Assembly: GCA_014190235.1 (NCBI GenBank)
Contig: BJGC01000006.1
Location: forward strand, 45,707-92,885
Origin: Actinomycetes bacterium
GTDB taxonomy: Bacteria > Actinomycetota > Acidimicrobiia > Acidimicrobiales > Ilumatobacteraceae
Direction: 5' to 3'
DNA length: 47,179 nt
The notes under the pieces are model-generated. The model saw only the letters and a program-made list of their open reading frames with translations. It made no database searches and was not told where the DNA came from. Position 1 is the stretch's first letter; each line of letters begins with the position of its first letter. The translations under genes were made by a program, and so were the position numbers. Below, in pieces: positions 1 to 47,179 of the stretch.

Positions 1-699
1 ACTACGACAACTGTCGCTCCTGCCTTACTCTCAATTGAATCCCTACCAAAGCGTGGAGATAAAAATGACGCGACACGTGTTATCCAAACTGTTCTCGTCG
101 CCGCCGGTATCGAGATCAAAGGTGGGATAGATGGAGTCTTTGGTATTGCCACCACGATCGCTGTTCAAAAATACCAAACAGCTCAGAATTTGTCAGTCAC
201 CGGTCGCGTTGACTATGCGACAGCACTCAAACTCAACGTCGTCTCCCCGCCTGTTGTCTTGCTTGATGTGTTCCCAGTTCAAGGACTATGTTCATTTGTT
301 GACACATGGCATGCGCCTCGCGGAAGTAATCGTCAGCACCTCGGAGTTGACATCATCGCTGCACAGGGCCAATTGCTTTATGCGGCCACCGACGGTGTTA
401 TTGGCAAGATCACCCAAGATGGACCCGGGAAAATTTCTGGTAACGCACTTCGCCTTGTAAAAGCCGATGGAACCTATTTTTTTTATGCTCACATGAAGTC
501 ATTTACCGAAGGCATCGTTGAAGGATCTGTCGTAAAAGCAGGTCAAGTAATTGGGCTCCTCGGAATGACAGGCACCGGATCACCGCACTTGCACTTCGAA
601 GTTCATCCTGGTGGAGGCGAAGCGGTGAACCCGTATCCAGTTGTTAAGGCAGTTGACGCGTGCAACGTGACCGCACCTCGTGTTGCGCCAACCGTGTGA
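1..699 (+). CDS. Peptidoglycan-binding / M23 (LytM) endopeptidase, 5' end cut off
   Basis: The reading frame is open from base 1, so the start and any signal peptide lie outside the window; 232 residues are visible. Residues about 15-80 look like a PG_binding_1 repeat, with the typical run of a paired helix, DGVFG and an AVQKYQ helix. The rest is an M23 zinc peptidase domain carrying HLGVD (H113, D117) and HLH (H196, H198), which supply the zinc ligands and the catalytic base. The family cleaves peptide cross-links in peptidoglycan outside the membrane. With the metal residues complete it is probably an active hydrolase rather than a degenerate activator. It ends 8 bases before the convergent methyltransferase gene. 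Confidence 0.88.
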   Translation, partial: TTTTVAPALLSIESLPKRGDKNDATRVIQTVLVAAGIEIKGGIDGVFGIATTIAVQKYQTAQNLSVTGRVDYATALKLNVVSPPVVLLDVFPVQGLCSFVDTWHAPRGSNRQHLGVDIIAAQGQLLYAATDGVIGKITQDGPGKISGNALRLVKADGTYFFYAHMKSFTEGIVEGSVVKAGQVIGLLGMTGTGSPHLHFEVHPGGGEAVNPYPVVKAVDACNVTAPRVAPTV

Positions 700-707
700 A
701 CCCAGAA

Positions 708-1805
708 TTAGGGTCGTACTTCGTAAAAAGCGTTAACTGAGTGATCGATATCTAGTTGGCGAAAGCGTGTGAATCCGGCTGACTCGGCCATCTCTTGGGC
801 ACGGGCCGCACTCAGACCGAGTGTTCCGAGTCCAGCGCCGTCTGCACTCGACATCGCACTTGACATACAACTCAAGATGCTGATGCCATACATCAAGGAT
901 GCCATGGGGTTTTTGGCCATGTTCTCATCAAAGCCATCAAGCGCTTTGATGTCCACTAACAACCACACGCCGTCGTCGCGCAATGCACGGCGAATGGTTT
1001 GCATCATCTGCTGAGGATGTGTCATGTCGTGAATACAGTCAAATGTCATGACAAAATCTACGGAGCCATCTTGCACAATGGGCGAGTTTCGTGGATCCAC
1101 AAAACTGATATTTGAAAGACTCCTCTCGGACTGTCGCTCTCGTGCACGCTCAAGTGCAAAATGGGAAATGTCATAACCGACAAAATTACTGTTTGGAAAA
1201 GTCTGCGCTAACAACATTGCCGCACCTCCTGCACCACAACCAATATCAACGACTGAGGCTCCTTCGCTCAGACGTTGGTGCAGTCCTTGCACCGCAGGTA
1301 CAACCACCGGAAGCAGGAATGCTTGATTCCATGGCTCAAAACTGCGTTCGATTCCGACAGCACCTTCAGGCCCATGTGAGTCATAATCGCGCCCGAGACC
1401 CGTTCGAAACGCCGTAGGCATGTCATCAAGTGAACGCATTGTCTGGGGCAATCTATGAAACATTCCCATTCCATAAGCAGGATGTTCTGGCGTTGCCAAG
1501 ACTGCGACGGCTTCGTCTGAAAGACCAAACAACACGTCGCCCTCAGCAGAAGTCTGACTGGTCAATAGATGGGCCGCTGCCTGATTAAACGCCCATTCGC
1601 GCACCCATCTCTCATGTAAACCACAACCATCGGCAATTTCTTGCGACGTCACATTTGAGTTTTGCGCCAAAAACGCGTATAGACCTAAACGATCGCCAAG
1701 ATGAATCATCCCGGCGGTGACTGCGCCTTCGAGCTTGCTAAACACAGCGAAGGAAAACATCTTGATCGCGTCTGGTTGCGCTGTTGCTGCACGTGAGGGA
1801 TCCAT
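708..1805 (-). CDS. Class I SAM-dependent methyltransferase with N-terminal winged helix
   Basis: This 365-residue protein has an N-terminal helical/winged-helix segment (about 15-100, including a SQEIADGCGLHERWVREW helix-turn-helix-like stretch) of the kind seen in Rv2258c-like and plant-O-methyltransferase-like enzymes. A Rossmann methyltransferase domain follows, with motif I VDIGCGAGG at 186-194 and an acidic residue ending strand 2 (VGYD). The substrate cannot be read from sequence. It starts at ATG 1803-1805, without a strong ribosome binding site. It stands alone between the convergent peptidase gene and the histidine phosphatase gene, which is transcribed in the same direction 25 bases upstream. 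Confidence 0.85.
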   Translation of the reverse strand: MDPSRAATAQPDAIKMFSFAVFSKLEGAVTAGMIHLGDRLGLYAFLAQNSNVTSQEIADGCGLHERWVREWAFNQAAAHLLTSQTSAEGDVLFGLSDEAVAVLATPEHPAYGMGMFHRLPQTMRSLDDMPTAFRTGLGRDYDSHGPEGAVGIERSFEPWNQAFLLPVVVPAVQGLHQRLSEGASVVDIGCGAGGAAMLLAQTFPNSNFVGYDISHFALERARERQSERSLSNISFVDPRNSPIVQDGSVDFVMTFDCIHDMTHPQQMMQTIRRALRDDGVWLLVDIKALDGFDENMAKNPMASLMYGISILSCMSSAMSSADGAGLGTLGLSAARAQEMAESAGFTRFRQLDIDHSVNAFYEVRP

Positions 1806-1829
1806 AGTGAGAATTACCCTATTCCTCGT

Positions 1830-2507
1830 TCATACCGTGCGCATTGTCGCAGGAAGGTGTTCGTCGCCAGATAGTCGCGTCAAGCCAAAGGTGTGTCCGT
1901 CTCCTAACTCAAACGACTGAATCCTGCTCACCGTCGCATGCCCGATGACAAAGCGCTCCCACTCCCACGGCGTGGCAGTCAGCCCCAACAAGTGACACAG
2001 CACAACGCTATTTGTACCGCCGTGGGCCACAAATGCAATCTTTTGTTCGGGATTCTCCATTGTCCAGACCGGAAGATCATTGTCTTTTCGCATGACGCCG
2101 TGTCGCTCCAAAAAACCAGTGCAACCTGTATGGATGCGGTCGACAAAATCACTCACCGCTTCGCCTCCGTCGAGACCGTCCCACCGCATATGTGAGTCTT
2201 TGGCTCGTTGCGCCCTGTAGGCCTCTGCTGCTTTTTCTTGAGGAGTACCGTGCCAAATTGGGTCTCGAATTTCTTCCAACCAATCTTCAATCACTAATTG
2301 TCGTGAAAACTTTCGCAAAATTGGTGCGCTCGTTTGTCTCGTGCGCAACAAAGGGGACACTAAAATCTCGTCAAAGTTTTCAGACGCCAAAAAATTTGCT
2401 AGATGCTCGGCTTGTTTATGTCCGCGATCTGTGAGCGGCGGATTACTGATATTGACGCCATCTTTTACCCATTCAGGTTCTGCATGCCTCAGAAGAACTA
2501 TTTCCAC
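1830..2507 (-). CDS. Histidine phosphatase family protein (phosphoglycerate-mutase-like)
   Basis: The 225-residue protein begins with the family signature LRHAEPEW (catalytic histidine at residue 8; the more usual sequence is RHGE) and has the second catalytic histidine in VAHGG near residue 159. Family members remove phosphate from small metabolites, sugar phosphates or proteins through a phosphohistidine; the substrate is unknown here. The start is GTG (2505-2507). A TAGAGT hexamer ends 6 bases before it and no ribosome binding site is present, so the transcript is probably leaderless. Confidence 0.86.
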   Translation of the reverse strand: MEIVLLRHAEPEWVKDGVNISNPPLTDRGHKQAEHLANFLASENFDEILVSPLLRTRQTSAPILRKFSRQLVIEDWLEEIRDPIWHGTPQEKAAEAYRAQRAKDSHMRWDGLDGGEAVSDFVDRIHTGCTGFLERHGVMRKDNDLPVWTMENPEQKIAFVAHGGTNSVVLCHLLGLTATPWEWERFVIGHATVSRIQSFELGDGHTFGLTRLSGDEHLPATMRTV

Positions 2508-2513
2508 TTGAGT

Positions 2514-2519
2514 ACTCTA
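2514..2519 (-). promoter_or_regulatory. -10 hexamer TAGAGT, leaderless promoter of the histidine phosphatase
   Basis: Read on the minus strand, TAGAGT is followed by six bases and then GTG. This places the expected transcription start on the start codon. No matching -35 element was recognised. Confidence 0.6.
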
Positions 2520-2538
2520 CGCCGTCTTCACTTTGTAT

Positions 2539-3282
2539 CTAATCCTTTGGCACTCTAAAATCAATACTGCAAGTATCAAAGGCTTTTTGGAACTGTCCCT
2601 GATATTGTTCTAGCGTTCCAGACGCGGCAGTGACATCTTCAATCCCTTGGAGTGCAATCCCCAAGCAATTGATCTGCACTTCTGTGGCAGTCAATCCAAA
2701 AAGTGTCGCCACTAACACACCTGTTGCCCGAGCGTCGGACGCGTTGTCGGTCAGTCCCATCGGCGGATCAGTGGCTGTTGGGCTCGGCTGTATCGGCAAC
2801 GGCAAAGTCGAAGCGTCATTTGCGACCGCGATTGATGACTTGGTGCCGCAAAGCGATTGCGTGTAGTCACCGACAATTACAGTTGCATCAGCAATTTTCT
2901 TTTCTCCAAATTCTGCTATTGCCGCCTGCACCTCGACGTTTGTGGCAACTGCCGCGATATCCCAATCCACTTCGTCGAGTGCAACGCTGAGAGCAGTCAA
3001 GGCAGTTCTTACTTGCTCAACTCGTGCAATGACATCACTCGGCGGGGATTTAGACAGTAACGCAAGCACGTACAACGATCGCTCGAGATCATTATGCAGA
3101 TCTGACGAAGTCATCCCCCCGACCATGTCGGATTCGGAACTCAATCTATTTAGAACTCGCGAGATATCAATCGTGGACCTACACACGGGTAACGATTCCG
3201 CTGACGAGCAACTGATCAATACCGTCAGGGTTGCGCAAACCAATAACAATTTACGTGTGGCACAAAACATCGAAGTGAACAT
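2539..3282 (-). CDS. Hypothetical lipoprotein
   Basis: With the start at ATG 3280-3282 the protein has 247 residues and opens with a lipoprotein signal: a basic residue, a hydrophobic run and the lipobox LISC, after which the cysteine would be lipidated. The frame is open upstream to 3405, but those longer starts would run into the divergent DoxX gene, and GGGGA lies just before ATG 3282, so the shorter form is preferred; ATG 3268-3270 is an alternative. The mature part is mainly helical, with a spacer rich in Pro, Thr and Ala around 165-190. No family is recognised. It is probably anchored to the outer face of the membrane. Confidence 0.68.
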   Translation of the reverse strand: MFTSMFCATRKLLLVCATLTVLISCSSAESLPVCRSTIDISRVLNRLSSESDMVGGMTSSDLHNDLERSLYVLALLSKSPPSDVIARVEQVRTALTALSVALDEVDWDIAAVATNVEVQAAIAEFGEKKIADATVIVGDYTQSLCGTKSSIAVANDASTLPLPIQPSPTATDPPMGLTDNASDARATGVLVATLFGLTATEVQINCLGIALQGIEDVTAASGTLEQYQGQFQKAFDTCSIDFRVPKD

Positions 3283-3384
3283 ACGTCCCCATTCTGCCCT
3301 GACGGAGGCCATCGATGGTGTTTTGTCACAACACACGCTTTTTTGCGCCCAATGCTGAGCAAGGCATTCAACTGTCGAACTGAC

Positions 3385-3390
3385 TAGAGT
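3385..3390 (+). promoter_or_regulatory. -10 hexamer TAGAGT, leaderless promoter of the doxX gene
   Basis: TAGAGT is followed by GCCCTT and then ATG at 3397. The six-base spacing fits a transcript starting on the A of ATG. No ribosome binding site is visible. Confidence 0.6.
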
Positions 3391-3396
3391 GCCCTT

Positions 3397-3912
3397 ATGG
3401 ACCACATTGACCTTGGATTATTAATTATGCGTCTTGCTTTTGGATTATCACTGGCATATCACGGACTGAATAAAGTCATCGGCGCTGGCGGCCTCACTGG
3501 CACAAGTGGTTGGTTTGGCAGTTTAGGAATGAAGTCACCCATGCTTCAGGCAAGACTTGCTGCCAGCACAGAAATTCTAAGTGGTCTATTTTTTGCTTGT
3601 GGACTGTTGACACCATTTGCTGCGGGTGCAATGGTGGCATTGATGATTGTCGCAATTGTCACCGTTCATGCCCGTGTCGGTTATTTCATTTTTTTACCCA
3701 ATGGGGGTTGGGAATATTGTGCGGCCATCGCCTTTGTGGCGGCCGGCATCGCATCCACAGGCCCTGGCTCAGCATCACTCGACAACGCCCTCGAGTTCGA
3801 CTTTAATGGTGGTGGCCTCGCGATCGCGTTAGGACTTGGACTGGTAGGCGCCGCTCTTCAATTGGCTCTGTTTTACCGACCTCAGGCGGTTGGAAAGAAC
3901 AACGCCGCGTGA
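3397..3912 (+). CDS. DoxX family membrane protein
   Basis: This 171-residue protein has four hydrophobic segments and the DoxX hallmarks: an N-terminal RLAFGLSLAYHGLNK helix, then a GW-rich loop, and AASTEILSGLFFACGLLTP in helix 2. DoxX/DoxD-type proteins sit in the cytoplasmic membrane and have been linked to quinone-dependent oxidation and to redox homeostasis, but the role of this type is not settled. The next gene starts within its stop codon (GTGA), so the two are probably co-translated. Confidence 0.85.
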   Translation: MDHIDLGLLIMRLAFGLSLAYHGLNKVIGAGGLTGTSGWFGSLGMKSPMLQARLAASTEILSGLFFACGLLTPFAAGAMVALMIVAIVTVHARVGYFIFLPNGGWEYCAAIAFVAAGIASTGPGSASLDNALEFDFNGGGLAIALGLGLVGAALQLALFYRPQAVGKNNAA

Positions 3913-4427
3913 CCAAGAAACGACTTGGGCAATTGTTTCTCGGCGTTGTCTGTATCGCAATCGCTTTGATGTGGGTGTACGCGTTTATATATGCACCGCG
4001 AGAGTCTGCGAATAAAATCAATGACTCATCGTGGGGTCAGCGCGCAAACATTGTGTGTGAGGCTGCGCGATCCAAGCGCACCGCTCTACAAGATCTGCGC
4101 AAGATCAGCATCACAGACCCAAAGGCAATGATAATTCGCGCAGATATTGCTGAAAAAGCAACAGCAACACTCACTGAGATGCTTGACGAAATTGAGAAGT
4201 CACCACCCACAGACGCCAAGGGACGCGAACTCGTGCCACTTTGGATCGCTGACTATCGCGTGTATATCTCGGATCGTTTAAAATATGTCTCAGAACTGCG
4301 CACCGGACAAACTAAGCGATTGAACGAGACAATTGTCGAGGGAGTACCTATCAGTGAGAAAATCTCAAAATTCGCTCGAGAGAACAGAATGAAATCGTGT
4401 CAAGCCCCCTACGACCTCGTGTCGTAG
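3909..4427 (+). CDS. Hypothetical single-pass membrane-anchored protein
   Basis: The protein has 172 residues and starts at GTG 3909, overlapping the DoxX stop by four bases. Residues about 7-28 form one transmembrane helix after a basic MTKKR start, leaving a mostly helical, charged domain outside the membrane. That domain contains a coiled-coil-like stretch around 65-100, and two cysteines (one near residue 50, one near the C-terminus) could pair. No family is recognised. The tight coupling with DoxX suggests a shared role, which is inference. Confidence 0.7.
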   Translation: MTKKRLGQLFLGVVCIAIALMWVYAFIYAPRESANKINDSSWGQRANIVCEAARSKRTALQDLRKISITDPKAMIIRADIAEKATATLTEMLDEIEKSPPTDAKGRELVPLWIADYRVYISDRLKYVSELRTGQTKRLNETIVEGVPISEKISKFARENRMKSCQAPYDLVS

Positions 4428-4463
4428 TCAGATTACTTATTCAAAATAAATGGAGTTCGTGTT

Positions 4464-5078
4464 TTACAGAGTTTTCCAGACGCCATCTGTGAACTGACGG
4501 ATAACGCGTGCTGGTGTCCCCACTGCAACGCAATAATCTGGCAGGTCATGTGTTACGACCGAGTTTGCTCCAACAACAACATGGCGACCAATTGTGACGC
4601 CCGGCAGCACGATGCATCCATGCCCCAACCACGATCCGTCACCGATACGAACTGCACGCTCGGGTTGAGTCTGTTGTGAAATTGGCCGTGAGATATCCTC
4701 ATATCCATGATTTTGATCTGTGATGTAGACATGGTGTCCAGTCCAAACATCATCACCAATCTCAATACTAAAATGTCCAACGATTCCGCTACCGCGGCCG
4801 ATCAAGCAGCGATCTCCAATACGCACTACTGGTGACGTCACGCATAACTGTCCAGGGATCATTCCTGCCGACAGGGCGACGTGTTGACCAATCATGGTGT
4901 GTGACCCAATTGATATATATTGCTCGTTGAAGATCGTGGTCGGCGGCCACATAATGATGCTTCGATCACCAAAGGATTCGAATTTTTTTCCGCGCTTTGT
5001 GCTCGGGCCGATGGCCGCCCAACGCTGTAAAGCTTCCTGAGAATTGGCATACGCCACGCCAATAAGAGCCTTGATCAC
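4464..5078 (-). CDS. Hexapeptide-repeat acyltransferase (left-handed beta-helix, WbbJ/LacA-like)
   Basis: The 204-residue protein shows hexapeptide repeats across most of its length, such as IGSHTM-IGQHVA, IGDRCL-IGRGSG and IGDGSW-LGHGCI, ending in the common VVGANSVVTHDLPDYCVAVGTPARVI close. These enzymes are trimeric O- or N-acetyltransferases acting on sugars or antibiotics. The active-site histidine is probably the one in DQNHGYEDI. The acceptor is unknown. The start is GTG 5076-5078, supported by a TAGCGT hexamer 6 bases upstream. No polysaccharide genes are nearby. Confidence 0.85.
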   Translation of the reverse strand: MIKALIGVAYANSQEALQRWAAIGPSTKRGKKFESFGDRSIIMWPPTTIFNEQYISIGSHTMIGQHVALSAGMIPGQLCVTSPVVRIGDRCLIGRGSGIVGHFSIEIGDDVWTGHHVYITDQNHGYEDISRPISQQTQPERAVRIGDGSWLGHGCIVLPGVTIGRHVVVGANSVVTHDLPDYCVAVGTPARVIRQFTDGVWKTL

Positions 5079-5084
5079 ACAACC

Positions 5085-5090
5085 ACGCTA
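5085..5090 (-). promoter_or_regulatory. -10 hexamer TAGCGT, leaderless promoter of the acyltransferase
   Basis: On the minus strand TAGCGT is followed by GGTTGT and the GTG start codon. The six-base gap matches the other leaderless promoters of the window. Confidence 0.55.
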
Positions 5091-5254
5091 CAAACAAGAC
5101 GTCCGAACTGCCACTCCAGTCGTTCTGACGCGCCCTTTACTGCCCTCTCGTGACGTGAGCGACTTTGCGTAGTGACACGGTCAATGGCGCCTTAGCATGA
5201 TGATGCCTGTCGGGCAACGCAAGACCACCACTGACCCATTTTGTCGGAGATTTC

Positions 5255-6082
5255 ATGACCATTGCACCTTCATCACGAGCAAAGTTCACAGTTCCGATGC
5301 TTGCTGCTCGTAAAGCCACGCAAAGCAAGATCGCAATGATCACAGCATACGATGCGACGTTTACGTGCATCGTTGACGCTGCAGGTGTTGACATTATTTT
5401 GGTTGGCGACTCGGTGGCCACCGTGTTTCAAGGCGAACGCACCACTCTTCCGGTCACACTGTGGGAGATGGAGTACCACACTCGCCTTGTTGCCAAGACA
5501 CGTCCCAGAGCAATGATCGTAGGCGATCTGCCATTTGGTTCATATCAGGTGTCACCTGAACTCGCCGTGACTCACAGTGTCGCACTCATCAAAGCCGGAG
5601 CAGAGTGCGTCAAACTCGAAGGTGGCATTCACATGGCATCCGCAATCCAAGCCATCACTCGCGCTGACATTCCGGTGATGGGACACATTGGTCTCACGCC
5701 ACAGAGTTACCATCGCATGGGTGGCAATAAAGTTCAAGGGCGCACAGAAGGTATCGACCCTGGCGGTCGCGACAGACTGATTGAAGATGCTTACGCAGTC
5801 GAGCAGGCTGGAGCGTGTGCGCTTGTTATTGAAGGAGTCCCCGCAAACCTTGCTCGAGAGATAACAAACAAGGTGTCGATTCCGACGATCGGCATTGGTG
5901 CTGGCATCGACTGCGATGGCCAGGTACTTGTATTACATGATGCACTCGGTCTGAGCGAGAGAACATTTTCCTTCGCAAAGGCGTATGCCCAGTTGCGCTC
6001 AACCAGCATTGATGCCATCACAAAGTACGTAGACGAAGTCCGCACGGGTGTTTGGCCTGACGACTCTCATACATTTCACTAA
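5255..6082 (+). CDS. panB: 3-methyl-2-oxobutanoate hydroxymethyltransferase (PanB)
   Basis: PanB transfers a hydroxymethyl group from 5,10-methylene-tetrahydrofolate to 2-oxoisovalerate, giving ketopantoate, the first committed step to pantothenate and coenzyme A. The 275-residue length is normal. Recognised blocks are ITAYDATF, ILVGDSVATVFQG (about 48-60, with the metal-binding Asp of GDS), KLEGG, GHIGLTPQS and IGIGAGIDCDGQVLVLHDALGL. ATG 5255 is preceded by GGAGA at 5246-5250. panC follows after 15 bases. The 176 bases upstream, back to the divergent acyltransferase gene, contain no other gene. Confidence 0.97.
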   Translation: MTIAPSSRAKFTVPMLAARKATQSKIAMITAYDATFTCIVDAAGVDIILVGDSVATVFQGERTTLPVTLWEMEYHTRLVAKTRPRAMIVGDLPFGSYQVSPELAVTHSVALIKAGAECVKLEGGIHMASAIQAITRADIPVMGHIGLTPQSYHRMGGNKVQGRTEGIDPGGRDRLIEDAYAVEQAGACALVIEGVPANLAREITNKVSIPTIGIGAGIDCDGQVLVLHDALGLSERTFSFAKAYAQLRSTSIDAITKYVDEVRTGVWPDDSHTFH

Positions 6083-6085
6083 TTT

Positions 6086-6091
6086 TATAAT
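6086..6091 (+). promoter_or_regulatory. Perfect -10 hexamer TATAAT, leaderless promoter of panC
   Basis: A consensus TATAAT lies between panB and panC and is followed by six bases and the panC ATG at 6098. There is no ribosome binding site, so panC can probably be transcribed on its own as a leaderless message in addition to any read-through from panB. No good -35 was seen. Confidence 0.68.
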
Positions 6092-6097
6092 TATCGT

Positions 6098-6946
6098 ATG
6101 GATATTTTTGGCCAGCCTCACGAAATGCGCGAGTGGTCACGTCTTCAAAGTACTTCTCATTTTTCAATCGGATTCGTTCCCACAATGGGAGCGCTGCACG
6201 ATGGCCATAGGCGCCTCATCGAGACCGCTCAGCAAGACTGCGACCGCGTCGTCGTCTCAATATTTGTTAACGCACTTCAGTTCAATAACCCACAGGACTA
6301 CGAAAAGTATCCACGCGTTCCAGAAGGAGACCTACGTTTCTGCAACGAAATGGGAGTGAATGCGCTCTACACGCCATCACACGCGACCATGTATCCACTT
6401 GGCTTTGAAACTCACGTCACCCCAGGCGCAATGGCAGCCCCAATGGAAGGGGTCTTTCGAGAAGGACATTTTGCGGGAGTGACCACCGTGGTCAACAAAC
6501 TCTTTAATACCACGCTTCCCGACCGTGCATATTTTGGCGCAAAAGACTTCCAGCAACTTGCAGTTATCAAACGTATGGTTATCGACTTTGACTTAGCCGT
6601 CGAGATAGTTTCTGTCGCGACTGTCCGGCAACCAGATGGCTTGGCTTTGTCGAGTCGCAACACGCGTCTCACTTCACAACAACGTGGGGACGCATGCGTT
6701 ATTTATCGTGGTCTAGAAGTCGCGCGTACTGCCTACCTACAGGGTGAGCAATCGTCTGCAGAACTTATATCGATTACAAAAGCAATCTACGCATCATGTC
6801 CAGAAGCCAGAGTCGAATACATCGAAATATTTGACTCGGCGACAATGTGTACGCAGCAGAACATATCCAAGGGGAACTGTGTGATGGCTGTTGCGGTATG
6901 GTTTGGTGATATTCGCCTGATTGACAACATTGAATTAACTGCATAA
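6098..6946 (+). CDS. panC: Pantothenate synthetase (PanC)
   Basis: PanC joins pantoate and beta-alanine using ATP, through a pantoyl-adenylate. The 282-residue protein has the nucleotide-binding PTMGALHDGH motif (about 28-37), FVNALQFN, the GAKDFQQ block and the LSSRN motif near residue 183. These are the expected ATP and pantoate contacts, so it should be active. It follows panB by 15 bases and precedes the FAD oxidoreductase gene by 10. panD, the source of beta-alanine, is not in this window. Confidence 0.97.
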   Translation: MDIFGQPHEMREWSRLQSTSHFSIGFVPTMGALHDGHRRLIETAQQDCDRVVVSIFVNALQFNNPQDYEKYPRVPEGDLRFCNEMGVNALYTPSHATMYPLGFETHVTPGAMAAPMEGVFREGHFAGVTTVVNKLFNTTLPDRAYFGAKDFQQLAVIKRMVIDFDLAVEIVSVATVRQPDGLALSSRNTRLTSQQRGDACVIYRGLEVARTAYLQGEQSSAELISITKAIYASCPEARVEYIEIFDSATMCTQQNISKGNCVMAVAVWFGDIRLIDNIELTA

Positions 6947-6956
6947 GTAACAACAT

Positions 6957-8348
6957 ATGTCTACTGCCGCATTTTCTTCATGGCCGGACTCGCTCTGGAG
7001 AAATGATTCACTCGTTCACTCTTTCGGGCATGCGCCTATTCAAGTGGACTGCGATGTTTGTATTGTTGGAGCGGGTTTTTCAGGACTCTGGACAGCGATT
7101 CAATTACACATCATAGATCCAACTAAAAAGATAGTAATTGTCGATGCCGTACAACCTGGTTTCGGAGCAAGTGGACGCAATGGAGGTTGGTGTAGTGCAT
7201 TCTTGCCGATGAGCCTTGATACCATCGCCAAAGATTCATCTCGCAACGAGGCAATCGCGATGCAAGCAGCCATGAACAGCACGGTTCGAGAAATCGGTGC
7301 ATTCATCGCCCAGCACAACATTGAGTGTGGATGGGCGGCGGGTGGGACTCTCCAAAGCGCTACCAACAGCGCCCACCTTGCTCGCCTTCAGTCGCATGTC
7401 GACAGTTTTCGCTCTTATGGTTTTGGTGACGAACACATCACGCTACTGAGCGCTACACAAGCCAGGCAACGGATCGATGCTCAGGGAACGCTCGGTGCAA
7501 CATATTCTCCTGATTGCGCTGCTGTGCACCCAGGTCAACTCGTTGATGGTCTCGTGCGGAAGTGCCTCGCAGACGGAGTAGTTATCTACGGCGACACTCG
7601 TGTGATAGATATCTCACCACATTGCGTCACCGCTAACACCAAAGATCATTACAGCAAAGTTCATGCAACTCATATCGTGCGGGCTACCGAGGGTTATACG
7701 CCGTCAGTCGCCAGCTCGCGCCGAGCAACCGTGCCAATTTATTCATACATGATTGCGACAGAACCACTGCCGAGCGACGTCTGGAACTCCATTGGTTGGG
7801 AATCTCGTGAGACATTCAGCGACGCACGCAACATGGTGATCTATGCGCAACGAACCGCGGACAATAGAATCGCTTTTGGTGGTCGTGGTGCACCGTATCG
7901 TTTTGGAAGTGCTATCAATTCAAAGTTTGATATCTCTAGTGCTGTTCATCAAAAGATTGTCAGCACAATGCATACTTTGTTTCCGTCCACGCAAGACGCC
8001 CTGATTACGCATCGTTGGGGAGGTCCACTTGGCATCACCCGAGATTGGTTCTCCGGTGTCACTCTTGACCACAAAACAGGGTTAGCAACATTGGGAGGCT
8101 ATGTCGGCGACGGAGTAGCCGCGTCATACTTGGCTGCTAAAACTCTGGCCCATGTGATCTGTGATACCCACGAAGCTGTGACGCGCCTCCCGTGGGCCCA
8201 GCATGCATCACCTTCATGGGAGCCCGAGCCCTTTCGTTGGCTCGGAATTAACGCCTTGCTCAAGGTGCCAGCACTGAGCGATATCCAAGAAGCTCGCAAT
8301 AGATCCAGTTCATGGCTACTGCGTCTCCTCAAGCGTTTTACCCACTGA
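6957..8348 (+). CDS. FAD-dependent oxidoreductase, DAO family (amine oxidase-like)
   Basis: This 463-residue protein has an N-terminal dinucleotide-binding fold CIVGAGFSGLWTA (about 35-47), the GFGASGRNGGW segment typical of gamma-glutamylputrescine oxidase/glycine-oxidase-like enzymes, and a C-terminal GYVGDGVAASYLAAK flavin-contact region. Members oxidise C-N bonds of amines or amino acids, releasing hydrogen peroxide. The substrate here is not evident. It lies 10 bases after panC and converges on the ProA-like gene with a 3-base gap. A polyamine or amino-acid catabolic role is plausible but not shown. Confidence 0.85.
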   Translation: MSTAAFSSWPDSLWRNDSLVHSFGHAPIQVDCDVCIVGAGFSGLWTAIQLHIIDPTKKIVIVDAVQPGFGASGRNGGWCSAFLPMSLDTIAKDSSRNEAIAMQAAMNSTVREIGAFIAQHNIECGWAAGGTLQSATNSAHLARLQSHVDSFRSYGFGDEHITLLSATQARQRIDAQGTLGATYSPDCAAVHPGQLVDGLVRKCLADGVVIYGDTRVIDISPHCVTANTKDHYSKVHATHIVRATEGYTPSVASSRRATVPIYSYMIATEPLPSDVWNSIGWESRETFSDARNMVIYAQRTADNRIAFGGRGAPYRFGSAINSKFDISSAVHQKIVSTMHTLFPSTQDALITHRWGGPLGITRDWFSGVTLDHKTGLATLGGYVGDGVAASYLAAKTLAHVICDTHEAVTRLPWAQHASPSWEPEPFRWLGINALLKVPALSDIQEARNRSSSWLLRLLKRFTH

Positions 8349-8351
8349 ATC

Positions 8352-9800
8352 TCAACGATGCAATTGTGGGTTTCGTTGGATTGCCTTTAGGCGGATCGTA
8401 TATAGCGAGTCTCCTGATATCACTCCTCCACGCGACAACAAGCGACCGTACTGCCAGTTTGACAAGCCAAGCTCTGGGCGTAATAGAGCGAACTGACCAT
8501 CGACCCAGCGTGTGAAGCCATCTCCCACAAAGGGCGCATCGACTGTTTTCCAGACCTGTTCAATCTCGTCGTTATCCGTGCTGACCACTGAGACCGCGAA
8601 GTGGGGACTGTACGTATTGCATAGCGCAACCGCATCATCTATCGATTCGCTCACAACAATTGCAAACTCCGGAATATCTTCCCATTCGTACTCAAGGACG
8701 AGATCGGACTCCGATATCAGGTCAACCTCGTCACAATATTGTGACGCTATTCCCAGAGCTTCTTGTGTGGCATGGATACGAACAGCACCCTCTCGTTTTG
8801 ATGATGCTGCTCTGGCGGCCTCAATAATAATCGCAATCTGTTGTGTCGCTTGAGATGTCAACACACAAATAGTGTTGAGGGTGTTGCACACTTTTCGGTC
8901 AAGCGAATGTTGTACGACGTTTCTCAGGCGTTCTGGTTCTGCAGATTCCCCTACAATCATCCAGGCACCACCTGTTCCGTGAAGACTGACCGCCGTTCCG
9001 ACCTGTTGTGCGATTGCCCCAAGTTGCGAAACGGCCTCACCAGAACCACGCGCCACTGCTAACGAGAGTCGCTCATCATTAAACAATGCCCAACCTGCCG
9101 AATGCTCAGGTGAATCGACGAGCACCACACAACCCAAAGGCAAGCCCGACGCTACGAGTGCTGGCTGAATCACGTGAGCCATCAAAGCACGTGCGGTCCG
9201 CAATGCATCGCTTCCAATTCTAAAAACAACAGTGTTGCCCGAGCGCAATACACCCGTTGCGTCGGCGAACACATTTGGTCGCCCTTCAAAAACGAATCCA
9301 ACAACTCCCAGCGGAGCACGCCATTGCTCAACTGTCCACCCATCATGTTCTACGTTCGATAGCAGTTGCTCTTGGTCAAGAGCCAAGTGTTGCCACAAAC
9401 GAAAAGCGCCCACCATGTCGCGTCGCATCGCGTCGCTAAGGATAAGTCGTGTGGTTGAACGCCCTCGTGCAATGGCATCTTGCACATCGTCGTCATTAGC
9501 CGCACGAATCACACCGAACACGCTGTCATCGGCCAACAGTTCGGCTGCGATATTATAAAAGTCAGTGATTGCAGAATCTCCAACAACGCCGAGTTGCGAA
9601 AATGCATCAACACAGTGCGTCACTGCATCAGCGGCAAGTTTTTCAACCGTCGCCGGAATACGCAGCAAAAGGCTGTTGCGAGCGAGACCAATCACGGTGT
9701 CACCCGCCTCAAGCGATTCGGCGAAATCTTGATCAACGGTGATCAAAACCCCGCCCACGAGTACTCGATCCCCCGTCCGAAGAACATGTTGGCCTGGCAT
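8352..9800 (-). CDS. ProA-like glutamate-5-semialdehyde dehydrogenase with N-terminal extension
   Basis: The aldehyde-dehydrogenase-type protein is 482 residues from ATG 9798-9800. It matches gamma-glutamyl phosphate reductase in GVVGFVFEGRPNV (about 165-177), LRSGNTVVFRIGSDA, the catalytic cysteine in DRKVCNTLNT (C305) and a C-terminal FTRWVDGQFALLRPELGLS stretch. ProA normally has about 415-430 residues; the extra length is an N-terminal block of about 50 residues that looks like a small beta domain. The frame stays open upstream to 10061, but that would cover the divergent gene. No proB lies nearby and the motifs diverge from classical ProA, so the substrate may differ. Confidence 0.75.
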   Translation of the reverse strand: MPGQHVLRTGDRVLVGGVLITVDQDFAESLEAGDTVIGLARNSLLLRIPATVEKLAADAVTHCVDAFSQLGVVGDSAITDFYNIAAELLADDSVFGVIRAANDDDVQDAIARGRSTTRLILSDAMRRDMVGAFRLWQHLALDQEQLLSNVEHDGWTVEQWRAPLGVVGFVFEGRPNVFADATGVLRSGNTVVFRIGSDALRTARALMAHVIQPALVASGLPLGCVVLVDSPEHSAGWALFNDERLSLAVARGSGEAVSQLGAIAQQVGTAVSLHGTGGAWMIVGESAEPERLRNVVQHSLDRKVCNTLNTICVLTSQATQQIAIIIEAARAASSKREGAVRIHATQEALGIASQYCDEVDLISESDLVLEYEWEDIPEFAIVVSESIDDAVALCNTYSPHFAVSVVSTDNDEIEQVWKTVDAPFVGDGFTRWVDGQFALLRPELGLSNWQYGRLLSRGGVISGDSLYTIRLKAIQRNPQLHR

Positions 9801-9805
9801 TGACC

Positions 9806-9811
9806 TATTCT
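9806..9811 (+). promoter_or_regulatory. -10 hexamer TATTCT, leaderless promoter of the MBL-fold hydrolase
   Basis: TATTCT is followed by seven bases and the GTG start at 9819. On the other strand, the weaker CAGAAT sits 6 bases before the divergent ProA-like ATG, so both promoters occupy the same 18-base gap. Confidence 0.6.
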
Positions 9812-9818
9812 GCTCTGT

Positions 9819-10550
9819 GTGACCAATCAAACCGACATCGACCCTTTTTACTTCCGTCAGCTTCTGAGCGGCCGAGATTTTGCGATCGGCGATTCTCTGG
9901 CGAGCCAGATGGTGAACTACGCATACCTCATCGGTGACAGCATTACCCGTGAGTGCGTTCTGGTTGACCCGGCGTATGCCGTTGACGATCTTGTACGCAT
10001 CGCCCAAGAGGACGGTATGACAATTACAGGTGTACTGGCATCGCACTATCACCCTGACCATGTGGGGGGGTCAATGATGGGCCACACCATCGAAGGCGTC
10101 AGTGCGCTGCTCGAGAATCACCATGTCCCGATACATGTCAACACCAACGAGGCGCCATGGGTATTGCGAACAACTGGCGTATCAGAGTCGGACCTATGTC
10201 AGCATTCAGCTGGTGACACCATCATGGTCGGCAATATTGAGGTGACAATGGTTCACACGCCAGGTCACACACCTGGTAGTCAATGTTTCTTAGCGCATGG
10301 TTGTCTTGTGTCTGGAGACACTCTTTTTCTTGAAGGGTGCGGACGCACCGACCTGCCCGGTAGTGATCCGTCGCTGATGTACGAAAGCCTCAACATGCTG
10401 GCCCAGCTCCCAGACAGCACGATTGTTTTTCCGGGACACGCATACTCCACACCCCCCGACATGCTCCTAAGTGATGTCAAAGCCACTAACTACGTTTTTA
10501 AACCAAAGACTCGTGAGGACTGGATGGCGTGGTTCGGAGGAGCCGGCTGA
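9819..10550 (+). CDS. Metallo-beta-lactamase-fold hydrolase (glyoxalase II / persulfide dioxygenase-like)
   Basis: The 243-residue protein has the metal-binding HYHPDH motif (HxHxDH), followed by HTPGHTPGS (third metal histidine), SGDTLF (bridging Asp) and FPGHAYS (last histidine). This is a complete dinuclear or mononuclear metal site. The overall pattern resembles hydroxyacylglutathione hydrolases and ETHE1-type persulfide dioxygenases; the two cannot be separated with confidence by eye. The start is GTG 9819. It ends 15 bases before the convergent TauE/SafE gene, whose product can export sulfur compounds, a weak hint towards sulfur chemistry. Confidence 0.84.
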   Translation: MTNQTDIDPFYFRQLLSGRDFAIGDSLASQMVNYAYLIGDSITRECVLVDPAYAVDDLVRIAQEDGMTITGVLASHYHPDHVGGSMMGHTIEGVSALLENHHVPIHVNTNEAPWVLRTTGVSESDLCQHSAGDTIMVGNIEVTMVHTPGHTPGSQCFLAHGCLVSGDTLFLEGCGRTDLPGSDPSLMYESLNMLAQLPDSTIVFPGHAYSTPPDMLLSDVKATNYVFKPKTREDWMAWFGGAG

Positions 10551-10565
10551 AATCTCTGCCTTTGG

Positions 10566-11294
10566 TCAGAACACGGCGCCGGCGATTGCGCTTATCCCGC
10601 TCATTGCTAATAACACGAGTACCAGTACCCGAAACCCGTCGGCATTTACACGTGGTCGCAAGACGAGTCCAACTTTGAGCGCTAACACAAGTGTCGGGAG
10701 GGCAATAACGCTGGCGCGTAGAGCATCGCCCGTCACTTTTCCGGCGAGACAAAACAAAACGAATGAACCGATCCCAACAAAGGCAAACACACGATTGATC
10801 GTCGCACGAAAACGATCCGGTTCAATCTTGCGTGCATGCAAGAGAAACGCCAACGGTGGTCCATTAGTTGATAGCGATGTCGCCAACACTCCCGAGACAA
10901 TTCCAATAATCCATTCATGGCGTGCGGATTCATGCTTCAATGTAAAACCTTTTCCCAACAAAATCGTCACGGCCAATATGACGACTCCTAATACAGCACG
11001 CAATACATCTTGACTCAGATCTACAAATGCCACGAGCCCAAACGGCATCCCGCATGCAGATGCAAGGATGAGTCGTTTAGCCATCACCGTGTCGGTGTCT
11101 GCACGATCACGAACTGCTTGATACGACGTCGAAACTATGCCAAGCACCGTTGACACAACGATGGCAATATGAGGTTCTATAAACAACGTCATCAGAGGCA
11201 CGGATAAGAGCGCAAAGCCAAACCCTGAAATGGACTGAACTCCAGCCGCAAGAGCGACCACGACGGCAATACCAAATAGCTCAAACCCACTCAT
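10566..11294 (-). CDS. TauE/SafE family (sulfite exporter-like) membrane permease
   Basis: From ATG 11292-11294 the protein has 242 residues with about eight hydrophobic helices and the family hallmark GVQSISGFGFALLSVPL near the N-terminus, with its second copy LATSLSTNGPPLAFLL. Characterised TauE/SafE proteins move sulfite, sulfoacetate or organic anions across the cytoplasmic membrane. The frame is open upstream to 11432, but the added 46 residues are hydrophilic and would cover the divergent operon's start. No ribosome binding site is convincing. It diverges from the heterocycle operon, so it may serve that operon, which is inference. Confidence 0.8.
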   Translation of the reverse strand: MSGFELFGIAVVVALAAGVQSISGFGFALLSVPLMTLFIEPHIAIVVSTVLGIVSTSYQAVRDRADTDTVMAKRLILASACGMPFGLVAFVDLSQDVLRAVLGVVILAVTILLGKGFTLKHESARHEWIIGIVSGVLATSLSTNGPPLAFLLHARKIEPDRFRATINRVFAFVGIGSFVLFCLAGKVTGDALRASVIALPTLVLALKVGLVLRPRVNADGFRVLVLVLLAMSGISAIAGAVF

Positions 11295-11414
11295 CGCGAC
11301 GCCGCTGTCTTCCCCACAGTGCGAGGCTAGATGGATGGATTGTTCCTTCTCGGGATAAACAGAGATAAAACTGCCCAAATGCCTGATATGTCTGCCTTTG
11401 ACTTGAACATTTCG

Positions 11415-11420
11415 TACACT
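11415..11420 (+). promoter_or_regulatory. -10 hexamer TACACT, leaderless promoter of the six-gene catabolic operon
   Basis: TACACT is followed by TACAGG and GTG at 11427, which fixes the start of the first gene. No acceptable -35 at 16-18 bases was found, so an activator may be needed; that is inference. Confidence 0.55.
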
Positions 11421-11426
11421 TACAGG

Positions 11427-12716
11427 GTGCAACCCGTTCCCTCGCCTGTCGCTTTGTCGGTCAATAAGACACTCACCATCAATGCCGATCGACTGATGAA
11501 CCGTCTTGCAGATTTGGCCGATGTCTCTCCGATCGATGGGGGCGGCAATTGCAGACTCGCTCTCACAGCACAGGACAAGTTGGGTCGAGATCTCGTGATG
11601 AACTGGATGGTAGAACTCGGGCTAAGCATCACGGTTGACACGATTGGCAATGTCACTGGTACATGGGACACAGGGTCAGGAGCACCTGTGATGACAGGCT
11701 CGCACATTGACACTGTTCGCACAGGTGGTCGATTTGATGGCAACTACGGCGTACTCGCAGGGCTTGAAGTAATTGAGACATGCCAAACAGCAGATCTCGC
11801 GTTACCACGCCCACTTGCCGTTACTTTTTTCACCAATGAAGAAGGCGCTCGCTTCGCACCTGACATGCTCGGATCTTTGGTATACGCGGGCGCAATGCAA
11901 GTAGAAGAGGCTCTCGACATTGTGGCAATTGATGGCGCACGACTTGGTGATGAACTTCGAACAATCGGGTACGACGGTTCGACGCCATGTCCTGGCGTGG
12001 TACCGCACGCGTTTGTTGAGCTACATATTGAGCAAGGACCAATTCTCGAGGCTGAAGGATTTGTGATTGGTGCTGTCACAGGAGTGCAAGGCATTAGTTG
12101 GCAAGAAGTCGTGATCGAAGGACAAAGTAACCACGCCGGAACAACTCCAATGTCGCTGCGTCATGATGCTGCGTACATTGCGGCCCGGCTCACAGTTTTT
12201 CTTCGAGAACTAGCCCTGCGATATGGACAACATCAAGTCTGCACAGTCGGCAAAATTGATCTATTTCCGAACCTCGTCAATGTTGTGGCCGCGCGTGCCA
12301 CGCTCACGCTCGATGTTCGCAACACAGACAACAAGGTGCTGCAAAAAGCCGAGCAAGAAATCGCCGACTTTATAAAGGTCCTTGCATTGCAAGAGGAAGT
12401 GACTATCAGCACCCGTCAGCTCGTTCGCTTTGATCCAGTCATATTTGACCACAGAATTATCTCACTTGTTGAGTCAATTGCTCTCGACTCAAAACTGTCG
12501 GTAAAGACAATGCCTTCGGGTGCAGGGCATGACGCGCAAATGTTGGCCCGCGTTTGCCCATCCGGCATGATCTTTGTGCCAAGCGTTAAGGGCATCAGCC
12601 ACAACGCTGCAGAGTTCACGCATACTGCCGATCTTGTGGCGGGGGCAAATGTCTTGCTCCAATCGATGATCGCTCTCGCACATCACGACTTCTATTCGCA
12701 AGTGACTGCATCATGA
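11427..12716 (+). CDS. M20 amidohydrolase: allantoate amidohydrolase / N-carbamoyl-L-amino acid hydrolase family
   Basis: This 429-residue zinc hydrolase of the hydantoinase/carbamoylase subfamily shows GSHIDTV (H93), GRFDGNYG (D104), FTNEEGARF (E138/E139), ELHIEQG (H200) and GAGHDAQML near the C-terminus, which supply both metals and the general base. Family members split N-carbamoyl or ureido groups from amino acids, allantoate or beta-ureidopropionate, releasing ammonia and CO2. The start is placed at GTG 11427 because of the leaderless promoter; an upstream in-frame ATG at 11331 would add 32 atypical residues. It overlaps the next gene by ATGA. It is the first gene of a six-gene operon. 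Confidence 0.88.
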   Translation: MQPVPSPVALSVNKTLTINADRLMNRLADLADVSPIDGGGNCRLALTAQDKLGRDLVMNWMVELGLSITVDTIGNVTGTWDTGSGAPVMTGSHIDTVRTGGRFDGNYGVLAGLEVIETCQTADLALPRPLAVTFFTNEEGARFAPDMLGSLVYAGAMQVEEALDIVAIDGARLGDELRTIGYDGSTPCPGVVPHAFVELHIEQGPILEAEGFVIGAVTGVQGISWQEVVIEGQSNHAGTTPMSLRHDAAYIAARLTVFLRELALRYGQHQVCTVGKIDLFPNLVNVVAARATLTLDVRNTDNKVLQKAEQEIADFIKVLALQEEVTISTRQLVRFDPVIFDHRIISLVESIALDSKLSVKTMPSGAGHDAQMLARVCPSGMIFVPSVKGISHNAAEFTHTADLVAGANVLLQSMIALAHHDFYSQVTAS

Positions 12717-13636
12717 GTCGGGTCATCGTTGTAGGAGCTGCCCAACTAGGCCCCATTCAGCGAGCGCATACGCGTCAAGATGTTTTAAAACGCCTTATGA
12801 CTCTCATGGCAGAGGCGGCCTCTCGTTCGTGTGACGTTGTCGTGTTTCCTGAACTCGCTCTCACAACTTTTTTCCCACGTTGGTTCGAACCAGACATCAC
12901 TACAGCCAACCATTTTTATGAAACTCAAATGCCGTCTTCAGTGACGCAACCACTATTTGATGAGGCACGCAGATTGAATATCGCGTTTTGTCTCGGATAC
13001 GCAGAACTCACATCCGATGGACATCGATACAACACCCAGGTCCTCGTGGGCAAAGACGCCAAGATCATTGCTCACTACAGAAAAATCCATGTTCCTGGAC
13101 ACGAACACCATGAACCAGATCGCCCGTTTCAACATGCGGAGCGCTACTACTTCGAACCATCACAAGATGGATTCGGAGTATGGAACGCTCTAGGCGGACG
13201 AATTGGCATGATGATCTGCAACGATCGTCGTTGGCCCGAGACATACCGAGTGATGGGACTCAAAGGTGTAGAGATGATCCTGTGCGGCTACAACACGCCT
13301 CTGCATTATGCCCCGGACCCCACACAAGATCGGCTGCAGAGCTTTCATAACTCTCTTGTCATGCAGTCGGGCGCATATCAAAACGGAACATGGGTCGTTG
13401 GTGTTGCAAAAGGTGGTTGTGAAGAGGGCGTCGACAGCCTTGGTGACAGCGCGATCATCGCACCATCTGGTGAGATCATGGCGCAAGCACAGACCACTGA
13501 TGACGAGTTATTGACATATGCATGTGATTTAGATTGGTGCAACAATTACAAGAACACACTCTTTGACTTTGATCGCTATCGACGCCCTGATATGTACTCA
13601 ACCATCACTGCTCAACGCGGCGTCGTACTGGACTAG
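12713..13636 (+). CDS. N-carbamoyl-D-amino acid hydrolase-like nitrilase
   Basis: This 307-residue member of the carbon-nitrogen hydrolase superfamily has a full Glu-Lys-Cys triad: FPELALTTFFPRW (E47), YRKIHVPGH (K124) and MMICNDRRWPE (C169). The motifs and spacing follow the Agrobacterium D-carbamoylase closely, including the FPRW segment, the RPFQH segment and a GYNTP block. These enzymes hydrolyse N-carbamoyl-D-amino acids to the amino acid, CO2 and ammonia. The ATGA overlap with the M20 gene shows coupling, so the operon encodes two unrelated enzymes with potentially the same bond chemistry. Confidence 0.88.
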   Translation: MSRVIVVGAAQLGPIQRAHTRQDVLKRLMTLMAEAASRSCDVVVFPELALTTFFPRWFEPDITTANHFYETQMPSSVTQPLFDEARRLNIAFCLGYAELTSDGHRYNTQVLVGKDAKIIAHYRKIHVPGHEHHEPDRPFQHAERYYFEPSQDGFGVWNALGGRIGMMICNDRRWPETYRVMGLKGVEMILCGYNTPLHYAPDPTQDRLQSFHNSLVMQSGAYQNGTWVVGVAKGGCEEGVDSLGDSAIIAPSGEIMAQAQTTDDELLTYACDLDWCNNYKNTLFDFDRYRRPDMYSTITAQRGVVLD

Positions 13637-13641
13637 TTGAT

Positions 13642-14703
13642 ATGACCACTCAAACACACGGCCTCGTGTGCGCCCATCATCATCTGTATTCTTCACTTGC
13701 TCGCGGAATGCCCGCTAGCGGCCCTGCTGCAGACTTTCTAGCAATCTTGAAAACAATTTGGTGGAGACTTGATGTCGCCCTCGACCTTGACATCATCTAC
13801 TGGTCAGCGGCGCTTGGTGCGGCTGAGGCTGTCATGTCCGGCACAACCGCCATCATCGATCACCATGAGTCGCCAACAGCCATTGAAGGCAGCCTTGATG
13901 CAATCGCTGCTGGATGCGCCCTCGTTGGCGTACGGACCAATCTTTGTTACGGCGTCACCGACAGATGGAGCAATAGTCAATCAATGATGTCTGCCGGAAC
14001 AACGCCGCAATCAATGACAGATGGTGCTCGCCGCGGCTTGCAAGAGTGCGACCGTTATTTATCCACTGGCGCTAGAGGAATGGTGGGTGTGCATGCTGCA
14101 TTCACCTGTAGCGATGAGACGCTCGAAGCTGCTGCAGATCTTGCATTGCGACACCACACAGGAGTACATATTCATGTCGCAGAAGGCGACTCCGATGCCA
14201 ACGCCTCGATGCGTCTCCAATCACTTGCTTCAGAGTCATGGTTGTTGGCACATTGCGTCTATTTAGACCAAGACATGCCAGGCACAATTGTGCACAACGC
14301 TAGGTCCAACATGAACAATGCAGTCGGCTATGCGTATCCAGCCAAGAAAAACAACCGCATCGTACTCGGCACAGATGGCATCGGTGCTGACATGCAAGAA
14401 GAGGCTCGTCTGGCATATGCACGATTACGAGAGTCCGATATCAGCCAAACTCCAGACACAGTGTGGCAATGGCTGCAAAATGCAGAACAGATATTTCCCG
14501 AAGTATGTCGCGACACGGTGACATGGAACTATGGCAGTATTGATTCTGCGTGGCACTCTGCATTTACGACAACAAGTGCTGTTACAGATGTCGCTATCGG
14601 AGGCGTGCCTGTTGTCGTCGATTCGCAACTTGTGACCTGTGATCTAAACGAGATCCACGCTAAGGCTGCAGAAGCGACTCACCGTCTGTTTGGTCGGCTC
14701 TAA
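13642..14703 (+). CDS. SsnA-like amidohydrolase lacking the N-terminal beta domain
   Basis: The 353-residue amidohydrolase keeps its metal site: HHH at 12-14 (HxH), VHIHVAEG (His and Glu), LLAHCVY (His) and LGTDGIG (Asp). The best likeness is to SsnA / 8-oxoguanine-deaminase-type cyclic amidine hydrolases, which usually have about 440 residues. This one begins right at the GLVCAHHH strand, so the usual N-terminal beta-sandwich half (about 60 residues) is missing and the C-terminal half looks shortened. The upstream gene leaves no room for it. Its ring-opening or deaminating substrate is unknown; the neighbours suggest a nitrogen heterocycle. Confidence 0.78.
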   Translation: MTTQTHGLVCAHHHLYSSLARGMPASGPAADFLAILKTIWWRLDVALDLDIIYWSAALGAAEAVMSGTTAIIDHHESPTAIEGSLDAIAAGCALVGVRTNLCYGVTDRWSNSQSMMSAGTTPQSMTDGARRGLQECDRYLSTGARGMVGVHAAFTCSDETLEAAADLALRHHTGVHIHVAEGDSDANASMRLQSLASESWLLAHCVYLDQDMPGTIVHNARSNMNNAVGYAYPAKKNNRIVLGTDGIGADMQEEARLAYARLRESDISQTPDTVWQWLQNAEQIFPEVCRDTVTWNYGSIDSAWHSAFTTTSAVTDVAIGGVPVVVDSQLVTCDLNEIHAKAAEATHRLFGRL

Positions 14704-14711
14704 AGGAACCT

Positions 14712-15563
14712 ATGTCTATTCATATACCTACTTCTCTTGACGATGCAGTGGCCTTACTGCACGAACTCCCCCGCGTCCAATTACTTGCTGGCGGAACAGA
14801 TTTTATGGTCGAAGTTAATTTTAATAGACACGACGTTCACGATGTCGTTGCGCTGAGGCGTGTCACTGAACTTCAACAATGGCAGCACGATGAAACAAGC
14901 AACACCGTCACAATTGGTGCTGGTGTGCCATACGCAGAAATGGAAAACGGTGAACTGGCGAGACTGTTCCCTGCTCTCGCGGAGGCGGCGCGCACAGTTG
15001 GTTCTCCTCAGATTCGCGCCGCCGGCACACTTGGGGGCAATCTGGGCACTTGCTCGCCAGCGGGCGACGGGCTACCGGTGTTGTTTGCACTCGACGCCGT
15101 CGTTAATCTCGCTTCACATCGTGGCAAGAGATCGTTACCTATAGGTGAGTTTATGTTGGGCCCAAAACGCAGCGCCCTTGCCGTAGACGAACTAGTTGTC
15201 TCAGTATCAATGAAAACGACCACTGGTTGGCAAGGGTATGCAAAAGTCGGCACACGAAATGCAATGGTTATCTCGGTCGCATCTGCGTCTTTAGTGCTGG
15301 ACTCTGAGAGCGGTACTGCTCGAATAGCGCTCGGTTCAGTGGGCCCAACAATCATTCGCTGCACTCAAGCCGAACAATGGTTGCAGACTCAGTACGACAT
15401 TTCTGCTCGAAAAGAACTCGATGAAGCCATTGCTACAGAATTTGGTCTTCGTGTAAGCCAAGAATCTCGACCAATCGACGATCATCGCTCGACGGCTCAG
15501 TATCGCCGTCATGCAGTTGGCGTTTTGGCGAAAAGACTTCTACAAAGAGGATGCGTACAATGA
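14712..15563 (+). CDS. Molybdenum hydroxylase FAD-binding subunit (XdhB/CoxM family)
   Basis: This 283-residue FAD subunit passes electrons from the iron-sulfur subunit to NAD or another acceptor. It has the flavin-binding LLAGGTDFM (about 24-32), an AAGTLGGNLGTCSPAGDGLPVL block near 100-120 and a C-terminal CO_deh_flav_C-type domain ending in QYRRHAVGVLAKRLL. AAAGGAACCT precedes ATG 14712 and is a good ribosome binding site. It lies 8 bases after the amidohydrolase gene and shares an ATGA overlap with the iron-sulfur subunit gene. Confidence 0.93.
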   Translation: MSIHIPTSLDDAVALLHELPRVQLLAGGTDFMVEVNFNRHDVHDVVALRRVTELQQWQHDETSNTVTIGAGVPYAEMENGELARLFPALAEAARTVGSPQIRAAGTLGGNLGTCSPAGDGLPVLFALDAVVNLASHRGKRSLPIGEFMLGPKRSALAVDELVVSVSMKTTTGWQGYAKVGTRNAMVISVASASLVLDSESGTARIALGSVGPTIIRCTQAEQWLQTQYDISARKELDEAIATEFGLRVSQESRPIDDHRSTAQYRRHAVGVLAKRLLQRGCVQ

Positions 15564-16039
15564 GTGAAACTCAAATTTATTCACTGCGAGTAAACGGCAA
15601 ACTTCGTGATGTTACTGATGCGTGGCTCGGCGAAAGTTTGCTCTATGTGCTCAGAGAGCGCCTCGGACTCCCAGGCTCCAAGGGAGCGTGCGAGCAAGGT
15701 GAGTGTGGTAGTTGTACGGTCGTGATGGATGGTGTGGCGGTCTGTAGTTGTTTGGTGCTAGCTGCTAGTGCTGTTGGTGCCGACATCACAACGATTGAGG
15801 GTTTCACTGACGGAGCCCTCACGGACGTTCAACAGGCCTTCATTGATGAAGGTGCCGTGCAATGTGGTTTTTGCACACCCGGGCTCATTGTTGCGGTGCA
15901 TCACTTACTCGACAACACGCCAAGACCGTCAGAGATGAAAATCAAAGAAGCACTCTCGGGAAACATTTGTCGTTGTACAGGCTATGGTCGAATATTTGCC
16001 GCAGTCACACGCGTTATCGAACAAAGAGCACAGCAGTGA
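15560..16039 (+). CDS. Molybdenum hydroxylase 2Fe-2S subunit (XdhC/CoxS family)
   Basis: The 159-residue protein carries two [2Fe-2S] clusters. The ferredoxin-type cluster uses CEQGECGSC plus the later VCSC cysteine; the helical-domain cluster uses CGFC and CRCTGYG. Start ATG 15560 is chosen because AGAGG lies 10 bases upstream and because the ATGA overlaps the FAD-subunit stop; an ATG at 15551 would leave no gap after AGAGG. The length is typical for the small subunit. Confidence 0.95.
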   Translation: MSETQIYSLRVNGKLRDVTDAWLGESLLYVLRERLGLPGSKGACEQGECGSCTVVMDGVAVCSCLVLAASAVGADITTIEGFTDGALTDVQQAFIDEGAVQCGFCTPGLIVAVHHLLDNTPRPSEMKIKEALSGNICRCTGYGRIFAAVTRVIEQRAQQ

Positions 16040-18303
16040 GCCCCTCAATAGTTCGTACGCGCCGCGACACACTTGGCACATCGGCACTGCGCCCTGATGG
16101 CGGTGCAAAAGTTCAAGGATCATTTGCATTTTCGTCTGACGTGTGGGCCGACAACATGCTGTGGGGTGCAACTCTTCGATCGCCACATCCCTACGCACGA
16201 ATCATTTCTATTGATACATCTGAAGCGATCAAAATTGCCGGGGTGGAGACCGTTCTCACCGCAGAGGATGTACCGGGCCAACTGACCTATGGTCTCATAG
16301 AGTCTGATCAACCGGTCTTTGCTGCAGGAGTTGTGCGATACATGGGAGAGCCTGTTGCGGCAGTTGCTGCTGACCACCCCGAAACGTGCCGCCGTGCCCT
16401 AGCGGCAATACGGGTTGAGTATGAGGTATTGGAGCCGCACGTTAATCCCGAAGATTCAATCTCTGGGTCCGTGCCACCGATTCACCCAAACGGAAACCTC
16501 CTGAGACATCAACGCATCGTCTGTGGTGACACCACCGTCACTGGTCCAGTGGTGGTTGAATGCGAATACGAAATCGGCATGCAGGACCAAGCTTTTCTCG
16601 GACTCGAAGCCGCCCTCGCAATTCCCGATGCCGATGGTGGCGGGGTCGAAATGATTGTCGCCACACAGTGGCTGCACGAAGACCGAAAACAAATCGCACT
16701 GTGCTTGGGACTTCCGGAAGAAAAAATTCGCTTGACTCTCGGTGGCGTTGGAGGAGCATTCGGTGCCCGCGAAGATATCAGTTTACAAGTTCATGCAAGT
16801 CTGCTCGCTCTTCGCACCGGTCGGCCAATCAAGATGCAATACAGCCGTGAAGAGAGTTTCTTTGGTCATGTTCATCGTCATCCTGCCAAAATATGGGTAC
16901 GTCATCATGCCCGCAACGACGGCATGATTCTCAAAATTGAAGCCCGCATGGTCTTTGACGGTGGTGCATACGCATCTACCTCTGCTGCTGTCCTTATTAA
17001 TGCCGTCACACACATCCAAGGACCATACAGATGTGCCAATGCAGTCGTTGATGGCTTTGCTGCCCGAACAAATAATCCACCGTGTGGAGCAATGCGTGGA
17101 TTCGGTGTGGTGCAGGCGTGTTTTGCTCACGAAAGTCAAATGGACAAATTGGCACAGGCATGCGGCCTCTCCCCTGTCGAAATACGCCTTCGTAACGCAA
17201 TGAGAACTGGTGACCGCCTGATTACCGGACAACCAGTTGAAAGTGTCGCTCCCGTAGAGCGTTGTATCCGCGAGACAGATGCAATTGCGTTACCACCCCA
17301 AATGACGAGTTCTCCTCACGAACTGTTGCTGCCAGGTGGTTCTGGTCGCACTGCAGATCGCCAGCACATTACTCGTGGCATCGGATGGGGTGTCTCAATT
17401 AAAAACTTGATGTATAGCGAAACATTTGATGACTATGCAACGGCACGTTGTCGACTAGAAAACGGAATCGTGACACTAAAGTTTGCAACGTCTGAAGTTG
17501 GTCAAGGCTTCATTACTCTTGCTCCCCAGATCGCACGTTCTGTACTTGGTATTGACACGGTCATTGTCGATCCAATGGACACAACAATTGGTTCTGCTGG
17601 GTCAACGTCTGCATCACGCCAAACATGGATGAGTGGCGGAGCGGTTGATGGCGCGTGTCGTCTTGTGCGTGAGCGGTTATTCGAACATGTGGCACGGCAG
17701 CAAAACCTTGACCCGTTGCAACTCGAGATCGACGACACAGACATTATTGATACGCGAGGAACGTTACGAATTTCTGTATCCCAGGCAAGTGCTGGGATGA
17801 CCTTTGAAGAAACCTTTGAACATCATCATCGCCCCACAGAAGACTTAGACGAGAACGGCCAAGGCAACTGCCATGTTGCCTTTGCTTTTGTTGCCCACAG
17901 AGCGGTCGTTGATGTCGACACCGAACTTGGCCTTGTCAAAGTTGTACAGATCGCGACCGCCCAAGATGTTGGTCGCGCACTGAATCCACTCTCTGTCCTT
18001 GGCCAGATAGAAGGTGGCATAGCGCAAGGCCTTGGGCTCGCGGTGATGGAAGAAATCCTGATGGTCAACGGCATCGTCAAGAATCCAAGTTTTACGGATT
18101 ATCTCTTACCAACTGCTCTTGATGCGCCCGATGTCGTAGCGGTCCTCATTGAAGAACCAGATCCACAGGCTCCTCTTGGCGCTAAGGGCGTTGGCGAACC
18201 GCCGTGCATCTCTGTCACACCCGCCATTGCTGCAGCCATTCGCGATGCAACAGGTCGCGCCATCACGCGCGTTCCAGTTCGACCCAGCGACATCTGTCTG
18301 TGA
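16036..18303 (+). CDS. Molybdenum hydroxylase large subunit (xanthine dehydrogenase-type, MoCo-binding)
   Basis: The catalytic subunit has 755 residues from GTG 16036, which overlaps the previous stop (GTGA). Key blocks are GGVGGAFGARED, CGAMRGFGVVQ (the family's RGFG), GQGFITLAPQ and, near the C-terminus, GAKGVGEPP, whose Glu is the catalytic base of the family. The active-site loop is of the GAMRGFG kind and lacks the AYXCSFR motif of form I CO dehydrogenase, so hydroxylation of an aromatic or purine-like heterocycle is favoured. It closes the operon begun at 11427. Maturation proteins such as XdhC-type chaperones are not present here. Confidence 0.93.
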   Translation: MSPSIVRTRRDTLGTSALRPDGGAKVQGSFAFSSDVWADNMLWGATLRSPHPYARIISIDTSEAIKIAGVETVLTAEDVPGQLTYGLIESDQPVFAAGVVRYMGEPVAAVAADHPETCRRALAAIRVEYEVLEPHVNPEDSISGSVPPIHPNGNLLRHQRIVCGDTTVTGPVVVECEYEIGMQDQAFLGLEAALAIPDADGGGVEMIVATQWLHEDRKQIALCLGLPEEKIRLTLGGVGGAFGAREDISLQVHASLLALRTGRPIKMQYSREESFFGHVHRHPAKIWVRHHARNDGMILKIEARMVFDGGAYASTSAAVLINAVTHIQGPYRCANAVVDGFAARTNNPPCGAMRGFGVVQACFAHESQMDKLAQACGLSPVEIRLRNAMRTGDRLITGQPVESVAPVERCIRETDAIALPPQMTSSPHELLLPGGSGRTADRQHITRGIGWGVSIKNLMYSETFDDYATARCRLENGIVTLKFATSEVGQGFITLAPQIARSVLGIDTVIVDPMDTTIGSAGSTSASRQTWMSGGAVDGACRLVRERLFEHVARQQNLDPLQLEIDDTDIIDTRGTLRISVSQASAGMTFEETFEHHHRPTEDLDENGQGNCHVAFAFVAHRAVVDVDTELGLVKVVQIATAQDVGRALNPLSVLGQIEGGIAQGLGLAVMEEILMVNGIVKNPSFTDYLLPTALDAPDVVAVLIEEPDPQAPLGAKGVGEPPCISVTPAIAAAIRDATGRAITRVPVRPSDICL

Positions 18304-18331
18304 GTCTTTGCTCCCGGTCGCGCACTCTCAT

Positions 18332-18337
18332 TATGGT
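18332..18337 (+). promoter_or_regulatory. -10 hexamer TATGGT, leaderless promoter of the cupredoxin gene
   Basis: TATGGT is followed by AATGCG and the ATG at 18344. It lies in the 40-base gap after the molybdenum hydroxylase operon and suggests the lipoprotein genes form a separate unit. Confidence 0.55.
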
Positions 18338-18343
18338 AATGCG

Positions 18344-18727
18344 ATGATTAATCGAATTTACATAGTGTGTGCATTCGCTTTTTGCGCCGTCACGCTCGCT
18401 GCTTGCTCTTCATCGCCAGATCAAATTCTGCGTGGAGCGAGCCTCCCGGGCGTTGCCGTCGCATCAGTAGATAACTCATTTGAGCCCCAAACAGTGTCAG
18501 TGGTGGTCGGCCAATCTGTTATCTGGACAAATACGGGTCGCAATCGCCACGATATCAAGATCAAAAAAGCGCAGTCTGACTTTGGGATAGATCAAGATTC
18601 CTTTACCCCACTCACTGGCACGTACACGTACGCGTTCAGCAAGCCCGGCTCATTCGTCTATTATTGTTCTATCCACGGCACGGCCAAGGGAAAGGGAATG
18701 GCTGGAACAGTTGTGGTGTCAAAATAA
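18344..18727 (+). CDS. Cupredoxin-domain lipoprotein (plastocyanin-like)
   Basis: This 127-residue protein has a lipoprotein signal ending in LAAC (C21) and then a cupredoxin fold. All type 1 copper ligands are visible: H69 in NRHDI, C108 and H111 in YYCSIHG, and M119 in GKGMAG. It should bind copper and carry electrons on the outer face of the membrane. The start at ATG 18344 is fixed by the signal peptide and the TATGGT hexamer. It is followed after 34 bases by the beta-helix lipoprotein. Confidence 0.9.
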   Translation: MINRIYIVCAFAFCAVTLAACSSSPDQILRGASLPGVAVASVDNSFEPQTVSVVVGQSVIWTNTGRNRHDIKIKKAQSDFGIDQDSFTPLTGTYTYAFSKPGSFVYYCSIHGTAKGKGMAGTVVVSK

Positions 18728-18761
18728 CAACTATGCGCAACCAATATCTCCGGGGGGAAAT

Positions 18762-19994
18762 ATGAAAACACTACGACTTCTCATCTCGACTGCCGCACTA
18801 ATGGCAGTTCTTGCTTCGTGTGGGGGGTCTTCATCCTCTAACGCAAACGTCAAAAGAGTTCCCCAAGACTTTAAGACGATCCAAGAAGCAGTTGATGCAG
18901 CAGTTGCTGGCGACCTGGTGTTGATAGACAAGGGTACCTATTCGGAGGCCGTCACGGTCGAGACCGACAACATAGTGATTCGTGGCATAGACCGAAACGA
19001 AGTCATCCTCGAAGGCGATTACACCCTTGACAACGGTATTCGCATCGTCGGAGCCAAGGGCGTCGTCGTTGAAAACATGACAGCGCGCAATTACCGAGCA
19101 AATGGCTTCTTTTGGACGGGGGTTGACGGATACCGCGGGTCATATTTAACTGCAGTTCGAAATGGCGACTACGGCATTTATGCGTTTGACTCTGTGAACG
19201 GAATCTTTGAGCATAGTTATGGCGGTGGAAGCCCCGACGCTGGTTTTTATATTGGCCAATGCAAACCATGTAATGCGATCATCAACGATGTCATTGCTGA
19301 GAACAATGGTCTTGGATACTCAGGCACCAACGCATCTGGAAACCTTGTGATTGCAAATTCAACGTTTCGACAGAACCGGGCCGGAATAGTTCCCAACTCA
19401 CTTGATAGCGAAAAACTAAGCCCCCAGGAGGACAACATCATTGTTGGAAACTTGGTTTATTCAAATAACAACGGGCTCACGCCAGCAATTGGGGCTGCCA
19501 AACTTGCAATGGGTAATGGCATTCTTGTAGCGGGCGGAAACAGAAACCAAATCCTTCGTAACCGAGTCTGGGATCACGACATCACCGGAATCGGCATTGT
19601 TCCGAACTCCGACAAGAGTCTCTTTTGGGTAGAAGGTAACTCAGTTCAAGAAAACGACGTCAGCGACAGCAGAGCGGCAGATCTTGCGCTGACGGCTCTT
19701 GATGCCAAGGCAAATAATTGTTTTTCAAAGAATGTCTTTGCCACAAGTAAGCCAGCCGACATTGAGAATGCTCAGCCTTGCTCCGGTACCGCAACAGCAC
19801 CATTTGACAAAGATCCCTTACCACTCGCCGACTTGATTAATCGCGTTAAGCCAGATTCTGGCGACATCAAGAAGATGCCCGATCCAGGTCCTCAGACCAA
19901 CATGCCAAACGCTGCAAAAGCCAAGGCAGTTCCTATGATCGCTCCTCCAACGCCTCTTGATGTTGCGTTGGTCACGCTGCCCGCTAAACCGTGA
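18762..19994 (+). CDS. Right-handed parallel beta-helix lipoprotein (NosD/pectate-lyase-like fold)
   Basis: The 410-residue protein starts at ATG 18762 after GGGGGGAAAT. A signal with lipobox LASC is followed by the entry FKTIQEAVDAAVAGDLVLI common to beta-helix proteins and then repeated short strands (NIVIRGI, GVVVENM, GIFEHSY, NLVIANSTFRQN, NQILRNRVW). Isolated cysteines include a CKPC pair near residue 170. The C-terminal 70 residues are rich in Pro, Ala and Lys. Such folds bind or cut polysaccharides or, as in NosD, act in metal-site assembly. No catalytic residues are identifiable. It overlaps the DUF1996 gene by GTGA. Confidence 0.84.
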   Translation: MKTLRLLISTAALMAVLASCGGSSSSNANVKRVPQDFKTIQEAVDAAVAGDLVLIDKGTYSEAVTVETDNIVIRGIDRNEVILEGDYTLDNGIRIVGAKGVVVENMTARNYRANGFFWTGVDGYRGSYLTAVRNGDYGIYAFDSVNGIFEHSYGGGSPDAGFYIGQCKPCNAIINDVIAENNGLGYSGTNASGNLVIANSTFRQNRAGIVPNSLDSEKLSPQEDNIIVGNLVYSNNNGLTPAIGAAKLAMGNGILVAGGNRNQILRNRVWDHDITGIGIVPNSDKSLFWVEGNSVQENDVSDSRAADLALTALDAKANNCFSKNVFATSKPADIENAQPCSGTATAPFDKDPLPLADLINRVKPDSGDIKKMPDPGPQTNMPNAAKAKAVPMIAPPTPLDVALVTLPAKP

Positions 19995-20875
19995 GATGTC
20001 GTGCACTGCTGTGCTGTGCTGTTGCTGCAGCGCTCACAGCGTGTAGTACAGGCGCTTCTTCTCAACTCTCTCTTACACCAAAGACAAGTGTGCACGCACA
20101 CCCGATGTCACTTGGAGTGTCAGAGTCCGTTGTTGACCCTGATTCAGGGCGCCGTGGCAGTTTTGGCGTCGTGTGTCCCTTTAGTCATCGCAATGAAGAC
20201 GATCCGATTGTGTTTCCCGATGAATCGGGGGTGTCACATCAGCACGATTATTTTGGAGCAACAAGTGTCAGTGCTTCAACACGCTGGAAATCTCTTTTGA
20301 CAATGCCAAATCTTTGCAAATCCATGGGCGATCTTTCGGCGTATTGGGCGCCGACATTACAAGCCAATCTCGCAGATGTCGATCCGACAGAGATGGCTGT
20401 GTATCTGCGCACACCCACCGAGGCGGATCCGTCAGACATCGTCACACCGCCGAACGGACTTCAACTGATGTCAGTGCGTTCAGGGTGGACATGCGCCCGC
20501 ACTGATGAGCCAACCGCGCAGATGCAGTATTGCCCGCCTCCGTCAACGACTCGACTGATTCTTGAGTACCCAGACTGTTGGGACGGCGAGAATTTGTCTT
20601 CTGCCGATCACTATTCCCATGTTGCGGTCTCAGTGCATGGCAAGTGCCCCACAACGCATCCAAACATGATTCCGCAAATGGCAACAGAGATACGTTACGA
20701 ACTCAAAGGCTTTTCTAAAGATACGACGTACGCACTCTCATCTGGAGCATTAGACACAGCTCACGCCGATGCAATTTTGGCTTGGGACCAAAAAGTTCTT
20801 GCGAAAGAAATTCGCTCGTGCATTAAACGACGTGTGAACTGCGACCTCACGTGGTTCACGGCTATTCAGGGTTAA
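19991..20875 (+). CDS. DUF1996 domain lipoprotein
   Basis: This 294-residue protein starts at GTG 19991 within the previous stop codon. A signal sequence ends in LTAC (C18), so it is a likely lipoprotein. The mature part has DUF1996 features: a conserved CPFSHRNEDDPIVFPD stretch, HQHDYFG, SAYWAPTL, and the late YPDCWDGEN and HYSHVAVSVHGKCP segments. The family is secreted in bacteria and fungi and has no firmly established function; the conserved histidines suggest metal or sugar binding. It ends 7 bases before the convergent lactone-oxidase gene. Confidence 0.85.
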   Translation: MRCRALLCCAVAAALTACSTGASSQLSLTPKTSVHAHPMSLGVSESVVDPDSGRRGSFGVVCPFSHRNEDDPIVFPDESGVSHQHDYFGATSVSASTRWKSLLTMPNLCKSMGDLSAYWAPTLQANLADVDPTEMAVYLRTPTEADPSDIVTPPNGLQLMSVRSGWTCARTDEPTAQMQYCPPPSTTRLILEYPDCWDGENLSSADHYSHVAVSVHGKCPTTHPNMIPQMATEIRYELKGFSKDTTYALSSGALDTAHADAILAWDQKVLAKEIRSCIKRRVNCDLTWFTAIQG

Positions 20876-20882
20876 CGAACAC

Positions 20883-22178
20883 TTAGTTTAAGCCCAAGAC
20901 ACGGTCGGTGTACTCGTTGGCAAAAACTCTGTTGGGGTCGAGTCTCTTGCGTAGTTGCAAAAACTCATCAAACAACGGATACGCAGGCGCAAGATCGGTA
21001 GCCGTGCGAAAATGCAGCTTGCCCCAGTGAGGCCGACCTTCATGAGTTCGCATAATCGCTTCGACATCACGAAAATACGGTTGATAATCCATGCCTTTGT
21101 ATACATGAACCGCAATGTAGGCAGAGTCACGGCCATACGAGGTTGATAGTGCCATGTCATCTGCCTTCGTAAAGCGCACTTCTACTGGGAAATTCAAAAG
21201 ATGTCCGTTGGAATCAACCATAGATCGCACTTCGTTCAGCGCATCAACCACATGTGACCTCGGTATCGAGTACTCCATTTCATAAAATTTTACGAGGCGC
21301 GCACTTGCGAAAACTTTGTAACTCGTGTCAACATATTCGCGCCCACCAGACGAAGGCAACGCCTTTGCAAGCCTCGGTATCCACTTGGGTCGCATACGAC
21401 CAACGGCACAGACTGCGCCAAATCCGTAATTCTCGATCAGCACCTTGTCGATCCAATGGCGCACTACTGGCTGTGGCGACACATCATCTTCTGTTCGATT
21501 ATTACGCTTCGTCAACGCCCACCCCGTATGAGGAACCCAAAAGAATTCAAAGTGGTCGTTCGTGTCGACATGCATATCAATCTCTTCAAGCAATTGATCA
21601 ACACGCATCGGAGTCTCTACAGCACGCAGGCGAAATGCCGGCACCGCCTGCAACGTCACCTGCGTGATGGCTCCTAAAGCGCCCAACCCGACTCGGCCCA
21701 ATCGCAAAATCTCAGAGTTCTGTCTCTCGTCCGTATCAGTAATCTCCCCAAGTCCGTTGACGATGCGCATTCCGGTGATTTGTCCGGCGAGTCCAGTGAG
21801 GTGTCGACCCGTCCCGTGCGTGCCTGTTGACACCGCTCCCGCCACGGTCTGGTACGTAATGTCGCCTAGGTTCGCTAGTGCGAGTCCATGTTGGTCAAGC
21901 AAGACATTGAGATCAGCAAGTGTTGTACCGGCCTTCACCGTGACGCGTCGTGCGTCTGTGTCCACGCCAACAATTCCGGTCATGTTTTCTAGCGACACAA
22001 GTCGTCCCTGGGTCAAGGCAATCGAAGTAAAACTATGACCAGATCCCACCACCTTGACGGTTTCAGCATGCTCGCGAGCAGACACCACAATTGCCCGCAC
22101 TTGTTCGTCTGATTGGGGCTTTTCAATCGAGAGGGGGTGGGCGATTTGGTTTCCGGCCCAATTTTTCCATGTTGGCAT
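20883..22178 (-). CDS. FAD-linked aldonolactone oxidase family (D-arabinono-1,4-lactone / L-gulonolactone oxidase-like)
   Basis: The 431-residue VAO-fold flavoprotein has an N-terminal FAD domain with GSGHSFTSIA (the histidine at about 48 is the site of covalent flavin attachment in many relatives) and GTHGTG, and a C-terminal ALO domain with the HWGKLHF motif matching the family's HWxK. Members oxidise sugar lactones or alditols; the exact substrate is not evident. GGGGAAGA lies 7 bases before ATG 22178. It stands alone between convergent DUF1996 and the divergent DUF35/thiolase operon. Confidence 0.87.
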   Translation of the reverse strand: MPTWKNWAGNQIAHPLSIEKPQSDEQVRAIVVSAREHAETVKVVGSGHSFTSIALTQGRLVSLENMTGIVGVDTDARRVTVKAGTTLADLNVLLDQHGLALANLGDITYQTVAGAVSTGTHGTGRHLTGLAGQITGMRIVNGLGEITDTDERQNSEILRLGRVGLGALGAITQVTLQAVPAFRLRAVETPMRVDQLLEEIDMHVDTNDHFEFFWVPHTGWALTKRNNRTEDDVSPQPVVRHWIDKVLIENYGFGAVCAVGRMRPKWIPRLAKALPSSGGREYVDTSYKVFASARLVKFYEMEYSIPRSHVVDALNEVRSMVDSNGHLLNFPVEVRFTKADDMALSTSYGRDSAYIAVHVYKGMDYQPYFRDVEAIMRTHEGRPHWGKLHFRTATDLAPAYPLFDEFLQLRKRLDPNRVFANEYTDRVLGLN

Positions 22179-22298
22179 TGTTATATCTTCCCCACTAGCA
22201 AATTCTACGCTACGTGAGGCCGTGCGTCGCGTCGTACGGCTTCATTAGGGGGGTATTAAGCCAATAAGATGTCATCACCAATCAATAAAGGAACCACC

Positions 22299-22694
22299 AT
22301 GCCAACCCAAGTACCTCATGTCAATTACCTCGTCTTGGGTGACAAACCGCACCTCGTCGCCAACGAGTGCATCTCTTGCAAAGCACGTTTTTTCGATCGC
22401 CGCAATGCCTGTGCAAATTGTTCTGGTACCGAATTCAAAAAAGTTGACATCGGCACGACCGGAATCGTTCGTTCTTTTACCATCGTCACATTTGCTGCAC
22501 CCGGAGTTCCCGTACCATTTGTTGCGGCAATCATTGATTGTGAAGGAACAAGTGTTCGCGGAAACATCATCAATACTGAACCGACTCCTGACAAGATCAC
22601 ACTCGGAATGAAAGTGCAACTTGTGACGACTTCACTTGGATCCGACGATGACGGTGTTGAAGCAATCGGCTTTGGCTTTGAGCCAGCGAAATAA
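22299..22694 (+). CDS. DUF35 zinc-ribbon/OB-fold protein, thiolase partner
   Basis: The 131-residue protein begins with a four-cysteine zinc ribbon (CISC ... CANC) followed by an OB-fold (GIVRSFTIV, VAAIIDCEGTSVRGNI), the layout of acyl-CoA-binding DUF35 proteins. AAAGGA lies 8 bases before ATG 22299; an in-frame ATG at 22269 lacks a site. In actinobacteria such proteins form complexes with thiolase-like enzymes, for instance ChsH2 with Ltp2 in steroid side-chain cleavage. The neighbouring thiolase 45 bases downstream supports the same kind of complex here. Confidence 0.87.
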   Translation: MPTQVPHVNYLVLGDKPHLVANECISCKARFFDRRNACANCSGTEFKKVDIGTTGIVRSFTIVTFAAPGVPVPFVAAIIDCEGTSVRGNIINTEPTPDKITLGMKVQLVTTSLGSDDDGVEAIGFGFEPAK

Positions 22695-22739
22695 TATCTT
22701 TTTTTAATACAACACATCACTACAGAATCGGAGAACATA

Positions 22740-23945
22740 ATGGCTGCAGATGACATCTACATCTTGGGAATCTATATGACCAAGTTTGGCAAGCACACTG
22801 ACAAGGACGTCGTCGATCTCGCGTCTGAGGCGGTCTTGGCTGCACTCAAGGATGGTGGCGTCACCATGAAAGACATGGGAATCATGGCTGCTGGTTGTCT
22901 CATGGGTCAAGGCAGTATCGGCCAGATGATTCAAAAACAAGTCGGTCAAACCGGTATCCCCGTGTACAACGTCTCCAATGCCTGCGCTACTGGCGCAACA
23001 GCGTTACGAACCGCAATCATGGCCGTCAAGGCTGGTGAGTGCGACATGGGGCTCGCAGTCGGTGTTGAAAAACTCGCGGGAGTCGGTCTGCTTGGTGGCG
23101 GCGGTCGCCCAAAGTCTGATGGCAACAAGTGGTCACCATCGGGGCGATTCGGAGCAGTTGCACCAACAGATGGTCGTATCGGTACCGACACAATGCCAGG
23201 AACATTTGCTCAAGTCGGCATGGAGTACGGGCACAAATATGGTGGTGCAACATTTGAATTGTTCGCCAGAATCTCGGAAAAAAACCACTCCCACAGCACG
23301 CTGAACCCACTCGCCGCCTACTCAAAAGCGATGAGCAAAGACGAGATTATGAACGACATTATGATTTCATATCCGAACACGCGGCCCATGTGTTCTGCCA
23401 ACTGCGACGGTGCAGCAGCAGCCGTTGTTGTCAGTGGCACCAAACTCAAAACACTCTCACTCGAGCAACAACGTCGCGCAATTAAAGTGTCTGCATCTAT
23501 TCTGACGAGCGATCCTTACCAAGAGGCATGTCAAGTCTTGCCAGATGTCAACACTCTCACGCGTATTGCTGCTAAACAGGCCTACGAACAGTCCGGCGTA
23601 TCACCACAAGATCTCAATCTGATAGAGCTTCATGATTGCTTTGCTACTGCTGAACTCGTGCACTACGACAATCTCATGCTGTGCCCAGAAGGCGGCGCTG
23701 TCGACTTCTTCAACTCAGGGGCCACATGGCGCACTGGATCGAGCCCAGTCAATGTGTCTGGTGGTCTTGAGTCAAAGGGACACCCCATCGCAGCAACCGG
23801 GATCGCCAACATCTGGGAAGTTTGTCATCATCTCAGGGGTGAAGCAGGACCTCGTCAGATCGAGGGCGCAAAAGTTGGATTGGCTCACGTCATCGGATTG
23901 GGATCCGCCTGCGGAATCCATGTACTTGAAAAATCAGCTCTGTAA
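22740..23945 (+). CDS. Thiolase family protein (SCP2-thiolase / lipid-transfer-like)
   Basis: This 401-residue thiolase-fold enzyme has the nucleophile cysteine in NVSNACATGATAL (C82), an IELHDCFATAELV block and the GGLESKGHPIAATG motif with the second active-site histidine. This is the SCP-x/Ltp branch that acts on acyl-CoA from lipid or steroid chains, by thiolysis or retro-aldol cleavage. Because C82 is present, thiolysis is possible. GGAG lies 7 bases before ATG 22740. It is paired with the DUF35 gene. Its 3' end overlaps the convergent MFS gene by 12 bases. Confidence 0.9.
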   Translation: MAADDIYILGIYMTKFGKHTDKDVVDLASEAVLAALKDGGVTMKDMGIMAAGCLMGQGSIGQMIQKQVGQTGIPVYNVSNACATGATALRTAIMAVKAGECDMGLAVGVEKLAGVGLLGGGGRPKSDGNKWSPSGRFGAVAPTDGRIGTDTMPGTFAQVGMEYGHKYGGATFELFARISEKNHSHSTLNPLAAYSKAMSKDEIMNDIMISYPNTRPMCSANCDGAAAAVVVSGTKLKTLSLEQQRRAIKVSASILTSDPYQEACQVLPDVNTLTRIAAKQAYEQSGVSPQDLNLIELHDCFATAELVHYDNLMLCPEGGAVDFFNSGATWRTGSSPVNVSGGLESKGHPIAATGIANIWEVCHHLRGEAGPRQIEGAKVGLAHVIGLGSACGIHVLEKSAL

Positions 23946-25178
23946 TTTTTCAATACGATAACTGGCGTACGCAACAGCGATCAACACGCCTGCTAGCAGC
24001 ATCGCAATTGACGACAACATGTGATAACCAATCGCCTTGCGAATAAAGCCACTCGAAAAACCAGCGATACCACCACATAAACTCATCATCACATCGGCAG
24101 AGCCTTGCACCGTCACGCGTGACTCCGTCGGCACCGAGTCAACGAGCAAACTTGAGCCTCCGATAAGTGCGAAGCTCCAGCCGATGCCAAGAAGCCAAAG
24201 CGCCGGAAATAGAACAACAGCGGCTTCACCTGCGATTGCGGCCAAAATAGTTGCGAGTACTAGCAAAAGACCTCCGACCAGAATTGTCGGCAGTCGCCCC
24301 CGCGCATCGCTAAACCGTCCCACAAGGGGGCTGAACGCATACATGCCTGCAATATGCAAAGAAATGACATACGAACTTATCGACTCATGTCCATGTGCTT
24401 TGAGATGAACTGGCGTCATTGTCATCACTGCAACCATCGTCACTTGTGACACCACCATAGCCATGAGCGCTACTCGCCCACTTCGAGACGAACATATAAT
24501 TCGCAAAGCCTCGGTCAACCGCGGTGTGGTGACACCAACTGCGGCTTGAGAGCGTAAACCTCCACTTAACTCCAAGGGGTCAGGCCGCAAACGCACATAA
24601 ATATTGACTAGCGCACCTATAAAAAATATCGCAGCAAATACCCACGGACCTGTGTATTTTTGCCAACCAAACCACTCCTGTCCCGCCCATTGCGCTGGCA
24701 CTACAAGAACTGGCCCTAATACAGCACCAAAAGTTGAGGCGAAAAGAATTTTGCTCATCGCTTGAGCGCGTTCTTGGGGCAAAGCCAAATCAGTCGCCGC
24801 GTATCGAGCCAACAAATTCGATGCTTGACCATTTCCGTATAAAAAAAGTCCGAGCAAGAAAATCGTGAGCGACGATCTTTGAACCCCTAGGCCGGCGATG
24901 AGGCCCCCAGCAATTGCTAGGAAGTATCCAGTCTGCAAACCAACGCGCCGACCTGACTTGCTCATGATTCGTGCCAACAACTGAGACATAAAGGCAGAAC
25001 CCGTGGTGACTGTTGCGGTAGCAATTCCGCCCCATGGAGTATCTTGGCCCAAAATCCCCTGCACCACATACGCGCCAACCGTGACCGCCGATGCAAGCGC
25101 TGCTGATGCCACGACCTGACCTGACATCAACACGCCAAGCGTACGTTTTTGAATCGCTACAAGATCATTGGACGTCAA
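23934..25178 (-). CDS. Major facilitator superfamily transporter
   Basis: The 414-residue protein has about twelve hydrophobic helices in two halves, with MFS loop motifs such as ARIMSKSGRRVG after helix 2 and VGRFSDARGRLPT in the second half (D, R and G of the classical motif A). It probably exports a small molecule by proton antiport; the substrate is unknown. The annotated start is TTG 25176-25178. A TACAGT hexamer lies 8 bases upstream, so the exact start is uncertain. It lies just downstream of the tRNA-Leu on the same strand. Confidence 0.85.
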   Translation of the reverse strand: MTSNDLVAIQKRTLGVLMSGQVVASAALASAVTVGAYVVQGILGQDTPWGGIATATVTTGSAFMSQLLARIMSKSGRRVGLQTGYFLAIAGGLIAGLGVQRSSLTIFLLGLFLYGNGQASNLLARYAATDLALPQERAQAMSKILFASTFGAVLGPVLVVPAQWAGQEWFGWQKYTGPWVFAAIFFIGALVNIYVRLRPDPLELSGGLRSQAAVGVTTPRLTEALRIICSSRSGRVALMAMVVSQVTMVAVMTMTPVHLKAHGHESISSYVISLHIAGMYAFSPLVGRFSDARGRLPTILVGGLLLVLATILAAIAGEAAVVLFPALWLLGIGWSFALIGGSSLLVDSVPTESRVTVQGSADVMMSLCGGIAGFSSGFIRKAIGYHMLSSIAMLLAGVLIAVAYASYRIEKLQS

Positions 25179-25230
25179 GACTCTTAACTGTAGGTCATTC
25201 TGACAACAACCAAGAGTTCAATTTATTTAG

Positions 25231-25314
25231 TGTCGAAGGGGGGACTTGAACCCCCACGCCCTTGCGAGCGCCGGCCCCTTAAGCCGGTGCGTCTGCCTAT
25301 TCCGCCACTTCGAC
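25231..25314 (-). tRNA. tRNA-Leu, anticodon AAG
   Basis: Read on the minus strand this is a class II tRNA: acceptor stem GTCGAAG/CTTCGAC with discriminator A73, a 3-bp D stem GCG/CGC, anticodon stem CCGGC/GCCGG around the 7-base loop TTAAGGG, a long variable arm with stem CGCTC/GGGCG, and T arm GGGGG-TTCAAGT-CCCCC. The loop gives anticodon AAG followed by G37, as in leucine CUN readers. CCA is not encoded. It lies directly downstream of secG, a place where actinobacteria commonly carry a tRNA-Leu. An A at position 34 is unusual for bacteria. Confidence 0.93.
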
Positions 25315-25342
25315 GAGTGACTGTCATGCTATCGACCGATGG

Positions 25343-25591
25343 TCAGACCGCCAACAAAAAGCCCAACGCAACGACGGTTGTTAACCATGTGACAGCCAAA
25401 ACTGTTGTGATGCGGTTGAGATTTCGTTCTGCTGCTGCTGAGCCCATTGAGGCACCACCAGCACCACCAAACATGTCAGATAAACCGCCACCTTGACCAC
25501 TGTGCAACAGCACGCCCACAATGAGTGACAACATGGCGACCACGTTGATACACACGGTTATGTACATGACAATGTTTCGCACGGTTGCCAA
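25343..25591 (-). CDS. secG: Preprotein translocase subunit SecG
   Basis: SecG is a small membrane subunit that stimulates protein export through SecYEG. The 82-residue protein has two hydrophobic helices separated by the diagnostic LLHSGQGGGLSDMFGGAGG loop. The start may be TTG 25589-25591, two bases after the upstream ATPase stop, or the internal ATG at 25565-25567, which would give 74 residues; neither has a strong ribosome binding site. It belongs to the gap-pgk-tpiA-secG block, here separated from tpiA by a peptide transporter. Confidence 0.93.
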   Translation of the reverse strand: MATVRNIVMYITVCINVVAMLSLIVGVLLHSGQGGGLSDMFGGAGGASMGSAAAERNLNRITTVLAVTWLTTVVALGFLLAV

Positions 25592-25593
25592 GT

Positions 25594-26577
25594 CTACGCT
25601 TCAAGTTCGGGAAAATGGCACGCTGACACTCGTCCATCCCCCCGATCTAGCAACTCTGGCTCGTTTGACGCACAAATATCTTGGGCTTTCCAGCACCGAG
25701 TGCGAAAACGGCAGCCCGATGGTGGATCAATCGGTGACGGGACGTCCCCCGTGAGAACTATGCGACTAATTTTTCGGCCAGAGACAGGATTCGCCACGGG
25801 CACAGCCGACATCAGAGCCTTCGTATACGGATGTGTTGGGTGTCCATAGACGATGTTTGCAGGACCCAACTCAACGATCTTGCCCAGATACATCACCGCC
25901 ACATCATCAGCAATATGTCGAACCACAGACAAATCATGAGCGATGAAAACAAATGCAACTTGTAATTTTGTCTGCAGGTCTTGCATCAAATTAAGAATCT
26001 GAGACTGAATGGACACATCAAGGGCAGACACTGGCTCATCTGCCACAATGACTTTAGGGTTGAGTGCCAGAGAACGCGCAATACCGACGCGTTGTCTTTG
26101 ACCTCCAGAAAACTCGTGTGGAAACCGATTAAAGTGTTCGGGATTCAAGCCCACGAGATGCATTAACTCTTTTACACGACCCACTTCTTCAGATTTAGTG
26201 ACTGTCTTTTGAATACGTAATGGCGTCGCGATAATTTCACCGATACTGTGTCGCGGGTTTAATGATGAGTACGGATCCTGAAAAATAATTTGAATATCGC
26301 GTCTCATTCGACGTAAGTCTGATCCAGATAATCTCGTAACGTCCTCGCCGTCCAAGAAGATAGAACCACTACTTGGTTCGATGAGCCTCATTAAGATTCG
26401 CGCCAACGTGGATTTACCGCAACCAGACTCACCCACCACACCTAATGTCTTGCCCTTCTGCAGCGACAACGAAACACCATCTACCGCTTTGACCTGGCCA
26501 GTTGGTCTTTGTAGCACTCGTGATGATCCGGACGGGAAATACTTCTTAACATCGCGAACCTCAAGTATCGGCGTCAT
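25594..26577 (-). CDS. Oligopeptide ABC transporter ATP-binding protein (OppF/DppF)
   Basis: The 327-residue ATPase has Walker A GESGCGKST (about 51-59), Q-loop IIFQDPYSSLNPR, signature SGGQRQR, Walker B VIVADEP and the C-terminal oligopeptide/dipeptide zone with CRFRTRC. It should pair with the other ATPase of this operon to power peptide import. Its start overlaps the OppD-type gene by ATGA. It is the last gene of the transporter and runs directly into secG. Confidence 0.95.
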   Translation of the reverse strand: MTPILEVRDVKKYFPSGSSRVLQRPTGQVKAVDGVSLSLQKGKTLGVVGESGCGKSTLARILMRLIEPSSGSIFLDGEDVTRLSGSDLRRMRRDIQIIFQDPYSSLNPRHSIGEIIATPLRIQKTVTKSEEVGRVKELMHLVGLNPEHFNRFPHEFSGGQRQRVGIARSLALNPKVIVADEPVSALDVSIQSQILNLMQDLQTKLQVAFVFIAHDLSVVRHIADDVAVMYLGKIVELGPANIVYGHPTHPYTKALMSAVPVANPVSGRKISRIVLTGDVPSPIDPPSGCRFRTRCWKAQDICASNEPELLDRGDGRVSACHFPELEA

Positions 26578-27596
26578 TTTGAAAACGCCTCACGCTGAAC
26601 CCTGCTGACTTCATCTGCGCTGAGATGGCAGGCACTTTGATTCGCGCCAATAGTTCTTAGATTTGGTCGTTGGGTGGCGCATGCACTTTGAGGACCCATT
26701 TCTTGCGAACAACGAGGGCGAAACGCGCATCCTTCAGGAAGATTGATCAAAGAAGGAGGTGTTCCAGAGATTGAGACCAACGATCCTCGCGTGCTTTGGT
26801 CAAAACTGCGAACCGCACGCAGGAGCCCCTGTGTATATGGATGTGAGGGTGTGTCAAAAAGATCCTGAACCGTCGCATATTCGGCCGTTCTGCCAGCGTA
26901 CATCACCATCACTTGTTGAATTGTCTCCGCCACAACCCCAAGATCATGAGTGATCAACATCACTGCTGAATTGTTCTCTTCACGCAGTGCATCGATGAGC
27001 TCGAGTATCTGAGCTTGCACGGTGACGTCAAGCGCTGTTGTTGGTTCGTCAGCAATCAACAATTTTGGTTTGTTTATTAGGGCCATTGCAATGACGATGC
27101 GCTGGCGCATACCGCCAGAAAATTCATGAGGGTAACTCTTCATGCGCTTGCGAGCATCAGGTATTCCGACCTTATCGAGCGCGTTGAGCACGATTGCTTC
27201 TACTTGAGCCTTAGGCGTCTTGGGATGATGAACGAGATACGCCTCCGCGATTTGATAACCCACGGTATAAAAGGGATTTAACGCGCTGAGAGGGTCTTGA
27301 AAGATCATTGCGATTTCACTCCCTCGCACTTGACGCATCTCTGATTCAGGAAGTGCAAGTAAATCGATGCCATTAAGCAATATTTGTCCGCTAACAATTA
27401 CATCGGTTCCGAAATTGAGTCGCATAATTGCGCTCACCATCACGGACTTACCCGAGCCACTTTCTCCAACAATGCCCATGGTCTGACCATTGACAACATC
27501 AAAAGATACGCCGTCAACAGCCTTCACAACGCCGTCGGCAGTATTGAAACTCACGTGTAAGTCGCGCACAGACAACAATGGTGTCGTATTGGTCAT
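26574..27596 (-). CDS. Oligopeptide ABC transporter ATP-binding protein (OppD/DppD)
   Basis: The 340-residue ATPase has Walker [11 protein letters not shown]-loop [12 protein letters not shown], signature SGGMRQR, Walker B LLIADEP and a C-terminal oligo_HPY-type region with CAFRPRC. It is the D-type half of the ATPase pair in Opp/Dpp importers. It overlaps both neighbours (1 base with the permease, 4 with the F-type ATPase), which points to strict co-expression. Confidence 0.95.
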
Positions 27597-28582
27597 TAGT
27601 AACTCCGCACTCGCGGATCAAGAAATCCGTACAAAATATCGACGAACGCATTAGCGATCACGATGAATACCGCTGCTACTAAAGTAGTTGCTACCAATAT
27701 GGGTAGATCAGAGTCATTCACAGCCATAATCGAAAGTTTGCCCATCCCCGGTAAATTAAACACACTCTCGGTAATGACAGCACCGCCCAGCAGTGCAGCA
27801 AAATCCAGACCAGCAATCGTCACAATCGGTAGCAGAGCAGCACGCATCACGTATTTAACAATCAGGGTTTTGCGACGCAACCCCTTCGCAAGCCCAAGGC
27901 GCACGAATTCTTCGTTCATCACTTCAAGTATTCCGTTACGCGTGAGTCGCACATAAGAACTAGCAGAGACAACTGCCAAGGTAAACCACGGCAAGATCAA
28001 AGACATGAACCACTTCGCTGGATTACTAGTTATCCCCTCGTAACGAGGGAACGGTAAAAACCCCGTCCAGATAACAAAGATCATGATCGCCAATAGCCCT
28101 ACAAAAAAAGTCGGCAAACTAATCCCCACAACAGAAAACACTGTTGCGAGTCGATCGGGCCACCGGCCACGCTTTAGTGCTGCCATTGTTCCGAGACCAA
28201 CCCCAATAAGCATCCACAACACAAAGGCCCCGAGCGCAACCGACGTCGTAACGGGTAATGAGCGCGTAATCAGATCTGTGACACATTGGTGTTTGCGAAA
28301 AGAGTATCCAAGAGAAGGCGCAGGACAATGCACCCCTTCAGATGCCCCGTAGGTTCGGCCTTGAACAATGCCTTTCAGGTACTGCCCGTATTGAACGACA
28401 ATCGGTTTGTCGTATCCGAGCCGCTCCCGATTCAGTGCAATAACTTCTGGGCGACAGTTTTTCCCGCATGTTAAGGCTGCGGGATCACTTGGCAATGCCG
28501 CAAAAATTACATAGGTGAAGGCACTGACCGCAAATAAAAGAGCCAACGCGAAGAGAAGTCGCCTCGCAATAAAGATCAACAT
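27596..28582 (-). CDS. Peptide ABC transporter permease (OppB/DppB)
   Basis: The 328-residue permease has an N-terminal transmembrane helix, a periplasm-facing insert with two cysteine pairs (CGKNC near 40 and CPAP...KHQC) and the C-terminal binding_protein-dependent domain with the EAA-type loop SVRLTRNGILEVMNEEFVRLGLAKGL. It forms half of the membrane channel. Start ATG 28580-28582; the only ribosome-binding-like bases (GAGG at 28594-28597) lie 11 bases upstream and fall inside a stem-loop. Confidence 0.93.
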   Translation of the reverse strand: MLIFIARRLLFALALLFAVSAFTYVIFAALPSDPAALTCGKNCRPEVIALNRERLGYDKPIVVQYGQYLKGIVQGRTYGASEGVHCPAPSLGYSFRKHQCVTDLITRSLPVTTSVALGAFVLWMLIGVGLGTMAALKRGRWPDRLATVFSVVGISLPTFFVGLLAIMIFVIWTGFLPFPRYEGITSNPAKWFMSLILPWFTLAVVSASSYVRLTRNGILEVMNEEFVRLGLAKGLRRKTLIVKYVMRAALLPIVTIAGLDFAALLGGAVITESVFNLPGMGKLSIMAVNDSDLPILVATTLVAAVFIVIANAFVDILYGFLDPRVRSY

Positions 28583-28594
28583 ATATGACGAAAC

Positions 28595-28642
28595 CTCAAC
28601 TCAGTGGCCCAGAACAAGGTGTTCTGGGCCACAATCGTTGAG
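28595..28642 (-). promoter_or_regulatory. Intercistronic stem-loop between binding-protein and OppB genes
   Basis: A perfect 12-bp inverted repeat (28604-28615 with 28621-28632, loop of 5) lies in the 68-base gap. A second 6-bp pairing (CTCAAC at 28595-28600 with GTTGAG at 28637-28642) can extend it. There is no following T-run, so it is more likely an mRNA-stabilising or partial-attenuation structure than a full terminator. The outer stem covers the GAGG of oppB. Confidence 0.75.
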
Positions 28643-28650
28643 TTCTTGCT

Positions 28651-30408
28651 CTATTCGGCCAAACCGATTGCACCGACGTTGTACCAACCAAATGGCAACC
28701 ACTGATAGGCGTTGCGCACTCTGGATCCAACGAGATTTTGTGATTTAGTGAACGAACCAGGCACAGCCCATGCTTGGTCAAGCACATACTGGTTAAGTTC
28801 TTGCCACATCTTTGCCTGCTTTGAGCGGTCTACCTCTGCTTTGGCAAGGTTGACTTTGTCACTAAAGGCAGGGTACGCAGGGTCTTCCCAGTTTTGGCTG
28901 TAGTTAAATCCACCCTCTTTTGTGAAGAGTTCTGGAACAACCGTAGAGGCATTGTTCCAGTCAGCAGCCCAACCAGCCCTCATGAGATCACCTGGATCTT
29001 TGTTGATGGTGGCGTAATACTTGCTTGGCTCAATAGCGTTATCAATGATCTTGATTCCAACTGCGCCGAGCGAGTCGATCCAAATCGAAATCAACTTGGC
29101 CCACAGTTCAGACTGACCATGATCGAAGCGAAGCCCGTCTTCGGTTGCATGCTTGTACACATCGGGGCATGCTTCTTTAGCAGCATCCATTTTTGCTTGA
29201 GCAGCCTCAACATTAGGTGTTCCGTCGGCATTGAGGCCCTCGGTCACTGTTCCAGGTGTGTAGTCAGTTGCCAACAATGGATTAATGAAGCTGTCGGCGA
29301 ATTCTCCAGTAAATGGTCCACCACCTGCTGTTCGCAGTGCTTCGCGATTCAGGGATAGCCAAAACGCTTGACGCACTTCAAGGCAGGGAACCTTCTTGAT
29401 ATTGATCATTGTGTAGCTCACAAATCCGTCAAATCCATCAGTTCTGCGGTCAGCAAACTTCGCATCGTCAAAGACGGTCTGAAGGTTTTCTGGTTGAATT
29501 CCACCGTAGACAATGGTTGCCTGATCATCGCCGGCATCCGCGATCATTCGCTCGTCAATGACAGACTCATCAAGACCAAACTGCCAGTGAATCTCGTCCA
29601 CATGAGGTTTGCGCACTGGATCTGAATCCGCACTCCAATTGGGGTTGCGCACCATGACCAGTTCTTTTCCTTCTTCGTACGACTTGATCATGAACGGCCC
29701 AGATGACACTGGCTTAAGAGTGTACTTGTCGGCCGTATCTGATGCTTTTGGCACGGGCGCAAACGCAAGGAGCGCGACTGTGTAATTAAAGTCTGCAACT
29801 GGATTCTTTAGATGGAAGGTGATTGTCTTTCCGTCCTCTGAGCACTCAACTGCTTTTTCATACGCTGCTTGTTGGTCTGCAGTCGCCGTGTACGGACCTG
29901 GATACTCGCCTTCAACCGCAAGCATCGTTGTTGCATAGAGCGGACCTTCATCACCGGTCATCTCGTGAGCGAATGTTCGCGAAACTCCGTATCGAATATC
30001 AGCACACACAATTGCAGCGCCATCTTCGAAAGTAACTCCATCGCGAAGTGTAAATGTCCAAGTCTTGACATCATCAGACGGGGTGCCCGTGTCGGTAGCA
30101 AGGTCGGCCAACAACTGCGTTCCATCCTTACCCGCTACTGGCGTGTACGACGTCAAAGTTCGTGTGATTGTTGATCCCAAAAACCCAAGGTCAGCTCCCG
30201 TGTAGATTCTCTGTGGGTCAAGATTGGTTGCACCTGTGGAGTGATCAAGAATGAACAATGTTCCACCATCTTTGATGCCTTCATCAGTTCCTGACCTACC
30301 GCCGGAAGACTCACCGCTTCCGCTTCCGCCGCTACTGCTACTTCCGCATGCCGAGACGAAAAACGCCCCAACCAATAGCGCTCCAATTATTGCTTTGCGT
30401 GATTTCAT
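28651..30408 (-). CDS. Peptide ABC transporter substrate-binding lipoprotein (SBP family 5)
   Basis: The 585-residue protein has a lipoprotein signal ending in VSAC (C21), a Gly/Ser linker and a family 5 solute-binding domain: GTLFILDHSTGATNLDPQ at the start, GVTFEDGAAIVCADIRYGVSR near 145, and the late WAADWNNAS and NQYVLDQAWAVPG blocks. It would capture oligopeptides outside the membrane and deliver them to the two permeases. AAGGGGAAATC precedes ATG 30408. It sits between the C- and B-type permease genes, an unusual order for this system. Confidence 0.94.
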   Translation of the reverse strand: MKSRKAIIGALLVGAFFVSACGSSSSGGSGSGESSGGRSGTDEGIKDGGTLFILDHSTGATNLDPQRIYTGADLGFLGSTITRTLTSYTPVAGKDGTQLLADLATDTGTPSDDVKTWTFTLRDGVTFEDGAAIVCADIRYGVSRTFAHEMTGDEGPLYATTMLAVEGEYPGPYTATADQQAAYEKAVECSEDGKTITFHLKNPVADFNYTVALLAFAPVPKASDTADKYTLKPVSSGPFMIKSYEEGKELVMVRNPNWSADSDPVRKPHVDEIHWQFGLDESVIDERMIADAGDDQATIVYGGIQPENLQTVFDDAKFADRRTDGFDGFVSYTMINIKKVPCLEVRQAFWLSLNREALRTAGGGPFTGEFADSFINPLLATDYTPGTVTEGLNADGTPNVEAAQAKMDAAKEACPDVYKHATEDGLRFDHGQSELWAKLISIWIDSLGAVGIKIIDNAIEPSKYYATINKDPGDLMRAGWAADWNNASTVVPELFTKEGGFNYSQNWEDPAYPAFSDKVNLAKAEVDRSKQAKMWQELNQYVLDQAWAVPGSFTKSQNLVGSRVRNAYQWLPFGWYNVGAIGLAE

Positions 30409-30470
30409 GATTTCCCCTTTTCGTTATTTCCTACAGTAACAGGAAATCAGTACTAGAAATCAACCCGCGG

Positions 30471-31460
30471 TTAGAGCTGCTGCCTATCGCTTTTGGGGTC
30501 CACGGCATCGCGCAGACCGTCCCCCATCAGATTAAAGGCCATCACCAAAATCATTAGAGTCACCCCTGGAATGAGCAAATAGGTGGGATCGGCTCGGTAA
30601 TACTTGACTGAATCGCCCAGCATGATGCCCCACGACGCCGCAGGTGCCATCAAACCAATGCCCAGAAACGATAGCGACGCCTCTACGGCCACATACCCCG
30701 GCAGGCTGAGAGTGGCAAAAACAATGACTTGTGCCCATAGGTTGGGGAGCAGTTGCTTAAAGACAATATGCGTATTTGAGGCGCCAAACGATCTGGCGGC
30801 GTCAACGAATTCCCGTTCGCGGAGCGACAGTACCTGGCCTCGGATCAGTCTGGCCATATAAACCCATCCAAACACCGTGAGAACCAAAATGATGTATGTC
30901 ATACGGGCAAAATTGCCCTTGGGAACACCCATCGACTCGAGACGTTGCGTAAGCGGTCGATTGAGAGCAATGATCAACAAGAGCGACGGGAAAGCCAATG
31001 TTAAATCGGCGACTCTTGTGATCACAGAGTCCAGCAATCCTCGTCTGAGCCCAGACACCATTCCCAGCACCAGTCCAACGCCAGTGGTGACGATCGTTCC
31101 GATGAAACCAATCAACAACGACACGCGCGCTCCATACATCAAGCGACCAAGAATGTCACGACCAGTTCCGGGTTCAACACCAAGCGGATGATTCCACGAC
31201 ATTCCGCCAAAGCGACCAATGGGATTGCCGTAATCATTCAATGCTTGACGATCAAGAGCGTACGGACTGAGGTTGAAGACACTAGTGAGCAGTGGTGCGA
31301 AGATTGCGATGAGCACGAAAAAAACCACGACACACAACGCAACAACAGCAACTTTGTCGCGACGAAATCGCGCCAATGCGAGTCTCGAGGGAGACAAACC
31401 GACAATAGTAGTATCGGCAACCGTCATCGTCTCGGATCCTGATGCGTTATAGACAGTCAT
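30471..31460 (-). CDS. Peptide ABC transporter permease (OppC/DppC)
   Basis: The 329-residue permease has the N-terminal helix VAVVALCVVVFFVLIAIFAPLL, the conserved HPLGVEPGTGRDILGRLMYG block before the channel domain and the EAA-type loop SLREREFVDAARSFGAS. It pairs with the B-type permease. Its ATG overlaps the tpiA stop by four bases, so translation of the transporter is coupled to the glycolytic genes. A 62-base gap follows before the binding-protein gene. Confidence 0.94.
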   Translation of the reverse strand: MTVYNASGSETMTVADTTIVGLSPSRLALARFRRDKVAVVALCVVVFFVLIAIFAPLLTSVFNLSPYALDRQALNDYGNPIGRFGGMSWNHPLGVEPGTGRDILGRLMYGARVSLLIGFIGTIVTTGVGLVLGMVSGLRRGLLDSVITRVADLTLAFPSLLLIIALNRPLTQRLESMGVPKGNFARMTYIILVLTVFGWVYMARLIRGQVLSLREREFVDAARSFGASNTHIVFKQLLPNLWAQVIVFATLSLPGYVAVEASLSFLGIGLMAPAASWGIMLGDSVKYYRADPTYLLIPGVTLMILVMAFNLMGDGLRDAVDPKSDRQQL

Positions 31461-32254
31461 CGGTCGCCTTCATGTTGTAGACGATACTGCACGATGCGAG
31501 CAAACTCATCTACGTCGAGGCTCGCGCCACCAACAAGTACACCGTCAATGTCTGGTTGAGCCATTATCTCTGCAATGTTGCCGGCTTTCACTGAGCCTCC
31601 GTATTGCAATCTCACTGAGTCACCCGCTTCTTTGCCTAAGAGGACAGCAACTTCTCGACGAATCGCGCCGATCACTTCTTGGGCTTCAACACTTGACGCC
31701 GTTACTCCGGTGCCGATCGCCCAAATAGGCTCGTATGCGATCACCATTGCTGCCACCTGTTCGGGACTGCGCTTGTGCAACGCCGTGCGAACTTGTCCAA
31801 GAACCTTTTCATCAGTGCCGCCCGCTTCACGCTCAGCCAACGTCTCTCCGACGCACAAAATCGGTGTCATTGCATATTTCTGACACGTGGCAATTTTACG
31901 CTGAACCATGTCGTCTGTCTCGCCAAATATTTCGCGTCGCTCACTGTGTCCGACAATCACGTACTTCACGTTCATCTTTGCCAAAAACGATGCCGCAACC
32001 TCACCCGTTAGGGCCCCTTTATCTTCATAGTGGCAATTTTGTGCGCCCAAGACAAAATGTAGTTTGTCGGCGTCAATAAGAGTTTGGACACTGCGTATAT
32101 CTGTAAAAGGTGGATGAATCGAGACTTCAACTGCTTGGAAGTCTTCTTTGGTGACAAGATACGCGAGTTTTTGAATGAACTGAATCGCCTCAAAGTGATT
32201 GAAGTTCATCTTCCAGTTGCCACTGATAATTGGAAGTCGATTATTAGTGGACAT
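31457..32254 (-). CDS. tpiA: Triosephosphate isomerase
   Basis: TpiA interconverts dihydroxyacetone phosphate and glyceraldehyde 3-phosphate. From ATG 32252-32254 it has 265 residues with GNWKMN (Lys near 15), VGHSERREIFGE (catalytic His) and AYEPIWAIGTG (catalytic Glu). AGGAG lies 6 bases before this ATG; an ATG at 32278 would add eight residues without a site. It overlaps the pgk 3' end by 11 bases and the oppC start by 4. Confidence 0.97.
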   Translation of the reverse strand: MSTNNRLPIISGNWKMNFNHFEAIQFIQKLAYLVTKEDFQAVEVSIHPPFTDIRSVQTLIDADKLHFVLGAQNCHYEDKGALTGEVAASFLAKMNVKYVIVGHSERREIFGETDDMVQRKIATCQKYAMTPILCVGETLAEREAGGTDEKVLGQVRTALHKRSPEQVAAMVIAYEPIWAIGTGVTASSVEAQEVIGAIRREVAVLLGKEAGDSVRLQYGGSVKAGNIAEIMAQPDIDGVLVGGASLDVDEFARIVQYRLQHEGDR

Positions 32255-33359
32255 TTGGTGCTCCTCGTAACGCGGCAAGACCAGGCAAGTCGCCTAGTTC
32301 TAGTAGTTCCAATGACGCCCCACCACCCGTGCTGACGTGGTCAACATCGTCTTGAAATCCAAACTGACTCAGCGCTGCTGCGCTGTCGCCGCCACCAACA
32401 ACCGTGAAGGCTTTTGTATCAGCCATCGCCTGAGCAACTGTGCGTGTTCCGGCAGCAAATCGTTGGTCTTCAAACATTCCCATGGGTCCATTCCAAAAAA
32501 CTGTACGGGCATCCATGATGACATCCGAAAACGCCGCAGCCGAACCAGGGCCAATATCAAGACCTTTGGCACCTGCTGGCAGACGACAGCCATACGTGGC
32601 ATATTCACCCGTTGCGTCTAAGCCGGTGATGTCTTCTGGAAGATAAATCTTCTTACCGCTGTCCAGTAATCGTCGACACGTTGCTACTTGGTCTAACTCA
32701 CACAATGAATCTCCTACAGGAAACCCTTGAGCCGCTAAGAATGTAAAACACATTCCGCCACCGATGACCAAGGCATCGACCAAGCCTAGAAGCGCTTCAA
32801 TAACGCCCAACTTGTCGCCCACCTTGGAGCCACCTAACACTGCAATAAAGGGCCGCTTTGGGTGAGAACGCAGCCCTTCGAGCACTTCTACTTCGTGTTG
32901 CAACAAGCGACCCGCAGCAGATGGCAATGTTCGTGGCGGACCCACGATCGACGCATGTGCTCGGTGTGCTGCACCAAATGCATCATCGACATATGCGTCG
33001 ATTCCGCGCACCATTTGCGATACAAAACTGGCATCGTTTTTTTCTTCTCCTGCATCAAAGCGCAGATTCTCGAGCAACTCAACTCCTGGTGCTAGTTGGG
33101 TCAGTCGTTCTCGCACCGGATCCATTGAATCTTTCCTATTTGGGGCGCCTTTTGGTCGTCCTAAATGACTCGCACACACAACAGTGGCCCCTCTTTGGGT
33201 GAGCCAGTTGATCGTGGGCAGTGCCGCTCGAATACGAAAATCATCTGTGATTGTTCGCGCATCATCTGGGCCAGACATCGGAACATTAAAATCAGTACGC
33301 ACGAGCACACGTTTACCCGTTACATCACCAAGATCCTCCAAGGTCGGAAGTCGCGCCAC
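32244..33359 (-). CDS. pgk: Phosphoglycerate kinase, short form
   Basis: Pgk makes ATP from 1,3-bisphosphoglycerate. Typical blocks are VRTDFNVP, CASHLGRPKG, ENLRFDAGEEKND, AVLGGSKVGDKL, VFWNGPMGMFE and TVVGGGDSAAAL. At 371 residues it is shorter than the usual 390-415: DPVRERLTQLAPGVELLENLRF joins directly where most enzymes have about 25 more residues (the strand-helix between the LG..V.F and V.LLEN segments). The active-site residues remain. The start is GTG 33357-33359, 7 bases after the gap stop with no ribosome binding site, implying coupling. Confidence 0.95.
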   Translation of the reverse strand: MARLPTLEDLGDVTGKRVLVRTDFNVPMSGPDDARTITDDFRIRAALPTINWLTQRGATVVCASHLGRPKGAPNRKDSMDPVRERLTQLAPGVELLENLRFDAGEEKNDASFVSQMVRGIDAYVDDAFGAAHRAHASIVGPPRTLPSAAGRLLQHEVEVLEGLRSHPKRPFIAVLGGSKVGDKLGVIEALLGLVDALVIGGGMCFTFLAAQGFPVGDSLCELDQVATCRRLLDSGKKIYLPEDITGLDATGEYATYGCRLPAGAKGLDIGPGSAAAFSDVIMDARTVFWNGPMGMFEDQRFAAGTRTVAQAMADTKAFTVVGGGDSAAALSQFGFQDDVDHVSTGGGASLELLELGDLPGLAALRGAPNVH

Positions 33360-33366
33360 TATCGAC

Positions 33367-34377
33367 TCAGCGCTTCATTGCAGCAGCAACATGTCGAGTC
33401 AAATCCACAAGTCGATTTGAATAACCCCACTCGTTGTCATACCAACCTAGAACCTTGACCAGAGATCCCATGCTCATCGTTAAATCACTGTCAAAAATAC
33501 AACTATGTGGATTAGTCACAATGTCACTCGACACGATTGGGGCATCCGTGTATTCAAGCACGCCCTTTAGCGAACCGTTCGCAGCTTCTCGGAAAGCAGA
33601 ATTAATCTCGTCAACACTTGCTGGCTTCTTGAGATTTGCTACAAAGTCGGTGATCGATCCCGTCGGAACAGGAACACGCAATGATGTTCCGTCCAATTTC
33701 CCCTTCATCGCTTCAAGTACCAAGCTTGTGGCGCGTGCTGCACCCGTACTTGTGGGAATAATGTTAAGAGCAGCCCCTCGCGCCCTGCGCAGGTCGCTGT
33801 GCGGCCCATCAACAAGTTGCTGATCACCTGTGTACGCATGAATCGTGGTCATTAGTCCGTTCTCAACTCCGAATGCATCATCAAGCACCTTCACGAGTGG
33901 AACAAAACAGTTTGTCGTGCAACTAGCATTCGAAATCACACGATGAGATTTAGGGTCAAAGTCGTTGTGGTTGACTCCATATACGAATGTTGCATCAGCA
34001 CCAGTAGCCGGGGCCGACACAATCACTAGCGGAGCGCCTGCGTCGAGATGAGCAGCCGCCTTGTCTCGGTCAGTAAAAAATCCGGTGCTCTCGATAACAA
34101 GATCGACTCCGAGATCCCCCCAACCCAACTTGGCCGGATCGCGTTCTGAAAGCACTCGAAGCAACTTGCCATCGACACTGATTCCACCGTCTACTGCTGC
34201 GATGTCATTAGGCAATACGCCCAACACGGAATCATACTTCAGCAAATGGGCCATCGTCTTGATAGAACCAAGATCATTCACTGCAACAATCTCAATATCA
34301 GCGCCTATTGCTCGCGACGCACGATAAAAATTTCGACCTATACGACCAAAGCCATTTATTCCTACCCGAACCGTCAT
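33367..34377 (-). CDS. gap: Glyceraldehyde-3-phosphate dehydrogenase, type I
   Basis: The 336-residue enzyme oxidises glyceraldehyde 3-phosphate with NAD. It has INGFGRIGRNFYRA at the N-terminus, the catalytic ASCTTNCF cysteine (about 152), HAYTGDQQLVDGPH, RRARGAALNIIPTSTGAA and the C-terminal WYDNEWGYSNRL. Start ATG 34377 has AGAGG about 9 bases upstream. It leads the gap-pgk-tpiA run, 52 bases after rapZ. Confidence 0.97.
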   Translation of the reverse strand: MTVRVGINGFGRIGRNFYRASRAIGADIEIVAVNDLGSIKTMAHLLKYDSVLGVLPNDIAAVDGGISVDGKLLRVLSERDPAKLGWGDLGVDLVIESTGFFTDRDKAAAHLDAGAPLVIVSAPATGADATFVYGVNHNDFDPKSHRVISNASCTTNCFVPLVKVLDDAFGVENGLMTTIHAYTGDQQLVDGPHSDLRRARGAALNIIPTSTGAARATSLVLEAMKGKLDGTSLRVPVPTGSITDFVANLKKPASVDEINSAFREAANGSLKGVLEYTDAPIVSSDIVTNPHSCIFDSDLTMSMGSLVKVLGWYDNEWGYSNRLVDLTRHVAAAMKR

Positions 34378-34429
34378 CCTGTGCTGCCTCTTCTGTGTAT
34401 CTTCTCTATGTCAATTAACACGACAAACC

Positions 34430-35287
34430 TTAGTTCGCAGACACGTCCCGATGCACGATTCGCGGATGTAGACCCCTCTGGCTCAGTCCGAGCCCCAAAG
34501 CCTCAGCAATTGCGACAGAGCGGTGTCTCCCACCGGTACATCCAATTGCAATCGTCAAATAACTTCGGCCCTCAGCAAGATATGCAGGCAAGGTGAGATC
34601 GAGCAGTGCATCAATTTGCGTAAGAAACTGCTGCGTGAGGGGTTGTTCAAGAACAAAAGTTTTGACAGCATCATCAAGGCCTGTTAGCGGACGCAACTGC
34701 TCGTTCCAATGTGGATTAGGCAAGAACCGAACATCAAAGACAAGATCGACATCGGAGGGGATTCCCCTCTTGTATCCAAACGAGGTCACCCCAATCTGCA
34801 TCGTGTCAACCGCTGAAGCGGGACCAAAAAGTCCCATGATTTGTGACTTCAGTTGATGCACCGTCAGCGACGTGGTATCAATGACAACATCAGCGGCCGC
34901 TCGTACATCTTGCAAAATAGTCTTTTCTTTTTCGATCAAATCTTCGAGACCTATATTTGCTTCGACAAACGGATGCCGACGTCGAGATGCTTCATAGCGT
35001 TGCACGAGCTCTTTGACCGTGGCCTCCAAAAATAACACTCGCACCTGATGACCTTGAGTGCGCAACGACGCAACAACATCCAAAATACCTGTCTGCTGGT
35101 GAGCGTTGCCGACAACTAATCCGAGTTTTTCAATCGCCGAGTTTTTATCTGACGACAGTTCAACCACTTTGTCAATTAAAACAACGGGCAAATTGTCTAC
35201 GACAAACCAGCCGAGATCCTCGAGGTCGTCAGCGGCTTGAGATCTGCCTGCGCCTGAGAGGCCAGTAATGACAATAATGTCGGTCAT
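34430..35287 (-). CDS. rapZ: RapZ/YvcJ family nucleotide-binding RNase adapter
   Basis: The 285-residue P-loop protein has GLSGAGRS (about 9-16), WFVVDNLPVVL, the VTSFGYKRGIP block and the C-terminal GCTGGRHRSVAIAE. The family hydrolyses nucleotides; in E. coli it guides small RNAs to RNase E, while its role in actinobacteria is less clear. It usually precedes yvcK and whiA in this phylum, but here gap follows directly. It lies 11 bases after the methyltransferase gene. Confidence 0.95.
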   Translation of the reverse strand: MTDIIVITGLSGAGRSQAADDLEDLGWFVVDNLPVVLIDKVVELSSDKNSAIEKLGLVVGNAHQQTGILDVVASLRTQGHQVRVLFLEATVKELVQRYEASRRRHPFVEANIGLEDLIEKEKTILQDVRAAADVVIDTTSLTVHQLKSQIMGLFGPASAVDTMQIGVTSFGYKRGIPSDVDLVFDVRFLPNPHWNEQLRPLTGLDDAVKTFVLEQPLTQQFLTQIDALLDLTLPAYLAEGRSYLTIAIGCTGGRHRSVAIAEALGLGLSQRGLHPRIVHRDVSAN

Positions 35288-35298
35288 GTGTAGAAAGT

Positions 35299-36027
35299 TT
35301 ACAACACCTTACGTAAACGCAGGTACAACAATCTCGGAATAGTGTGTGCCAAACGGTACTCCGGAGCCTTTTCTAGAAATGATTCCGGCGGCGATGGCTC
35401 GATCATTTGCTCCAGTACAAGTGAGTGCTCAGATAGCGCGTTGATATACCGACTCAGAGGTCGATGCACAAAACGTATAAACACATCCTTTTCAACCTCT
35501 TCGACACTGGCCGTCTCAACAAGGTACGCTCCAACTCGCCAGTACTGTTCGGGTGGCTCCACGAAATGATCGTCTATCCAGCCGCTCCCAGGAGTTTGCA
35601 AGAGTGGGTGGTTCAAGAAAAATGCAAACATTCCGCCAGGTTTGAGTACGCGTGAGATCTCGGCGATCGCGCTATCGACATCATCAATATGCTCAAAAAC
35701 TAAACAAGCCAACACCGCATCACAGCACGCATTGGCCACCGGCAGATTCGATGCACTCGCACACGCATACAACGGACCTTTCCCCCGCTCCGCGGCAACA
35801 GAGATTTGCCCCCATGTCGGATCAACGCCGACAACCGCAGCGCCATTTGCACTTAACGCACGCCCGATCTGTCCATCACCACATCCGACGTCAAGAACGG
35901 TCTTGATACCTGCTAGTTCGCTCACAGCAATTGGAATGATTTGGTCTGTGTATTCAGGGTCTACCCCATCTGTAAAGCCTTTAATCCACCACTGGGCATG
36001 TCGCTCCCATAGTTCTCCGTTGCTCAC
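35299..36027 (-). CDS. Class I SAM-dependent methyltransferase (UbiE/SAM_11-like)
   Basis: The 242-residue protein has motif I VLDVGCGDGQIGRAL (about 48-62), VVGVDPTW ending strand 2, LPVANACCDAVLACLVFEHI (motif for the strand 4 region) and VLKPGGMFAFFL. The substrate cannot be assigned. The start is GTG 36025-36027, with TAGTCT six bases upstream. It lies between uvrC and rapZ, where many actinobacteria have no such gene. Confidence 0.86.
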   Translation of the reverse strand: MSNGELWERHAQWWIKGFTDGVDPEYTDQIIPIAVSELAGIKTVLDVGCGDGQIGRALSANGAAVVGVDPTWGQISVAAERGKGPLYACASASNLPVANACCDAVLACLVFEHIDDVDSAIAEISRVLKPGGMFAFFLNHPLLQTPGSGWIDDHFVEPPEQYWRVGAYLVETASVEEVEKDVFIRFVHRPLSRYINALSEHSLVLEQMIEPSPPESFLEKAPEYRLAHTIPRLLYLRLRKVL

Positions 36028-36033
36028 ACGAAA

Positions 36034-36039
36034 AGACTA
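36034..36039 (-). promoter_or_regulatory. -10 hexamer TAGTCT, leaderless promoter overlapping the uvrC stop codon
   Basis: On the minus strand the first three bases (TAG, 36037-36039) are the uvrC stop codon. The hexamer is followed by TTTCGT and the GTG start of the methyltransferase gene. Confidence 0.55.
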
Positions 36040-37920
36040 GGTGTTTGTCTCTTGTGGTGGATGGAACTTGGTATAGATCGCCTCTGCAACAGCGTGTGGC
36101 AACCACGTCAAAGTCTCAAGGTCAGCAAGTGTCGCCGTCTTGACTGCGTTGACTCCACCCATTGCCTTTATGAGTCGTTTGGCACGCACCTCTCCTAGTC
36201 CTGTTATGCCGTCGAGCGAAGACGACACCATCCGTTTGCCTCTGAGCTCTCCGTGAAAGGTGTTCGCAAATCGGTGGGCCTCGTCTCTAATGCGCTGCAA
36301 CATAAACAATGCTTCGCTTCCTCGAGGACAAAACACTGGGGCCTGTTGATCTGGAATGAACACCTCTTCAAATCTTTTTGCTAGCGATGCAACTGGGATT
36401 TCGTCTTGAAGACCTAACGCAGCAACCACGCGTTGCGCAACTGCCAACTGACCTTTGCCGCCATCTACTAACAGCAACTGTGGCGGATACGCAAACTTGC
36501 TTGATTTCTCGCGTCGTTCGCCAATGGGCATATCTCTGTCTTCTACATACGCAGACAGTCGGCGAGTCAAGACCTCTTCCATGGCAGCGTAATCATTATT
36601 GCCTTCGACCGTTTTAATGATGAAACGTCGATACTCGCGTTTTGCGGGTAGACCGTCTTCAAACACCACCATCGAACCCACGTAGTCGGTTCCCTGAAGG
36701 TGTGCCATGTCATAGCATTCGATACGCAATGGCGCCTCTGGTAGCTGCAATAGGTCTTGAATCTCTGTCAATGCCCTACTGCGACTGTTGTAGTCGGCTG
36801 CACGACGCATTCGAAGCCGTAAAAACTCTTCTGTCGCATTCTTTGTCACGAGTTCATGAAGCTCGCGTTTGTCTCCGCGTTGTGGCACTTTGATCTGCAC
36901 ATTCGACCCACGTTTTTCAGACAACCATCCAACATACGTTTGCACATCATTTGGTTCGATGGGTACGAGAATAGTTTTTGGTATTCCCATTGGTGTGTCC
37001 TCGCCATACATTGACTCCAAAATGCGACCAACTAAGCCGTTTTCAGAGAGATCTTCAACCTTGTCAAGCACAAAACCTTTTCGGCCCACCACGCGCCCAT
37101 GTCGCACAAAGAAAACCTGCACCGCTGCCTCTAACTCGTCGTCTGCCAGCCCAATAATGTCAAAGTCTTCATCTCTTTCGGCCACCATCTGTTGGCGTTC
37201 GCTTGCTCGTTGTAGTCCGATCAATCTGTCACGTGCAACCGCTGCGCGTTCGTAGTCCATCGCCGTTGATGCTTCTTGCATCTCGTTTTCAAGCTGACCA
37301 ACAATCGACTCATTATCACCATTCAAAAACCGGCATAGTCCGTCAACATACGTGGCGTAAGTTGTCGCATCTACCTCTTTGACACACGGCCCACAGCACT
37401 TCTCAATGTGAAACAACAAACAAGGTCGACCAAGTTTGGCATGCTGATTGAACTTGCCAGTACTACAGGTTCTGACCGGAAATGTACGCAGCAACAACTC
37501 CAACGTGTCACGAATAGATCGCGAGTGCGGATACGGTCCAAAATACCGAGTGCCCTTGCGTCGCACACCTCGTACCAAGACCGCACACGGCCATTCCTCT
37601 CCAACAGTCACCGCCAAGAACGGATAACTCTTGTCGTCACGTAAACGAACGTTGAACCGCGGTCGATGTTGGCGAATCAGCGTGTGCTCCAGAATCAACG
37701 ACTCAATTTCGGTGCGAACCTGAATCCATTCCACTGTTGCCGCTGCCTCGACCATTGATGCTGTACGAGGGTGAAGATTTCGGGGATCCTGGAAATAGTT
37801 AGCAACGCGACTCCGAAGATTTTTAGCTTTGCCAACATAAATCACTCGACCGTTGGCATCTTTGAACTGATACGAACCGGGCGCGGTGGGAATCGATCCA
37901 GATGGCGGTTTTGTCACCAT
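36037..37920 (-). CDS. uvrC: Excinuclease ABC subunit C
   Basis: UvrC makes both cuts in nucleotide excision repair. The 627-residue protein has the GIY-YIG-type nuclease at the start (GSYQFKDANGRVIYVGKAKNLRSR), a cysteine cluster around CLLFHIEKCCGPC, the UVR motif near 205-225, the RNase H-like second nuclease domain (IECYDMAHLQGTDYVGSMVVFEDG, LLLVDGGKGQL) and two helix-hairpin-helix motifs at the end (LDGITGLGEVRAKRL). The start ATG 37920 lies 14 bases after uvrA. Confidence 0.97.
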   Translation of the reverse strand: MVTKPPSGSIPTAPGSYQFKDANGRVIYVGKAKNLRSRVANYFQDPRNLHPRTASMVEAAATVEWIQVRTEIESLILEHTLIRQHRPRFNVRLRDDKSYPFLAVTVGEEWPCAVLVRGVRRKGTRYFGPYPHSRSIRDTLELLLRTFPVRTCSTGKFNQHAKLGRPCLLFHIEKCCGPCVKEVDATTYATYVDGLCRFLNGDNESIVGQLENEMQEASTAMDYERAAVARDRLIGLQRASERQQMVAERDEDFDIIGLADDELEAAVQVFFVRHGRVVGRKGFVLDKVEDLSENGLVGRILESMYGEDTPMGIPKTILVPIEPNDVQTYVGWLSEKRGSNVQIKVPQRGDKRELHELVTKNATEEFLRLRMRRAADYNSRSRALTEIQDLLQLPEAPLRIECYDMAHLQGTDYVGSMVVFEDGLPAKREYRRFIIKTVEGNNDYAAMEEVLTRRLSAYVEDRDMPIGERREKSSKFAYPPQLLLVDGGKGQLAVAQRVVAALGLQDEIPVASLAKRFEEVFIPDQQAPVFCPRGSEALFMLQRIRDEAHRFANTFHGELRGKRMVSSSLDGITGLGEVRAKRLIKAMGGVNAVKTATLADLETLTWLPHAVAEAIYTKFHPPQETNT

Positions 37921-37934
37921 AACGAAACTCGTTG

Positions 37935-40820
37935 CTACTTCTTCTTTTTCTTCACCGGAGCAGGATTTGATTTTGCTTTAGATTCGAGCAACGGCGCCAA
38001 GAATTGACCTGTGTAACTCTTCTTGCACTTAGCAACGGTCTCTGGCGTCCCTTCGCACACCACGAGTCCACCACCACTTCCGCCTTCTGGACCAAGATCG
38101 ATAATCCAGTCAGCAGTCTTAATAACATCAAGATTGTGCTCTATCACCAACACAGTATTGCCTTGATCAACAAGGCGCGACAACACGACCAACAAACGAC
38201 GTACATCCTCAAAATGCAAACCAGTAGTCGGTTCGTCCAATAGGTAGATCGTATGGCCAGTGTTTCGTTTTGCTAGCTCGCTTGCCAGTTTGACTCGCTG
38301 TGCCTCGCCCCCAGAAAGTGTCGGCGCTGACTGCCCAAGACGCACGTATCCCAGTCCGACATCTACAAGGGTTTTCATATGGCGCGAGATAACAGGCTGG
38401 TTTGCAAAGAAATCAACCGCTTCTGAAATTGGCATATCCAGCACCTCGGCAATATTTTTTCCGCGGAAAGTAATGTCAAGTGTGTCGCGGTTGTACCGCG
38501 CCCCTTTACAGACTTCACAAGGCACGTACACATCTGGCAAGAAGTGCATTTCGATCTTGATGTTTCCGTCACCAGAACAGGCCTCACATCGACCGCCCTT
38601 GACATTAAAACTAAATCGACCTGGCAAGTATCCGCGCACCTTCGATTCGGGCGCTGCCGCAAACAGTTTTCGGATGCTGTCGAATACACCCGTATAGGTA
38701 GCAGGATTTGATCGTGGAGTTCTGCCGATCGGTGACTGATCCATGTCGATCACCTTGTCCAAGTACTTGATTCCGTCCACTGCTGTATGTCGGCCTGGGG
38801 CTTGTTTGGATTTGTAGATGGTCTGCATCAATGACGGCAATAAAATATCTCGAACCAATGTGCTCTTGCCGCTACCCGATACCCCGGTAATGGCAACAGA
38901 TACCCCAAGAGGTATTTCAACATCGATATTTTGTAGATTGTGTTCGCGTGCACCTCGAATGGTGATGCGCTCAGCACCCCGAGCACGACGAACAGACGGC
39001 ACTGGGATGGATTTTTTTCCGCTGATGTATTCAGCCGTAACGGAGTTTTTAGCCTTCATGAAGCCCACTACAGAACCGCTATAGACAACCTCACCGCCGT
39101 GTTCGCCAGCGCCTGGACCAATATCCACTACCCAATCGCTCTCCCGAATTGTTTCTTCGTCATGCTCAACCACGAGCACCGTGTTGCCTAAGTCCCGAAG
39201 ACGATGCAGCGTGTCAATCAAGCGACGGTTGTCTCGCTGATGCAACCCGATCGATGGCTCATCCAGAACATACAAAGTTCCGACCAATCCAGAACCAATT
39301 TGGCTTGCCAGCCGAATGCGCTGTGCTTCTCCGCCTGCCAACGTTCCGGCAGATCTCGCCAGTGTCAGATAGTCCAAGCCAACATCCAACAAAAATCCCA
39401 GACGAGCATTGATTTCTTTTGTTACTCGTTCAGCAATCATGCGATCGCGTTCGCTCAGCGACAGAGCCATCAAGAATTTTGCAGAGTCTCCGATAGGCAT
39501 CTCGCAAATTTCAGAGATACTTTTGTTCTCTATGGTGACCGCCAAAGTTGAAGGCTTCAGACGCAAGCCCTCACACGCTGGACACGGCACTTCGCGCATA
39601 TAGGACTCGTATTGCTCGCGGGTCCAATCACTCTCGCTATCGGCATGGCGTCTTTTGATCCACGGAATCACACCCTCGTAGGCAGTGCTGTATTGCCGTG
39701 TGCGTCCGTACCGATTGCGATACTTAATCAACATGTTGCCCGTAACACCGTGCAACACGATCTTTTGATGCTTCGCTGACAACTTGGACCATTTCTTGTC
39801 CATGTCAATGCCTTCATTTTCAGCGACTGCCGCCAACATACGAGTGAAGTACTGCGTATGCGCAGAACGCCACGGTGCAATAGCCCCATCTGAGAGCGCA
39901 AGATCAGGATCTGGAATCACCAATTCAGGATCGACTTCAAATTTTGTCCCTAGACCGTCGCAATTGGCACACGCTCCATACGGCGAGTTGAACGAAAAGT
40001 TTCGTGGTGCGAGTTCTTCAAAACTCGCGCCACATGTTGGACACACAAGATGCTGACTAAATGTCAAAGTCTCACTCTCTTGGCCATCTGCACCCATGAG
40101 TTCGACTCCAGCCACACCCTCTGCCAACCGCAATGCTGTTTCGAGTGAGTCTGTTAGACGGCGAGCAATGTCATCACGACGCACAAGTCGATCGACAACT
40201 ACATCAATCGTGTGCATTTCGTATCGCGCAAGTTTTGTTTTCTGCGCCAAAAACTCGGCGATGTCGACGACCTCTCCATCAATGCGTGCGCGAACAAAAC
40301 CTTGGCTGGCCAGATCCTGAAGCAGACCTTCGTATTCGCCCTTGCGGCCTCGCACCACAGGGGCAAGAACCTGAAACCGTGTGCCCTCTGCAAAACCCAA
40401 GATGCGGTCAACGATCTGCTGCGGAGTCTGGCGCTGAAGCGTGGCTCCGTCCTCGGCACAATGTTGCACTCCGATTCTGGCGAACAACAAACGCAAATAG
40501 TCATAAACCTCTGTAATTGTGCCAACTGTCGAGCGCGGATTACGCGAGCCAGATTTTTGATCAATCGCGATCGCTGGCGACAAACCGTCAATCATGTCAA
40601 CGTCTGGTTTATCCATCTGCCCTAAGAACTGTCTGGCATATGCCGAGAGGCTCTCTACATAGCGCCTTTGGCCTTCTGCGTAGATGGTGTCAAAGGCCAG
40701 ACTGCTTTTACCCGAGCCTGATAGCCCCGTAAACACGATGAGCTGATCGCGGGGCAACTCGACATTGACATTTTTAAGATTATGCTCTCGAGCCCCTCGT
40801 ACAACAATTTTGTCAGCCAC
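37935..40820 (-). CDS. uvrA: Excinuclease ABC subunit A
   Basis: UvrA is the damage-sensing ATPase dimer of excision repair. The 961-residue protein has two ABC modules ([12 protein letters not shown] near 32; [11 protein letters not shown] in the second half), two [16 protein letters not shown] signatures and zinc fingers CPTC...CANC and CEAC...CEVC. The tail ends in a lysine run. The start is GTG 40818-40820 with TATTCT six bases before it, so uvrA may have its own leaderless transcript within the uvrB-uvrA gap. Confidence 0.98.
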
Positions 40821-40826
40821 TGTCAG

Positions 40827-40832
40827 AGAATA
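40827..40832 (-). promoter_or_regulatory. -10 hexamer TATTCT, leaderless promoter of uvrA
   Basis: On the minus strand TATTCT is followed by CTGACA and GTG. The same hexamer occurs before the MBL-fold gene at 9806. No LexA-type palindrome was seen in the gap. Confidence 0.6.
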
Positions 40833-40840
40833 GCGACCGA

Positions 40841-42856
40841 CTACCCCGCGTCGCGTAGTTCTCGTCGTAAGTCTTTAATTTCGTCTCGCAAACGAGCCGC
40901 ATACTCAAATTTCAGGTCAACGGCGGCTTGATGCATTTCCTCCTCCAAGGTCTGCACGAGCCGAGCGAGTTCTTGCTGTGGCAGTGACTTCAGTTCTTTT
41001 TGCACCTTGTCACGCTCGTGGTTCTTTCTTTGGCCTTTTCCGGGATACGGAGCCGTTTCGTCAGGTCGAAGCAGAGACAAGATATTGCCCATCGCCTTGC
41101 GGATTGTTTGAGGATTAATCCCGTGCTCGAGGTTGTACGCCACTTGCATTTCGCGACGACGATGTGTCTCGGTAATGGCACGTTCCATTGATGGAGTGAT
41201 TCGATCGGCATACATGATCACCTGACCCGCAACATTACGTGCAGCGCGCCCAATCATTTGCACCAGTGATGTCTGGCTTCGCAAAAAACCCTCTTTATCG
41301 GCGTCGAGAATAGCGACAAGCGATACTTCCGGTAGATCGAGGCCCTCGCGCAGCAAATTGATACCCACCAGCACATCGAACTCACCCAGCCGCAACCCTT
41401 GCAAGATTTCAATTCGTTGCATTGTCTTGATACTGGAGTGCAAGTACCGAACCCGAACACCACGCTCAAGCAGGTATTCCGTCAAGTCTTCCGCCATCTT
41501 TTTAGTGAGTGTGGTCACTAACACTCGATCCCCAATCGCAACCCGCCCTGAGATCTGTTCAATCAAATCATCAATCTGTCCTTTTGTGGGTTTGACGATT
41601 ACCTCAGGATCAACCAAGCCCGTTGGTCGAACTATCTGTTCAACAACTTGATCGCTTTGCTTTAACTCGAACGCCGCTGGAGTAGCCGACATAAAAATAC
41701 ATTGGTTAATTCGCTCCATTGTCTCTTCAAATCGAAGCGGACGATTATCTCGCGCACTAGGCAAGCGAAACCCGTGCTCAACCAGCGTGTCCTTGCGACT
41801 CTTGTCTCCGGCAAATTGTCCGTGTAGTTGAGGTATTGCAACGTGGCTCTCGTCAATAATCAACAAGAAATCCTCTGGGAAATAATCCAGCAATGTAAAC
41901 GGCGGCTGCCCTGGTTGTCGCCCGTCAATGTGCATCGAATAATTCTCAATGCCGTTACAAAAGCCCATCTCCTGCATCATCTCTAGGTCATATTGTGTGC
42001 GCATTGTCAATCGTTGGGCTTCGAGCAATTTGCCGTTGGCCTCAAACCATTGCAATCGCTCTTGCAACTCTTTTTCGATTCCAACGACAGCTCGCCGCAT
42101 GTTTTCTGCGCCTGCGGCATAATGCGTCGCCGGAAACACAATGAGTTCTGCGAATGTGCGCAGAGTCTCGCCTGTCACCGTATCGATGCTCGTAATGCGG
42201 TCAACCGTGTCGCCAAACATCTCAATACGCATCACGGTTTCTTCATAAGCAGGATGCACTTCAATTGTGTCTCCGCGCACTCTGAAGTTTCCTCGACCTA
42301 AAGCCATGTCATTGCGGTCGTACTGCAAGTCAACTAATCGTCGCAAGATGCTTCGTTGGTCATAGTCAACGCCAACATGAAGTTCAAGTAGTTGACCCCG
42401 ATACTCGGCTGGGTCTCCCATGCCATAAATGCAAGAAACACTGGCAACAACTATCGTGTCTCTCCGCGTTAGCAGCGCAGCCGTCGACGAGTGCCGTAGG
42501 CGATCAATTTCGTCATTAACGGCAGAGTCTTTTTCAATAAACGTGTCACTCGACGGTATATACGCCTCAGGCTGGTAGTAGTCGTAGTAACTCACAAAGT
42601 ATTCAACTCGATTATCAGGAAAGAACTCACGCATCTCTTGCGCCAACTGCGCCGCCAAACTTTTGTTCGGCGCCAAGATCAACGCTGGTCGTTGCGTACG
42701 CTCAATAGTCCAAGCAATCGTCGCAGATTTACCCGAACCCGTAATGCCCAGAAGCGTCTGAAAGCGCATTCCGCTTTCGATTCCGGCAACAAGCTGATTG
42801 ATGGCTTCTGGCTGATCACCAGCAGGCGTAAATGGCGACTCGACCTTAAATGTCAT
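40841..42856 (-). CDS. uvrB: Excinuclease ABC subunit B
   Basis: UvrB is the helicase-like subunit that verifies damage and loads UvrC. From ATG 42854-42856 it has 671 residues: [11 protein letters not shown], Walker [14 protein letters not shown] (Ser after Lys as in mycobacterial UvrB), the [21 protein letters not shown] beta-hairpin, the DESH Walker B, motif VI GRAARN and a C-terminal UVR helix pair. The frame is open back to 42892, but the family normally begins at this TFKVESPF segment. It overlaps coaE by 11 bases. Confidence 0.97.
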
Positions 42857-43478
42857 CAGCGTTTTTGCCAGCATCGTCGGCAGCATGTTCACGCGTCAGC
42901 ATCCAGTCCCACACCTCGGCAACTCGAGCACTCAGTTCTTTCATTGAGCCTGAGTTGTTGATCACCTGATCTGCAATCGCAAGGCGGGTTTCGCGCGACG
43001 CTTGGTGAGCAATACGTGCCCTCGCATCTTCTGGACTCATATTGCGAAAAGAACTCAATCGCTGCACTGCGAGTTCTGTATCGACATCAACAACGATCAC
43101 GCCACTCAACCCTTTACGCGGATTCTCCGCAAGCAGTGGGATATCTAGAACAACGACGTTGTCGGTTTGGCGTTGTTCAGCCATACGTCGTTCCATTTCT
43201 TTGCCAACGATTGGATGAACCATCTTGTTGAGATCTGCAAGCGCATCTTTATCGGCGAACACGATCGCCGCAAGCGCAGCCCGATCAAGAGCTCCATCGC
43301 TATCTAAAATGTCTGCACCAAAACGTGTTGCCAACTCAACCAACAGCGGCGCACCAGCCCGTTGCAGTTCACGCGTAATTGCGTCTCCGTCGATGATGAC
43401 GGCACCGTGCTCGGCTAATAACGCTGACACAGTGGACTTGCCCGAACCAATTCCCCCGGTCAGTCCTATCAGTATCAT
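42846..43478 (-). CDS. coaE: Dephospho-CoA kinase
   Basis: CoaE phosphorylates dephospho-CoA in the last step of coenzyme A synthesis. The 210-residue protein has P-loop [12 protein letters not shown] (about 5-16), [29 protein letters not shown] and the lid [23 protein letters not shown]. It starts 9 bases after rpsA and overlaps uvrB. Together with panB and panC it is a second CoA-pathway gene in this window, though not linked to them. Confidence 0.96.
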
Positions 43479-43487
43479 CCCGCGTAA

Positions 43488-44801
43488 CTATGCAGGTTGA
43501 TCGCCAGCGTTGTCAACGACCTCGGCTTCGGGTGCAGTGCTTGCTGGCGCTACTGCTGCACCGGCTGCGTCGCCACCAACTTCTTTGTAATAGTCGGCCC
43601 ATGCAGCTTCGCGCTCCGTGTCGTCTCCGCCTACCCAATTGCCATGCTCGTCAACTTCGAATTGTCCGTGATACTCAGCGGCCAACTCGCCACCTTCTGC
43701 AGCTTGCTTGATACTGATCGAAATACGACGGCGTGCAAGATCGAGTTCGACGATTTTGACCCACAACTCTTCTCCAGGACTTACTACTTGCTCTGGAGCC
43801 TCAACGTGATGTGTTGACATTTCAGAGATATGCACAAGACCTTCGATGCCCTCGCCAACTTGAACGAATGCTCCAAATGGAACCAGTTTGGTGACGCGAC
43901 CATAGACGAGTTGACCAACTTCGTGTCCAGACGCAAACTCTTGCCACGGATCTTGCAATGTCGCCTTCAGCGACAATGAAATGCGCTCACGGCTCATATC
44001 GACTTCGAGAATTTGAACAGTGACTTCTTGGCCAATCTCTACGACTGACGATGGGTGCTCAACATGTTTCCATGACAACTCAGACACGTGAATCAATCCA
44101 TCCATGCCGCCAAGATCGACGAATGCGCCGAATGCCACAACACTTGAGATATGACCGGTGCGAATTTGTCCTGGTTTGAGATTGTCAAGGAACTCGTCGC
44201 GCTTCTCTTTTTGAGTCTCTTCCAAGAATCCACGCCGTGACAACACGACATTGTTGCGGTTGCGATCTAGTTCAAGAATCTTCGCCTGAATCGGCTTTCC
44301 CATATACGGAGACAGATCACGAACTCGGCGCAGTTCTACTAATGACGCTGGCAAGAAACCACGAAGACCGATGTCAACAATGAGTCCACCCTTGACAACT
44401 TCAATGACGATTCCCTCAACAAATTCGTCATTGTTCTTTTTGCGCTCGATGTCCTCCCAAGCCTTTTCGTACTGAGCACGCTTCTTGGACAAGAGAAGCC
44501 TTCCCTCTTTGTCTTCAAGCGTGAGGACAAGAGTTTCAATCTTCTCTCCGAGCTTGACCACCTCATTGGGGTCAATGTCATTCTTTATATGAAGTTCACG
44601 CGGCGGGATAACGCCTTCTGTTTTGTATCCGATGTCGACAAGAACGCCATCACGATCAATTTTCACCACGGTTCCGGTGACGAGTTTGCCTTCTTTAATA
44701 TCGACGAAAGTGTCGTCGATCGCATCTGCAAAAGATGTAGAAATATCACGCTCGGTGATTTGGCGGTTTACATAGGATCCTTCTGCATCAAATGTTCCCA
44801 T
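43488..44801 (-). CDS. rpsA: 30S ribosomal protein S1
   Basis: The 437-residue protein has four S1 RNA-binding domains, beginning at GKLVTGTVVKIDRDGVLVDIG, NDEFVEGIVIEVVKGGLIV, GQIRTGHISSVVAFGAFV and GQLVYGRVTKLVPFGAFV, and an Ala/Val-rich acidic tail. This is the four-domain actinobacterial form. It binds mRNA on the ribosome and helps initiation. ATG 44799-44801 is chosen because it fits S1 N-termini and because a promoter places transcription about 5 bases before it; the frame is open upstream to 44933 without family similarity. Confidence 0.96.
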   Translation of the reverse strand: MGTFDAEGSYVNRQITERDISTSFADAIDDTFVDIKEGKLVTGTVVKIDRDGVLVDIGYKTEGVIPPRELHIKNDIDPNEVVKLGEKIETLVLTLEDKEGRLLLSKKRAQYEKAWEDIERKKNNDEFVEGIVIEVVKGGLIVDIGLRGFLPASLVELRRVRDLSPYMGKPIQAKILELDRNRNNVVLSRRGFLEETQKEKRDEFLDNLKPGQIRTGHISSVVAFGAFVDLGGMDGLIHVSELSWKHVEHPSSVVEIGQEVTVQILEVDMSRERISLSLKATLQDPWQEFASGHEVGQLVYGRVTKLVPFGAFVQVGEGIEGLVHISEMSTHHVEAPEQVVSPGEELWVKIVELDLARRRISISIKQAAEGGELAAEYHGQFEVDEHGNWVGGDDTEREAAWADYYKEVGGDAAGAAVAPASTAPEAEVVDNAGDQPA

Positions 44802-44812
44802 GACAGGGGCAG

Positions 44813-44841
44813 AAGTTAGGGTCGTATCGGACAAGGGACAA
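44813..44841 (-). promoter_or_regulatory. rpsA promoter TTGTCC-N17-TAACTT
   Basis: On the minus strand TTGTCC (44836-44841) is followed by exactly 17 bases and TAACTT (44813-44818). The start codon lies 11 bases further on, which predicts a leader of about five bases and no ribosome binding site. Confidence 0.55.
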
Positions 44842-45000
44842 TTCGCTTTCGAACAGGATAAATAACGTATCGGGGACGCCTGATTTCTCAGACACTCAGC
44901 CGGCGGATGAGCAGGGTGAACGCTACCACCCATTGCCCAAAAGAGCCCAAAACGAGAGATTTACCCCGAGAATTCATCCGTATTGCAAATAATCAGACCC

Positions 45001-45046
45001 AAAATAAAAACGGGGCAACAGAGCCAAAGCCCTGCTACCCCGTTTT
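45001..45046 (-). terminator. Rho-independent terminator of the fasciclin gene
   Basis: Arms AAAACGGGG (45007-45015) and CCCCGTTTT (45038-45046) pair perfectly, with further inner pairing (GCAG...CTGT) around a TTTG loop on the minus strand. A T-rich run follows at 45001-45010. It lies 10 bases after the fasciclin stop. Confidence 0.88.
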
Positions 45047-45055
45047 CAACTGACT

Positions 45056-45595
45056 TTAGAGTGACGCGAGATCAACCGTTGGCGGAACAAGCACCTTGTC
45101 GATGACGTGAATTACGCCGTTGCTTGCCTCAACATCTGCAGCAATCACGGTTGCGTCGTTCACCTGAACGCCATCAGTCGTGCCGAGTGCAATGGTCGAA
45201 CCTTCTACCGATGGTGCGTCTCCGGCCATCACGTCCGTGGACATGATCTTTCCTGACACCACGTGGTACGTCAGGATTGACGTCAACACAGCGAGGTTTT
45301 CTGGCAAGAGCAACTTGTCCAGCAGACCAGCAGGTAGCGCAGCAAATGCCGCATCGTTAGGTGCGAATACTGTGAACGGACCTGCACCTTGAAGCGTCTC
45401 GACCAAGCCTGCTGCCTTAATTGCTGCAACCAAAGTACTAAAACCTTCTGTACCGCTAGCAACAGCAACAATGTCGCCAGCAACAGCTTCTGATGTTGCT
45501 TCTGCCACTGTTGTATCAACAGCATCTGATGAATCGCTTCCGCATGCCGACAGGGAGATCACGGCAACCATGGCGAGTGCAATAACTTTTTTCAT
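45056..45595 (-). CDS. Fasciclin (FAS1) domain lipoprotein
   Basis: This 179-residue protein has a lipobox LSAC (C18), an acidic/threonine linker and one FAS1 domain with the two conserved boxes: H1 FTVFAPNDAAFAALP (about 85-99) and H2-region GVIHVIDKVLVPP at the end, with the YHVV motif between. FAS1 proteins mediate adhesion or bind ligands at the cell surface. AAAAGGAG lies 6 bases before ATG 45595. It is monocistronic with its own terminator. Confidence 0.93.
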   Translation of the reverse strand: MKKVIALAMVAVISLSACGSDSSDAVDTTVAEATSEAVAGDIVAVASGTEGFSTLVAAIKAAGLVETLQGAGPFTVFAPNDAAFAALPAGLLDKLLLPENLAVLTSILTYHVVSGKIMSTDVMAGDAPSVEGSTIALGTTDGVQVNDATVIAADVEASNGVIHVIDKVLVPPTVDLASL

Positions 45596-46166
45596 TGGGG
45601 GCTCCTTTTAAATAATGACGAACCAATTCCGCCACGCAAACTTTAGACAAAGATTTGAGTCATTGCGTCTTCCTGCTCGACATTTATGCCCAATTTCATC
45701 TGATTGACTACAATAAAACACCCTGAGAGGGGTCTCACACGGTTAGGGGTTTAAATCGATCACGGCTACCATGATCGCCAACTCCTGCCCCATCGTGGAG
45801 AATTTCGCCGCAAATAACGAGAGCAGCGCGGCACCGAATCTTCAATCAACTCTGGCAATATGATATGGAAAAAAATATCTAGAAACCGAACTATTCGACA
45901 TGGGGATCCGAACCAAAATCGACTTTCTGGCGTCAGTTCAACACCCCTCAGCCGTTGGAAGGTCTCGCGAAGTGTGTGCCTGCGCTCAAGCATTTATCGA
46001 CATATTTCGCTCATACTCGCTACCACCCATTCCCAGCATAACTCTATAGAGGGAGACCTGATTGCGGTTTTTTTTCGCAATACCCTTTGAGATCTGAAAA
46101 AGACAAACACGCACCGGTGAACCGGAACCAGGCTCAATTTTTAAATATCCCTTCAGGTTCCGCCGA
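45596..46166. other. Intergenic stretch without a recognised gene
   Basis: About 570 bases, by far the longest non-coding-looking stretch here. Several open frames of 72-76 codons exist on both strands, but none has a convincing start signal or recognisable protein. It includes GTTTAAAT at about 45750, AT-rich patches, and a hairpin-like ATTGCG...CGCAAT around eight T's near 46060-46081. The promoter of the fasciclin gene should lie at its left end. A small RNA or a decayed gene cannot be excluded. Confidence 0.5.
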
Positions 46167-46304
46167 TCACTCCTCTTCGTCTTCCATGGCCTCGTCCGTA
46201 TCAATATTTGACATCAGGTTCTCAAATACCTGCGCAGCCCACGCCTCGATCTCTTCATCAGTCAAGTTTTTTTTGGGTGCTTTGTAATAGTAACGCTTTG
46301 CCAT
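46167..46304 (-). CDS. Small acidic protein, 45 residues
   Basis: A short gene with a good AAAGGA ribosome binding site before ATG 46302-46304 and stop TGA at 46167-46169. The product begins with a basic, aromatic MAKRYYYKAPKK, continues with one amphipathic helix (TDEEIEAWAAQVFENLMS) and ends in a highly acidic tail (EAMEDEEE). It has no signal peptide and no cysteine. No family is recognised. The composition suggests a soluble protein that may bind a basic partner or nucleic-acid complex, which is inference. Confidence 0.72.
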   Translation of the reverse strand: MAKRYYYKAPKKNLTDEEIEAWAAQVFENLMSNIDTDEAMEDEEE

Positions 46305-46516
46305 GGGGGCAATCCTTTCGCTAATGGTTGAGTCTCCATCGCAAGGCCACCAGAAGTTTTATGCACTTTCGTGCATCACATCCCCTGGCGGGAAGCACCG
46401 TGGCCTGGTTGGCTCGGTTGCTGTACTCTGCTGAGTCACTCTTGATGTTGGACTCAACTTACAAACTAGGTGTTGCACAGTTGCGAGTTTGCGTCGCAGA
46501 TCCTGCTCGACATTCT
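46305..46516. other. Intergenic stretch, 212 bases
   Basis: No gene is supported here. It contains the perfect palindrome ATGCAC-TTTC-GTGCAT at 46361-46376 and the ribosome binding site of the 45-residue gene at its left end. A plus-strand open frame that crosses it also crosses the CDITH gene in antisense and is considered spurious. Confidence 0.5.
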
Positions 46517-46876
46517 CTACAGAGCGAGCCTCCGCGTTATCTCAGCGACAAATTCTTGAGGGGACGCCCCACACGCCGCAATCTCATCAGCATTCATGAA
46601 CATGGTCACCTCACCCGCTTCACTGCGCGCCACGACGGCTGGATAACGCCCATCTATACACTGACGTACGTCATCTGGCTGATCATTGCGATGAAACGTC
46701 TCAAAATCAGCGGCTAGACCGCTCCTGCATTCTTTCCATTTGGACTTTTCTCCAAACGCTGAATGAGTAATGTCACACAAGCTGCAGTGTCGTACTCCCA
46801 CTCGCGCACCCACCCAATACGACACCTCGCCCCACAACGTTGCGTCTGCGTCATACACGCCAATGAGTTGAGTCAT
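46517..46876 (-). CDS. Conserved hypothetical protein with CxxCDITH-type motif
   Basis: From ATG 46874-46876 the protein has 119 residues. It contains GVYDADATLWGEVSYWVG at the start, then HCSLCDITHS with two cysteines and two histidines that could bind metal, and a C-terminal AARxEAGEV-like strand and helix. Similar small proteins are known to me only as hypothetical actinobacterial proteins; no function is assigned. The frame is open to 46936, but the TAGGTT hexamer seven bases before ATG 46876 favours the shorter form as a leaderless gene. Confidence 0.7.
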   Translation of the reverse strand: MTQLIGVYDADATLWGEVSYWVGARVGVRHCSLCDITHSAFGEKSKWKECRSGLAADFETFHRNDQPDDVRQCIDGRYPAVVARSEAGEVTMFMNADEIAACGASPQEFVAEITRRLAL

Positions 46877-46883
46877 GCTCAAC

Positions 46884-46889
46884 AACCTA
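46884..46889 (-). promoter_or_regulatory. -10 hexamer TAGGTT, leaderless promoter of the CDITH protein
   Basis: On the minus strand TAGGTT is followed by GTTGAGC and ATG 46876. It faces the divergent promoter at 46944. Confidence 0.5.
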
Positions 46890-46943
46890 CAAGCGGGTAA
46901 CCATTCTTGAGCGCCGAACAACAAGACAACAACCACGTCCGAT

Positions 46944-46949
46944 TAGTTT
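46944..46949 (+). promoter_or_regulatory. -10 hexamer TAGTTT, leaderless promoter of the PPOX-fold gene
   Basis: TAGTTT is followed by seven bases and ATG at 46957. No ribosome binding site is present. Confidence 0.5.
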
Positions 46950-46956
46950 GGACACC

Positions 46957-47179
46957 ATGAGCACCAGTTCTGTCAACATCAACAAGTTCCTCAGCATTCT
47001 TGAAGGTCCATACACCGGAGTTCTCACCACTCTGTTTGCCGATGGCAGTCCACAAGGCACCCCCCTATGGTTTTTACTCGACGGTGACGACATATTATTT
47101 TCAACAACGGCAGGTAAACAAAAGTTGCGTAACATCGCTCGCGATCCACGCGCAACCTTCGTGGTATACAACCCCACCA
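46957..47179 (+). CDS. Pyridoxamine 5'-phosphate oxidase-fold protein, 3' end cut off
   Basis: Only the first 74 codons are in the window. They read as the N-terminal part of a split-barrel flavin/F420-binding protein: a helix (INKFLSILEGPY), then VLTTLFADGSPQGTPLWFLLD and ILFSTTAGKQKLRNIARDP, the usual strand order and the K.RN..RDPR segment of PPOX/F420-dependent enzymes. Such proteins bind FMN or F420 and often reduce small molecules. The cofactor cannot be told from this part. Confidence 0.82.
   Translation, partial: MSTSSVNINKFLSILEGPYTGVLTTLFADGSPQGTPLWFLLDGDDILFSTTAGKQKLRNIARDPRATFVVYNPT

Follow-up and report, generated by a model that had tools for sequence, protein, structure and literature searches.

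Here, we present six consecutive genes from a 47,179-nucleotide stretch of Acidimicrobiia DNA (the whole stretch is hereafter the window) that likely encode the first reaction and the larger part of the hydrolytic half of a reductive pathway for uric acid, with the reductive half encoded elsewhere in the genome. The pathway was published in 2025 for E. coli and clostridia (PMC12507026; PMC12990295), and the operon is probably an F420-linked variant of this known route in an apparently aerobic lineage, as judged from the encoded proteins. An initial annotation of the window had suggested purely oxidative logic and a possibly undescribed route; neither is supported, and the operon resembles one half of the reductive pathway (PMC12507026; PMC12990295). 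The window alone hid the reductive half: the genes for a fused Mo enzyme and an F420-type reductase are found on a different contig.

The operon spans positions 11427-18303 on the plus strand, with spacings of -4, +5, +8, -13 and -4 by open reading frame (ORF) coordinates (Table 1). Stops and starts overlap at three junctions, as had been read initially: ATGA at 12713, GTGA at 16036, and the FAD/2Fe-2S junction, where a second ATG at 15560 likewise yields ATGA. The open frame of the M20 gene extends back from its GTG to an ATG at 11331. For the MoCo subunit, an 813-residue ORF starting at 15862 was rejected as over-extended and the GTG at 16036 was taken instead. No riboswitch was found ahead of the operon with Rfam at gathering thresholds, the matches being a tRNA and a distant SAM-I-IV element. 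The divergent permease gene, possibly outside the pathway, is retained by the operon in several relatives of the same family (a cluster of 9 members among 39 stretches).

Table 1. Genes of the operon, its divergent neighbour and candidate pathway genes elsewhere in the genome. C2 and C8 are other contigs.
Feature	Position	Strand	Basis or remark
M20-family N-carbamoyl hydrolase (beta-ureidopropionase / L-carbamoylase / allantoate amidohydrolase superfamily)	11427..12716	+	GTG start
N-carbamoyl-D-amino-acid amidohydrolase-type CN-hydrolase	12713..13636	+	CN_hydrolase; PDB homology
Short SsnA-type aminohydrolase, without N-terminal beta-sandwich half	13642..14703	+	PRK07203/TIGR03314; identity to E. 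coli SsnA
FAD subunit, three-subunit xanthine dehydrogenase	14712..15563	+	FAD_binding_5 and CO_deh_flav_C over cut-off
2Fe-2S subunit, xanthine dehydrogenase	15551..16039	+	Fer2_2, 102 bits; alternative start 15560
PucD-type molybdenum (MoCo) subunit	16036..18303	+	GTG start; TIGR03196, MoCoBD_1, MoCoBD_2
TauE/SafE-family permease, divergent neighbour	10566..11432	-	PF01925, 91 bits
Fused 2Fe-2S/Mo enzyme	C2:68491-71103		own genome
F420-type luciferase-family reductase	C2:71129-72130		own genome
D-hydantoinase	C8:55037-56416		own genome

The gene families named in the initial annotation agree with our searches. By the curated PucD model, the MoCo subunit is a xanthine dehydrogenase component (TIGR03196, 836 bits, cut-off 783.65); the FAD subunit scores 180 bits with XdhB (NF043083, below the cut-off of 310) and the 2Fe-2S subunit 166 bits with XdhC (NF043084) and 158 bits with PucE, both under cut-off. 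Full-length homology to solved members (PDB 8i99, 1fo6, 1erz) places the CN-hydrolase in the N-carbamoyl-D-amino-acid amidohydrolase family: all 11 PDB sequences matched at E<=1e-20 are named N-carbamoyl-D-amino-acid hydrolases, the best match (370 bits) covers residues 1-304 of 307, and an ICNDRRW stretch is common to the protein and that best match. The M20 protein scores 386 bits with TIGR01879 (cut-off 204) and 412 bits with NF006771 (cut-off 399), a model labelled allantoate amidohydrolase, and its solved relatives rank as 5thw, an unnamed member of the hydantoinase/carbamoylase family (333 bits), N-carbamoyl-beta-alanine amidohydrolase 8c46 (284), L-carbamoylase 3n5f (269) and allantoate amidohydrolase 1z2l (210).

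The SsnA-like protein lacks the N-terminal ~55 residues and matches PRK07203/TIGR03314 at 240/231 bits, below the cut-offs of 444/455.5. It is 34% identical to E. coli SsnA over SsnA residues 57-438, retains the SsnA motifs and metal-site residues in the alignment, and has a confident predicted structure (pLDDT 89.6). It clusters with SsnA, separate from guanine/8-oxoguanine deaminases, in a tree with an arbitrary root, some frames over-extended at their start and long branches for E. coli GuaD and SsnA. The idea that the missing N-terminus is encoded upstream of 13642 was discarded, the 300 preceding bases in frame being full of stops. Further, the short form recurs in other genomes: several relatives have an entire stop-to-stop frame of only 339-345 residues (339 in G046, G050, G152, G232 and G235); the shared start of 14 short SsnA alignment rows is no evidence, as their ranges are trimmed to the query match.

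To place the operon among its relatives, we used 70 distinct loci in which the SsnA-like gene is preceded by 4 kb or more of sequence and followed by 2.5 kb or more, a set that omits 11 duplicates, L123 (no SsnA match at threshold) and 50 distinct short-flanked loci. Of 557 confirmed loci, the best 80 form the named set, which is skewed to close relatives and takes its taxonomy from record titles; neighbour clusters c10, c11 and c14 were ignored, since they are probably shadow frames on the antisense strand of G+C-rich contigs. The gene order is retained in relatives, with the CN-hydrolase near the SsnA-like gene in 55 of the 70 loci, the M20 gene in 45 and the PucD-type enzyme in 40, and this recurrence argues that the grouping is not due to chance. 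The six-gene unit first described is thus present in the window, but the unit conserved among relatives has more than six genes. The fused Mo enzyme lies directly upstream of the SsnA-like gene in 53/70 loci and the F420-type reductase directly downstream in 48/70, the latter position being held by a YgfK-like protein in 6/70; the reductase and the short YgfK-like protein occur together in none of the 70. Where the fused enzyme is not nearby (13 loci), four loci retain only SsnA and the F420-type reductase.

In the genus of the window, the fused enzyme and the reductase make up a separate two-gene unit, apart from the operon, in each of the four genomes examined; the reductase copy of our genome is on C2 and does not adjoin SsnA. 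This split is no assembly artefact in G356, since operon and pair there share a single 557-kb contig, ~95 kb apart. At E<=1e-15, the PDB matches of the reductase are only six sequences, all Mer-type F420-dependent reductases, which suggests F420 as its cofactor; CofD scores over cut-off in the genome. The YgfK-like protein of L067 is 38% identical to E. coli YgfK over residues 2-405 (TIGR03315, 425 bits, below 835), and the slot of a dearomatising reductase beside SsnA is filled, judging by family and position. The fused enzyme itself is 23% identical to E. coli XdhD and its counterpart in L056 scores 799 bits with TIGR03311 (xanthine dehydrogenase), just below the cut-off of 830, so that it might oxidise a purine; we infer that the reaction would run from urate to yanthine.

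Additional candidate genes were found elsewhere in the genome, placing the pathway on four contigs. The initial annotation had noted that a classical hydantoinase was absent; genome-wide this fails, as contig C8 carries a D-hydantoinase (472 bits, cut-off 393; 41% identity to E. coli HyuA). Such a gene adjoins the cluster in some relatives only (L155, L188, L199) and is nearby in 2/70 loci. Contig C22 encodes two adjacent fold-type-II PLP enzymes of 433 and 522 residues, 42% and 58% identical to the linked PLP pair of L060, and these gave no clear BLAST match to YgeX. Neither hydantoinase nor PLP pair is clustered with the operon in this genome. A cytochrome oxidase is present, and the lineage is apparently aerobic.

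The reported absence of uricase and allantoinase was supported. With TIGR03383, uricase had no match in any of seven genomes, our own included (B. subtilis and Haloferax volcanii were positive among 14 controls); for allantoinase, none of nine genomes exceeded the TIGR03178 cut-off and all nine gave weaker matches. In our genome the strongest of these, at 243.5 bits against 357.85, is the D-hydantoinase. Across 395 genomes of the class, the SsnA-like gene occurs in 179 and uricase in 15, and the two co-occur in one (G086; Fisher p=0.0013).

Outside the class, 20 stretches around SsnA-like genes of Actinomycetota contain the fused enzyme (14), the reductase (12), a hydantoinase (8) and relatives of YgeW (11; 33-40% identity, so possibly including other carbamoyltransferases), YgeY (6; 45-50%) and YgeX (3; 34-36%). 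Since the same fused enzyme and reductase stand beside YgeW, YgeY and YgeX relatives in these clusters, the two carbamoylases probably strip both ureido groups of 2,3-diureidopropionate. In the in-class and named set of 110 loci, whose named part is the best 80 of 557, D-carbamoylase occurs in 73 and an M20 subfamily different from YgeY in 58, while YgeX occurs in one; at locus level no YgeY was found in the 110, and no YgeW relative either, our own genome being covered by the 20-kb stretch L033. None of the four pairings of D-carbamoylase or M20 with YgeW or YgeY was found in 130 loci (9 duplicates and L111-L123, with 1.5-kb flanks, omitted), counts that are confounded by phylogeny and truncated loci; the PLP enzyme and YgeX also never share a locus (0/130, p=0.65), a count that proves nothing. 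A short SsnA is not tied to D-carbamoylase: in L222, from outside the class, it is accompanied by YgeW- and YgeX-like genes.

The following candidate pathway builds on the genes present, the families they belong to, their linkage in related genomes and the exchange of some of them, in other Actinomycetota, for relatives of the E. coli enzymes; in it, all substrates, the assignment of carbamoylases to ureido groups and the final step are putative. The PucD-type xanthine dehydrogenase (14712-18303) would convert xanthine to urate, which the fused enzyme would reduce to yanthine (2,8-dioxopurine) and the F420-type reductase would dearomatise. Short SsnA would then open the ring of dihydroyanthine to give ureidomethyl-hydantoin, and the D-hydantoinase would open the hydantoin ring to 2,3-diureidopropionate. 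The D-carbamoylase may take the 2-ureido group, in place of YgeW/UacY, and the M20 enzyme the 3-ureido group, in place of YgeY, leaving 2,3-diaminopropionate for deamination by the two PLP enzymes. An R (D) configuration has been reported as proposed for the ureido intermediates (PMC12990295), which fits a D-carbamoylase family member; which carbamoylase takes which group is uncertain, because two published pathway versions conflict over the ureido group removed by YgeW (PMC12990295). The earlier picture of a purine-type catabolic operon with late-acting carbamoylases, probably differing in specificity, is supported.

It is unlikely, in our view, that the same reductive chemistry serves mainly another oxopurine, such as 8-oxoguanine from oxidised nucleic acid or a methylated purine, with urate at most one entry. 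In support, an 8-oxoguanine deaminase-like gene is near in 14/70 loci (the L056 copy scores 537 bits, over the cut-off of 532), in some of them near a BMP-type ABC importer that NCBIfam names for vitamin B6, below cut-off. However, the product of 8-oxoguanine deaminase would be urate, so this enzyme would feed the urate route and not replace it, and the PucD-type xanthine dehydrogenase, which passes its cut-off in the window, is near in 40/70 loci.

Even less room is left for the model of the initial annotation, in which an N-heterocycle (hydantoin, pyrimidine or a creatinine derivative) is oxidised by the Mo hydroxylase, opened by the amidohydrolase and finally processed by the carbamoylases, the C2 genes being unrelated. 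Carbamoylases are classic partners of hydantoinases, and the PucD-type enzyme is the sole Mo enzyme in the window's own operon; yet C2-type genes are within the same operon in most relatives (53/70 and 48/70), the amidohydrolase clusters with SsnA, the MoCo subunit scores as PucD, and outside the class the same set is found with genes related to the uric acid cluster of E. coli. Just as improbable are two independent modules, namely a xanthine dehydrogenase with an allantoate-amidohydrolase-like enzyme as an incomplete oxidative route, and SsnA with D-carbamoylase for some other compound. The NF006771 score of the M20 protein (412 over 399) and the incomplete association of PucD-type and SsnA genes (40/70) speak for such a division, but uricase had no match in 7/7 genomes and allantoinase none over cut-off in 9/9, and the NF006771 label marks a subfamily, with solved beta-ureidopropionase and L-carbamoylase outscoring allantoate amidohydrolase.

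Taking the reductive uric acid pathway as the preferred reading, we lean towards a broader view, in which the route is ancient, widely distributed among free-living, air-breathing Actinomycetota and not a speciality of gut anaerobes, with F420H2 in place of the iron-sulfur reductase, D-carbamoylase and another M20 enzyme in place of YgeW and YgeY, and a fold-type-II PLP pair in place of diaminopropionate lyase; in planktonic Acidimicrobiia it would serve instead of uricase to obtain nitrogen from urate. Urate would then be a nitrogen source for uncultured plankton, broken down by a possibly oxygen-compatible enzyme set that gives a D-carbamoylase a natural role and purine catabolism an F420-dependent step. 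If the route is widespread in lake and ocean Actinobacteria, as the SsnA-like marker (179/395 class genomes) may indicate, an environmental origin would be favoured. Among the literature titles listed, none dealt with the pathway in Acidimicrobiia or Ilumatobacter.

N-carbamoyl-D-amino-acid amidohydrolases are known from hydantoin bioconversion, whereas the operon enzyme is linked to uric acid genes. The E. coli cluster comprises XdhD-YgfM, YgfK, SsnA, HyuA, YgeW, YgeY and YgeX (PMC12507026) and shares with our set an SsnA-type amidohydrolase, a fused Mo/2Fe-2S enzyme, a dearomatising reductase slot by SsnA, a hydantoinase, two candidate ureido-removing enzymes and a candidate PLP-dependent final step. 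It differs in having an NAD(P)H reductase where ours is F420-type, YgeW and YgeY where we find D-carbamoylase and another M20 enzyme, and YgeX where we find other PLP enzymes; further, SsnA here is without its N-terminal half, the cluster is split in the window's genus, and the host has cytochrome oxidase and is probably aerobic. The version of C. difficile and C. sporogenes consists of XdhD or XdhAC, UacX, SsnA, HyuA, UacY, YgeY and YgeX (PMC12507026; PMC12990295). As there, removal of the 2-ureido group is proposed to be hydrolytic and not phosphorolytic, and the fused enzyme comes near the 'selenium-dependent xanthine dehydrogenase' model, a likeness at the level of the model; the proposed 2-ureido enzyme is here a D-carbamoylase-family CN-hydrolase and there UacY (PF07969). 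A published F420 proposal has the same cofactor swap at yanthine reduction, drawn from network co-occurrence in Chloroflexota, with SsnA also given for Actinomycetota, whereas our comparison resolves individual genes, in Acidimicrobiia as well as in other Actinomycetota, and includes further enzyme swaps.

The six-gene operon proposed in the initial annotation is borne out, with each gene where it had been placed and intergene distances of -4, +5, +8, -13 and -4 bases. The MoCo subunit exceeds the curated PucD cut-off (836 vs 784 bits), and by profile search its FAD and 2Fe-2S partners resemble those of xanthine dehydrogenase. Against solved structures, all 11 matches of the CN-hydrolase at E<=1e-20 are N-carbamoyl-D-amino-acid hydrolases and nothing else, and the M20 protein lies closest to unnamed hydantoinase/carbamoylase-family members, then to N-carbamoyl-beta-alanine and L-carbamoyl hydrolases, with allantoate amidohydrolase less near. 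Just 3' of the operon come a cupredoxin-like gene and then the genes of a beta-helix/NosD-like and a DUF1996 protein; in L039, a relative's locus, a comparable beta-helix gene likewise follows the operon. The window also contains a SAM-I/IV riboswitch (51.5 bits, gathering score 41.1).

Locations of the features discussed
Feature	Sequence	Positions	Strand
Six-gene operon	window	11427-18303	+
Short SsnA	window	13642-14703	+
Cupredoxin-like to DUF1996 genes	window	18152-20875	
SAM-I/IV riboswitch	window	46345-46453	-
Fused 2Fe-2S/Mo enzyme	own genome, C2	68491-71103	
F420-type reductase	own genome, C2	71129-72130	
Fold-type-II PLP pair, adjacent	L060	2928-5626	
Fold-type-II PLP pair, adjacent	L105 (own genome, C22)	12734-15619	
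Short YgfK-like protein	L067	10787-12574	
Class-III transaminase	L035	12761-14101	
BMP-type ABC importer	L056	2021-6702	
BMP-type ABC importer	L067	1-5522	

The operon's amidohydrolase has 353 aa, starts just ahead of the HxH metal motif and is missing the first ~55 residues of SsnA, with 34% identity to the E. coli protein across the remaining part. It is probably a trimmed SsnA-type enzyme rather than a broken gene, because the stop-to-stop frame is just 339-345 aa in several relatives, the short proteins cluster together with good support in a tree, on the same side as SsnA and separate from GuaD and 8-oxoguanine deaminases (root arbitrary, two long branches), blocks such as WWRLD, DHH, SNMNN-VGY and GTDGIG are shared with SsnA, and the structure predicted from 14 sequences has high confidence (pLDDT 89.6, pTM 0.90). 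This model can be overlaid on full-length amidohydrolases, the match beginning at about residue 57 of the latter (best Z 38.7, 339 aligned, 2.5 A).

According to PMC12507026 and PMC12990295, E. coli reduces urate to yanthine (2,8-dioxopurine) by XdhD, YgfK dearomatises it, SsnA opens the ring to ureidomethyl-hydantoin, and HyuA, YgeW, YgeY and YgeX lead onward to pyruvate; the former describes Chloroflexota with a putative F420-dependent reductase adjoining SsnA, and SsnA in Actinomycetota too. Within Acidimicrobiia, an SsnA-like gene is carried by 179 of 395 genomes (E<=1e-20), with weak matches in G250 and G329, and among carriers, judged by record title, are MAGs from lakes, deep Baikal and the sea, MedAcidi-G2B (L181) and AG-410-G14 (L155). 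Titles of five loci (L133, L136, L140, L156, L200) name Ferrithrix, Bifidobacterium breve and Acidimicrobium ferrooxidans, which look improbable for these MAG contigs; the titles are possibly automatic mislabels, and the operons resemble Ilumatobacteraceae-titled ones.

We examined 132 loci (39 genome stretches, 80 named loci being the best 80 of 557 confirmed, and 13 short loci), which, minus one without an SsnA match and 11 duplicates, gave 120 distinct loci, 70 of them with flanks of at least 4 kb ahead of the SsnA-like gene and at least 2.5 kb behind it. Of the 70, 57 have a fused 2Fe-2S/Mo enzyme in the neighbourhood, which in 53 immediately precedes the SsnA-like gene, and 54 have an F420-type luciferase-family reductase, which in 48 immediately follows it. 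A YgfK-like protein is nearby in seven (directly downstream in six), never in one locus with the reductase (0/70). D-carbamoylase occurs in 55, M20 in 45, the PucD-type enzyme in 40, 8-oxoguanine deaminase in 14 and hydantoinase in two; six loci, the window's own included, combine M20, D-carbamoylase, SsnA and PucD-type genes without the fused enzyme or the reductase. The short YgfK-like protein of L067 (596 aa), which occupies the reductase's slot, aligns with E. coli YgfK residues 2-405 and 898-978, the middle being unaligned; its cluster, c15, also includes L061, L063, L066, L069, L070 and L071. In family relatives, a divergent class-III transaminase (L035 and five more loci; NF005453, 635 bits, cut-off 425) adjoins the operon, and in several relatives a BMP-type ABC importer lies by purine genes; its NCBIfam label, vitamin B6, scores below cut-off, and it may carry purines or nucleosides instead.

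In the window's own genome and three other examined genomes of the genus, the fused enzyme and reductase form a two-gene unit, which in G356 shares a 557-kb contig with the operon, ~95 kb apart. In G122 (L039, L091), the reductase alone lies outside the operon (contig C93) and the fused enzyme is still inside, a stage intermediate to the split in the window's genus. Two adjacent PLP enzymes on C22 have 42% and 58% identity to the pair in L060, a type found near the operon in further relatives (e.g. L064, L181). Pairs of this type consist of a cysteine-synthase-like enzyme of ~500 aa and a threonine-synthase-like one of ~415 aa. Representatives scored under every cut-off of the curated models scanned; the pair is a candidate for diaminopropionate degradation. 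CofD was found in 9/9 genomes (above cut-off in eight) and COX1 in 9/9. F420H2 in the role of the iron-sulfur flavoenzyme might be favourable for a cell under oxic conditions.

The initial annotation had read the operon as a possible oxidative N-heterocycle route with two unrelated carbamoylases and no uricase, allantoinase or classical hydantoinase, a reading that holds in part. Uricase has indeed no match in 7/7 genomes and allantoinase none above its cut-off in 9/9, but a D-hydantoinase above cut-off is encoded on C8. Across the class, uricase matches 15 of 395 genomes (14 over cut-off), only one of which (G086) also has an SsnA-like gene (Fisher p=0.0013, relatedness ignored). The system probably functions like the reductive urate pathway. 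Both carbamoylases would then share one substrate, 2,3-diureidopropionate, with its two ureido groups. Its alpha ureido carbon is chiral, with R reported as the proposed configuration (PMC12990295); R would be the configuration required by a D-carbamoylase, and the beta ureido group resembles N-carbamoyl-beta-alanine, on which M20 relatives act. In Li et al., removal of the 3-ureido group falls to the M20 enzyme YgeY, and the other 2025 study, as relayed in PMC12990295, has it removed first, by YgeW; because the two differ, matching carbamoylase to ureido group is uncertain, E. coli included. The substrates given for these enzymes are all inferred.

The main argument for carbamoylases in place of YgeW and YgeY is a swap across loci. 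Actinomycetota beyond Acidimicrobiia contributed 20 stretches surrounding SsnA-like genes, of which 14 have the fused enzyme, 12 the reductase, 11 a YgeW relative (33-40% identity, possibly including other carbamoyltransferases), eight hydantoinase, six YgeY, and three each YgeX and the larger PLP enzyme of the pair; the window-type D-carbamoylase or M20 enzyme was in none. L222, also from beyond the class, has a short SsnA alongside YgeW- and YgeX-like genes. The remaining 110 loci, whose differing flanks make all counts lower bounds, yielded neither YgeW nor YgeY (0/110 each), and at least 73 D-carbamoylases, 58 M20 enzymes, 82 fused enzymes, 83 reductases and one YgeX. The swap tracks clades and therefore represents few independent events. 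The PLP pair and YgeX share none of 130 loci (p=0.65), an exclusion pattern that is suggestive only. Unlike the E. coli-type gene set, the operon system lacks YgeW and YgeY at the locus level, and for this reason we class it, at that level, as a new variant rather than a strict member of the set.
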